Below, in pieces: positions 1 through 64,000 of a stretch of DNA of 64,000 nucleotides. The notes beneath the pieces were generated by a model. The model searched no databases and was not told where the DNA came from. It was given only the letters and a program-made list of their open reading frames with translations. How positions within the stretch are numbered: position 1 is the stretch's first letter; each line of letters opens with the position of its first letter. Position numbers and translations under genes: made by a program. The stretch is taken from positions 521,001 through 585,000 of the forward strand of contig JAQGDQ010000018.1 in NCBI GenBank assembly GCA_030141605.1, read 5' to 3'. The DNA is from Tubiluchus corallicola. Lineage: Eukaryota; Priapulida; Priapulimorpha; Priapulimorphida; Tubiluchidae.

Positions 1-1508
1 CATTACTTTCTTTGGAAGTAATTACGACGCACTACCGAGGGAAAGGCAATATCAGATGACAAGAGGTAACAAAAACGGTTTTTAATTAGAATTTGAATTA
101 TAAGCTAATTTTGTTAATATTTAGCACTTTTCAGTACGCAGATGAACAGCCGCAAGAAACCGCAGAACGGAGTGTTGCCATTGAGTAAACTATAATAATC
201 TGCTGTTCTTTACTGAGTAGAGAAAATGATTATTGGACACCAGTGTGCCAGATAATAGTGCCTGATATGTTTTTGCTAGGCTAGACTCACTACAATATTG
301 TTATGCAGCTACAATTTCTGAACTTTACAGTTATATCTTATTCTTAGTTACAACTACAGCAGGAAGACAGGGATGCTTATATAGTTTAAACGAATTAAGC
401 ACTACATGCGTTCCTAGGTGTATGCGTGACTATACTGCATTGGTATAATTAATGCCTATAATAATAAATAATTATTATTATCAGTTATGTAACCCATACA
501 TGGACAGTCTGTATAACAACACCAATAAATACCCAGTATTAAATTAATTACTACGTACTATGTCAACGTTTTTCTTTTTTGAAAGGTGAGCAACTGACAT
601 CTAATGCCTTTTTCAAACCTAAGTACAAAACAATTTTTCCAAATACAGAAGACACTGGGCCACAAGACCACTTCAAAACGAGCAACTTCAAAGTGCCTAA
701 CATTGTACATTATGTATGGTCAGAACCTGACGTGTGGTCTTGGACAAGTAAAGACCACGAGTTTAATCTGTGGAGAATCATTGGACCAATCAGTGCGTAT
801 GAAAACTTGAAGCCAGACAAAATACTACTGCACAGTAATAAGAAGCCCACTGGGAATTGGTGGGACGAGCTATTGAGGATCGTGCCTATTGAATACAAGT
901 ATTACCCTACAGTAAAGGAAGTTTTTGGAAATTCCATAAAGCAGCCCGCCCATAGGTCTGATGTGACACGAATCGACATTTTAAAAAAATATGGTGGCAT
1001 CTATTTAGACTTTGATGTGGTGGTGCTGAAGTCATTTGATCCATTGAGAATTTACGATTGTGTCTTGGGTGTTGAAACTGGCGATCTCAAAATCACAAAT
1101 GGTCTTCCAAATGCGGGCATAATCTTATCGAAGCCGAACTCAACTTTTCTGAACAAGTGGCACCATGGATACAGGGACTATAGAGGCAGTGTGTGGCTTC
1201 ATAATTCTGCTATTGTGCCTAACCAGATAAGACAAGCTGGCCCTGAGCTCGTGCACATCGAACCAAATTTGTGGCATGACACAAGTTACGCCATCTTTGG
1301 AGGATATGTTGATCTCAGTCAAAAATATGCTTACCACATGTGGGTTAAAGCGGGTCTCGTGAAGTATCCAGTACCAGGAGTAAAAACAATCTTGATGATA
1401 CCAGGAGATGCTTACAAACTACGTAACACATTTGGTGAATTGTTAAGAAGATTTTACGTCGATAGTTACTGGACAGGAGACACAGAATATAAAGAACGGT
1501 TTCACTGA
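1..1508 (+). CDS. GT32-type glycosyltransferase, 3' part (partial at left edge)
   Basis: Two coding exons are read: about 2-65 and 586-1508. The first ends in a donor (AAGAG/gtaac) and the second starts after a pyrimidine-rich stretch ending in AAG. The codon split by the intron becomes GGT and both sides stay open. The second exon has no ATG before its conserved part, so the true start lies left of the window. The core carries the signature of DXD sugar transferases: R-x-D-x2-R-x3-L, then YGGIYLDFD, with the DFD at 1008-1016. Family knowledge (Gly_transf_sug, GT32, which includes alpha-1,4-galactosyl and N-acetylglucosaminyl transferases) implies a Golgi type II enzyme using a nucleotide sugar with a divalent metal. 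The N-terminal anchor is not visible here. The stop is TGA at 1506-1508, and an ATTAAA at 1657 could be the polyadenylation signal. Donor and acceptor sugars cannot be told from sequence. Confidence 0.8.
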
Positions 1509-1640
1509 TGAATATCGTTGTACTTGCACGGTTATAGGCTCGAAAAATTACACGAAAATTGAGAAATAATCAAACGTACATGTAGAATTATTTGGTCGTT
1601 GTAAATTTGTCGGTAGTCTTCTACCTGGAGCACTTTGCAA

Positions 1641-2018
1641 CTACAGTAAAAATGCTATTAAATTGTTATTAGTCGTAATGATAATTAGACTCGTCAATTT
1701 TGACTTGAAGAGATCAGGCCCAACCTCTAACACATCTTGCAGATGTCTCACAAACTTATCTTTTGTGTAAATGTTGATCAATGACATGTTTTTGATCATG
1801 TTAGCATCAGCTTTGTCTTTCAAGATAGGACCAATATGCTTAGCAGGTATTAAGGTTGAGTGGTTTTTCAAGCCACTCGATTCGATCTGCTCCAATGAAA
1901 GACATTGTTTAATTCTAACATTATAAATTGGACAATAAAAGGTTTTGGTTTCACAAACGTTTATTTGTATCATTATGACCAAGCACTTTAACATTATAAT
2001 TATAACCACAAGTAGCAC
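1641..2018 (-). CDS. possible small secreted or membrane protein, unrecognised
   Basis: A 125-codon ORF runs convergently to the glycosyltransferase gene. The first ~20 residues are strongly hydrophobic, like a signal peptide or signal anchor, and several cysteines follow. The rest is mildly charged and ends in a second hydrophobic stretch. About 160 bases upstream, on the minus strand, lies TATATAAGG (near 2176-2184), a good TATA match. A five-codon upstream ORF would precede the main ATG. I recognise no family, and an ORF of this length can occur by chance in AT-rich DNA, so it is only a candidate. Confidence 0.3.
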   Translation of the reverse strand: MLLVVIIIMLKCLVIMIQINVCETKTFYCPIYNVRIKQCLSLEQIESSGLKNHSTLIPAKHIGPILKDKADANMIKNMSLINIYTKDKFVRHLQDVLEVGPDLFKSKLTSLIIITTNNNLIAFLL

Positions 2019-5000
2019 AAAGGCACAAAAATCTCAATACAAAGCACAATATAAAGTCAGTTTAGGTGCACCATAATTTTAGTTATAATTGAGCACTACA
2101 GGCCTATAATAGTTAGCCTAATCCGTTAGCCAATGAAGGCTAAAAGAGTCATCCTCCCTGATCAAGTCGAGAGCCTTATATAAACTTTTCCTTCATAAAT
2201 TAGTCTAAATAGCTGGCTTCGTGTAATGCATGCCAGTAAGGTTTGGATCTCGACTATTGCCTAGATACAGACCTATTCTAAGGGCAAATGTATGTTAAAA
2301 CATTGATAGCCGAATTATAAGACTATATTTAGAGGATTTAGAGGAAAATTCATTAAAAATTAGAGAAAATAAAATGCAAGAGAAAATTTAATGGTGGTGG
2401 TATACGTCACATAGAATTAAAATGGCTTCAGGAAATATTTGTGATTTCACGACAGCATACTTATCTATTTACAGCAAAAATCTGTAAATTAACGATGTAC
2501 ACATAGTTCAGGACTACAGAATTTAAAAGTATAATATTGTTTAGTAAAGCTATGTACCACTTTTAAGTTTTTACTAATTGATACATAAGCACAGTTAAAA
2601 TGCAAGTTTTTACATAAACGCCGTTAAACACAAAAGTAAAATAGCAGCACTTCTGGGTGAACTGCAAAGTTTTGCAATGCGTGCTTCAATTTCTGTCCAC
2701 CAGCTTACGCCACTTTTTTAAAATGCCTGAAAAAAAGAAATATTTAAATTTCTTTTTCATTTTTAAGCAAGGCAATTTATGCATTTGTAATTGTGGTAAT
2801 TTCAATATTTGTCATTGCACTTTCAAATCTAACGAATGTTGTTTGAGAATTGTTTTTTACTTTAAATTCGCTTTTTCAACAAATTATTTGTACTTTTGCT
2901 TTCTCCAACCAAGAAAACATTACATTCAGTTCATAACTTGCCCTGAAATATTTAAGTATACACTTTATACTCAAACGTGAAACTGTTCTTTTATGGTAAA
3001 AGTGTATGCTAATTAAGCATATTCTTCATAACTTTGTGAAAAATTATTTTTCTGCTGCGCCTTGTCCCTGCATAGTCGTAGTCGTGGCAATTTTTCAGAT
3101 GCCCTGCTACCTGCTGAGCTTAAAGCGAACTATGCCTAATGCACCAATTTCTAAAATCAACGATGTTGACTCGCTAAATCGTTTTGCATGGGAAGCAATG
3201 AGGAAATTTAGCCAAGCGAGAATTTAAGAAGTTGATGAAAGTTCCGAAAAATCTAATATTTTTTCGTTCGTGTAAATGTATTTGACTTTTGAGGTATGTG
3301 AACTATATTGCCGTTGAAGTGTTTTGCGTACTTATTGAATTAGTCGTTTATGGATTTGAATTTGACTTTGAGCCATTTTGGACATACTTGTCGATCGGTA
3401 GGTTATGTAGGCGTAAATCGCATTTTTGTTGGGTCAGGCCACATCAAATGCAGCTAAAATCGGATGTTCTTTAAATAGGCTTACGAAAAACGCATCGCCG
3501 AATTAGTTTAAGCTTGCATTGCTTAAACTGATGTCTTTCTACAGTACAGGTTACCTTACATGCGAAAATATCACAAAAATAATCACATACTATACTTTTA
3601 ACAGAAAATGCCTGTGCGCTTCTTTTCTTCAGCCGACGAACGACATCATTGGTGGAAAAATTGAGCACACAGACATGAAATGATTGCGACTTTAAAATGA
3701 TTTTACTAAATACACGAGGTGCTTATCACACTTTTATGCTAAATGCTTTTTCAGAAACATTGAAATAAGCCTAACTTCCCAGAAGGCTTGGCCTTCCCTT
3801 TAATCATTCATTACATCCTAATATTCTCGAAAGTCTTTACCTCATTGGGAGAGGATCTCAGCTTAAACTTTGCAGAGTCACCCTTATTCTCAAGTCTTTC
3901 GTGTCAGTGTTGCACAAGTGCAACAATAAATTAATAACTGAAAGTGTCTTTTATGTTTGGTATGTCTGTCATTTATTCTGGACTATAGAGGTGTTGTAGA
4001 CATTACAATGTAGTGTAGATTACCAGTTCATACAACATATCAAAATCAAACAGTGTTTGATTTAAAATTAGGATCCAAATTGGATCCGGCCACTGGGGCA
4101 GCAATCCAGCCCTGGTAAATGGGGAGGGTTTTCAGGATACGGCTAGCAACTCACTGGCGTAAAAGACCTGTTATGCTCAAGAAACACATGGTGAACCAAG
4201 AAGAAATCAGGGGTTCACCAGCTGACGTATTTATCACAACTTTAAGTCTATTTAATCAAATACTGGATAATACAGAAGTTTCAATAATTAATCAGGCTAG
4301 CCACTTGTTGTAAAGTTTCTCTAATATGATTTAACTCTCATTTCTTATCATCTTCTATTTCTTAAACATTGTAGTTACTTTGTAAACAAAACAAGGAGCT
4401 GTTTGAATTTGGTCAGCTGAACAAGCAACTGAATTTGTGCAAAATGCATTTTTTAAAGTTAATATTATCATGATGTTCACAACAAAATAAGGAAAAATCA
4501 TATGGGAAGTATTTAGATTGCAAATGACTTAAATGGAACATCCCTGTTTATAACTTTCACTGTATAGATACCTAGGCTTATGCTTACACTAGTCATAGAA
4601 ATCGTGGGGAGATTACCTGTTAACAAGCGTATTTACATTGGAATTCGAGATTTAATTCCAACCAAAATAAAGCTAGTAAGGTTTTGTAAAATGATTTGGT
4701 TTTATATTATGTCACAGAAATATACTAGTATAGCTGTCTGTTAAACTTATGTGCATTATAACTACTGGTTAAAGACATGCAGAGGCTAAAAGGCATGCAG
4801 CTAAGATTGTTTTTCAATGTAATACTTATAAATTTCAAATATAGCTACAAACGTAAATGAAAACAATTTTTAACAAGTTGCTAGAATAAAGTTTAGATCA
4901 ATTATATTGGTGTATATAAAAACCATTGAATTCTGAAGTACATTGTAGAAAGTCCATACAATAAAATTGTTCAGCTAATAGCTAATAGAACAGAAAACTG

Positions 5001-6259
5001 CCAGTAATTTAAATAGCACAGAACTTTAAATTTTCAAGTTATTACTTGATTCTTGAACTGAGTTATTTAATCGCAGTTTAATCTACTGATGTAAATCGAA
5101 CAACCCTGTTTTTATCATTTTCATTGTACAAATGCTTATTCTTACACTATTCATAAAAGTTGTGGAGATATTACATATAATTGTTTTCATGCATGTTTAT
5201 ATCTGAATTTAAGCCAAAGTCGTCTAAACTGCTGGCCCGATAAAACTGACATGTTAGATATCTACAAGTTAAAAACAAATTTAGAGACCATAAGACATGC
5301 AGTTAAGGTTGTTTTTTAATGTAATACAGGCTAATTTCTGATACTGCAGACAAAATTTAAAAAATAATGTCGTTATAAACCTACTGTTGAAAGTAAACAT
5401 TTGCGTGGTGAGTAGAAAAGAAAATTCTTAGTAATTTAAATATCATAGGATTTTAATTTTTATCACCATTTGCTGTTCAGTGAGATTAATGTGTAGGCAG
5501 TGTCAAATCTGAGAACATATTTTTGAAGTGATATGAAACACTAATCCTGTTCTTTAAACTACTGTTTTTATAAATTTTGATCGTGTCTAACTACATTGTG
5601 TTAATTTTCATTTACTCATCTGCAAAACTGTTGGGAGAGAAATGGTGCATTTTTGAATTTACAAGCTCTTTATTTCTCTACTGGAAATTAATACTTAGAG
5701 AAAGACAGCCTTAGTAACTCTGTTATTCATAATTGATGTTAATGGGATTATACCTTGATGAATTAATACAATCTCGTTGTTTTTATTTTGTGCCAGTATC
5801 TGCTATGCACTTATGCAGACAACCTTAACTCAGCCTTATGGTGCATGGTGCATATAATCAGTATATATAATATATTACTTGCTTATGTACATTTTCAAGC
5901 CAGCACACTTATTACACCTGGCTTTTGTTTGATAATGGACACATTTTATGTCAGCTGCTGTTTGCAATATTAACTGTTTACTCTCAGTCAGATGTCCCAA
6001 CTGTCAATTTTGTCTGTTATCTATATTGTGTGGTGCAATAGAATGCAATCTGCAAAAAATGTCTATAAACATGGTATTAAATTCATAGGTGCAATAAAAA
6101 TAATTAGGTGACTGGTTTTTACAGAACTTACAATAGTTTTGAATTATTTTTCAGAAAAAACGATACATATACCTAGGAAGTGCTATAATTGCACATGATG
6201 ATGTGTAAGATTATGTGCAGGAGCATGTAAATTTTTGTCAGCCTGTATGAAACCCAGTC
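2019..6259. other. AT-rich noncoding stretch before the katanin gene
   Basis: About 4.2 kb without a convincing gene. The open frames here are short, lack homology I can recognise and have no splice context. The only distinctive part is a GC-richer block near 4070-4190, described separately. The katanin promoter should lie in the last few hundred bases. No TATA box or CpG-rich stretch stands out. An out-of-frame ATG at 6247 precedes the katanin start at 6260. Confidence 0.5.
4060..4320 (+). mobile_element. possible LINE 5' fragment
   Basis: The block starting with two GGATCC sites (near 4070-4086) and running through a GC-rich stretch stands out in composition from the AT-rich surroundings. 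It resembles, from memory only, the leader of invertebrate LINEs whose 3' ends also occur in this window at 39.95 kb and 57.9 kb. No conserved endonuclease residues can be read. The call is weak. Confidence 0.25.
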
Positions 6260-9200
6260 ATGGCAGCAACAAAAAGAGCTTGGAAACTACGTATGTACAG
6301 AATATACTATTGTATTTCTAGATACAATTTCAATAATTTTATTATGATTATGTTTATGTCATTACATGAATAACTGCATCTATACACAGGTTTTGCAATA
6401 AATTTGGCCTGCTGCCTTCAGAATAGTGCTGCTGGTCATTATTGTGTGCACTATGCACTATTGCCCTCAAGCTGTTGCATTATTTGCATACTATTCTAAA
6501 GCTGCAATGTGCAGAAGAAATATACAACAGAGATTGCTTATTTTTGTTTTTTTAACTATTTCAAAAGAATTAGAAAAATGATACCCATGAAGTGCTAGAA
6601 TGGCACAATAATAATGTTTAACAATATATGCAACGTCACATTAACCTTTGTTGCTCTATGTGAAATGCAGTCATTGTAGCAACATTTGTGTTTTCTAAAA
6701 ATTTTATTTTTTAAGTATTTTTAGTTAAATGCTAAAAACATACTTTCAGGAATATTATTTTTGCTTTCGTGTTATGGCAAAAGTAAGGGAAGACGTATTA
6801 AGATATTTTTGAACACAAAACATGTAAAAAACATTATTAAATGTTACCCTATTGTGCTTATGGATTCCATTTCATTATTTGTATACTATTTGTATTTGTT
6901 AAATCATCATATGTATTAAATATTACAGAAGAATTTGTTGCTCATGCTGGCAATGTAAACTGTTTGGCTCTTGGCCATAAATCTGGCCGGGTTATTGTCA
7001 CTGGCGGAGATGACAAGAAGGTCAATCTGTGGCTTGTTGGGAAGCCTACTTGCATCATGGTAATGATTGTAAAGACTGTTATGTCTAAATAATAATCCAC
7101 TAATGTGCTTGTAATTTATACTATACTGTTTATACTTATCAGAAATGCATATTAGCAATAAGAGAGTTAAGCTAGCTTGTCTTCTACCAATTTACCATTG
7201 GAACGTGCTGACATGCAACAAAGGAATGAATTTTTTATTGATTTTGCTTTACATTCGAAGCCTTCTCAAAAAGGTTGTACCGCAATGTGCTTTTAACTTG
7301 CTTTAACAACATGCAGGCATTCACCTCGTAGGTGCATTAATCAAACGTGAATAATCATAGGTGCTGTAGTCTATTAATTTTAACTTGCCTTATTGAATTT
7401 TGTGTCATATTGTCATTCTATGTCAATACTTAATTAATAAATTTGCTATTAGTCCATAAATTCCGTCTATGCTATATATCAAATGAATGATGCTTTTCTA
7501 TGTTAGTTATTTCACAGCATCTTTGTCTAATTTACATAAAAACAGGTTGTAAAGAAATTACTGAATTTAAAAACACAAAAACACCATGTTCGTAACAATA
7601 CTTTTTTATTTTTTTTTGTTTTTATTTTTCTCTGTTTGTTTTTCAGAGCCTTTCTGGTCACACTACACCAGTTGAAGCTGTTCGCTTTGGTGGGACAGAA
7701 GACAGCATGGTTATTGCAGGTTCTATGTCAGGTGCACTAAAGATATGGGATCTCGAAGCAGCCAAAAGTAAAAAAATATTGTATTGTGTAACTTGTGGCA
7801 AAGCCTGTTTTATTACGTTCAAGTACATGTAATTTGATTCTCCTTTAGTTATGCTTATTCGTAGATCCACTAAAGATGTCTAAAATTTACTGTTGCACTT
7901 GAATGTTAGGCATAAACCCATCCTCTATGAATAAACTAAAATGAATACTGTAAACTTTCTTATAATCTATTGCTATCCGTAATATTTTTTGTTTCAATAG
8001 GTGTAGGACTTATAGTATGAAATTATTGATTTATTCTTTTGGGACATTAAATGTAAACAAATTGAGTTTAGACTGGTAAATTTTGGTAGTTTTCTTCTTT
8101 CATTGTCTGGTAACTGTGTAAACTATAAACCTATTGCTTATAAATCCTTTACTTCCTGTAAGTAGTGCAGAAATCAAATTAGAGATTTTTAATTTTGTAA
8201 TCAATATTTTGAGTTCTTACATGTCTTCAGATATTCCTGTATAAGGAAGTGCTTTTATTGACATTTTATATAGTCGTGCGAACGTTGACAGGCCACAAGG
8301 CTAATATAAGAAGCCTGGATTTTCATCCGTTTGGCCACTTTATAGCATCAGGTTCAATGGATACAAATGTGAAACTGTGGGACATTAGACGGAAAGGTTG
8401 CATATTTACATATAAGGTAAAGTCATCATTGTCTTGCCACCAGTACCATTACTGCTTCGTCTGTAGAAGAAATTCATTGCATCTAACTCTGGTGGTGATT
8501 TATGCCTTCATTGTGATTTATTGATCTAGCCATTAAAACTATTAAGTATGCACAACATGTTGAGACCATAGTATATTGATTTCTGGTTTCTTTCATAATA
8601 GCTATAACGGTTATGCTCGCATTTTTATTCTGACCTCACATTTAATATTATTTTGTATTACTTTCAATATTCGTCATCATGAAGGAGTTGAACAGTATTT
8701 GATTACAGTGTTTTGCATTTATTGCAGGGCCATTCTGATACTGTTCGATGTTTAAGATTCAGTCCTGATGGTAGGTGGCTTGCATCAGCAGCTGATGACA
8801 GTCTAGTTAAGGTATTATTTAGCTTTGTTTACACATTGTAATTTAGGTTGCACAGTGTCATATGTTGATGTGATCTTAAATAACATTTTTCTGTATCCTA
8901 GATATGGGATTTAAGTGCTGGCAAGCTATTGACGGAATTCAGGGAACATTCTGGGTCAGTAAGTGGTGTAGAATTTCATCCAAACGAATTTCTTCTAGCA
9001 TCTGGCAGTGCAGACAGGTTAGAGTCATTTCGTACTATTAAATTTCTCTAAGCAGATTTTTCAAACTGTATGATTAGCGTACTTGTTGAGATTTGTGTGG
9101 TACAAGTGACCATATTTTTTATTTTCAGAACTGTGAAGTTTTGGGACTTAGAAACATTTAAATGTGTTAGCTCCAGTGATGGTGATTCAGGGCAAATTAG

Positions 9201-12200
9201 GTAAGCCTTTGCATTTTAATTTTTAGTATTTTATTTTTATCTGATTATTTTTAATGGAAAGTTGGTAAACATAAGGTAAACAAAGTTGGAATACTAAATG
9301 TGTTTATACTTTTAATCCAAAAAACACCAAATGTAGTGCAATTACACACAAAACAAAGCAAAACAAAAGTTAAGGAAATAGTTGTGCGGCACAAATATTA
9401 CCTTTTGAGTACCTGCTTTTCAATGCCCAATACACTTCATTTTAAAACTAATGAACTGTATGACTGTTAGACAACCTAGGCATTCTTTACTATTCAAGAG
9501 GCTGTTTATGTTTTTTTCAGAAACTATTTGTGACTGTATGTTACTATAGCAATCCAATTCTGCTATAAAATGTCAACAACTGTTTTATGAAATTGTAACT
9601 GTTCTAAAACTGTCCGCGGATTTTGTTCCACTCGTTTTCTAGGATTCAGTTTGTTGGTGCTTGACGTATTTTATAATGCAGTTGACTTTCTTTAAATATA
9701 ATTCTACTGGAGAGTTATTCACTGCAGGTGTATGCTTTATCTCATATCTCTTGTTCTCTGTGCAATTCTTTATTTAACACTGTAATTATAGAGTTTAAAA
9801 CTGAAATTTCTGTAAATCTGAGAATTTGGTTAGCTTAAAATGGGTCATTTTTGGCTTTGATTTGTTTTGTAGAACCTTATCCTTCAACTCTGATGGTACT
9901 GCAATATTTGCAAGTTGTGTTGATGTGTTGAAAATTTATGGCTGGGAGCCTTCACGGTGCTATGATTCGATTGCCTTAGGTTGGGGCAAAGTAGCAGATA
10001 CTGCAATTGCTCAGAACCAATTAGTAAGTATCCTTAATTACTACACACTGATGGCAATTTCTGATGGAAATGATGCAAGTGTAGCATAAACACGTCTTTT
10101 TCCTTGACTGTATAAGGCCATGTAATATATTGGTAAATTGCTTGTTTTTCTTTGTAACATGTAGTCTAGCTAACATTATCATTAAGATACATTAGGTGCC
10201 ACTTAATAGACTCACTTTGGGACCGACATATATTGACCCAATTAACCGATTGAACCTATTAACTGAGGTGTGAATCACAGCTTACTATGCACTACAAATT
10301 TTTTAATGAATTTTAGAAACAAAGTAATGCCTAAATTCCTTTGTGCAGTTAAAAATTAGAAAAAAACTATTTTATCATATTAATTTATATAAGTGAATTA
10401 GCAATTTACTGTAAACTAAACAGTAAATTAAAAAGCATACTTTTCTAAATCACACAAGTCTGTTTATTTGCAAAAATTACAAAAATTCTTTCAAAGTCGG
10501 CTGCATTTCTCTTCTATAGTATGCCTTCAGTGTTCGAATAATGCCTTGATCAAAGGGTTGCATAAGTGATGTGGTGTTTGCAGGCAAAAACGCAACTTCA
10601 ATGTGTTTCAATGATGTACTGACTACATGGGCAGTGCTGTTGTCTACCAGTAAAACGATTTTTTTTAAAGCTTTCATCCCTTTTCACTAACCATTCATTA
10701 AACACTACACCGTCATCCAAGCATTCGAGTTTTCATGGTAATCTACTGGTAACGTTGCAACACCTTTAAAACGCCGGGGATTCTTGCTTTTACCAATCAC
10801 TAGCAGTTTTTCCTTTTTTCCTGACATACTTTGACATGCTTACACAGCATAGCGCTGTCACACGTTGTTTTGAAATCTTACACCCCTTTGCATTCTCGTT
10901 CCCAAATAAGTAGGTGCGCTCAGGCAAAGCTGTAAAATAAAGTCCAGTTTCATCCGCATTGTAAATGTTGTTGGGTGAATACTCTGCAATAATTTTTTGC
11001 CACTTTTTCTATCCAATTTTCAGCAGCTGGAACATCGGCATCCTTTTCCTCACCATGGGTACATTTGTACATGTTTTCACGCTTTCTCCATCGCTAAAAC
11101 CACCCCTCTGTTGCAACCAAGTCTTCCTTTCCCATTTTCTTCGCCAAAACTTCTGCTTTCTGTCGCATTAAAGGAAGTTCGCTCGAGCATCTTTTTGTCT
11201 TGCATTTGTAAACCACACTTTTAACGCTAGCTCCACTTCACAGTATTTCCTGTGCGTCACCTCTTAGATGCTAGGTTCTCATTTTGGCTTGCTGACTGCT
11301 CAATTTCAGATCGTTTTTCAATATTCTGCCGAGAGTACTTTGGGAAATTTTCAATTGCGCTGCTGCACACCACTGTCCCATCCTTGGAAGTTTATCATAC
11401 TGCTCTAAAATTTTCAACTTCTCCTTAACTGTCAGGTCTTTACGCTTATGCTCCACGCTTAATTGCAGAAGGCGAGTGAGCAACAGATTCAAAGCAAAAC
11501 CGCTACGCTAGCATATTAGCACATGATAAACGTACCTGCTTACAAACAGTTCGGTACTTAACATGATTGTTTCTACATACATGTGCACAAAAGGGAAGTA
11601 AAGATGACATAAAAGTAGGAAAGGCTCTTTGGGCACATACAAATATCTTATTTTAAGTACGTGAAGGAAAAATATTGAGTCAATTATGCGGAGTTATTTG
11701 AGTCAATTATCGATAGTTTTTATGTATGTTTGAATAGAAATAGCCGGTTCCAGGCGTTTTTGAGTAAATTAAGCGACTGAGTTTATTTACCATGAGTCTA
11801 TTAAGCGGCGCCTACTGTATAATCTTAAGTTAAGAAAAGAAGCACATACACATGTTTCTGTATAATTACATTATAAATATAATTATAATGTTCAGGTAAT
11901 TATTCAATTAAAAAGAAAGAAAGCATTTATCGATTTATCAAATGTTATTTAGAAACCCGCTTGAAAGGAATATCTTCATTGGAAACCAGATTAATTTGAT
12001 ATTAAGAGGAATCGTGCTATTTGCAGGCAACGCAGATAAAACATAAACTCATTCAGCTCAGTACATGGCCAGTTTCAAGTAACATGTAGTTCACATATCA
12101 GTAGCAAGAGAGAAAGGCTTTTTATTTGCGTTAATATCTAGTTACCTCTAACGCAGTAATTTTGGGCAAATGAACACAACATTATACCTTTTCCTACAGT

Positions 12201-15200
12201 GTTTTTTATCTTGAATGGAGCAAATAATATGAAAAGCTACAATAAACTTAATTTGTATATAGTTCATTAGTGAAATGCAATTGATCTTATTTATTGAAGA
12301 GCATTGTTTTTCTTCATTTCAGATCGGTGCCTCTTTTAATCAAACAAATGTTATGGTATATGTTGTGGATCTAAAGGTATTATTCACACAGGTTAATAGT
12401 AGTACGTTTTCGTCACTTTAATTAGCTACTGTAGTTGCATGATTGATATAATTTGTTGCTTTTCCCGACTAATATTATTCTCATTTTTACTTCAATGATG
12501 TTAATTTTGTCATTGTCAAATTCAGAGTTCTATAAAATGAATTGCTGAAATATGGAATATGAGTACTGAAAATGGTGTTTTATACAACTTATGTTACTAT
12601 TACAGAGATGCTATCCAATAACACAGAATCAACCGTCCACAGTTTCAACTACAAATGATTCAAATGTGAAAGTGCCAGTAGCCGTCTCTGTGAGTTCCAG
12701 TGAACCGGTGCCTATACCACACCATAGAAAACATTATAGTGAGCGACCGCCTACGCATAGTTCTAGCAAAAAGTATAAATCTTTTTTAAGTTTAAGCCTT
12801 TATAAGTTAGTTATAGTGCACAAAAGGATGACTGTTGATTGGAATATACCAACAAACTGTAGTTTATATATCTCTGATTTTCGCCTTTTACAAAGAATTG
12901 TACTTGCGTAGATATTTCAGAATTTAGAAATGTTCTAAGCTCTTTTCAAACTGTAAAATGCATTTGGCAATACCATTTATATGTTGTTTGTAGTGTAATA
13001 TTCAACAACTGCAGCATATATGAACATACACCTGTATGAGTGTAAACAAAAACAGTTTACGTATTTGTTTGCTTATGGTTTTATTTCAAAAATATTTGAT
13101 ATTTTGAATACTTTGTTCTATAGTGATGTGAAGACTGATCCCGAAGAAGACTCTTCAGCAGCAGTAACTGACGGCGATGAGGATGATAAAGATGTCCAGC
13201 TTACTATCTCTGATGATTATAGAGATGTTTTTCAGCCAAGAACAAACACCTGTATGTTTTCATTTCATACTTGTCTTACAGTAGGCCATACACAAAGAGC
13301 ATTAGGATAATCTCTTTATAGTGCTCTTGTAATAATTATTAGTTATCTTCATATTTGTGTAAAACCTATTTTGCCCAATCGTAACACAAAACATAGTTTC
13401 ATGGAAATATCATTTATCATAAATTTATTTTATGACCTATGCAGCTTATTGCAGAGTAGAAACTTTTTGCTTTTCATCTGATGAATTTTTGTGCTGTTAA
13501 ATGTTGTTATTATATACGCCTTGTAGTACTGGCTAAATGCATCAATCATGTGAAGAAAACAAATAAAACTGCCTTGTTTAAAAGTTTCATCAACATGTTT
13601 TTTTTGTTGCAGTAAGTCGTACTCCACCGAAGCCTGTTGAACCGTTTGTAGCCCCACCAGAAGATATTCCAGGTATATGATCAATCAATAAATCACAAAC
13701 AAATATTGATTCCTTCCATTAGGATTATAAGAAAAGTCTTGGGATGAAGATTGTCATTCAAACATTTTTATTATACCTCTGAAACTGCTAGCAGCCTATG
13801 TGGACCAAAGGATCGGGGAAAGGTCACCCAATGTTCACTTCTGTTCATTGAACTTGGGTTTATAACCCTTTGGAAAAAATTTTTTCTTTTTTGTTTGTAA
13901 TTATAAATTACTTAGTGCAGAAAATTTACAGAAGGTGCAATAAATACAAACCAACTACTGTTTCCTTACTGCCATTTGTAGCTTATACTCAAAATTACAT
14001 GACTTGTAAAAAATGAATGAATCTTACCCATGGTAAATATGTGCATAACAAACAAAGATATCTTTCAGTTTTTGCAATTTGTTAACAAGAAAAGATATGT
14101 TTCACTTTTTTACCTTGAAATTTTCTTTCGCATCCGTAAAAATCAAATTAAACAAAGAGTGTTAGATCCTTGAATAAATTTATTGTATCACTGTCAAGTT
14201 CGTAAAGATTATATAGCTGTCTACAAGTGCTACTTTCTGCCAGAAAGCAGTTCCTTAGTTTATTCATTCGCAGAAAAGCACATTAAGAGACTAATAATTA
14301 TTGATAGTGTAGTAGTAACATTTGGAGTGTGTTAGCTGAACAGAATTTAAAAAAAAACAAGCAGAAGAAGAATGTCCAATTCAGCAGTATCAACACAAAC
14401 TGTCAGATATGGGACATTTGCCACTGCTCGTGGGCATTTTGAATAATGTGTCATCATTAAATTAAGCAATTATCCAAATAGGAATTGTCAGATTAAATAT
14501 GCTTCATGCTATTCATTTTATTTCAGGCCTTATTTATGATTATAAGTTTTCTCCGCCCGGACTTGTATTGGCTGATTTTAAACGATATTATGCACGCCCC
14601 GGTAATAATTTCATTGAGTTGTAGTACGTATGGCATCTGATTTGACAGCTACCAAGTTATTCATAATCAGCTATTAGGGAACACAGTAATTTATTCTCTT
14701 GTAAGGCTTCTAATGATGTTTCTCGTGACAGCATGCTGATACTTTGTACCGGAAGCTTTATATATTTTCCAAACGAAATAGTTAGTCCACATTTAGATGT
14801 TTGTAACTAACTGAATAATTTAAATTTTTTGAACACCAGCAACACCTTGTGCTTGGAATACCCGATTATGACATTTTATTTTTTAGTTTTGCGAAAGTTA
14901 GAGTGCACTGATCTAGGTAGCTGAAACAGTTGTCAATTGTGAATAACTGAAATTTAATTGACGGAATTAAAATTATTCTACGAGAAGTAAACATAACAGA
15001 ACCAAATATGCTGGCCATTTTATTTCTCGCGTATGTTTTATTAATGTCACTGTTAAAACTGCCTACAATATATGCGTGTAAATCTCACGAAGTTATTTTG
15101 ATTTTTTTTTTTGGCGGGGGTTAGGCTGTTTAATTTATAGCTGATTTGCTGATAGTAATGGTAACAGTCAAATCACTGATGTTTAGTACTGTGTTTTCTG

Positions 15201-18200
15201 TATTGCACTGCATAGTTTCTAGTGCAATTTGATTGTTTTGTGTTTTTGCACAGCGTGCGGTGTAATTTAAATCTGCATGATTCCATTCCTAGGTGAAAGT
15301 ATTGCACCTGTTGTAGCTGCAGGTATACCATCGGTAAAAAAATTAGAGCCAGCTCATGTTAAGAAATCAGATTCCGCTGCATCTTTACCAGATAAGGAGC
15401 GCAAAATCAAAGAAAAAAGTACAGGTTTGGTGTGCTGTTTTATGCATACTTTGTACATTATGAGTTGCAAATTTTCCGCAAAGAAATAATTTGTTTTTTG
15501 CTTTAATAATTTGAGTTTGCGCAAAATGTTTGCTTGTGCAAGTGCAGTGTCACAGATGAATCACAACTGCTTGCCTTTACAAATTTTGTTGCATTTTTTC
15601 CATTTTATCTCAAACTTTTTTGTGATTTCAAGTCATAATTATGCTGTAAGCATTTATGCAGTAAATGTTTCAGTTCTGATTCATTATGCACAATATAATT
15701 TTTATTACATTTAGTTAATAAGAGTTTGCATGTTTTGCATGTTTTATAGTTAGAAGAAGTACCTCATCTTCATATTTATATCGACCTCAGTCACCTGGTA
15801 AGAAACAACTTTTCATTTCATTTTTCTATTGAAAGCAAATATACAAAGCTTACTGTGTAAAGTGCAACAATATGTGGCCAACTCTACAGCCACTTAGGCT
15901 TCTTAAAAATGGTCTGATATTTTTTGACAAAACAGAAATAATGTTATTGCCCAGAAACATTTGTACAAAGATTGTAGTCAATGTGAATTTCAGATGCTTG
16001 AAATTTTATGACATACCTCTTTCTGTTTTTGTGTTTGTGATTTTTAGGTTGTTTTTAGCAAAATTTATTTTCATTAGATAAAGTAGCTCGAAGTAAATCT
16101 GGAAGTCGCCACGGTTCACCTGCTGTGGTTCGGCGCAATTCACCTTTGACAACTAATGCATCCACCACTAATATGGAAACAAATACAAGTAAAATTTGAG
16201 AGCTTAGTCTGGCTGCTTTTTTTGCTAACAGGCATAGCATTTTCTAAAACTGTAGCTATAATTGAAAATAATGAACTGCTAACAACTTTTGTGCACTGAT
16301 CGTATTAAAAACAAGTTTTGTATCTGTACTAACTACATTTGAAACACATCTGACATTTTGAGCTTGCATATTATGTGTGCACCCTAACATTTCTTACCTA
16401 CAAAATATTTTAAAATTTGAATATTTGGAACAATTACAGTCTTTTCATTTTGATTAACTTTAAATCTGTATTTTTTTATTTCCTTTTGTGTTGTATTAGC
16501 TATATTTATTTATTGCTTTTATTTATTGCTTATGTTTTATTTATTCAGAATTATATGTTACAGTTAATGTTCTTATAATGTGAATTAAAACAGTTTTTTG
16601 GCATGACATTATCCTTAACATAATGTGACATCAACCTATAGTTTAACCACAATGTATTGCTAATTATTGTTATTGTTAACTAAATCGTACAGCAGATTAA
16701 TCAACTCTAACAATAACAAACAACACTCAATCATTGGTGACTAGAGGTGAGCTAAAATTCTGTGTGGCCAAATATTTAGTTACGAATGCAAGTCAAGTAT
16801 GTAATTTTGGCTTGTGTACTTCTTAAGCTTCCTCACCACGCAAGGTGTCATTTGTTATTTATCGTAAAATAATTATTCAATTTTTATACAAATAGCAAAA
16901 GCAGTTTTTAACTGAACATTCAGTTACAAGAAAGCACATTTCACATTTTAATGTGGAAATATTGGGTTTCGTTCAGGGCAAAAAGCCTGGCAGATGTACA
17001 TTCAGTTTGATGCGAAACAAATGCCAGTCTTACTTCTTATTTTATGTGTTGTGTGAAGATTCAGTAACATGTATTTCTTATTTACTTTTGGTATAGTCTG
17101 ACTTACATGTGGTAGATATTTTTGTGTTTAGGTAAATTCAATATACTTTTAATATTCCAAAAAATGACTGAAAAGGCTGTTTAGTACTTAAATAACTGAT
17201 AGATTTTGTTTTTGTAGAAAAAGAGAAGAAAGCCGCTGCTGTTCGACAAGAATCTGCAGGAAAAAGTCCAGAAGTTATACCAGTCCCAAGTGACCGACCT
17301 GTTGGACTGAATATGTGTGACTTTTTACCTGTATGTTGAAAATTTAGTCAAATATTCTATAAATCAAATTTGTTAAATGAGGAGAGTGGCTATTATCTTC
17401 AGTCTTTATGTTTACCAAAATGAGTGAATGACACCAATTTACATTTAATGCTATTCTTTTTTCGGTTCTTATTTTTGCCAAGAAGTTTCCATCCCATTGA
17501 GCAAAAAATAACCTATGCAAAATAAATAATATTAAAATAATCGTTAATCTTGTTGGTTGCTTAATTCAACTGCATTTTCCCACAGAAGCAGATAAGCAGT
17601 AGTGCCAAGGCTTCGCGTTCTGTGTCTGAAGAAGAATCAATGACTGCATTAATGTCTGGTCACAATTCTATGGCAGCTGTTCTCTCAACACGACAAAAAA
17701 ATCTTCAGGTTGTACGAACTATGTGGACAAACAGGGATATTAAAGTAAGACTTATTTGCATAATTCTTCTTGTTGAGATCCTTAGAACTGTATTACATTT
17801 GTTATCAGTTTACAGAGAAAAATTTGAACAACTGTAATAATAAGGAAAGGTTACTATGTCGAACACAGGGAAGGCTATACTAGTTCGTTGCAGTTCTGTG
17901 TAATTGTTTTTGTTGAGGGGTGATACCATTGCTGTAAAGGCATTTCTAAGGTACATACACAACTTGTAACGATAGCCATTAACAAAACAGAGGAAGGCTT
18001 GTAACCCAATGCCTCTTTAACATTAGAATGATTGAGAAATTTGCCCACCTGGAAAACCAAGTGGCCAATTTTCATCTCTGCCATTTTTTAAAGAAAAAGA
18101 AAGGGAAAAACATTCTTTTTTTGTTATTAAGGTTAGTAGTATCGATTAATTAATTTGCTTGGCTAATTATTCAGACTAACTAAAAAGTTAAATACACTGA

Positions 18201-20986
18201 TTAGTTATTTGCTTTCTGTGGCCACAATAAAGCATGACAACACTTTTCTTGGAAATATCTTGTACATTCAAAAGTAATGTGAACATCTAAATAGTTACAA
18301 GTTTCTAAATAAACTGAACAGTAACCATAAGAATTATTATATTAATATCACCAGCTATTTTTTCTCGAGTTCATGTGCTGCAATTCCTGCATTTTATAAC
18401 ATTGACTTTGCTCCCAGAATGTATACCTTTCTACAAAATCAGCACGTCAAGAGCCGTCTTATTTTTGCATTTAGTAATCATATAAATGCAAGAAAGCAAT
18501 AATTAATTAAATAGTCTGAAAAAGTTTAAATCTCCACTGGAACTCGAATCCAAGTGCTGCTTTCCAGCAGCTATTATATATCATTTCATTGATTCACCAG
18601 AATCAATATTCTGCCAGTACTGCATAGCACAGGAAGTGCAGAAATACCTGGGATGTGGGCTTGCCAGTATATTTGACAACAAGCAAAAAATAAGAACAAA
18701 AAGTAACTAATGGTTTGCAGCTCTTAAATCTTACTATTACATGTATGCAATGTACTGTAACCATCATTATCTAACTGGCATGAAGTATCCTAGTTGAAAT
18801 GGGTTCATTACAATGTACCCCACAAGTAGACTAGCTGACTATAAATTTGCACAACATGTAAATGCAGATAGTGTCCATTAGTTTACCATCAGTTTGCCAA
18901 AATGAATGCAAATTTTGCTTAGTGATGAAGCAGGAATGATTGTAAACTACTGGAACAATCAAAACTGATTAAGGCATAAAGTTTGTTGTAAGTTTTGTTT
19001 CATATTAGTTTCACTTTCAATCTCAACTGACCAAAAATGTAAAGCACAAACATTTTTATCAGACAGGCACCAACATTCCAGACTCATAGCTTCTATTCGT
19101 CAATGAAGTGTGTTGTTATTGAATACAAATAGGTGTCTCCTGATGAAGTGTCATTTTTGACAACATTCTCTTCCTTCAGACGTGTAAAAAGCTGCCAGTA
19201 TGTTAGCTACTGAAATATAATCATGACAGCAGCATTATAAGGTATACGTAAATTAATAAAAAGTCATACAATGGCACTTTTCAAAGAAATTATTTGGCTC
19301 CTGGGCAAGTACTAAAATTTCAAAGTGGTCAAAAATGACTGCTCTCTCGTAGTGTTAATATATTATTTGTTTTTTCAAAAATATAATTGGAACTACTTTT
19401 AATTATAACTTTACTTAAACGTCTTATAGCTTAAGTGTCAATTTGTTATACATTTAAATTCATATCTTGCAGACTGCATTAGATACAGCAATCACAATGA
19501 GTGACCAAGCGGTGGTTGTGGATATATTGGGAATCATATGCTTACGAGAGTAAGTGTTGCTTTCGTTTCTATTCTTAACAACAGTATTATTTAAATATAG
19601 GCACTCGTAACAACAGCCCCTTAACTTTTATGTTTAGTTGCATTATCAAAAATTAGGATGCTACATGCTATGTTTTTGCCTAGCTGTAATAAATTTTTTG
19701 CATGACTAGTGGTGTTTGTAGTGCTTGTGCAACATAAGGCTGACGTCAATTCTGAATGTTTGGCACAGGTTGACCTGACACTTGACTTGTTTTAAGTAAC
19801 TTTCTAGTTAAAACTGGGCCGCTTGCCATTGACAAGTGCTTCAGTTAAATCATAGTGTGGAGTTTAGCTACCAAATCTGTCCAATTATATTTGTAAAATT
19901 TTATGTTTTTTATTGTGAAATTGTCTAAATATGCAAAGTTTTTCAAAAGTTAAGTGTTATTAAATAATTAACTAATATGTTGACGTGTTATTATTTAATT
20001 ACTTCTTGGTGTTTTTTGCAAGGAGTCACCGAAGATTTGTTAGAAAACCCTACATATTTAATATTTATAGCATTTACACTGCATATTAATTAAACTTTTA
20101 TAGTTGATGTTAAAGTTCAATTTCTCCATATTTAGATCTTGGTGGAATTTGGACCTTTGCGGCTTAATTCTGTCACAACTTCAGGATTTGTTGGAGAGCA
20201 AATATGAAAAGCAAGTACTATTACTTACATACAGTGCTATATTTCTTATTTTGTACAAAATACCGCTTTGTTTCTGTTTGTAACTGCATGATTGCCAGAA
20301 CAAGTATGCTGTTATGATAATGACAATAATATTTAGTGCTGTCGTTGTCAATAAATTATATTAATTTTTTGTTAATTTGTTGCTTTAGTTATGTGATACG
20401 CGGCTGCAATGCACTGAAGCTCATTCTAAAGAATTTTGGTTCAATAATCATGTCAAATCTAGCTGGAGGCTCTGCTATAGGAATAGATATCTCAAGAGAG
20501 GAACGGTATATCATTACATTCAGTTGCCAAGTGTAAAATGAAATAAAGATTGTGTAATGCCTCTTTACTAAATTCATTTGGGTAGTTAACCATAAAGCAT
20601 TTTTATAGTTATATAAATAAAATTTATTGTTTCTTCTGACCACTTTTTTTGTTATTGGAACTTCTCATTTGTTTGCGAATCCAGTTCATAAGGAACTAAA
20701 CCACACTTCATGCATTTTATGAATTAGTTTTTAATTAAATTATTGAAAGTAAACTACTATACATCTGTTTTTGAATCAAGTTCTTGTGGTTTTCATTATT
20801 CATGAAAATTGTTGAAGCCTGGCGAGCGCTAAGCATCTTCTCATTGTTAATTTTAGGCATAACAAGTGCAAGATCTGTTATGAGTATTTAACAAATATTA
20901 GACCAATCCTGGAGAAGAAAGCAAAGTCTGGAAAGCTTCATAATCGCTTTAAAGACTTGATAATTCTTATGGATTCTCTTGGGTGA
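6260..20986 (+). CDS. KATNB1: katanin p80 WD40-containing subunit B1
   Basis: Exons: 6260-6290, 6929-7059, 7647-7767, 8274-8416, 8728-8811, 8902-9017, 9129-9200, 9873-10023, 12323-12376, 12606-12772, 13124-13251, 13613-13672, 14527-14601, 15293-15424, 15750-15797, 16078-16188, 17218-17330, 17586-17744, 19473-19549, 20136-20210, 20389-20505, 20857-20986. They sum to 2,295 bases, in frame, giving 764 residues (human about 655). Residues 10-300 form WD40 repeats ([33 protein letters not shown]). Residues 302-580 are a long polar linker. Residues 585-764 are the con80 domain ([13 protein letters not shown] near the end). The start was chosen because [10 protein letters not shown] matches the family N-terminus and has G at -3 and +4. 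p80 targets the microtubule-severing p60 AAA ATPase to centrosomes, spindle poles and cilia, and con80 binds p60. The extra length lies in the linker. AATAAA at 21468 is a likely polyadenylation signal. Identification is firm; weakly conserved linker exons 13-16 rest on splice sites and phase. Confidence 0.95.
10477..10677 (-). pseudogene. Tigger transposase DDE domain fragment
   Basis: A 66-codon frame within the transposon above reads [10 protein letters not shown], containing the second catalytic aspartate, followed by the [18 protein letters not shown] block typical of pogo/Tigger and jerky-type transposases. The frame ends soon afterwards and the first catalytic block is not in the same frame, so this is a remnant of the enzyme. 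The CENP-B-like N-terminus lies 594 bases upstream on the same strand. Confidence 0.8.
11271..11492 (-). pseudogene. Tigger transposase CENP-B-like N-terminal fragment
   Basis: The frame encodes a psq/CENP-B N-type helix-turn-helix: [19 protein letters not shown], then a second helix with [16 protein letters not shown]. In pogo/Tigger transposases this part binds the terminal inverted repeats. It is on the same strand as, and upstream of, the DDE fragment, which fits a single decayed ORF. Confidence 0.75.
18530..18640 (-). mobile_element. tRNA-derived SINE relic in katanin intron 18
   Basis: On the minus strand GGATTCGAGTTCC (18539-18551) matches a pol III B box and would form the T arm. Just before it, GCTGC-TTTCCA-GCAGC (plus-strand order, 18556-18571) is a perfect stem like an anticodon or variable arm. 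The A box side is eroded and the acceptor stem cannot be closed, so I call it a SINE or tRNA-pseudogene relic and not a working tRNA gene. Confidence 0.4.
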
Positions 20987-22893
20987 TGTAAAATGAGTTT
21001 TGCAAACTCGTTTTTATAAACATAACATAAACATGTAGTGTTCTGGGCATTGCATGTGTCTTGTTTTGTTTAAGATTTTAATAGTATTGTTCATATAATT
21101 GTTACTGAGAGTGTTTTCTGTGATGAGAAAATTTTGAGATCTAACGCAGCAATAACTCACCAAGCACGTGAGTTACTTGTTCAAATGTTTATCTTAAATG
21201 AACTGTGATATTATTTATATGACACACGACTATTTACTCACTATGAAGTAAGAGTAGATTTTTATCACAAATCATTTTTGCATGTTGCTTAACTTGTTAA
21301 TTTGAAAAAAGTAATTAAAGAACAATTGCCTGAAGCAAAAAATTGATTAACATTGATATTATTTGGAGTTGAAAAGAAATGTATTATTATTGTAGGATTA
21401 TTTTCTGCATAATATTTCTGCAAGATATTTGCTAGTCGGACCAGAATAATGTTCACTTGATACCTTAAATAAACAGAGCCACTGATTAGACAAAGTAACA
21501 CCAGACGTCATATAATATTCTGGTGTTTATCTGTTGACACTGTTATTAAGTTCACTCAGGATTATAAAATGTTTGGTATTGTCGAACAAAGGAAAAATTG
21601 CAGCTTTTTGTGTTTTGTCCACAAAAATTGACGATTTGCAAAATTCACACTAGGTAGTATTTTGCTTGTGTATGGTCTCTTTTCATGGCAGAAGTTACAT
21701 TGCTGGGCAAGTTGTGCAAGTTGCTTGAGATGCTAAAGGTTGTCAACTGATTTAACATAGCCGTTTTTTCTTTTTTATTGAAAAAATAGACAATGAAACA
21801 TTCTTAAGAGTTTTTGTGAAAAACTGAATGTGATGTTCCTCTTTCAAATAAAATCTAGAAGAATGCTGTGTTTACTTTTTCGAGTATCTCTCAGTTATTG
21901 CCTTTCAGTTGATTGGTGATGGCCACTCATTGATGTGGAATACTCATTATAAATGACTTGGGTATGCCTTTTTGTCTCTAAAAATTCATGAAAAACTCGA
22001 TGTTGGCCAGCTAACTAATCACCATTCCATACTATGCATTTGTATGTAATTATTTTCTCATTCTGTCTGTTAATTAATTCACATTATGCAAATTAATTTA
22101 CTTTTATTCTACTTTGTTAATGCATTTGTGTTTTTTAATCAAACAATGGATAACAAAATTACTATCCTCATATCTTTTTTAAAGCTACTTTTTCATCAGA
22201 TATGGACCAAAAATTTAGAAAGTAATTGTATGCAAATTGGGTACAAATTTAATCTCGATCAGAAATATCTTAATAGGTAATACGCAGTGAAAAATTATGG
22301 TTGTGTATGTTAAACTGTCAGCTGAGGCATAGTTTATTGCCTTTGCAGGTGAAATGTATGATGTAATCTGGTGGTGCAAAGTTCATAAATAATGTAAACT
22401 ATTGATGCTAATGGATATTAGTTATTTAGAATAGTATCAGCTATACAAGTTAATTAGAAAAAAGGTTAACTAGTTACCTGTCAAAAATGGGACCAGCATT
22501 AGCTGCACTAGAGTTCATACAAAATTATTTATTCAATAACGAATACTGATTTCGTAATGTGTGAAACGTGTAAAATGTGTAAATAACTTTTGTGTATTTT
22601 CACACTTGCTTAAAACTACTAGTTTCATAAAAAACTTCATAGTAATGACCTTTAATTAATTAAACTGTTATATTTATTATTAAACTTTAGCAAAACATAT
22701 ACTGTATAATTACTGTATAAAAGGAAATATCGTACGGGATAGTTTATAAAATAAACTGCACTTTTATTACCTCAGTGTTTACTATTTTTACTGCAATGTA
22801 CTGTGTAGTAGTCAATATTATTGGGTACAAATTTGGGTACAAGCTACATCAATACAAGTAAACTTACAATAATGCTTTTATGGAAAACCACAC
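20987..22893. other. katanin 3' UTR and intergenic DNA
   Basis: After the katanin stop the sequence is AT-rich without supported exons on either strand. An AATAAA at 21468 and another near 21848 are plausible polyadenylation signals for the plus-strand gene. Nothing else stands out until the tandem duplication that begins at 22894. Confidence 0.5.
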
Positions 22894-23567
22894 ATAACAA
22901 TAACTTTCCACCAGAAAATGTACATGCAGTTTAGTGATTTAGCACCAGTCTATGCAAGCGTTAAAACAATTTACAATGAATAACTGTTTGGTTTATTGAA
23001 GGGATATGTCCTGTGTAGCAAAACAAAACCTGCAACACCATGATTAAGACCAAATACAGATTATCTAGATACCAAAATGAAAATTGTAATTAAACAAATA
23101 TATAGATATGCATTCATAAAACTAACAAGACAATTTAAAAATGCTACGCTGTAGTACACACTCTGATTATGATATGAAATACTAGTTCAGACAGAACTGA
23201 CAAAACTAAAGTAACTCCCTTGTTCACTTTATAACAATAACTTTTCACCAGAAAATGTACATGCAGTTTAGTGATTTAGCACCAGTCTATGCAAGCGTTA
23301 AAACAATTTACAATGAATAACTGTTTGGTTTATTGAAGGGATATGTCCTGTGTAGCAAAACAAAACCTGCAATACCATGATTAAGACCAAATACAGATTA
23401 TCTAGATACCAAAATGAAAATTGTAATTAAACAAATATATAGATATGCATTCGTAAAACTAACAAGACAATTTAAAAATGCTACGCAGGAGTACACACTC
23501 TGATTATGATATGAAATACTAGTTCAGACAGAACTGATAAAACTAAAGTAACTCCCTTGTTCACTTT
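22894..23567. repeat. 337-bp direct tandem duplication (two copies)
   Basis: Copy 1 (22894-23230) and copy 2 (23231-23567) abut exactly with a period of 337 bases. By eye they differ at only about seven positions, so the duplication is recent. The unit has no coding potential I can see and no terminal inverted repeats. It lies downstream of both flanking genes, which converge here. Confidence 0.9.
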
Positions 23568-24529
23568 AGTATCGCTTGAGCTCATCACCATGTTTCAAAC
23601 TATACAAGAATATTCCACCACTTTTAAGTACCAAATTGAGGTTATCACTAGGACGTCAAATTATACAATAATAACTTTGCAGTGACTTCACAATAACATA
23701 AGAGCACATAAGTTGCCACTTAAGAAATAACAAGTTATACGGTCAAATATGCTTTCCTAATTACATCTAACACATAATGCTATCAGTTATCACCCACTCT
23801 GTTACATCATACTTGTAAAAATATTCAGTAATTGTAAAATTTACTGGTAGATACACAAATTGTTAATTAAAGCATCTAATTTTGAATACAGTTATGAATG
23901 TACAACAGCACCGCTGTAGCACGTTTCTAGCGCTAATCATTTTCAATTGAAAGCAACATCATTTAGTTCTAATTATAAGCAGTTAAGTGGAAAATCAAGT
24001 ATTTTTGATTGTGCAATTACTAAGCATTTTAAGCAATGCAAACAAAATAAAAATGACAGCACTCAGCTTCTAAAACTCTTTCCGCAAAATAAAGTAAAAA
24101 ACTAAACAAAATGTCACACTAAAAAATATAAACCAGCAAGAAAATGGACACTTAAAAACTAGTGTGTGTGCGCACATTTCTTCATAAAATATTCTACTTA
24201 AAAGAAAAGCATTCATGGAATGCATATACCTATGTGTTGCAAAATTGAAACAAAAACAATAATAAAATATCTCTGTTTGTTAAAACTTATAATAAATATA
24301 AACCAATTAATGAAAACACCTTTAATGTAATAATAACGATAATAGAGAGAACATCCTGTCTCCAAAATATAACAAACCATTTGACAGTAACTTAAATTAA
24401 AAAAAATGATAATTAATAGGCAGAGTTTTCACAAGTGGATTACCCTTTTAATTGGTATCAATTATCCAAATGAAAATTAAGTTTACATGGCTTTAAAACT
24501 TGTTGCCATTCACTCACTAGCACCACATT
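23568..24529 (-). other. probable 3' UTR / downstream region of the zinc-finger gene
   Basis: No ORF or splice context supports a gene here. An ATTAAA on the minus strand (24447-24452), about 80 bases beyond the zinc-finger stop codon, is a candidate polyadenylation signal. The rest is AT-rich with no recognised element. Confidence 0.4.
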
Positions 24530-27500
24530 CTAAAAAGGGACTAAATAACTGTCATCATCATCTGTTGTAATCTTTCGCAGAGGTGGAAAAGTTACTGTAG
24601 CATTTTGATTCATCTCATTGGCTGCACAAAAAAGAGCCTCAAATTCTTCCAATCCGTAATCATCCAGTACAACTTGATTAGTAGCCATGTCACATACACT
24701 GTCTGTGACCTTCTTGTTTGTGATTTTGGGAGAATTCAGTTGCGGTAAAGCTTCTTGTCTTGTCTTGGTTGGTGAGCTATGAATATTACTGCCAATTTTC
24801 TGCTTTGACGGAGATATTAAGGACCCAAATGGTCTGTTAGTCATTCGGCCACGAACACCGGTGCTCATGGGGGTATCCCTTTTGTTCTCTATGGCTGATC
24901 GATTTGCACTCTTGTTTCTGGCTAGCAATGTATCTAGGCGATTTGGTATAAACATCTGACCAGCCTCGATGGACAAACGTTCTTTAACAGACAAGCTCTT
25001 ATTTTCTGTATACCCGTTTGATGTGTTTTTGTACTGCAGACAAGGAGTGTTACTTTGTGATTTTACTTTGCTAAGGTGAAACTCTGGAATTAAAAAACGG
25101 TAAAAATACAGTTACAGCATTGACATCTATTGAGTAGAGGCAACAACTTTCATAAGCAAAAAATTGTTTTCATTGAACACATGTATACATTGCATAAATT
25201 AAAGAAAGCAAGACCTAATTTAGATTCAACATATAGATTTTGAAAGGAGAAATATTACTTTTTCAGGAATCTCAGGAAAACTGAAATGAAAATATTAGAA
25301 AAAAAGAAAAACCTAAAATGGTGCGATAGGATATGTTCCCAGAGAATTTATCTGGATTTTCTAGTTTAGTATAATCAGTATAAATCGATAATTGCATGGC
25401 ATCTTATTGGCAGCTGGCTTGAACATCAAATGTTGTTGTACCTAGCACTAACTGTGCAAAACGTTGCAAATGTGCTCTAAAAATTGTACATTTCAACATA
25501 CTCAAAGCTCAAAGTACAACTGGAAGTCAAAGTGTTTACACAAATTAATAAGCCTTTTCACAGTTCCAGCGATTGATGATGATCATGAAAAGGTCAAAGA
25601 TTAAGTGTACCAGACAACGTATTTATGTACTTGACAATGCCTTGCAGACCATGCTATTGAAAAAGTAATTAAGAAAAGGTACGATTGCTAGCTATAGAAC
25701 CTTATCTAGTACATTTTTCTTGTTCCCAAGAAAGATTCTGCTAGTAAATCACCCTACACACAAACTAATGCATAATTAAGTAAAGTCCACGTAAAACAAC
25801 TGAAATTACTGAACTGATGAGACAGACGGCTTTGCTTTACTTACATATCATGTGACAGTTGTAGTTAGGATGCACTGCTGTGGCACACTTAACCTTTGAC
25901 CTACAGCAACAGTGCATGCGAACACGAAACTGTGAAAATGTTTATTCTTAAAGACAAGAATAGTTACAATGAATTAAAAAACCACACAAGGAAAAAGAAA
26001 CTGAACATTACACTAAAAAGGATACAGGTACATCAAAGAAAACACAGCAGCACAGTAGAAAAACACTATGCCAGTGATTTCTTACTTCTGTGTTTCTCCC
26101 TTATTTTTTGTGCTGCATTGGTGTTTTTTCTTAGTGCTTAGCTATATCATTTCTATGTAAAAACAAAAAGTGCCAAGAAAATAATTTAGTTGTGATATTC
26201 ATTTCTTGTAGTATTTTGTCTTTTACGTCCTTTTTTGTTAACCTGAAAAAGAAGTAGTAGTGCAAAACATTGTGCCCTGTCTTCGTTTTTCCTTGATTTT
26301 TTTTTTTTAATTGTAGAATTCATTGCTAAAAAGTATCACCTCCATCAGTTGATGAGTTGCTGCTAGATCTAAACAGGCCAGGTTTTTGTTCAATAAGATG
26401 ATTTGCAGCAAAATTCTTAACATTCTGTGTGTAGTGATAACGATGCTTAATTTCAGGTGTGGTCAATCTCGAAGGAAGTTGTTCCATAACTGCTGTTTCT
26501 TCAGTAGCATCAAGATTTTCTTCATCCTAAAAAGAAACCAACAGTTTCAGTATAAGTGTCACAAGCACAACACAGTAGGTTTCCAAACTCAAGCAACCAC
26601 TTATCTTGTTGTGGATACCATTAGTGCTCGGAATTTCCAAGATATGCATCGTACAAATTTGGTTATTAAAAACCATAATAAAAATTACACAGCACTGAGT
26701 CTCATAGTGTCACAATTATGTTCAGAAGTTACAAATTATCATGATAAAGCTAACAGGCTTGGTTAATTTTTTTGAGTAAGGAGATATTATAGACAAGCAG
26801 TCAATATAACCACCATGCAAAGCAGTTTTTGCCACTATTTACGACAAATTAGCTTTACTATTCATCAAATTACAATAGTTTTCTTGTACTTACATTGTAA
26901 AGAGCTTCTGTACTAGTTAGAGCACGTGCTAGTTTTTCTAGTGTGTCTCTTTCTACTAGTTCCAATTTTTTATGTTCTCTTCCTACAGTGTGTCTGTTAT
27001 AGAAACTTTCTGAGATGAAAAATTTTTTGCACAGCATGCAGTGATTCATTTCGGACACACTACATGGTTTATGTTGTTGGAGTTCATCCTGAAATAGTTA
27101 TAAAAGAATGTAGGTGAAAATATAGGTAAAACAATATCTGAAAGAATCTATATCATTCACATGTCAATGAATTATGGTAATAGCAAATAATTGCCAGATG
27201 GAGTTTACAATTCCCCACACAATTTAAACACCCTAACCCAACCCTAATCCTAATCCTAACCCTAATCTGCTTCACAGATTAATTTCTTGTGTGGGGAATT
27301 GTAAACTTTAGCCACAATGCCAAACAAGTCAACAAAATGTTGAAGTTTTGAAACAGACTACACTCACAAAAACAAATGAGCAGATAACCGGAAATCACAG
27401 ACACTACATGTATATTGAGTTTTATGCATAAAAATCTACGGTGATCATGACATTCTTTTTCACAGTTTCACCTATACTACATGACAAAACAAAACTAAAC

Positions 27501-28803
27501 ATCATACCAGAGTGCCAAAGGTCTTCTTGCACTTCCAACAACATATGGGATGATTTGCTCTTACATGTTGACGTAAATACTGCCCACTGCAAGTTCTGAA
27601 ATTCTTACAGAAGTGACATATCTTGATGCAGTTTTTGTCAAAAGTTTCAGCTGGGTTTCCAGCAACTACTTTAATCTTAAATGTTTCAAATGCACCAGTT
27701 CTGCTTTTTACATGAACCATTTTGCAAGGCAGCAGCTCAGCAACTGCTCCAGACTCTACGGGAGAAAGCAGCTCATCTTTGGTATGGTTACTATCAGGTG
27801 TCCACTCTGCGTTTATTTTAATACGTTTATTACCTGATGGCAACTTAGGTTTCACAAATCCATCGTTAATAGCCTGTTGACGAAGAGAAAAATGCTTTAC
27901 GTCAGTAACATCAGTGCTTTCAGTTTTAAGAGGTGGTGATGTAATTTCAAACCATGGCTTATGTGCAATATAATAAGTCAAGTTTATTCCTAAGTCAGTC
28001 GTTCTTTCAGGCATGTATGGAAATGATTCTGATGCTAGAAAGATTTTGACAGGTACGACATATGTGTTAAGTGGGTCGGCTGCACCAGACTTTAGTGCAT
28101 TCGATTTAATTTTATCACTTGTTGGTTCATCCAAAAAAAGCTTCCTTTTTATACATTTAGGGTTCTTTGCAGTTGCAGTGGTCTTACTCACACATTGTTG
28201 CTCATGCGATTTGTAAGGAGCTTTTCTTCGAAATCCTAACAAACACTTGGCACACGTGTATTCCTTGTCTGTAGTTAAATTTTTATTGGACTCTGCTAAC
28301 AATACCTTCACATCTCTTGTTAAGGCGGACGATTTTCGATTCTTTTTCATCCAGGAGGATTGATGAATGGCTGAGTCACCAGTTTCTGCCAGTTGGTATT
28401 CTTCCTTATTAGGTCTGCATATTTTAGTTCTAACCTTGATTGATTTATTTACAGTCTTAACTTGTGAATCTTTACATTGCTGTACATGGTATTTATAAGG
28501 CTTTTCTCTTCTAAAACTCAGAAGGCAGTTTTGGCAAGTGTAATTCTCACGAGGAGTTATAAAGTCTTTTACAGCATTCAAAGCTGATGACATGTTACAT
28601 TCACAAGCATCAGTATCATCAGATATTAATGGCATATCATCTTCAGAAATGCTATAATCTTCACTTTTTCTATCACATTCGCTATTTTCAAGTGGTTGAA
28701 ATGTGACAGTATACAGTCCATTTTCTTCAGATATAGTAATATGCCCAAGAATTTTAGTTTCATCATCGCTCACCACTTTGATTTCAGTGACATCCATAAT
28801 CAT
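24530..28803 (-). CDS. multi-zinc-finger protein, unrecognised family (743 residues)
   Basis: Minus-strand exons: 28803-27508, 27088-26894, 26526-26340, 25083-24530. All junctions obey GT-AG and the phases join (0, 0, 1), giving 744 codons with stop. The start is the ATG at 28803: an in-frame TGA directly precedes it, and a splice acceptor at about 28817 implies an untranslated first exon. Zinc-binding sets: C90-C93-H106-C110, C184-C187-H200-C204, C396-C399-H413-H418, C422-C425-H438-C441 and C449-C452-H465-H471. The last has the x5 His spacing seen in matrin/U1-type fingers. Fingers 1 and 2 are near copies (CLLxFRRxxPYKxHxQQC). Finger 4 is encoded across the first coding intron. The C-terminal 250 residues are polar, with SPSK and SSPTK sites, and end in an acidic tail. 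A nuclear nucleic-acid-binding role is likely from the fingers. The specific function is unknown. Confidence 0.8.
27202..27307. repeat. hairpin element enclosing telomere-like repeats, in an intron
   Basis: Perfect 20-base inverted arms (GTTTACAATTCCCCACACAA at 27203-27222 and its reverse complement at 27287-27306) flank a loop of about 64 bases. The loop holds degenerate CCCTAA/CCTAAT repeats (27229-27267), the vertebrate-type and common metazoan telomere motif. The whole lies in the first coding intron of the zinc-finger gene. It could be a short MITE-like foldback element carrying telomere motifs, or a repaired break where telomeric DNA was captured. Confidence 0.8.
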
Positions 28804-30487
28804 TCATGAACAGCAATCTAAAAAGAGCTGCAAATTGTTTCAATATATATTTAAATTGTTATCACAGAGTTGCAGTTTAATCAGTTTTGTAATACAGTTT
28901 TATAGAGAAGAAAACAACAAAATGTCAAAAAGAAATCAGTAAGTATTTTAAACATTTGACAGTCTGGCTGCAATTACCAACTGCATGACACCTTAGTGGC
29001 AAAACACAATAGTTTTAATCTAGGGAATTCCATATATGCTGCTAACCACAAACTTGCAGGGTTCACACACAACACAAATTCTTCACTATTTGTTGCAGCA
29101 ACCTGCACAAATAATTCTATTACCAACGAAGAAATGCCAATATTGGTGTGCACAGTTTAATGCAAGTTGCTATGGCAGCTGCTTTTTTGTAATTACTGTT
29201 GTCTTCTATCATTACTGCCAGTATTTTTGTTGATAAAATGCTATATTGTAAACTAAAGCTGGTTTATATTTTAAGTGAAAGGAATATTCAGGTCACTATG
29301 CATCCTTGGCAACGAAAGTTAAACATTGCAATATTGCCAAGGCAGGCCAGTGCATGGATGAGTGACCACTGTTTCACTCCCTATACAAATTCTGACCATT
29401 TGCCTTGTTGAGGGGAGATGTATCACATCTCAACCTTAAGAGAAATGTGCTAGTTCAATGTAACATGTCAAAGTATTAACACTGTAATGTGCCAGGTTCC
29501 AATTTCACCAAAACTATTAAGGAGGCCCTCCCATTGAGTGCTGGATTCAGTCTTGTAAAGTACTGGATTATACAAAAAAGCTCCCATTGGATTTTTATTA
29601 CAAGCAATTTTTTGAGTCTTGCTTAGCTGTGTATGATTTCTGCTATCATGGTGTTTGTTTTCCACAATTTAATAGATTTTAATATTTGAATTTTTCATTA
29701 ACAAGTCTATTATTGTAAAGTGCATGAGGACTGGCGGAACTTAATATTGGGAATAAGTACCAACCTTGTACTTGCAATCCAGGGCCAGAACTAAGTTACT
29801 TAAGTTTGCTGAAATTACCACATCAGTATAAACAAATGCTACAAAGCATGTTAAATTTTGTATTCAATGTAAAAAAAAGAAACAAACTCGCTTATCATTT
29901 ACGGTGCAACAAATAATTTAGTACAAAATTTAGCACAAGGTTATCTGACAAAAAACACAAGACTAGTATCAAAACCTAATTATGAGTTTTCGTGGTAATG
30001 CACATAAAGAATAAAAATTAATTGTTATTTAGAATCTCTATCTACACTATAATATCAAATGACACCTCTTAGTAAAATTAAGTTAACTAACACCACATAA
30101 ACTGTAAACGTAAATTAAATAAAACAAACCAATAATTATAGAAACGATAATGTTAAGAAAATATACTGGTACCAATGTTAAACATCACTCACTGAAGAAA
30201 GAAAACGAGTGTAAGTTATGCACATAATAAAGCAGCAAACTGAAGAACCACTTATGAAAACTGGAACAAATGAAACATAATATAGAAAGTCACAAACAAT
30301 TACAAAACAATAATATCATTAAAGAAATAAATGGTTAAAGCAAAAAAATTGAATGTAAATTTGATCAGGTTTAAAGCATAATAAAGCTTTACGAAAACTG
30401 GCAAATGAAACATAAATAATACCATTATTAAGGAGACCACAATCATAATAAGTTAGTGAAAACAAAACATGACTGAAAATTTGACAT
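28804..30487. other. intergenic stretch between two minus-strand genes
   Basis: A splice acceptor at about 28817 on the minus strand suggests that an untranslated exon and the promoter of the zinc-finger gene lie in this 1.7 kb, but I could not place them. Short open frames on both strands show no recognisable protein. Confidence 0.4.
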
Positions 30488-33400
30488 TTATTGCAGTCTT
30501 GCAGTCTGTTCAATGTTGCCCACAAATTGACTATACAGATCCCATTCAGAATCCACAATTAGTTTACTTTTCTTTTTAATTGCCTCATCATCACCTGTAG
30601 TTTTAACCATCCATGACAACAATAGTTTGTGTTTTCCAATTAGTCGCCAAATTTTCATACCAAGCCGCTTTTTGTCAGTTTTCTCACCACCCAAATGCCA
30701 GATAAGTTCTCTGCGCTGAAACTTAGATAAAGATCCGTCAATTAGTTTTGGTGGAATCAAATTCTGCCTTTTTTCTTGTTTCAAGTCTTTAAGTAGCTGC
30801 CTCTTTCTATGCTTGTCAACTTCAGTGGCTATCTCACAACGCAGAAAGTGCATAGTACTTTGTTTCTTCATTTCTTGTATTTCTCGGTAATACTCGCGTT
30901 CATCAGCTGTAAGATACAAAGCCCCCAACAGTGCATGCTCTTTTTTATCTTCCACAGTACCATAAATTTCCTTTATCTCATCTCTTTCCATAATGTCCTC
31001 ACAATTATCAGTATTCTCCACCTGTACGTAAATTAAATTTCTCTGATACGAAACTTGCCTATGCTTTGTTTTCTTTCTTTGGGTGTTTAACGGATTCACA
31101 TCAGGAGATCTGAGAGTAGAGCTGGAACTAGTATCATTTCTGGAAACTTTTTTTGGTGGATCTTGCTCGTTGGGCTTTATTTCCAGCTGTTTCCTAGTCA
31201 TACGTTGTTTGTTTCCATTTCTATCATCGCGTTTGGTTTTGCTTGAGAGATTACTAATTTCACTATCAGACATCACATTCTTAGCAACTTGGCAATGATC
31301 AGTTTTTGAATTTTGAACATTTCTATTCATCAAAGCATCATCCCTTTGAAATGTGCCAGCATCACTTTCTGACTTCCTACCTTTTCTTCCAGATTTTCCA
31401 GATGATCTCTTAAAATGTTTTCTGGGCAGGCCATGTTTATCTTTTTTAGAGCTAATGTCAGGCAGGTTGCATTCATTTTTTTCACTTTTACCTTTTTTGG
31501 CATGTTTCTGATTCTTGGATCTGTGAACTGCACCGAAATTAGATTCTTTTGCTTTTCCGAAAGTATCAGTAAGATTTTTGCTAGAGTCATGATTTTCCTC
31601 TTCTGTAGTACTTCCCTGAAGGTGATTCTGGTTTCTATTAAAGCTGACACGAGGAAATGAGCGCTTTCTAGGTGTCCTTTTTCTGATGCCTAACCTACTG
31701 TTTGGCACTTCATCTACATTATCTACTGTAATAGTACTATCCTCTAATTCACCTTCTTCCAAGCTTGAGATCATAGTATCATTGGTAGTTGGTGATGCTG
31801 GTTCAGGCATCAACATGGTCAGCTGCAACAACAGTTTATCAGTTTCTGTCATCAAATCAGCTAATTGAATCATCTCAAGTTCTTCTAAAATATCGGTAAC
31901 ATTGGAAAGTAAGGATTTCTTTTCCACATTAATATAGTCTTCTGCAACTGATGCCAAAGCACAAAAACAATTTTGACCAATGAGCTTATGGTAAAGGCCA
32001 GAAAGAATATTAGTAGCTTTCTCCACTTTCCGCTTTGCGCTGTAATTCTCATCTTTTTGAAAATCACACAGCACTATATTAAGCTGATTTATTATGCACG
32101 AAAATAATCCAGGCAGCTCATCTATTACATCTAAGTACACTTCAGCAAACCTGATCACAAGATCAGTTGCTTTTTTGATGTGCATGTTAGCCATATCCAA
32201 CCTATCAGATATTGTCATTCCTTCATCCATTTCCAGAACCGAGTTGTATTTTGTGCAGTTTGAATCCCCAGTTTCTTGTATTAGCTGATCGGCCAAATCA
32301 AGAGATGTGCTATGCTCACCATATCCTTCATTTATCTCAGAGAGAACAATCATACTAGCAATGTCCAATTCTTCATCATTAAGAATTGTAGAATCTTCAG
32401 GTCCATTTGGTTGATCATTTAAATTGTACTGCTCTTTAACAGAATCAGACCAAATGGCATGCTGCTTTTGTACATCATTATCATCATTTAACAAACACAT
32501 ATCACAGTGTTGTCCTCCATTGTCAGCAGTATCACAAATATGTTCGGCTCCACTTGCTGATGAATAAACATGAATTTCAGGTACTTTTGCAACATAGTTA
32601 TGGTCAATGCCATGCATGCTAGTGCTTCGATTTACAGGTTCAGAACCATCAGTACCATGCACAACTAATGCCTGTCTTGTGCATTTACTCAAGTCTTGTT
32701 CACATGTTTTTTCCTGTGTAACATCCATTGTTGGACAACTGTTGGTGCTATTAGTGAATAATTGAGTCACACTTCTATTTATTACCACACCCTTATCACT
32801 CACCGGCAAGTGACAGACATCAATCACCACTTTACTGAGAACATCAATTACATCTTTCATTGCCTCTGATGCATCTTCTATACCTCCTGATGTATTGCTA
32901 CATCTGGTGTTGATATCTAAAATATTAGCCATATCTCCAAATACTGGTGATTTTTCACTATTAGTAGACCCATTTGAAAAATTCACACTCATGTTTTGCC
33001 CTAGTTTGTTACCTACATTTTCCTGCATTTCACCTGTCAAGTTTGCTTGTACCTGCGAGATTGTGGTTTTATTAGATCCATTTTGAGCATGATGTAAAGT
33101 TTCAGCTTTAATAAAATCTGACAATATAGCAAAGCTGGAACAATTAAGATCACCACATTTAACTTCAAGACCATCCACTTCCCCGATATTTTTTTGAATT
33201 TGTGCGCATGCAATATCTGGCTTGTGCATATCTTCATTAATAGACGTATCATCTAACAACCTGCCAATATTCTTGCCACTTGGTTCATAAACACTCGATT
33301 CTTCTGACACACTGTTAGTGGCTACATTTTGCATTTTCTGTTCTTCATCACTGATAACCTTCTGTTGAGCACTTGTACTTTGAAAAGCAGATTCTCTTTG

Positions 33401-34844
33401 TGATAGTTCTCTTTCTGCAACATTTATTCCTATATTAGTAAACTTGCCCAAAGCATCAGCATCAATTTTCTTTTCAATAGCAGTTTTCTTTTTGGCCTGA
33501 TTACAAACATTATCGCTGACATCTTGTGTAATGACATCATATTCGTATGACTCCAAGGTACTGGTAGGCTCTTGCTCTCTCTGTGTTAGCTCAGGAACGT
33601 CCTCAGTGACAAGCTTCAAGGGCTCATCAATATTTTTCTCCTCAAGATCAATTTCTATAATGTTGTTTCTATTTCCTTCTTTAGCAACTCTTCCTCTATC
33701 ATTAACATATTTCTTGTCTGTAGGCTTCTTGCTAGTTACATTATTGTTATCATCATCAGAAATCTACAAAAAACAAAATGTACTGTACAACCACTAATTC
33801 ATTCAAGTTCTTCAATCAATGAGTTAAAAAAGTTGGTGTTAAAAACTGATAAGCATCCTGAGAGCTCATCCATGACTTGCAGCATTTCTCATCCAGGACT
33901 TGCAGTCCTGCCTCATAGTACAGGAATTAGAAAATAGTTTCTTAAATTACTGATGCAGTTGTGGAAACAGTCATTTTGATAAGTTTACCTTTGTTTAAAT
34001 TGTTAACTAAAAAGTATATTAAAAAATCAAATTAACTAAAAGAAAAATAAATATGGTATCCAGCTGGCAAAAAAGGCCTGCATTTTATTGTCTCATACTT
34101 CGTGGACATAAATTTTACCCTCGGGATGACTTGTACCTTGACCACCGTCTTGCCCCAAAGTTACCCCATCCAAAAATCTGAAGGCTACATCAAGTAATTC
34201 AGGCATAACTGGCTTAAACTCAAATTGTGAATGGACGATGGATGATGGACAATGCATGACAGCATTAGGTCACCAGATTTATTAAGTAATAATAACAGTA
34301 ATAATATCTCCCCTATGCAGCTTATTGATGTTTCGCTAGTGCTCCAGGCAATAAACCTTCACCATTAAGTCTGCTCAGTTTCTCTTATTTCATGTGATTC
34401 AGTGCAATCACGCAAAACGGAGAATGAAAAAACAAGTCACAGTAACAGGAAAACCAGAGTATAAATTACTGCACATCACTGTCTCTCTATCACTATCACT
34501 GCACTAAGGTTTATCTACGGCAATACAGAAGATGTGCAATCAAAAATGAGAACAAGCAGTAAAAAAAACCACTTACAATAACAATGAAGATAGTGATAAC
34601 GATGGTGATGATGAAGACGATGATAATACAGATGTGCAAGTGAAAGCTAACTCATATAAAGCAGCTGCATTGGCGATGACACAAGTGAGGCAAAAAAGAT
34701 CCCGTGCTTGAACTTAAGTTTTCAAATGAAAAGCTGATTTTATTCAGAAAAGTTTACCTGTAGTTTGCCACTGTCCAAACCAAAGTTTTGCTCCAGTGGA
34801 ACAATTGATGCATCAAACTCAGCTACATCCATTGAAACTGCCAT
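30488..34844 (-). CDS. large charged, low-complexity protein, unrecognised (1,120 residues)
   Basis: Two coding exons on the minus strand: 34844-34758 (29 codons, MAVSMDVAEF...) and 33763-30488 (1,091 codons plus stop). The intron is GT-AG (CAG/gtaaac ... ttgtag/ATT) and in phase 0. The N-terminal ~500 residues are Ser/Asn/Asp-rich. A middle segment of about 150 residues with regularly spaced Leu/Ile looks helical. An acidic EEGELEDS motif follows, then a Lys/Arg/Ser-rich stretch with likely nuclear localisation signals (RKRTPRKRS). The last ~150 residues look folded and are rich in aromatic and basic residues (LTADEREYYREIQEMKK, later WHLGG). EEGEL-type motifs are common in nuclear RNA and chromatin proteins, so a nuclear role is a guess. 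The TAA stop lies inside AATAAA (30487-30492). I do not recognise the family. Confidence 0.8.
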
Positions 34845-35633
34845 CTGATGCAATACATCTATAAGATAAATAGCATATAGGCATATAAAAAATATAAAGT
34901 TTGCTGATAACGATGTTTATTGATACTTGAATGAATGCAGAAGATGCAAGGTGCTTGACACGCAATATTAATGTAAATTGAAAAAACTCATTTAATTTGA
35001 AGACTCGGGTAACAAAACTCATTTTACACAAATGTGACACTGTGTGCACCTAATTTATTATAAAAATCACATGTATCGTAAGTGATATTTATATATAATT
35101 GAAGCCAGTTAAATTATCAAGAAATCTATAACAAAACAAAAGACGCCATCTTCAAAATAGCAATACTAATTAAGTTAGTGAGAAATACTAATTCACAAAT
35201 TTTAATTCATAGCGTTAAAGTGCAATAAATTATGTTAGTTCACTGAAAACTGCAGTATTGGTTCTGCAAATACAGCTAGTAATAGCTTATTAGGAGTTGT
35301 GTGGGACTTAGCAAAGTAATCGATTATGCAATAGCAGAGATTTGGGGCTAAGGAAATTAACCCGCAAAACTTGGAAACACAAGTTAACATTAACAAAAAG
35401 CTGATTTGGAATCTGTAACATCTTTTAGAAGTGAAGAACATCAACGCGAATAAAGCAAACCATGCATGTACGCTATAACTACGTGCCTAGTACCAAGTTC
35501 CAGAAAATCGTAAAGAAACTCAAACAAACAATAAGCAAAAACATAATCACTAACACTTCTTTGTAAAAGCAAGCGTCAAAATGCTTACTGGCGTAAAATA
35601 CGTTACGTGAGCACAAAGTTACAATATACTTAC

Positions 35634-35735
35634 ATGCACATAGAAGCAAGACTCCGAAAAGTTACTCAAAACGACAGGGCACGTCAAACCGCGAAGCCAC
35701 TCAAACTCGTTTGATAAACTTTCCCGCGCAACGCA
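35634..35735 (-). promoter_or_regulatory. probable untranslated first exon and E2F-like promoter site
   Basis: On the minus strand a donor (GCAT/gtaagt, junction at 35634) could join the acceptor at 34858 in front of the 1,120-residue protein's start codon. The spliced leader would carry a short upstream ORF overlapping that start. Just upstream, TTTCCCGCGC (plus strand, 35720-35729) matches the E2F consensus TTTSSCGC, and the surrounding ~150 bases are richer in CpG than neighbouring DNA. The exon boundary and start site are inferred, not seen. Confidence 0.45.
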
Positions 35736-36061
35736 TTCGCTCACCTTAACTGGTACAAGGCTATTACAATAACCTTTCGCAAAACGACACGTTTAAGTTG
35801 GCGCACAAATACGTACAGCACGTGAAGTGTCTAGTACAGCATAATTGTAAACTCATCGAGTCGATGATTTGTAGAACCACAAAATCACCAAAAGGCGAAA
35901 AAGCAAAAGAGCTAAGAGATTTGATATGCCCGTACAGCGCAAGTGCAGGCATTATAATTATTATCTATTCTAAAACAAATCAACTAATTACCCTGACATT
36001 AAGGGAAAGAGTCGCACGGCTCATCCCTTCCATTTTCAAAGTGAATGCCATATCCCCCTAA

Positions 36062-39000
36062 ATCGGTGCAACCCGGATATGATAGATGATATAAAACAGG
36101 CAACGGAAAACGGGAGGGTAAAAAGTCAACAGCAACACTGGCATAAGCAAAATAGGCAAGAAAAACGGCAAAAGCAACTAAGGCAAAGGCAAACAAGACA
36201 AAAGTAAAAAGAACAATATATATTTTAAAAAAGCTACGTGCTGTTTTAATACAAAAGTTTTATTTGGCCCTTTTTGGAAGGCCTCAGGGCAAACCTCGTA
36301 GAAATTTTACACAAATGTCTGAGCAGCAGAGAGGACCGAACATATGCGTAATATAGTGAAAGCTCATAAGCTGTGATGATAAGCTGATATGAATTTTATG
36401 CACAGTGCAAGCGGTACACCCCCCCACCCGGCAATGAATTGTGTGCCTCATTTCTATTAACTAATTTACAATACATCAGTAATCATTTCGGTATAGTAAG
36501 CGAGCATATTGAGTCCAAATTATTAAGGAACCGTTTGTTCTTTTGAAAGCCACCGTTCACATATGAAATACATAGTAATTGAAATTGGTCTGACAAAATA
36601 ATTATGATGATAAATTAATTTTGTTCATTCCAAAAGTCAAGATATTAAAATTTTTGTAATCGAAAGTATTTTGCCATAGCAAGTACACTGTCTGTCCCTA
36701 AACTGAAAATTTTTTGATCTGTAAAAAATAACTTTGTGTTTGTGTGCACAAAATGACAACGTAGGGCAAATGGCCCATAGGTTATAGAACACTTTGCTAA
36801 ATTTAACTGTACATCAAAATAAAATACTAGGTAAACGTATCTTGTAGACTTAAAAGTATATTACATGAATAACATTTTGCAAAACTTACAAGTCTACACA
36901 TCACACAATATGGAAATGGCAAGCTCTGAAATTTAAAGGGAATCTTTTGTTCCACTAATACACCACACAACAAGGTACTGACACTAGAGGATTTGAGTAA
37001 ATTTACCACTTATTAAAATATTTTTATTTTTGCATGTCTGCAGTAAATATAGCTTATACGGCAAGTCAGTTTTAAACAAATGCCCTTTTTAGTTGATGCC
37101 TTTTCGAAAGTCTGCACATATCATTGTAAATAGCCCAATAAGGAAAAAAGTGATCGCTGCAATCCCAACATATATAATCTAGCAGAACGGTGAAAAACCT
37201 GTTCGTTTTGCCTAAAAGTTATGAAATTTTACACAATACTAGAACCCATCAAAGTGATTATTCTGGAGAGGAGGCCAATCGAAAATCACCAAATATGGCT
37301 ACCATTTTCAAGATGGCCGAAGAGATGACTGTCTGTAGCTATAAAGGCCATATCATAAGCCATACGAAATTGTCCATAACAGCCCTGTCAGTATTTTACG
37401 CCAATATTGGTTGCAACCAAATTTACAGAGACATGAAAAAATGGCTTGGAATACATTGCAAGTGATGTGTCAACACTGCTAGAGCTGAGCTGTCTGAGCA
37501 ACTGACTGAACGTATGCCTGTGTTTTGATGTATGCCTATATGACAAAGCTAGTATACTGATGTCAGTTGACAAAGCACCCAAAGACTTGTTCACAAGAAA
37601 GAGAAGGTCAATTGGAGCACATCTGACATGTAATATATCAGACAGGATAATTGGTAATTTTGTGATTTTAATGTATTTGTTAGAACAGGACTGCCTCAAC
37701 CTTACCATCACCATTTGACTGGGGATGGAAAAAGTCCACTAGTAACACATGGGAGCCAGGGCAGATGTAAATCCGAGCAAGTCCTGATTGTACAACTGTT
37801 CGAGCAAATGTGGTGGTGAATGTGGCAAAATTAATTTTTTCTAATTTTAACTACAAACTCTGACTTGAATAGTTTGTTTCTTACTGCAGTTGAAAATTGC
37901 TTTCTTACTACCCTATACTGAATGTGTATACACGAGACTGCTGATATTGTTACACTTCAATATGCACAATATTAATACTACCTTAAATGCTTGATCTTAA
38001 AAAATTATATCTAGCTGCAAAAATCATCACCCTATCTCCATTACAACATGTAGTATAGCTAATGAGTGGATGCACATTACAGAAGTGGATGCAGCTATCT
38101 TGGCAATCTTCTTGAGGTCCTAATTAGATGCTATCACAGGTGTTTTTGTGGTGGGTTCAGGGGTGGATTTCTTAACCTTTAAAAACTATATTTACATACC
38201 AAAATCAACATGTGATCTGCTCTAACAGTTTAAGATATGGCCTATATATGGCATGACAGCCATCTAGTTGGTGATCTCGAAAACGACAATCATTGTATTC
38301 ATTGGAGGATTTTTGAATGACCCCATATCCAAAATTAATGCTTGATGGGTTTTGGCATTGTGCAAAAGTTTCATAACCCTGAGACAAAATGAGCAATTTA
38401 CCGTTCTGCCGGACTATATGTCGGGGACTTGGTGGCCATTTTGCTTTTTGCATCCTTTTTGAAGTCCAGAAGTTTTTTATTTTTCACAAAGTCAAATTGA
38501 TAAAAATAATTTGTTTTTTTGTTGCTTTTACAATAAATCTTTCAGTGAAAATTGTATAATCAGCATAATGTCATTTTGTGGCAGCCCTTATGAAAATAGC
38601 CGCCATTTTGACACAATGGTAATACAAATGGATTTCTTAGGTGTCCAACTACCTTGTGGACTAGAGGTTATAATCACATCTTAGTGTTAATTTTCTGGGA
38701 TTCCTTTTTTTGATTATTATTGTTTACTCAATAATTTGGGGGACATCTTGTTTTTTTGCATTTTGATCTTAATTACTAATTTTTCAAGTTGACAACGGTT
38801 TTTCTGGATTCAGTATAGTAAAATTTATGACTATGTTTGCCCACTTTTAGCAAAAAATGCCCTAGAAGAAGCACTTTCAAGATTTTCTTCTAGTCTAAAT
38901 TTAGCGTTTTACCTGGAACTAGTTCTGCTCAAGATGTTCGATCTGTGCGATACTCATACCTCCAAGCTTGGCCTTTTGCTTATACTGCCCCCAGAATTAG

Positions 39001-39950
39001 GGCTTGATTCTTACCGGAGTGATGTGTAGTACCCCAGGGATATGTGAAGGGACAACATAGAACAATTTACATTTGAATGTAGTATGTCCTTGCTCATCAT
39101 TTTGTGAGGAACTACTATGAGCTAAGTAAAATTTCGCATTTTCTTAATATGCAGCAACTTTTGTGCTTGTACACCAATTTTGATGACTTTAATCTTTTAG
39201 CATTTTTAGTACTAACCTCTTCAAGATGCTTGCAATTTACAAGGTATTTACGTGTATATTTTTGGGACACACCGATCTGCAATTAAAACACTCTTATCCA
39301 AAAACTGTAAAGAATTCAGCTAAATAACTTTGCATTTCTCCATCATATTCATAAAGGATCACTCTCACTAGATTTTAAAGTAAGACCAGGTGATTGTTTA
39401 GACTCAATCTCGTTTTAATTTACTGTCCAAAATATACATTTTCTTGCCTACAAAAGTTAACAATTGTTCCTTATATTTGAATAATTAGCTTAGAAAGTTA
39501 ATTAATGGCAACCGAACACAATTATTTCTTACGTCAGAAACTAACCACAGTTTGTGCAATGGCAGGCGTCTTCCCTTGCGTGTCAAGCACATTTGCATAG
39601 GTGTTACAGCACTGCTTAAACACATGATGTCACAAAAAATGGCGTCATGAAACTAACACAGCAATTCACGATCATGGTTATCACGGTACCACCTTCTATT
39701 TGTCGGCCACACGCAAAAAAAGCGCTGCTGCCAATCTTAGTACATTCACTGAGCCGCGCATGGCTTTGAAAGTTTAACGAAATGTGAGTATCCGAGGTAC
39801 TTATTATTTAATCTAAGCTTTGACTTAAAATAAGCTATTGTAGTTTTCAATATTTTAGAGCAATCTTTATTCTGAACTCGTGTTTACACAATCATCCGGT
39901 GTTCCCCTAAGTAAAATCTGAGATAGTGAGGTGGGAAGTATTGGATGATT
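36062..39950. other. repeat-like noncoding stretch
   Basis: An A-rich block at about 36100-36215 repeats variants of GGCAAAAGCAA. The rest has phrases such as GCCGCCATTTTG and ATGGCTACCATTTTCAAG near 37.3 and 38.4-38.6 kb that look like old transposon sequence, but I cannot assign a family or boundaries. No exon chain is supported on either strand. Confidence 0.4.
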
Positions 39951-39954
39951 TTGC

Positions 39955-40250
39955 AATGAGTGACACAGAAGCCTTTGAAATGTGGTATTACAGAGTTTGG
40001 ATGCCTTAGCTGTAAAAGGAAAATCACAACTGAGAAAGTGTTAGACATGGCAGAGGAAATGAAGTTGAAGGATATCATCAAAAACCAGAAAGCTGAATAC
40101 CGTGGACATGTTTTAAGGCACAGCATACTGTCAGATGCAGTGATTGCTGGAAAGAAAGCTCGTATGAAAAATTAGGGGAAGACAGCAGACGTCGCGGATT
40201 GGTCAATTGGGATCAGTTACTGGACTAAGAGTAAGAAAGCCATCATCAGT
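39955..40250 (+). mobile_element. LINE ORF2 3' end fragment, decayed
   Basis: Reading through stops, the plus strand gives EAFEMWYYR, then KITTEKVLDMAEEMKLKDII, then KAEYRGHVLRH. This is the post-reverse-transcriptase C-terminal block common to many LINEs (AFEMW..R.L.I, ...GH..R). The fragment is short, has stop codons and lacks the reverse transcriptase itself, so it is a 5'-truncated dead insertion. Confidence 0.65.
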
Positions 40251-40259
40251 AAGAGTAAA

Positions 40260-43200
40260 AACAAAAATGAATGACATCAAACAATCTCCAATGCACAAAA
40301 TTATAAAAATAATAACAATAAAGTATAAAATGTTACTGTATTTAATATGGTATGCCTGATGTTGAGAGACTCAAGAGTAACATCATAGCTTCTTGAATCA
40401 TTGAATCAGTTTACTAAAATAAAACAGAGATTAACCTAATGCCTGAAAAGTCACAAAGCAGTAATCAAATTTTGAATGAATACTTTCTTGACATGGAATT
40501 AGCAGAATGTCAACTAAAAAAAATTAATACAGACACATATACAGAACATGTAGCCAAAATAGTCACTTGTAAATATACTATCGACAATACCTATAGCTGA
40601 GGATAAGTAAAAAAAAGAAAAACCATGAAAATACTGGTACAAACTAGCAAAGCAAAATTGTGTGTATGTGTGTGGAAATCAAAAGGCATTCAAAGGAAAA
40701 TTGACAATGATGATGTGCCAGCCATGATCTTCATGGGACAAGTGATGAGTCTAGTGACATTGACAATTAAGACAACTGATGACATTAAACCAATCACAAT
40801 AAATTGCATCAGTGTTTCATCTAGCTTTATGTTAGTTAGCATACTTAAGGTAATGGTATGAAAGCAGCACACTAACTACGAAATAAAAGTAGCTCTAAAG
40901 TGATTAATTCTGGCTGATTTCAAAGCCATGACGTAAGTTGCCCTGCAAAGGTCAGTTACTGTTAGAGCTAATATTCAGATCGCAAATTAGTGCATTTGGG
41001 GTTGTAATACTTTGTCTCACCAACAGTATTTACACAGTATTTTCAAATGTAACATATACCAGCTATAATAAAAGTTCTGGCTAACAATATTACAGGCAGG
41101 GGTTAAGGGCAGAATCGGGTTTTGGGTCGGGATCAGCAGTTTGGGATTGGAGTTCAGGATTCTAATTGAGTTCAGAATTTTTCAGGGTTCAGGATCAGGT
41201 GGTTGGGTCAATGTTCGGATCAGAAAGAAAGAATTGGTTCAGGGTTCCCGATCCCAAACCATACATATAATCATCACTAAATGGAGCAGTCAAATTCCAC
41301 AATTGTAGCTCCTATTAATTAGATGCCTCTAAAATCCTAGATGAAAAAAATGTTATCTAGGCTATGCGCAGATTCCATCCACACTGTCTGGCTCTACGCC
41401 AGCTAGAAATGGCTTAATTGCCTTATAATTCTGTGAATGATAAACAGTTGATAAACCCATTAATTGTGGGTTCATATCATCAATAATAATAATCTTTTAA
41501 GACACTAAAATTACAATAATTAATTGATAAAACAGTTGTTTACTGTCCATCTGCTAGTAGAATTATGTGTATTCCCTCTTTCTTTCTGTGATATCTGTGT
41601 AAACAAAACTTGCTCTGAAGTGCATACTTCTCTATGCTATGAAAATATAAGCATAATGATAATCTTCAGCTCTGAAGTTAAACTGTTAGAAACAATGATT
41701 GTGCATTAACGAACTAAAAATTGCTTAGCAGATTTTTGATACTAGTAGCAGTAAGACAAGAATCATATATTTCGATATTCAGTGTTTTATATATTTTCAT
41801 AAATTGTTTCAACATTATTAGCAAATCATGCCCATCAAAACAAATTAGTCACACTCAAAAATGGCTGAAAATGCACGCTCCCTCTGTATGTGTTGCAAAA
41901 AGAAAGTCACATGTTTGCCTTGAACATTTTAAAAAATAACAGCTGACAAATGAGATGGGTTAATAAAATCTCAACTAAAAGTATGTTCTCACAAACTTTA
42001 AGCAACGAATAACTTGGTAAGAGTCTCATTTTTCTAGGTATGCTTTAAAAACTTGAAGTAAACGTTATTTTTTCAAACATCACAATATTTTCAACATTGG
42101 GTTCAGGTTTCAGGGTTGTGATGGGAAGCGAGGTCTGGGACCTGTTTCGGGACAAACTGAGTTTGAGCTCGTCTAGCATACTGCATAATTAAAACACATG
42201 CATACAAATGGTAACATCTTTTTAGAATATACCTCATGTAGCTGATTACATAATAATAGTTTAGTGTAAGAACACTATGGCTCTAATTGTGCCCCTCTAT
42301 CATATTGGCTACATCCTACTTGTGATGTAGGCATTACTATTTACTGTTAGCCTCTGCCCAATCTGGGCTTCCCTGTTGCAGTCAGTTGCAACACTACCAC
42401 TTTAAGCTAATGAGTCTGTTGCCATGAAACTTCTTTACTGTTGTCTGTAAAATAGTTTATTTTGGCTAAATCCATGCAGTTCTAGTGTTTCCTGTTAGTG
42501 ACTTTACATTTTGGTACCATGACTTTTCATCTGGACTTGCAGCACAGAGACATTGCTTGTGGACAGTGTTCTTGTTTTTTTTTGTTGGGCTACATCATGT
42601 GTCTGATTAACTTTTTGGACATGGCTGTTTTGACAGAACTCCAATATAGAACTGAAAAGGTTCTAATGATAACAATGATTTTGGCTGATAATTTTATGAT
42701 ATTTATGATTATGAAATTTATCCATGACATTATAATGTGATATTTTATGTACAAGGCAATCTCGCTTGTTGTAAAATCCTCGAGCATTGTTTAGACAGCT
42801 GCAATTTCCTCAATGATACGGATGATGTTTGAAACTGATGTGTTTATCATGATGAGTATCTGTTTGTGGATGCATTGCTGTATTACGCTTCTGTCGATTT
42901 TTTGATGAAGTGATGGCGCTAAAGCCAATCAAAATATTCAGCATGAATATATTATAGTAATGTATGGTACAGGTTCCAGCTTGTGCTAGGACCTACATAA
43001 GTAAACACATACCCTATATGTCATAATTCGTGCAGCTACAGAAAGTCCATTCTAATGTAACTCAGTAAAGGACGATAATTACTAATTTGTTGTAATGAAT
43101 TTGAAAACAAATCGTATGCGGGAAGTGTCAAACAGTGAATCAAATTTTGAATTCTTTATCTACTACAGTGAGAAGAATTCCTTATCTGATACTCACCAAA

Positions 43201-43440
43201 TGTTCTAGCACAGGATATTGATCTTATGCTGGCGCTAACTAAAACTATAAAAATAACAATAATTGCATTCTGAATATTGTTTATGTGAACTGATTGCAGA
43301 AACACGTGTTTACACAAAATTTGTGATCATCTTCTTAATACCGGAAATCTTTTCGCACGAGTGTTGATTTAGGCAAATGTCTTTGCTTTCGCCCTTACCT
43401 CCGGCCTCTGGTCACTAACGCAAATACAAAATCTCCGTCA
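40260..43440. other. noncoding stretch with G-rich degenerate repeat
   Basis: At about 41095-41265 and again at about 42098-42165 the plus strand is rich in TTCAGG, GGGTT and GGGATC variants, a degenerate direct repeat of unknown origin. Elsewhere the sequence is AT-rich. I see no supported gene. Confidence 0.4.
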
Positions 43441-43665
43441 GTAGTATATATATATATATATATAATAATCTTTATTTGCCATTAAAAACATTGATAATTA
43501 CTGATAAAAACTTTACAGAGATAATCAATCAGTGTTAGTTAATAAAAACTTACACTGCTGAAGGCAAATGCGTCAGTGCAATCTAAACTACTGTGCAGTA
43601 ATGACGAATAAAATCAAACATATTTACAACTATACACAAAAAATATAAAAAAAACTATGATTTAA

Positions 43666-44470
43666 TTAATATGGCCGTGGGTATATGAATTCGGAATTAG
43701 TGTGTATGTTGTCGTACTGGTGTGATGGTATTTCATATCTGGTTAATATTAGTGATTTTAATTTTGTTTTAAATGCTGATAGGGACTTGATTTGTTTAAC
43801 CTGTAATGGTAGAGAATTCCAAAGTAGAATTGCTTGTTTGATTACAGAGTTCGTTCCATAGTGGCTATTTGTCCTAATTTGTTTTAGATTGCTTGTTCTG
43901 TAATTAACGATAGGATTTGGAAAAAAAGGTAAATCTGTTATTCTGGAATAGTTTGCTGATGTTGTTAATGTATTTAAATATAAAAAGCAGAGTAAAATAT
44001 TCTTTGTGTGCTTCAATGATTGGGAATTTTAAAGTTTTTCTCAGGTTAGTTGTTGAAGCTTTGAATTTTTGTCTACCTGCCTTGTGTTTGTATGAGTACC
44101 CAGCTATCAATCTCAACGCATAGTTTTGAAGGAGATTTAATTTTAAGTAATTTTCTCTTTTGGTTTTTTGAAGTAGCGTACATCCATATAAGAAGTGTGA
44201 TAGAACTAAAGTTTTATATATTAGTGTTTTAGTTTCCTTTGTTAGTTGCCCTTTAACTTGTCGGAGATACGATGTGCTAGATGCCATTTTTGTGTATATG
44301 TTATTAAAGTGATCATCCCATGAAAGATTATTGTCTACTTGTATGCCCAGGAATTTAACATTGTTAGTTTGTTTGATTACAGCATTATCTATTGTCAAAG
44401 TGGTTGATGATGCATCATTAGTATTTAATGAGGGTGACAGTATCATGAATTCTGTTTTGTCATTATTCAT
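43666..44470 (-). pseudogene. LINE ORF2 C-terminal part
   Basis: Two overlapping frames (44470-43904 and 44016-43666) continue the reverse transcriptase: NNDKTEFMIL and KFLGIQVDNNLSWDDH, then the C-terminal block with AILLWNSLP and FKTKLKSLI. The change of frame near 43990 is a further disabling indel. Confidence 0.8.
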
Positions 44471-45066
44471 TTTAGCTTGTAATGACTAAATGCCATATTT
44501 ATATTTTTTATATCTTCTTCTAAATAATTTTTTGCAGTTTGGACATTTTCATAGGCTATGTAGATTGTAGTGTCATCAGCGTATTGCGTTATTTGTGAGT
44601 GTTTTAATACACTGGATATGTTGTTTATATATAGGCAAAATAATAACGGACCTAGTAGTGTTCCTTGCGGTATACCTCTGTTTAATGTGGCCCAGTCAGA
44701 AAAGTTGGTTGTATCTAACTTTACTCGTTGTTGTCTATCTTTGAGATAATTTTGTATCAGTTTTAACGATATCGAATCTAATCCGATTTGTTTTAAATTA
44801 TCGTAAAGTAGTTCGTGATTAATGCTATCGAAAGCTTTACTTAAATCCAAAAATGCTGCTAAAATGTATTGCTTGTTGTCTAAACTATGTCTCCAATTTT
44901 CTGTTGTGTGTATTAGGGCGTCAATGGTTGAATGGTGTTTACGGAAGCCAAACTGATGTTTTGATAAAAGTTCATGTTTATTTACATATGAATTTATCTG
45001 ATCATAAATTACCCTTTCCCAAACTTTGCCGAAACAATGGATTACGGAAATTGGGCGATAATTCAT
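44467..45066 (-). pseudogene. LINE reverse transcriptase core
   Basis: 199 codons with the RT blocks in order: NYRPISV, HQFGFRKHHST, FLDLSKAFDSINH, RGIPQGTLLGPLLFCLYIN and YADDTTIY (the catalytic YADD). These residues are intact although the ORF is cut at both ends by frameshifts. Confidence 0.9.
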
Positions 45067-46193
45067 GGGATCACATTTTGGATCTTTTTATGGATTGGAG
45101 TCACGTTTGCCATTTTACATACCGTTGGAAATTCGCCTCTCATAATTATCTGATTAGCAATGTAAGTCATATGCGGGGCTATTACAGATGCACTATCTTT
45201 TAGAATTTTGATAGGAATATCTGATGGTCCACTCCCTTTGTTGGAACTTAGGTTATTTAATATGTCGTTAATTTCTCCTACTGTGACGCTTTTGAATGAG
45301 AATACTGTGTTAGACGATTTGTTTTTTAATTTATTAATTATATTATTGCTAATATGAGAAGCCACTCCCTTAAAATTTCCAAGATTCAGGAATATTGCAT
45401 TTAGCGCATTGGCAATATCTTTGGGTTTTGTAATAAAAGTGTTGTTGATCTTAATTTCGTCAACACGCGTTAGTTTGTTACGGCATTTATTTATTACATT
45501 GTTAATAATTTTCCATTTTTCTTTGGTAATTGTTGCATTTTTACATTGTTGTTGTATATGTTTATTTTTCAAGCATTTATTAAGATTATTAAATTGATTT
45601 CTCTTTTTTTTATAATTGTTATGATTGTTTTTAGTTTTGTTCTTTTCCCATATATTATACATTCTGTTTTTCGCTATTCTTAGTTTGTCAAGTTCAGGTG
45701 TTGTCCAGGTACTTTCGTTATTGAGTTTGCTTTGTTGTGGGATTTGCTTTACGTTTTTATATGGTGCATGTACATTAAGGCAATATTCGACATTATATGT
45801 CAGAATATTAACTTGTGTATCTATTTTATCAGTCATATATATGGAGGTCCAGTTCATTTTTGCTAAGTCGATTAAGTATGAATGTTTGTTGTATTGGGCG
45901 TAGTCTCTCATTAAATGCCAGACTGAATTTTGGTTATTATTATGCTGTGGGGTCATTTTATCTACTAATATTGTGAAATGATGATCTGAATAATCACACG
46001 GGAAAGTATCATATGCTACGAAATTATTGTTACTATTCGAAATGAAATGGTCGATTACTGTGGCTGATGTTTTAGAAATTCGAGTAGGTTTATTGTTGTT
46101 AAGTATGTGGACATTATATTGTTTTAAGAGCTCTGTGTATGTTTTGTATGCCAGTGTGTTTGTAGCTAAAATATCAAGGTTGAAATCGCCCAT
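45063..46193 (-). pseudogene. LINE endonuclease-to-RT portion of ORF2
   Basis: 376 codons from the GDFN motif of an AP-type endonuclease through SDH to the start of the reverse transcriptase (LSSNKGSGPSDIPIKILK, then ANVTPIHKK). The frame ends in TGA at 45063, exactly where the next ORF begins in another frame, so a one-base indel separates the two. Confidence 0.85.
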
Positions 46194-46604
46194 TATAGAA
46201 CTTTTTTGGTGACTTGTCGTCAGATGTCACTAGTTTCATCACGCGTACACTTGTTGAGCAAAAATCATAGGCTAAGGTAATCTTAAAAATGCTTTTCGAT
46301 CCTTTTTTGCCATTACTCGCTGTTTGCTTCCTAGCCCTCCGCTGATTGAACGTTTGCATTACGACTGGCTAACTGAGAAACTAATAAAGGATTTATCGCT
46401 TATCAGTATTAACAGAAACATTACTAAGAAAACCTGCAATTACTACACAAATTAAAATTCTCTAGTTCAACGAGTATAGTTTGCGTTATGCTAATGACAT
46501 TGTTCTATTAGTGGCAAACGCAGAAAAAACACTTCCTTCAGTCTGAATCAACGAATGGTGAATATGCTCAATTTGCTCATAGCTATAGTCATAGTCATAG
46601 CTTT

Positions 46605-46730
46605 GTTCATAGCATTAGTGCAGCGTTCACATAACTTACAGAGATTAATTGCCACATCCCCAGACCAGTTCATAGCATTAGTGCAGCATTCACATAACTT
46701 ACAGAGATTAATTGCCACATCCTCAGATCA
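46605..46730 (+). repeat. 63-bp tandem duplication
   Basis: Two head-to-tail copies (46605-46667 and 46668-46730) differ at about four bases. Because 63 is divisible by three, the frame through it encodes a 21-residue unit twice (FIALVQ.SHNLQRLIATS), but no start or splice context shows that it is translated. Confidence 0.85.
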
Positions 46731-46814
46731 GTCCAGGGCAAATCAGATAATGATGGCCAGAAAGAATTTAATTTAAAACGCAATTATTTTTTGCAATCAT
46801 ACCATGCTATAACT

Positions 46815-46882
46815 CATTATTATTATTACTATTATTATTATTATTAATATTGTTGTTGTTGTTGTTGTTGTTATTGCTATTG

Positions 46883-46913
<31 letters not shown>

Positions 46914-46920
46914 TGTTATT
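46815..46920. repeat. (TTA)n/(TTG)n microsatellite
   Basis: About 106 bases of trinucleotide repeat, mostly TTA with an internal run of TTG and single-base interruptions. Confidence 0.95.
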
Positions 46921-47086
46921 AGAACTATGTTATATAACTGTTGCTATATGAATGTCTGCGCATTAAAATTACTGCGTAGATCTTACTATTATTCTTTTAT
47001 TTCTCACCGTATGGTACAGCCATAATTATGTAGGCCTACATTTGTTAACATGCACAAAAAGTCAAAACATTAGCAAGAGCTAGTAT

Positions 47087-47173
47087 GCACACACGCATGC
47101 ACATTGCACACATACATGCACACCCTCACACACACGCACATGCACGCACGCACACATGCACGCACACACACAA
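47087..47173. repeat. (CA)n-type imperfect microsatellite
   Basis: A purine-pyrimidine alternating tract of CA with CG and TGCA interruptions. Such tracts can adopt Z-DNA. Similar tracts occur at 50.7 kb and 59.9 kb. Confidence 0.9.
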
Positions 47174-48238
47174 CAAAACAATGAAAGAAATTAGTAATCA
47201 TAAAACAAACAATTCATGAAAAAGGTGAAGTACGTAAAAATATCAGTTTTTACTTTTATGCATTTACTTTGGCTGCTATTACTTTCACATGTAATCTTGT
47301 AAACACACATATTACCATATAAACACACACACATATTTAAAAAAAGCACTTAAAGGTAATTCGTACTTTTTCTTAAATTACACTGACCATCAGTTAGTTA
47401 TAAATATAACGTTAATTAATATGATCAATGTCAGAGTTTGAATTTTCTTTAAAAAAATAAGTTTCTTATATCAGTTAAAAAGTTAGTTAGAGAAATACTA
47501 GTAAAAAGTTTAAAAGATGCAAACATAGTGCCACAGTAATAATAGATCAATTTATTCATTAAAACTTTAACACTCTCATTACGTCTACAATTGACTATCT
47601 TCCCTATAGGCTGTGTTCCAGCAAACTTTTAAAACATTTTCTTGCTCACAAGATAATGAGCCAACTTTACGGCGTACAATAGAATTATTGGTAAACAGGT
47701 GTGCATTATCAAAGTTTTAGACATCATTTTGTTACATCTTTCTCTTAGAGATGACAATATCGAATTCAAAAATACGTCAAATTTGCTGTTTTTATTGTAA
47801 TGTCTATTATAGAGCTCTTACCTGATTTTATATTCCTAAATATTCGTTCTCGTCTTTCCGAATCTGTGTTTTACTTTAATATATATCAAAATTACTTTAT
47901 ATTTATCTTTATTTATTTAACGTGGATTAACAAAACAGTTATAAGTGATACGAATCTCAAAACGTGCAGGTGCTAGTGACACTCATTAAAAAACGCATAA
48001 TTCAACAATCAACAGGATTTTCAACGCAAATAACGTTAATTATGCATACATTATAGTAAAGCGGTGTAATATGGACACGCGGGTAATATGGACCCTTTGG
48101 GTCAAATTTAATTTGCTCTCTTACAAGTATTTGCACAGTTAGTCCATAAAAGTTGAAATGTATAATAAGCTGGTAGCTTCAGCTTTTGCAGGCTTGAATA
48201 AGGGGTTCATATTTCCCAATTCAATCTGTGAATGTAAG

Positions 48239-49227
48239 TAAAAATGGCATAGGAAAAATGGCACGGTAAAAATGACACAGAAAAAATGGCACAAGAAACA
48301 TGACACAAATAGAAAATTGGTAAAAATTACACAGGAAAAAAATGGCACACTTAGAAATATATGTAATTACGGTTAGGATTACAGTGGGGTATAATTATTT
48401 TAGCTATTTTTACTTCTGCCATGGAAATTATGTTTCAACACAGTTTGTTTGTTTCGTTGTTTTTTGTCTGTTATGGGAACTTATGGCAATAAGCCTTTTA
48501 CGCAAAAACTATCTAGCAGATTTCCAAGAAACTTTGTGAAGAAAGGTGGGTATAGAAGCGCAAATTTTTTCGTCGATTCTTTATTCGCAGTAATTTGGCA
48601 GAATACCACGTACAAGAAACGTTCGTGAAGCACTTCATGGAGGTCTCGGAGGTAGTCTTTAGTACTTTATTATCTCTCCCAGGACACACAACTACGAGTT
48701 AGTTTCAGGTTCCATTTCGAGAAAATCTAGCTTGTAAAACTGTGTAACGCTGTCTATAATCCTTGCTTATTAATGCGTATAATCGTATAAGGTGACTTGG
48801 TACGTGTATATTTGCCAGTTTATCACCACCGCCAAAATTTTTGTAGATAAATACTATGTGGAACATGCGTGCATTATTGATTATAAATCAATTTAATGAA
48901 CAAATATTTTGCTAGTCTATATAATACCAACACAAGTGCATATTTGTGTGTTTGCTTGTTTATCTTTGTGTTAAATTTTTTGGATCAAATGAATCAGACA
49001 AATAAGATTAGAATTGTTCGGCTTTGGCAGAGATCTGCTTCCTACCGAATGCATTAGCGCATTCTAGTTTCATCATAGAAATCAATCATTATAGAAGGCA
49101 CCAAAATAACACGTGCCATTTTTCCTATTTTTCCATTTGTGCCATTTTTACCTGTGCCATTTTTTCCTGTGCCATTTCTTCGTGTGCCATTTTTACCGTA
49201 CCATTTTTTTCTGTGCAATTTTTACCA
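48239..49227. mobile_element. foldback element with inverted minisatellite arms
   Basis: The left arm (48239-48350) is a run of ~14-base units like TAAAAATGGCACAG. The right arm (49110-49227) is the same array in reverse orientation, and both arms carry an ACAAATRGAAAA variant at a comparable place. About 760 bases lie between them. A third array with the same units and ~200 bases of matching flank is at 62771-63070. This fits a foldback-type nonautonomous DNA element. No transposase is present. ORFs across the arms are by-products of the repeat. Confidence 0.65.
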
Positions 49228-50054
49228 CGCATGCACTCGATATCAATTACGCATAAAATATATCACCTGGGCATTAAACATTGCAGTAAATCGTCACAAT
49301 TTAACAATATACGAATTTACATCAAAAGAAACGCAAGCTGTAATCTGCAAAAACAATACAAATGCTGTGCTCATTCTTCAGTTATCAAAGTTACTAGACT
49401 CATTTGGGATGATTCTATAAAATTTTGAGCCATGATAAATAGAAGCTCATTATATAGCAAGATTTCAAAAAAATTATCATAGAATTACATATAGATTTAT
49501 AGCTAAAATTTGCAAATTCCTCCTGACCAATAAAATTCTTACAGAGTAATTCATTTAGGAAAACGTTTCGTTCATTTCCGTAACGTGCACACTCAAAAAG
49601 TAATGCACATAATTTTCAAACGATCTATTGCAAGAACATACTGGACTATCTGTTAGGTAGCAAGTAAACAAATCAGAATGAACTGTGCAAAATTCAAAAT
49701 AAAATTATTTGCACAATTAAAGTTTGGTGACAATGAGCTTAGATTCATACAGCAGTAACAATTCATTAATGTACTGAACTACTCGACAACTTTTAACTTT
49801 TTAACTTTTATTTTCTATTTAACCCACATCTGAAACTCATAATTTGGAAACATTATACCTGGTTTACATACTGATATGGGCTGGGAGACGGATACATAGC
49901 AATACCCACCCAAACGTATGGGCCACCCAAAATGCTTGTCAGTTCCATTCACGGTAATGGACAGTGTGCGTGTGATAATCAGACAGCATGGGAGTCGGGT
50001 ACGATTCCATGTTCATTCAACAAAATATAAATCCTATAATGAGATTTATTTTCT

Positions 50055-52427
50055 CTAGTTGAGACTGAATTCCGTGAACTGCATCATTACAACAACGTAC
50101 GTGAAGTAAAGACTAGCAATCTGAAGCAAACACATAGTTTTGTATAAGAGTCTGTTATATGTATGTATCAAGGACGAGATCTATTAATTATAGCAAGAAT
50201 GTTAATTGATAATGAATAAGCCCTTATATATATATACACATATTAAAATTTAATTGGCAATAAATGTCTTTCAGAAGATCTCAACTTGGTGATAAGCAAA
50301 AAAGCATGCACTCAAACATTTGAATATTCCTACATAATTTTTTCAAAAAAAGTGTAAAATGCAACTTACCGTGAGAATTACATCCTTTGTTATGATAATT
50401 ATACCCCAGTAAGTGAAACCAATTTTGTCACTGCTAAGTTTTGACAAGAGTAAGTTTATCTGCAAAACATTTATTCATAATTACGTATTGTCATTATTGT
50501 AATCCATAAAATTAAAAGCTGAATCTCAAACTTTGTTTATAAGCACAAAACTTTATAAGACTGATTAATGAACCATAAACGAAACTGATACCAATTCTTC
50601 ATGGGTATAGGCTTCTGGATTTTTGATAAAACGAAAATTATCACTAGGCTGTATGAGGTAGATGGAGCTAGTTGATTAGTAAATCCCAAAAGCGCTAAAA
50701 ATAAAACGGAAAACGATCATGCACTCACGCACGCACGCAGCACACGCACACATACACACACACACACACCGTTTTAATGTTAAATAGGCATTTGTTGATC
50801 TTATGACCTTTGGCCTATAAAACCAAAAGTCAATGGGTTTCCAGCTTTTGCCCTGGCCTTTTCCTTTGTCAGGTATATAGGCTTTATAATATATAGTGTT
50901 ATACTTGTAGGACGAATTCATTTACAGCATCCTTTGACTGAACCCGACTCATGGTTAATCTGGTTGCACTGTCGTCCTTGTACATTTCCAAGTCGTACAT
51001 CGACACTAGTGCTCCTTGTGCCTAAAAATAATGCGATAAATCTATGAACGATGCTAACTACATTAAGTATAATATTAACATATGTATTATGTTAATTATC
51101 ATAGGCATAAGTTTCACGTAACTAAACTCCTGCCGTACTAAACATGAAAACTGAAGATTAAGAAACAAACGTAAAAAGAAGTAGAGATCCAATAGAAAGT
51201 ACGTTCCTTTCAGGCGTATGTCAGAGATTCAATGATTTAGTTGCAATGTTGGCAGGACAACCACAACTTGTTTTACTTTTCGCTTATATTTCGCTTATTT
51301 TCTATACACTCTTATTTTAATTTTAATAGATCTGTGAAACATTTTATTGCTTATTTTAAAAGACAAATTAACAATTAGACATGATCATTAATTAAGTGAA
51401 AACATACCTCCTGGTACAGTGACGCAGCATACACAGAGATAAGAAATAATATGGATAATGTAACCGCCAACCAAAATCCGTTGATGATCATTATAATAAG
51501 ATTTGAATTAACATCACGAGACATTCTGATGAGGTCATAGGTATGCACTCCGGCATTAAGTATGGTCATAGTAAAATAGAAAAAAATTATTTTCTTAAAA
51601 TCTTCATCTGCTATTTTCACCATTTTTGTAACGCTTTGATGTCTGCGGCGCAATTTTTCCAACTGAACCGAGAGGTCGTTGACAGAAGTATCTCTGTTAC
51701 GGATTAAACTTGTTAATGATTCATTCAAATTTTCGTATTCCGTGCGAAAAATTTCACAAAGTCCACAAAAAAATGGTAACGGGAGTATCCATCCGAAGCA
51801 CACAATTGTTGTCAAAGACATGAAAATTATTTTCGTGTGGAACTTTGGCTCAAATGGTACAGCAAAAATTGTAAAAAGCTTGCGACTTTCTTCTATTGGC
51901 CCAAATGCATTAAATGATAACAAGCTTGAATTCAGGAATGAAACTACCCAACCTACGGTGACCAAAACACGAACATGACGTGTAATTCGGTTTGTAATGA
52001 CTTCACTGAAACAGACATCTTCATGAAAGTATCTGAAGATTACTTGAAAATGGCGTTTTTTTCTGAAAGCATTATGTATGACTGCAGTATTGCAAAACAC
52101 CATAAAATGCCAGCTGGCAACAACTGCAAACCATAGTGGGGAAAATAGTGTATTTTGTAAGATGAAAGTAAACAGATATCGAACAAGCTGAACAGCCAGA
52201 AATAATAAAATCACTGCAGAATAACTCAAACTTATCCATCTCAATAACGACTGATTTTCGTTGGGACTTTGCATTAGCGGACACAAACCAGTAACGTAAA
52301 GACTTCGAAGAGCTGGCTTCAGCAACTGATATAATTTGTTTTCACCATCGTCACTGACTGGTGCGAGTATCTGCTTCGTGTATATCGGATTGACTTTCCT
52401 GGATGATTTCAAGCTGAACTTATACAT
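50055..52427 (-). CDS. gustatory-receptor-like seven-TM protein, copy 1
   Basis: Four minus-strand exons: 52427-51408 (340 codons), 51021-50905 (39), 50459-50370 (30), 50120-50055 (21 plus stop), total 430 residues. All introns are GT-AG in phase 0. The start is the ATG at 52427; an in-frame TAG lies just upstream. Seven hydrophobic segments are visible, six in exon 1. The last exon reads YFTYVVVMMQF, matching the TYhhhhhQF signature of TM7 in insect gustatory receptors and animal GRLs. Exon 3 has the preceding conserved block (FTYWGIIIITKDVILT). Insect Grs are chemoreceptor cation channels with a cytoplasmic N-terminus. In other animals GRL roles are mostly unknown and some are developmental. 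AATAAA follows the stop within ten bases (50045-50050). A close paralogue lies directly upstream. The ligand cannot be inferred. Confidence 0.9.
50721..50770. repeat. (CA)n/(CG) microsatellite in GRL copy 1 intron 2 region
   Basis: About 50 bases of alternating CA/CG between exons 2 and 3 of GRL copy 1. Confidence 0.9.
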
Positions 52428-53547
52428 AGCTTCCTTCGTCTTTGATGGCAACTATAGTTATTACATAAACTTTCTATTTGGCCAAACAGCCTCTATTTAA
52501 CGAAGGCAATTTCGGTTAACTATTTGCAATGTACAAGTTATTGATCGGTGCATAATAGAAAACTGAAAATGTCTTTTTGCTTATTCGGTTTGTTTGAAAT
52601 AACAGAATAATATATCATAGTGACATCGTTGCGTGGGCACTCTTGCGTGAGCTAATATGTGTCTTGAATGTTGACCCAAAACAGGATAATGCAATGCAAG
52701 CGAGGTGCTTTCACAACTGTATCGTTATTATTACTAATTGACCTTAGGTACATATGCAGTTCAATAATTAATTATTGCTGCACTAACAACATGAAAACAG
52801 AATATAATAGGTAACTTATTTATAAATACGACTATTTTACCACTTATTTGTAAAAAAGGAACACAATAAATTACTGCTTCAACACATTTACAGTTATGCA
52901 TTTATTTGGCAAATCTCGTTCGAGATTGCAAAATAGGAGGTATGGTGTTGCAAATGGCGAAAAATATCTGTAAGTTTTATGAGGTAATTTCATCAGACGC
53001 TCGCCATGCTTATCTAGCAGCTCTGAATTCAATGGCTAAGTATTTAAAGTCATAACGACTCGCTGGTACTTCGTTTCAATTTGAAAAGAGTTACTCACAA
53101 AACTCTTCGACAAATAACATTTTGAGCCCAGCAGGCATTTATGGTGTTGCTAAACATGGATATAGTTATACTCAAGTCTTACAGCAAAAATGTGCATTAT
53201 TGAAGATTGCATGTGCACAGAGGCTGATATGAGTGGCTAAACTGTAGATTGCGTACTGTAGAGTAAATAGCAATTTCGTAAACAACAATATCTTTGACAT
53301 ACTGTAAGAACTGAAATACGTTATTAATACAACTAGACAAAATTTCAGATTTTTCTCTTTAAAACTATGAGAGGAGCAATATCAACACAAAATCAGCACA
53401 AACAACAACAGACGAAAAAGAAAAAATGCAAAAAATCGAATGAATTAAATTCTCACATGCTAAAGACGGGAAACTGCCCCTTAATAACTACGAAGTCTGT
53501 AGTCATGATTCCAACTTTGAATAGATAATTCACTTGCATGGGGTACA
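52428..53547. other. spacer between the two GRL genes
   Basis: 1.1 kb between the end of GRL copy 2 and the start of GRL copy 1, both on the minus strand. It must hold the end of one transcript and the promoter of the other. No TATA box at a convincing distance and no repeat were recognised. Confidence 0.5.
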
Positions 53548-56500
53548 TTAAGCAAAGTTGAATTGCATCATGATGATAACGTACGTGAAATACACACTTG
53601 CCAACTGAAACAAAAAGAAAAGTGTTAAAACCTAATCAATTAAGGCTACTGCTTAGATTTTTTTATGCAAATGTGAAATAAGCCTTCAGAATGATGAAGA
53701 TAATGAGTGGGGGTGTTTTGCAAATTCTAATTTTTCTTTGCATTAATTTAGTTTTATTTGTGTTAACATTGCAATAACTGTAATAAGCGATTCACAGTTA
53801 TGTTAACGTATTTCTTACGAAGATCACTGCATTAAATGACATTAGTATACAAATGAGTATTACCGTGAGAATAACTTCTTTTGTGATTATAATGATTCCC
53901 CAGTAAGAAAATCCCACGCTGCTATTTGCAAGTTTCGACGTAAGCAAATTAACCTATAAAAGAAAGTTATCTGTGTACATAGTCCCATCAAAAACGAAGC
54001 TTTCTGACTACTTGTGCATAACTAGTTACACGAAATTAAGTGGGATCGATCAAATCCATACTGACTATAGCAAACAATAAATGCAAGCTTTACAGGCCAC
54101 TGTGTCGTCATGGTATGACACTCATTCATTCATTCCTTATCATTTATTTCGACATTCATTACAATACAATATCAATACATACACATTTAATATAATGTAT
54201 TTCATTATAAAAAACGTATTAATGTCAAAAAGACTAGTCGAGGAGAGATTACCTCTAAGGCATAAGCCGCTACCAAAAATGTTACCGATTAATGGCAACG
54301 AGTGCCACGCTGCTTTCACTGATTTACATGCAATGCAGCAAATTTTTGTGCCCTTCTGTACAAATTTTATTGCATGGAAAAACTGAAAACACACCATTCT
54401 TTGTTTTGTTGTCATCGTCGTCGTAGTCGTTGGTATTGTAATGATCATCATTTTCGTCGTTGTTGTCGTCATTGCTTTTGTTGTTAGTATTGTTGCTAGT
54501 CTTCCTGTAATTTCTCTTGACTGAATTAAGCATTATATTGTGAGTGGTATAATACAAACAACGTTATTACCGACCAAGTCTAAAGAAGAGAGTGGCTAAT
54601 AACGTAAAAAATTTTCTTACTTTCCAGCGTACTGACAGATGAATAACCTAGACAATGAAGAGTGACAACGCTCAAACTTTTCTAGTTTTTAAAGAGCCAT
54701 TCGGCGTGATAAGCATGGACATTATGATGTCGGTTCTTTACCTTTATGAAAGTATCAAAATAATCTTGCCCTGACAGTCATAGACCAGGTAATGCATTAT
54801 TCTACCCTTGCCAAGTCGAGAGGCATATGCTGTGACAAGTGCCTTGTGCCAATTTATATCTCGCCACAGTATTCCTAAAACAATCTTTGCAGAGAGATGA
54901 ACCAAATTCACTTCAGCTCTTATTTAAGATCTAGAACAACTTTTAGGAATACAAAGGCATGTTCAAATCCCATACAATACAAAATGTAACAGGTTATGTG
55001 AAAGAACGAACTCTTCCCTGAAACAGTGAATCAACAAACTGACTCAAACAAACAAATGTCTGAACTGGGATGAGGTGCTTTCCTTCATTCCTTTGCTTAC
55101 TGGGTAGAAACTACTAAAAAGGCGCGATTTGATCTGGTCTAAGGGTACGAAGTGAGCAGACCCACAGCAACACTTCGTCATACCGGAGGATGCAGTGAAT
55201 CTTGTTCAGTGTAATGTTGAATATGTTATTCAAGTATTGCATTACCTAAAATCTTACACCACAGAAGCCTAAGAAGTCTTTTTGACGACAAAATTGGTTG
55301 AGAAAGAGTGATATAACCAATATAGGTGAAGAAGGACCCCGAAGTTGTTCAAAAAGCTTTCCTGCCATTACCAATTAATCAGAGAAAACTGGAAACACTT
55401 CTTCGTGGTCTGTATGGGGTCAGTGAGAAAATCCCTGATGAATTTTACGGTATTAGTTGCATTCCTTTCCAGAGCGAGACGAATGGGATATTCTCCTTTC
55501 ACACAAGTGCGTTTAAGAAGCAGAGGTTGAGAGTGAGAATGTGCAACTTTTTTTCCGAAGATGAACAGTCGTCCGATTCTGATTCTCAACCAAAGTTAAG
55601 ACATTCTAGAAGTTTCAATACTATGTCGTTTCAGTAATGCTAGGATCGATGCTTCCCAACTAACACGGTTAATGCAAGTTATCTGAACACTTAACACCTT
55701 CACAACAATGTGAACTGAAACACGTCTTTGAGCACAAAGAGATTCTTTCCTAGTAAACCTGACATGACTCGTCTTATCAAGCATGACGAAAAGATCAGAA
55801 CTGATGAGCCAGACCAGACAAAATTTTATAACATTCAAAGCCCGTTATAGACTTCCCCAAGCCAGAAAAAACCGTGAGAGACGAAAAAAGGAATAAATGC
55901 TTTCCGGTAGAATGATAGCAGAAATAGACGACGTATTTCAAAGTCCAATAGCTTCTGCTCCTAAAGAAGGTGGAAGTATTCGTCTAGCATTGATTTTCGC
56001 AAAGTAAGCTGTCTCGCCAATTGTGACTTCTATTCAATTCCAAGAAGATCACATGCTCAACCAGCTCCACAGTGCCAAATCCCTCTCAAAGTTGATCATC
56101 ACAAAATACTATTGGCAAATTCCTCTTGATGAAAAATCTAAACCCATAACCACTTTTGTTGCAAAATTTGATAAATTTAGATTTAACGTAATGCCTCAGT
56201 GGCTCCAGCTCAATTCTTAGTAGACAAGATTCTTACACCAGCTTTGCACAACGCCTTTGGCTTTATTGGTGATACTCTTATCAAAAGCAGATCCTGGGAG
56301 GAATACTTGGAACATCTGTCAATAGTACTATTACCAATCAAAGAGGCTGGCTTGACAGTAAAGACTTCTAAATCCGAGTTTGCCCAATATCACTTTAAAG
56401 GCTTAGGTCACTTTGTTGGAGACAATGCTTTGTAGCCTCAAATTGAAACGAAACAACACTTTTGGTAAATTTTCGGCAACGAAGGCCTGCAACGAAGAAA

Positions 56501-59500
56501 CAGATTAAATCCTTCGTTGCCTAAGCCGGTTATTACCAGAAGTTCATAGAGATATATTTAAGCAAAGCAGATCCATTACACGAGCTCACCAAGAAGGATA
56601 AACCAAATGAAACCTGTCACGAAGAATGCTAGAAGGACTTTCTTTGTCTTCAAAAAGCATTGAATCCCAAACTTGTTTTACGTATACCAGCTCACCAAGG
56701 CTGGGTTTAATTTTTTATTGAATGCGCAACATTTCGTGCCCCTAAATCGCCTTTTTTCTTTCTTTGACGGTACGTACATAGTCCCTTTGTTTTTTATGGA
56801 CCCTCTCAACTTGTTTATACGGCTGGTTGCAAAGCTGAGCAACAAGTTTTTAATGTTTCCTAAATTTGCAATTTTTTATTGATATCATTAACCCAAAATT
56901 TGTAAATCTTGTTGTGCGAGTAAAGCAACATTACTTTCCTTGATAATTGGTCTGCGAAAATTCAGAAAGATCATAATTTCTTTTTGCTTTTCATTTCGCA
57001 CAACATTTCGAAATGTTTCAGTTTGTTTGTTATGTTCAACATTAAATAAATTAAAAGACAATGCAAACAATTGTCACTGATGTAATGATGCATTTGATAC
57101 AAAAAAGATACAAAGGTCATTTCTATTTAGAACGTGAATTGGTGGTATTTCGTCCTATGAAATAGTCAAACTTTGTTTTTTACTAGTGTGCATAGCATTT
57201 ATGCTATCAGCTACCCTTCAAGATCAGAATTTTTGTGATTATTATCTTGTTAACGTGTGAGACATTTATTCAAAGATTACGTAGATGGAAATATGCTCAC
57301 ATAATTACTACAATATAGTAGCAGATAACTGCCAATTAATTATAATCTTTCCGCCAGGGACGCCTCGACCCGCATTCTATCTATCATTATCATCCTATTA
57401 TCATCCAGGTGAGCGAGGTGTTCACGAGATGTTAGCGTGAATTTACGTTTTGGCTTTGTTTATGTAGACGGTAGAGTTTGTTTCCAGTTTGCTGTTCGTT
57501 CAATGTCTCAGTCGATTTTGTTACGTACCGTGAATCTATGGTGAAGTGATGCTGTGATGACGTCTTGTTGTCACGATCTCCTTGAATGACGTTCACTACA
57601 AGCTATTATCAAATCTCAGCTATGAAATTCGCACTCATTTCTGGCATTTGGTGCTAGACTGGCGTACACAGGTTTATGCAGGAGACTCCTTTATGCGCTT
57701 TGATCGTGACTGTACGTACCGAGTACCCACGAATGTTTGGAAAATGCGGAGTGAGATATCGCCAAGAATAAGGCTCTACGTGTATAATGTAAATCTTAAA
57801 CTCACCCGCTTACGTGCATAATAAGCCGGTTTCATGTTCCATCTCCCATTCCATAATCATGATTTTCATTTGCTAATTTGTTTATTGAGATTTTTGTAAG
57901 CGCTTATAATACGAAAATCCACCCCAGACAATCCAGGGGTGGAATTGAGATGCCGCTTTGATGGGGGGCTCTTCAATCTGTCGCGTTTTCGAGCCAGGAA
58001 CCGCACCACAACCTTCAGAGTGACAGAGCTGCAATATGCGGATGATAATGCGGCACCAGCCCACTCAGCCAATCACCTGCAACAATCAGTCAGCAACTTC
58101 TGTGACGCATATTCTCGCTTTGGCCTTACAGTCAACATAGGAAAAACCAAAGTTATTGTCCAACCATCACCTGAAGCAGACACACCAGTATGTAACATTT
58201 CCATTAATGGTGCAGATCTAGAATGTGTTGAACATTTCCCGTACCTGGGCAGTCTACTCTCCGTCCAGTGCAACTCAACAAAGGATGTGGAAAATAGGCT
58301 TAGAGCTGCCCATGCCGCTTTCGGCAGACTCTCAACCCGTGTCTTTGGTAATGCTCATCTAACTCGTCGAACCAAGCTGATGGTCTATAATGCTATTGTC
58401 GTTTCCACACTCCTTTACGGATGTGAAACATGGACTCTGTACCGCCAAGACCTGAAAAAACTCGAACAGTTCCACCAGAAAAAGCTTCGCTCAGTTTCCA
58501 ACATCAGATGGGATGATTATGTCACCAATAATTCAGTTCTCGAGAGATTAAACACCACTAGTATAGAAGCTATGATTACGAAACATCGGCTAAGCTGGGC
58601 AGGTCATGTAGCACGTATGGACGAAAACAGACTTCCCCGAAGGATCCTCTTCAGTGAGCTGAGCACTGGAAAACGACCCCTGGGCCGCCCTAGGCGCCGC
58701 TACAAGGACCAACTAAAAGAAACCCTGCAATCAGCAAGGATCGATCCAGAAACCTGGGAGCAGACAGCGCGGCAGCGAACAAAGTGGAGAAGAGTCATCC
58801 AGGAAGGGACTGAGCATTTTGAAACAACCAGACGAGCAGCAATTGAAGCCAAACGTCAACGAAGGAAAGAGAAGGCCCGTCAACCTCAGGTAACTCCCAC
58901 CATCCAATGTGACAAATGCACCAGAATGTTTCGAGCAAGGATCGGGCTGTTAAGCCACCAACGTGCCCACCACAGCTAGTAACTTCGACCGAAAGGACAA
59001 TACTCGGAAACGAGTGAAAGCCGACGACGACGACGATAATACGAAAAACAGATATGCCAAGTCGCTACCATTAATTTTACATGCGTTTTATTTTTTGGTT
59101 TCAAATGATGAATGGAGCTCCAGAAGTACTCCCGTAATAAATATAACATCAAAGTCCTTAGACCCTCCTTTTTATGGCCATCACAGGGAGCAAGAATTCA
59201 AACAATTATTTCAATGAATTTAGAGCCTACTTTCAGATAATAAAAAAGTAATTTTGGTTCATTTCAGCACCCTCTTTCCGAGAACGCTCCCTTAGTTCTA
59301 GATTGCATTTTTTGCCCAGTTTTCTGATGTCCTGTCATTTCACTGTGTAATTCGGTTGTCCTCTTTTTCACTGCCCAATTTTGTACGAAATAGAACAGCT
59401 GCCTTCTTTACAAAAGCTTCTTTACCCTCTATGGCTCTGTCTCTTGGTAGAGTTCTTTAAAACAGTATAAATTAAGTAAAGCTTACATAATTAATGAATC

Positions 59501-61546
59501 ATACAAGTTGAAACATGTTCATAACTATTACCTGCAAAATAAATTTGCTCATGACATCACAATGCTGCTCATAACTTATTGTCGATTTGGTAGCAATGTT
59601 AACAGCATTTTCGCACATTTTCAGATCGTAGATCAAATCCAATCCAGCATGAGCCTGGTAAATATAAATCGTGGGTTGAATATTACTGTTTGACAAAAAC
59701 GTTTTGTCACAATCACAGCCCGTCTCATAAAATAGTACATACGTTAGACATTTACATATGAAGGAAATAGATACTCTCACGCACACATGCATCAGGAGGA
59801 ACGTATGACCTAATAGTTAATTAACTGAAGGAGAAGGTGTTGAAAAATTGTAGGCTAACCAACGCATAAACCCAGAGCCACACGCACACACGCTCGCGCA
59901 CACACACGCATGCACGCGCACACACACACACACGTAGCAATTGACGATGTCACCAGACCCGGATTATCCTATAGGCTGGAGCCTATGGACCCTCAAACTT
60001 AAAGAGAGGGGCTGATTTTGAATTGCTGAGTAATTCATTTAGCTTAAAATAAAGTTTCAACTTTAAAAGTGTCCCCTGTTAGTGGCCCCTCATTTGATAT
60101 AAAGGGCCTCTGTTTGAGACATTTATGTGAGACAAAAGGTCATTGTTTGAGGCCCTTCATTTGAGATAAGGGACCCCAATTTGAAGATCTTTATTTGAGA
60201 TAAGGGGTTCCCAGGTATTTTTAAATGTCGGGTGGCTCCGTCTGAGGGTTCCATAATTTCATCAGAGCAGGGGCCCAAAATGTCATAATCCGGCCCTTGT
60301 TACACCGTAAGTACAGTACAACAGATTCTCAAGAGAACATTCGTGCCGCTATTTCTTGGATAAACTTTGCCTGAACTTAGTTCACATGATTAATCGTCTC
60401 ATTTAACACGGAGGAACTATTCTTATTAGATTGATGCAGCAGACTATATTTATAACAATGCAAAGATATCACCGAGCCTACCTCTTCGTGCAAGGCTGCA
60501 GCACACATAGTAATGAGCAACATAAACACCAAAACACTCAGCAACCAAAAAGAGTAGATAATGATGTCACTAAGATGCTGATCTATGTTTTGTAGAGCCT
60601 TTATTAGGTGAAATGAAAGTAAGCATGATCCAATTATTTGTGTTGTTAAAAGAACAAAGATAATCTTTTTGAAATCTTGATCAGCCAATTTCACAAGTTT
60701 GGTTATTAGGTGATGGTCGCGACGTATCTTTTCCAAACGAGCACACAAATGATCTATTGGCACATCTGCATAGTCTTGCACAAAAGACGCAATATAACCA
60801 TTGATAGTTTTAAATTGCACATGAAAAATGAGGCAGAGTCCAGCAAAATACGGTACAGGTAACATGTATGCCATTGTCACGAATGTTGTCAGCGTAACAA
60901 AAATGACTTTGGCAAACATATTTGGTTCAAACGGCACAACGAAAACCAAGAAGACCTTTCTACTTTGTTCAAAAGGCCCAAATGCGTTAAAAATAATCAG
61001 TGCCGTATTAACGAAGCATGTAATCCAACCAGCCACAACCATGATGCGAATGGTGCGCGTGATTTTCTTTGTAGCGGAATTATGGATGGAAATAGTCTCC
61101 TGGAAGTATTTATATAGAACGTCACTGTGGCCTTGTTTTCTGAAGGCGATGTGAATAACTGTGGTGGTGCAAAAGACCATGAAGTGCCAATTAGTTATTA
61201 TTAGCAGCATCATGAGGTTTGCGTAATCAGGCTGCAGTACGATTCCTAGAAAATAGCGTGCCAGATGGATGCCCAACAAAGCTAACACTAATGTGGAATA
61301 GATCAAGCTGGCCAAATGCCATAAGGTGTACTTTCCATTTAAATTCGGCATCAATGGACATAGACCGGCGACATTGAGGCTGAGCAGAGCTGGCTTTAAT
61401 AATGCGTATAGTTTACTCTCATTGGGGTTGATTGCAGGTATTGTCTGCAGGTGCTCCTTGTGCATTTTTAAACCATACTCCAAAGTGTCAGCAGGCTGAT
61501 CACCACTTTCACGTTCAACGTGTACTTTTGCATTTAATCTAAACAT
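53548..61546 (-). CDS. gustatory-receptor-like seven-TM protein, copy 2
   Basis: Four minus-strand exons: 61546-60482 (355 codons), 59654-59532 (41), 53953-53864 (30), 53604-53548 (18 plus stop), total 444 residues. The start is the ATG at 61546, with an upstream in-frame TAA. It parallels copy 1 exon by exon: the N-terminal KLYALLKPALLSL and GLCPLM, the WHFMVFC and IHIAFRKQGH loop, the acidic exon-2 segment ending in FILQ, the 90-base exon 3 (FSYWGIIIITKEVILT) and TM7 with YFTYVIIMMQF. All introns are phase 0 and GT-AG. Intron 2 is about 5.6 kb and holds a dead Ty3 element, a LINE 3' end and an unexplained ORF. I joined exons across it by similarity to copy 1, so a transcript would be needed to prove it. 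Function as for copy 1: predicted membrane channel or receptor, ligand unknown. Confidence 0.85.
55326..55637 (+). CDS. unexplained ORF or exon fragment inside GRL copy 2 intron
   Basis: A 103-codon frame follows an acceptor-like CCAATATAG. It has non-random features: a start rich in Leu and Pro (LPLPINQRKLETLL), then YGISCIPF, and a C-terminal Ser/Asp-rich tail (SEDEQSSDSDSQ) ending RSFNTMSFQ. It lies just upstream of the Ty3 pol remnant on the same strand. It could be a piece of that element, a captured exon or a chance frame. I do not recognise it. Confidence 0.3.
   Translation: MKKDPEVVQKAFLPLPINQRKLETLLRGLYGVSEKIPDEFYGISCIPFQSETNGIFSFHTSAFKKQRLRVRMCNFFSEDEQSSDSDSQPKLRHSRSFNTMSFQ
55740..56780 (+). 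mobile_element. Ty3/gypsy retrotransposon pol relic
   Basis: Reading across stops and small indels, the plus strand gives a Ty3 order: YRLPQAR upstream of RT, IRLALIFAK, the RT palm segment (YYWQIPLDEKSKPITTFVA, FRFNVMPQWLQ), the thumb side (VKTSKSEFAQYHFKGLGHFV), the GYYQKFIEIYLSKADPLHEL connection and the start of RNase H (LNPKLVLRIPAHQG). The catalytic YXDD block is degraded (IGDTL). LTRs were not found. It is an old, inactive fragment in intron 2 of GRL copy 2. Confidence 0.8.
57339..57904. other. GC-richer unassigned block in GRL copy 2 intron 2
   Basis: Composition rises above the surrounding DNA and one open frame (57582-57821) crosses it, but no family is recognised. It ends where the LINE fragment begins. 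Confidence 0.35.
57905..59045 (+). mobile_element. LINE 3' portion, 5'-truncated, with C-terminal zinc finger
   Basis: The element starts abruptly just before the YADD block of reverse transcriptase and runs to a 3' tail containing (GAC)n. It sits in the sense opposite to GRL copy 2, inside its intron 2. The coding remnant is described separately. Lack of stops across ~1 kb shows it is younger than the Ty3 relic nearby. Confidence 0.85.
57939..58979 (+). pseudogene. LINE ORF2 C-terminal fragment (RT palm to zinc finger)
   Basis: 346 codons, open. Contains ELQYADDNAAPAHS (catalytic YADD), NIGKTKVI, EHFPYLGSLLS, the LLYGCETWTL block, RLSWAGHVARM and GRPRRRYKDQLK. It ends with a zinc finger CDKC-x12-HQRAHH, typical of one LINE group common in invertebrates. 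The endonuclease and N-terminal RT are missing, so it cannot be functional alone. Confidence 0.9.
59879..59934. repeat. (CA)n/(CG)n microsatellite in GRL copy 2 intron 1
   Basis: About 56 bases of alternating CA with CG interruptions, potentially Z-forming, between exons 1 and 2 of GRL copy 2. Confidence 0.9.
59953..60300. mobile_element. MITE-like element with CCGGATTAT inverted ends
   Basis: The left end (CAGACCCGGATTAT) and right end (ATAATCCGGCCCTTG) are inverted relatives about 345 bases apart. The interior repeats variants of CATTTGAGATAAGGG several times. No coding capacity. GGCCGGATTA-type termini are known from several nonautonomous DNA transposons, but I could not settle the target duplication or superfamily. 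It lies in intron 1 of GRL copy 2. Confidence 0.55.
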
Positions 61547-62019
61547 TTTTGGATCAAACACTACTAAACTTTGTTAATTTTATTTACAATAATTCTGGAT
61601 GCTAACTCTAAGTTTACTTGATTGGCGCGTCAAATATGCTGTGTTAGCTTACGTGGTCAAGTACGACACAAACGCTCATGCAGACAACGTGTTTTCAATA
61701 AATACTAATGGTACTATATGAATTGCCCTAATCATAATGCCAGTTAATGTTTGTTATGTTAGTGTTTTCTATGCAGTCCAAATATTTACTTTTGACGAAA
61801 TGCTTGTTACTTCCAATGCTATTATCTTTTATATATGATTGCAAGTCGTGTTTAGTTTATTGACTAAACCTAACTCGAAATGCCTGGCCCTTAAACGCTG
61901 TTAGGTGCTCTCGTCGTATCCGCTGGCAAATTTGGTTATATCCATCTTTTTATTTGAAATTAGCAATACGCCTTAACTTTGGAGTTTTTAGACTCGCAAT
62001 AATTATTGTAATGTAAGGA

Positions 62020-62150
62020 GTTGCTAGTAAGGAGTTGGAGAAAGAGGGGGAGCTGAAAAATTGTTGACTAATCGGGTTTCGAACCCGAGACCTGGAATTA
62101 ATACTACCGTGGCCATCCGAACTACATGACAGAGCAGGCCTGAGATTTTC
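62020..62150 (-). mobile_element. tRNA-derived SINE relic
   Basis: On the minus strand an A-box-like TAGTTCGGATGG (62124-62113) is followed by a B box GGGTTCGAAACCC (62086-62074) at a tRNA-like distance. The T arm pairs perfectly, but acceptor and anticodon arms do not form well, and the flanks continue as nonspecific sequence. This is the layout of a tRNA-derived SINE head, not a working tRNA. Confidence 0.5.
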
Positions 62151-62770
62151 TGCTTATAGCACGTAATCCAAGGATGTGTGCTGCAAGAACGAAAACTGCT
62201 GTATAAAATAAGTCAAGGGCTCCTAAATTTACATTTTAATGAATTCTTTGGTTATACCCCCCCCCCCATACAAAGGGTCTGAGAATTCATAGTATTACAC
62301 AGTATAAAAAATTTTGTAGATTAAACTCATTCAAATATTCGTTTGCAAACTGTGTTGTAAATATTTTAATGCTACTAACCTTAGCCGTTTTACTTTGCTG
62401 CAAATCAATTTTAATTCGTTATTAAACTTAACTTTTTTATATTTTAATAGAAATTTTAATTAAGAATAGCTTCCCTGTGTAAGCGGCATGTACCTGGACG
62501 AGGTTACACAAAGCCGTCACTAAGTTAACGACGTCGTTAATATCTCTTTAGTGACGATTTTAGCGAGCTCGTTAGCGTTTGCTTTTCACGCGATTGACAT
62601 TAACATTGACGATTCACACTAACATGATTGTAATAATTGAAGCCGTATAAAATGCACTAGCGTAGTAGTGACCTGAACTTGAAGGTTTCTGCCCTATAAA
62701 TTTAATTCCCTTCACCTATTTGTCTCGAACATTATAGAACATTGTTTGTTATCGACTTTCAGTGCACAGT

Positions 62771-63070
62771 AAAAATGGCACAAGTAAAAATGGCGCGGTA
62801 AAAATTGCGTAAGAAAAAATGGCACAGGAAAAATGGCATAAATGGGAAAATAGGAAAAACATGCACACTTGTAAAATACGAGTTTAGGATTAGGGTTTAC
62901 TGTGGGGGATAATTATTTTAGTTATTTATACCACTGTTAAGGATGTTGTGCTTCAACACTGTTTGTTTGTTTGGTTTGTTGGTTTTTGTCTGCTACATAA
63001 TAGCAAACTTATTATACAAAAATTACTTAACAGATTTCTAGCTCGAAGTTTTGCGAAAAAGGTGGCGGCA
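62771..63070. repeat. second copy of the AAAAATGGCAC minisatellite repeat family
   Basis: 62771-62870 repeats units of about 14 bases like those at 48239-48350. The next ~200 bases match the flank at 48360-48550, including GTTTGTTTGTTT and the CAACACTGTTTG segment. No inverted partner array is visible to the right, so this copy is one-armed or truncated. Confidence 0.7.
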
Positions 63071-64000
63071 AAAAAGTGTATTTTGACGCAGACTCCTGGG
63101 CGGAGGAGGGGATGAAACTTCCAAAATGGATGGTTTTCGTTTGTTTTTTTCACAAAACTTGACCGAACATCACGTACAAAAAACATTCGTAAAGCGTCGT
63201 AAGGTCTCAGAGGGGGTGTTATAGCTCTTTGGAAAGCAGGCTTTAGAAGATAACTATGAGTTTGTTCCAGGTTCCACTTTCCTAGAGGACGGAAGCAGGG
63301 TTGTCTTGGATATTCAATAACTATAATTTAAGAACAGCAAAGCCTAGGAAGACGAATAGTGGGTAGCCAGGATCGCGGACATTACTGATAGTGAATAAGA
63401 TGTTGTAATTCTGCATTGTTTGGCAACCGAGAAAGCATTTCTTTCTCTACCAAAACTTTCTGTCTTTTTCAACAAAGTCTCAAGCCACGCCGACCAAAAG
63501 GCGCCAAAGAAAACCTTAACATGACGTTTTTGGGCTCATAACTTAGGCGACTTGGCCTCTAATAATCGGACCATGGTTAGCCTCTCCCACTGTATATATT
63601 CAGTTTTGTATATTTTTTAAATTTGTTAAACATATAAATATGTAAATAATTATGTCTTTTTCTAGAATAAGTAATAAATAAATAAATTTGCGGAAGGCAT
63701 ACATTCACGACTGTCGTAGAATCAGTCTCACTTGTTAATAGTTGTAAAGTTTGTAAAGTATTATTAATTGCTAGTATATGTGGATGGAGAGAATAAAATA
63801 ATAAGTTGTTCCTGAGCCGTTTTTCAACTAACAGTTTGCAAACGATCTACAAAGTGCACAATTCAGTTGTTTGGTTCCTCTGGTGTAGTGCTGTGTTTAA
63901 ATCCATAGTCCCGATGCCAATATAGGTAACAAAATTACAAGCTTATTTATAAAATATTATAAGAGTAGCTGCAGCGTATATGCAAGCGTGAACAACAAAG

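Follow-up and report, generated by a model that had tools for sequence, protein, structure and literature searches.

Results

Two adjoining spliced genes in the window

The window, the whole 64-kb stretch analyzed here (C1937:521001-585000), comes from an assembly of 343.5 Mb in 2344 contigs. It holds two adjoining genes on the minus strand, whose spliced models give proteins of 430 amino acids (GrA) and 444 amino acids (GrB). Both lengths fall inside the range of approximately 350 to 500 amino acids that PMC7746228 gives as a criterion for gustatory-receptor-like (GRL) and gustatory receptor (Gr) proteins. The features of the two genes, in window coordinates, are as follows.

51408..52427, minus strand: GrA exon 1, 1020 bp, ATG at 52427; whole protein except the last 90 residues
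50905..51021, minus strand: GrA exon 2, 117 bp, phase 0
50370..50459, minus strand: GrA exon 3, 90 bp, phase 0
50055..50120, minus strand: GrA exon 4, 66 bp with stop; TYVVVMMQF motif of TM7
60482..61546, minus strand: GrB exon 1, 1065 bp, ATG at 61546
59532..59654, minus strand: GrB exon 2, 123 bp, phase 0
53954..59531, minus strand: GrB intron 2, 5,578 bp, GT-AG; contains a reverse-transcriptase-like frame on the plus strand (57939-58979)
53864..53953, minus strand: GrB exon 3, 90 bp, phase 0
53548..53604, minus strand: GrB exon 4, 57 bp with stop; TYVIIMMQF motif of TM7

All six introns, three per gene, have GT-AG borders and lie in phase 0, every exon consists of whole codons, and the reading frames and splice sites of both genes are intact. 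The two proteins share 184 identities over 405 aligned columns (45.4%; E = 2e-129), and a tblastn comparison of their exon-3 regions gives 62% identity across 37 residues. A preliminary description of this DNA had placed a tandem gene pair at 50055-61546, each gene with a long first exon and three short phase-0 exons, and the same layout was recovered here; its statements that exon 3 measures 90 bases in both copies and that the short exons supply the two motifs also hold, with both motifs found in exon 4.

We next asked how often such patterns arise by chance. An acceptor AG followed by TY, five hydrophobic residues, and QF before a stop occurs at two sites on both strands of the window, namely, those of GrA and GrB, and the exon-4-like pattern appeared once in 200 Markov-simulated 64-kb windows. 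A total of 77 open phase-0 segments of 90 bp bounded by AG and GT were counted on both strands of the window, and we therefore rejected the notion that the 90-bp exon length is remarkable by itself. What convinces is the sequence identity between GrA and GrB, whereas their common 90-bp length is weak evidence.

Other features of the window and genome

The window also carries other coding and repetitive sequence. Plus-strand exons at 6841-8524 and 17565-17837 resemble katanin p80, with three WD40 pieces (E = 9.9e-07, 8e-05, and 1e-12, the second below the cut-off) and a katanin con80 piece (E = 3.8e-07); we take the gene formed by these WD40 and con80 exons to be KATNB1-like (katanin p80). At 579-1508, a plus-strand open frame encodes a sugar-transferase domain of the DXD type (Gly_transf_sug; E = 4.9e-13). 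Three adjoining pieces at 43904-46193 on the minus strand hold retroelement-like frames, the middle piece matching RVT_1 (E = 2.5e-32), and the frame inside GrB intron 2 is a reverse-transcriptase fragment with a zinc-finger-like segment at its end (RVT_1 E = 0.0065, below the cut-off). A 337-bp unit is present in two tandem copies (98% matching) at 22894-23568, and short tandem arrays with a unit near AAAAATGGCACAGG, in both orientations, flank the receptor genes at 48238-48307, 49138-49226, and 62764-62841. A tRNA scan of the window under the bacterial setting was negative, and none of the Rfam families reached its gathering score there.

In further searches, TTAGGG arrays gave 63 and 45 hits (0 and 0 in the reversed control) and TTAGG arrays gave 74 and 196 hits (38 and 79 in the reversed control). 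A cytochrome oxidase search gave no match, which does not prove absence. Likewise, neither the arthropod cuticle domain PF00379 nor the mollusc haemocyanin domain PF14830 was matched; both were also missing from all 14 control genomes, and these results do not prove absence. Mainly from the PF00379 result, we tentatively regard the animal as probably not an arthropod; the telomere-type repeats did not decide this, since both kinds of array occur.

Profile and structure searches

Spliced GrA matches the Pfam family 7tm_7 (PF08395) at 1.5e-11 (44.6 bits) over profile positions 1-366 of 370, and spliced GrB matches it at 4.6e-6 over positions 1-367 of 370, with a score of 26.6 bits that equals the curated cut-off (26.6) exactly. 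GrA additionally matches the related family 7tm_6 (PF02949; 6.7e-08, 32.4 bits, residues 161-363), whereas GrB gave nothing for 7tm_6 at an E of ≤1. At this threshold, 7tm_7 in both proteins and 7tm_6 in GrA are the sole Pfam families. These near-full-length matches bear out the preliminary assignment to a gustatory-receptor-like family, as do the 7tm_7 matches of two paralogs described below, GrC (6.4e-07) and a copy on contig C1349 (1.4e-13). All three members of alignment A2 match 7tm_7. GrC also matches Trehalose_recp, the insect sugar-receptor family, slightly better than 7tm_7 (2.1e-07), over the C-terminal half only.

The preliminary description held that exon 1 lacks the family signature. 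This is accurate for 7tm_7, which neither exon 1 matches, but not for the related 7tm_6, for which GrA exon 1 by itself scores 27.5 bits against a cut-off of 25.8; GrB exon 1 by itself has no Pfam match at an E of ≤1. As had been predicted, calling genes from open reading frames would thus misname them, as an "odorant receptor" (7tm_6) in the case of GrA and with no family in the case of GrB. We considered an odorant receptor as the best full-length assignment and rejected it: although GrA resembles insect odorant receptors in matching 7tm_6, it scores higher and over a longer span with 7tm_7 (44.6 versus 32.4 bits), which is the sole match of GrB. The likeness to insect Grs (Gr43a, Gr64a, and BmGr9) lies in the profile and the motif, to which GrC adds its match to Trehalose_recp; GrA differs from them in having no sequence match to any PDB chain. 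A profile built from GrA, GrB, and GrC retrieved eight PDB matches, all nanobody-like and all with E values of 1.2 or worse.

Structure prediction was run on exon 1 only, with an alignment of GrA and GrB exon 1, and produced a poor model (pLDDT 44.5, pTM 0.40). With this model, Foldseek placed chains of Gr64a, MhOr5, Gr43a, and BmGr9 in its top 15, none significantly, and the remainder were ABC transporters. The top VIA-align rows were unrelated helical proteins; the 50 rows listed include one insect receptor chain (AgamOR28, rank 41), no Gr chain, and several G protein-coupled receptor (GPCR) chains (e.g., TAS2R4 and ADP-bound purinergic receptor 1). Because the exon-1 model is too poor, neither search carries weight. 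A crude hydropathy script returned nine segments rather than seven, from which neither helix count nor orientation can be read.

Paralogs in the genome

A genome search with GrA returned 15 matching pieces, including a third gene of the cluster (GrC, plus strand) and the C1349 copy. GrC lies just outside the window in head-to-head orientation to GrB, at approximately C1937:592.6-596.9 kb, and was located in two of the extracted stretches of this contig (L001:7594-10000 and L002:1-1864). Directly beyond the window, 5,000 bases read as N (L001), and these may hide another gene.

Searching the genome with the 7tm_7 profile gave 44 exon matches; the window's own genes are absent from these because exons were scored singly. 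Five contigs (C1796, C2016, C2136, C2140, and C2209; L017-L021) carry the same three matches with equal spacing and scores. A 6,001-bp GRL stretch, compared around the first of the three matches only, is identical in all five contigs (0 mismatches) and begins 19,928 bp before the contig end in each. This identity and common end distance make 12 of the 44 matches look like assembly duplicates, and the five-contig stretch is probably an assembly duplication.

GrA is 59.1% identical to the C1349 copy, 45.4% to GrB, and 41.8% to GrC, and in a tree it pairs with C1349 (100/94), with GrB next and then GrC. These identities and the tree led us to reject a recent tandem duplication of GrA and GrB, since GrA is nearer to C1349 than to GrB; judging from their sequences, the two neighbors are old paralogs. 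Between GrA and C1349, the closest paralog found, dN is 0.274 and dS is 1.631 (dN/dS of approximately 0.17); dS is high in this pair and saturated in the other five. For exons 2 to 4 alone, dN is 0.235 and dS is 0.629. GrA is therefore under constraint relative to its C1349 paralog, and we infer constraint on GrB from its intact frame and 45% identity only.

Intron layout across paralogs

To compare exon layouts, we took 16 stretches chosen, nonrandomly, from the 7tm_7 and GrA hits; joining L001 and L002 left 15 loci. Nine of these contain an exon-3-type phase-0 exon of 90 bp and 10 contain an exon-4 motif of the TYhhhhhQF type (eight contain both), while L004, L006, L007, and L013 show neither pattern. 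The search patterns were built on the window's exons and the known motif and miss diverged exons, as in L015, where tblastn recovers an exon-3-like stretch; in L004, 5,000 N lie downstream of the gene, where exons 3 and 4 would be. In L009 and L010, this exon 3 can alternatively be read as 84 bp long.

The first intron is distributed differently. It follows an AAxLxEE-like end of exon 1 in GrA, GrB, GrC, and C1349, and a phase-0 donor stands at the equivalent place in L004 and two L005 genes, whereas eight exon-1 frames read through this site in frame (L007, L008a, L008b, L009, L010, L012, L014, and L016). A tree of 21 rows, in which the midpoint root serves the drawing only, puts the eight read-through rows in one group (100/99) and the seven intron rows in another (98/97); the first-intron state was left out for L006, L011a, L011b, L013a, L013b, and L015. 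A search for a middle exon in the other GRL clade did not find one.

The first intron is thus clade specific, and the four-exon layout as a whole is accordingly not deeply conserved. The deep conservation proposed in the preliminary description stands in part: distant paralogs share the final two introns, the 90-bp exon 3, and an exon of the TYhhhhhQF type, but not the first intron. The hallmark introns and the TYhhhhhQF motif are described for the family in PMC9998090, and by this published description the introns would be homologous with those of insect Gr genes. Set against the animal GRL family, GrA and GrB carry its profile match (7tm_7) and TYhhhhhQF-type motif; they differ in that only the last two introns are widely common to paralogs in this genome.

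Discussion

We conclude with high confidence that GrA and GrB are intact protein-coding genes of the animal GRL family, which belongs to the insect-type seven-transmembrane ion-channel superfamily (Pfam 7tm_7). In support, the spliced frames are intact and carry the TM7 motif, the profile match is full length, distant paralogs have the last two introns in common with them, GrA is under constraint against a paralog, and relatives occur throughout the genome. Insect sweet Grs are tetrameric ligand-gated cation channels with pore helix S7b, according to PMC11062906. Judging by insect relatives of solved structure, GrA and GrB probably encode ligand-gated cation channel subunits: these subunits would sit in the membrane and assemble as tetramers, the TM7 part encoded by exons 3 and 4 would line the cation pore, and a small ligand would open it.

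Other readings of the two genes fare less well. Membership in a different seven-transmembrane family (e.g., the GPCRs), with the motif a coincidence, is extremely improbable; GrA lacks a PDB sequence match and GPCR chains appear among the VIA-align rows, albeit from the poor model, but 7tm_7 and, in GrA, 7tm_6 are the sole Pfam families at an E of ≤1, and the motif exon, phase-0 introns, and paralog pattern are concordant. That either gene, or both, might be a recent pseudogene or go unexpressed we also regard as very unlikely. A retroelement fragment does lie in the 5.6-kb intron of GrB, but every frame and splice site is intact and the dN/dS of approximately 0.17 between GrA and C1349 argues against decay.

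The biological role is less constrained than the family. A function in chemosensory cells is our default guess for GrA and GrB. The two genes could instead act outside chemosensation, for example, in development, which we consider unlikely though worth keeping in mind: a cnidarian GRL has reportedly been implicated in body patterning (attributed to Saina et al. 2015), and sequence fixes no role, but a large, divergent, and partly clustered family would resemble a receptor repertoire more than a single developmental gene. More doubtful still is a scenario in which the GRL family of this probably non-arthropod animal has expanded to several dozen genes and the clade found in the window forms an old lineage of its own, marked by its first-intron position; instead of tuned taste, this clade might serve a distinct conserved role, for example, as a shared co-receptor subunit or a developmental signal.

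GRLs are listed for Annelida, Nematoda, Mollusca, Echinodermata, Hemichordata, Cnidaria, and Placozoa, and not for Chordata, in PMC7746228; in a starfish paper, "GRL" denotes an unrelated GPCR (PMC6267866). Both the family and the exon layout are familiar from earlier work, the layout being a published hallmark, and since GrA and GrB fit the published GRL and Gr description, they are ordinary added members of a known family. Annotation from exon 1 only would mislabel GrA and leave GrB without a label. The spliced models add members with exact exon borders to a channel family about whose roles outside insects little is known.
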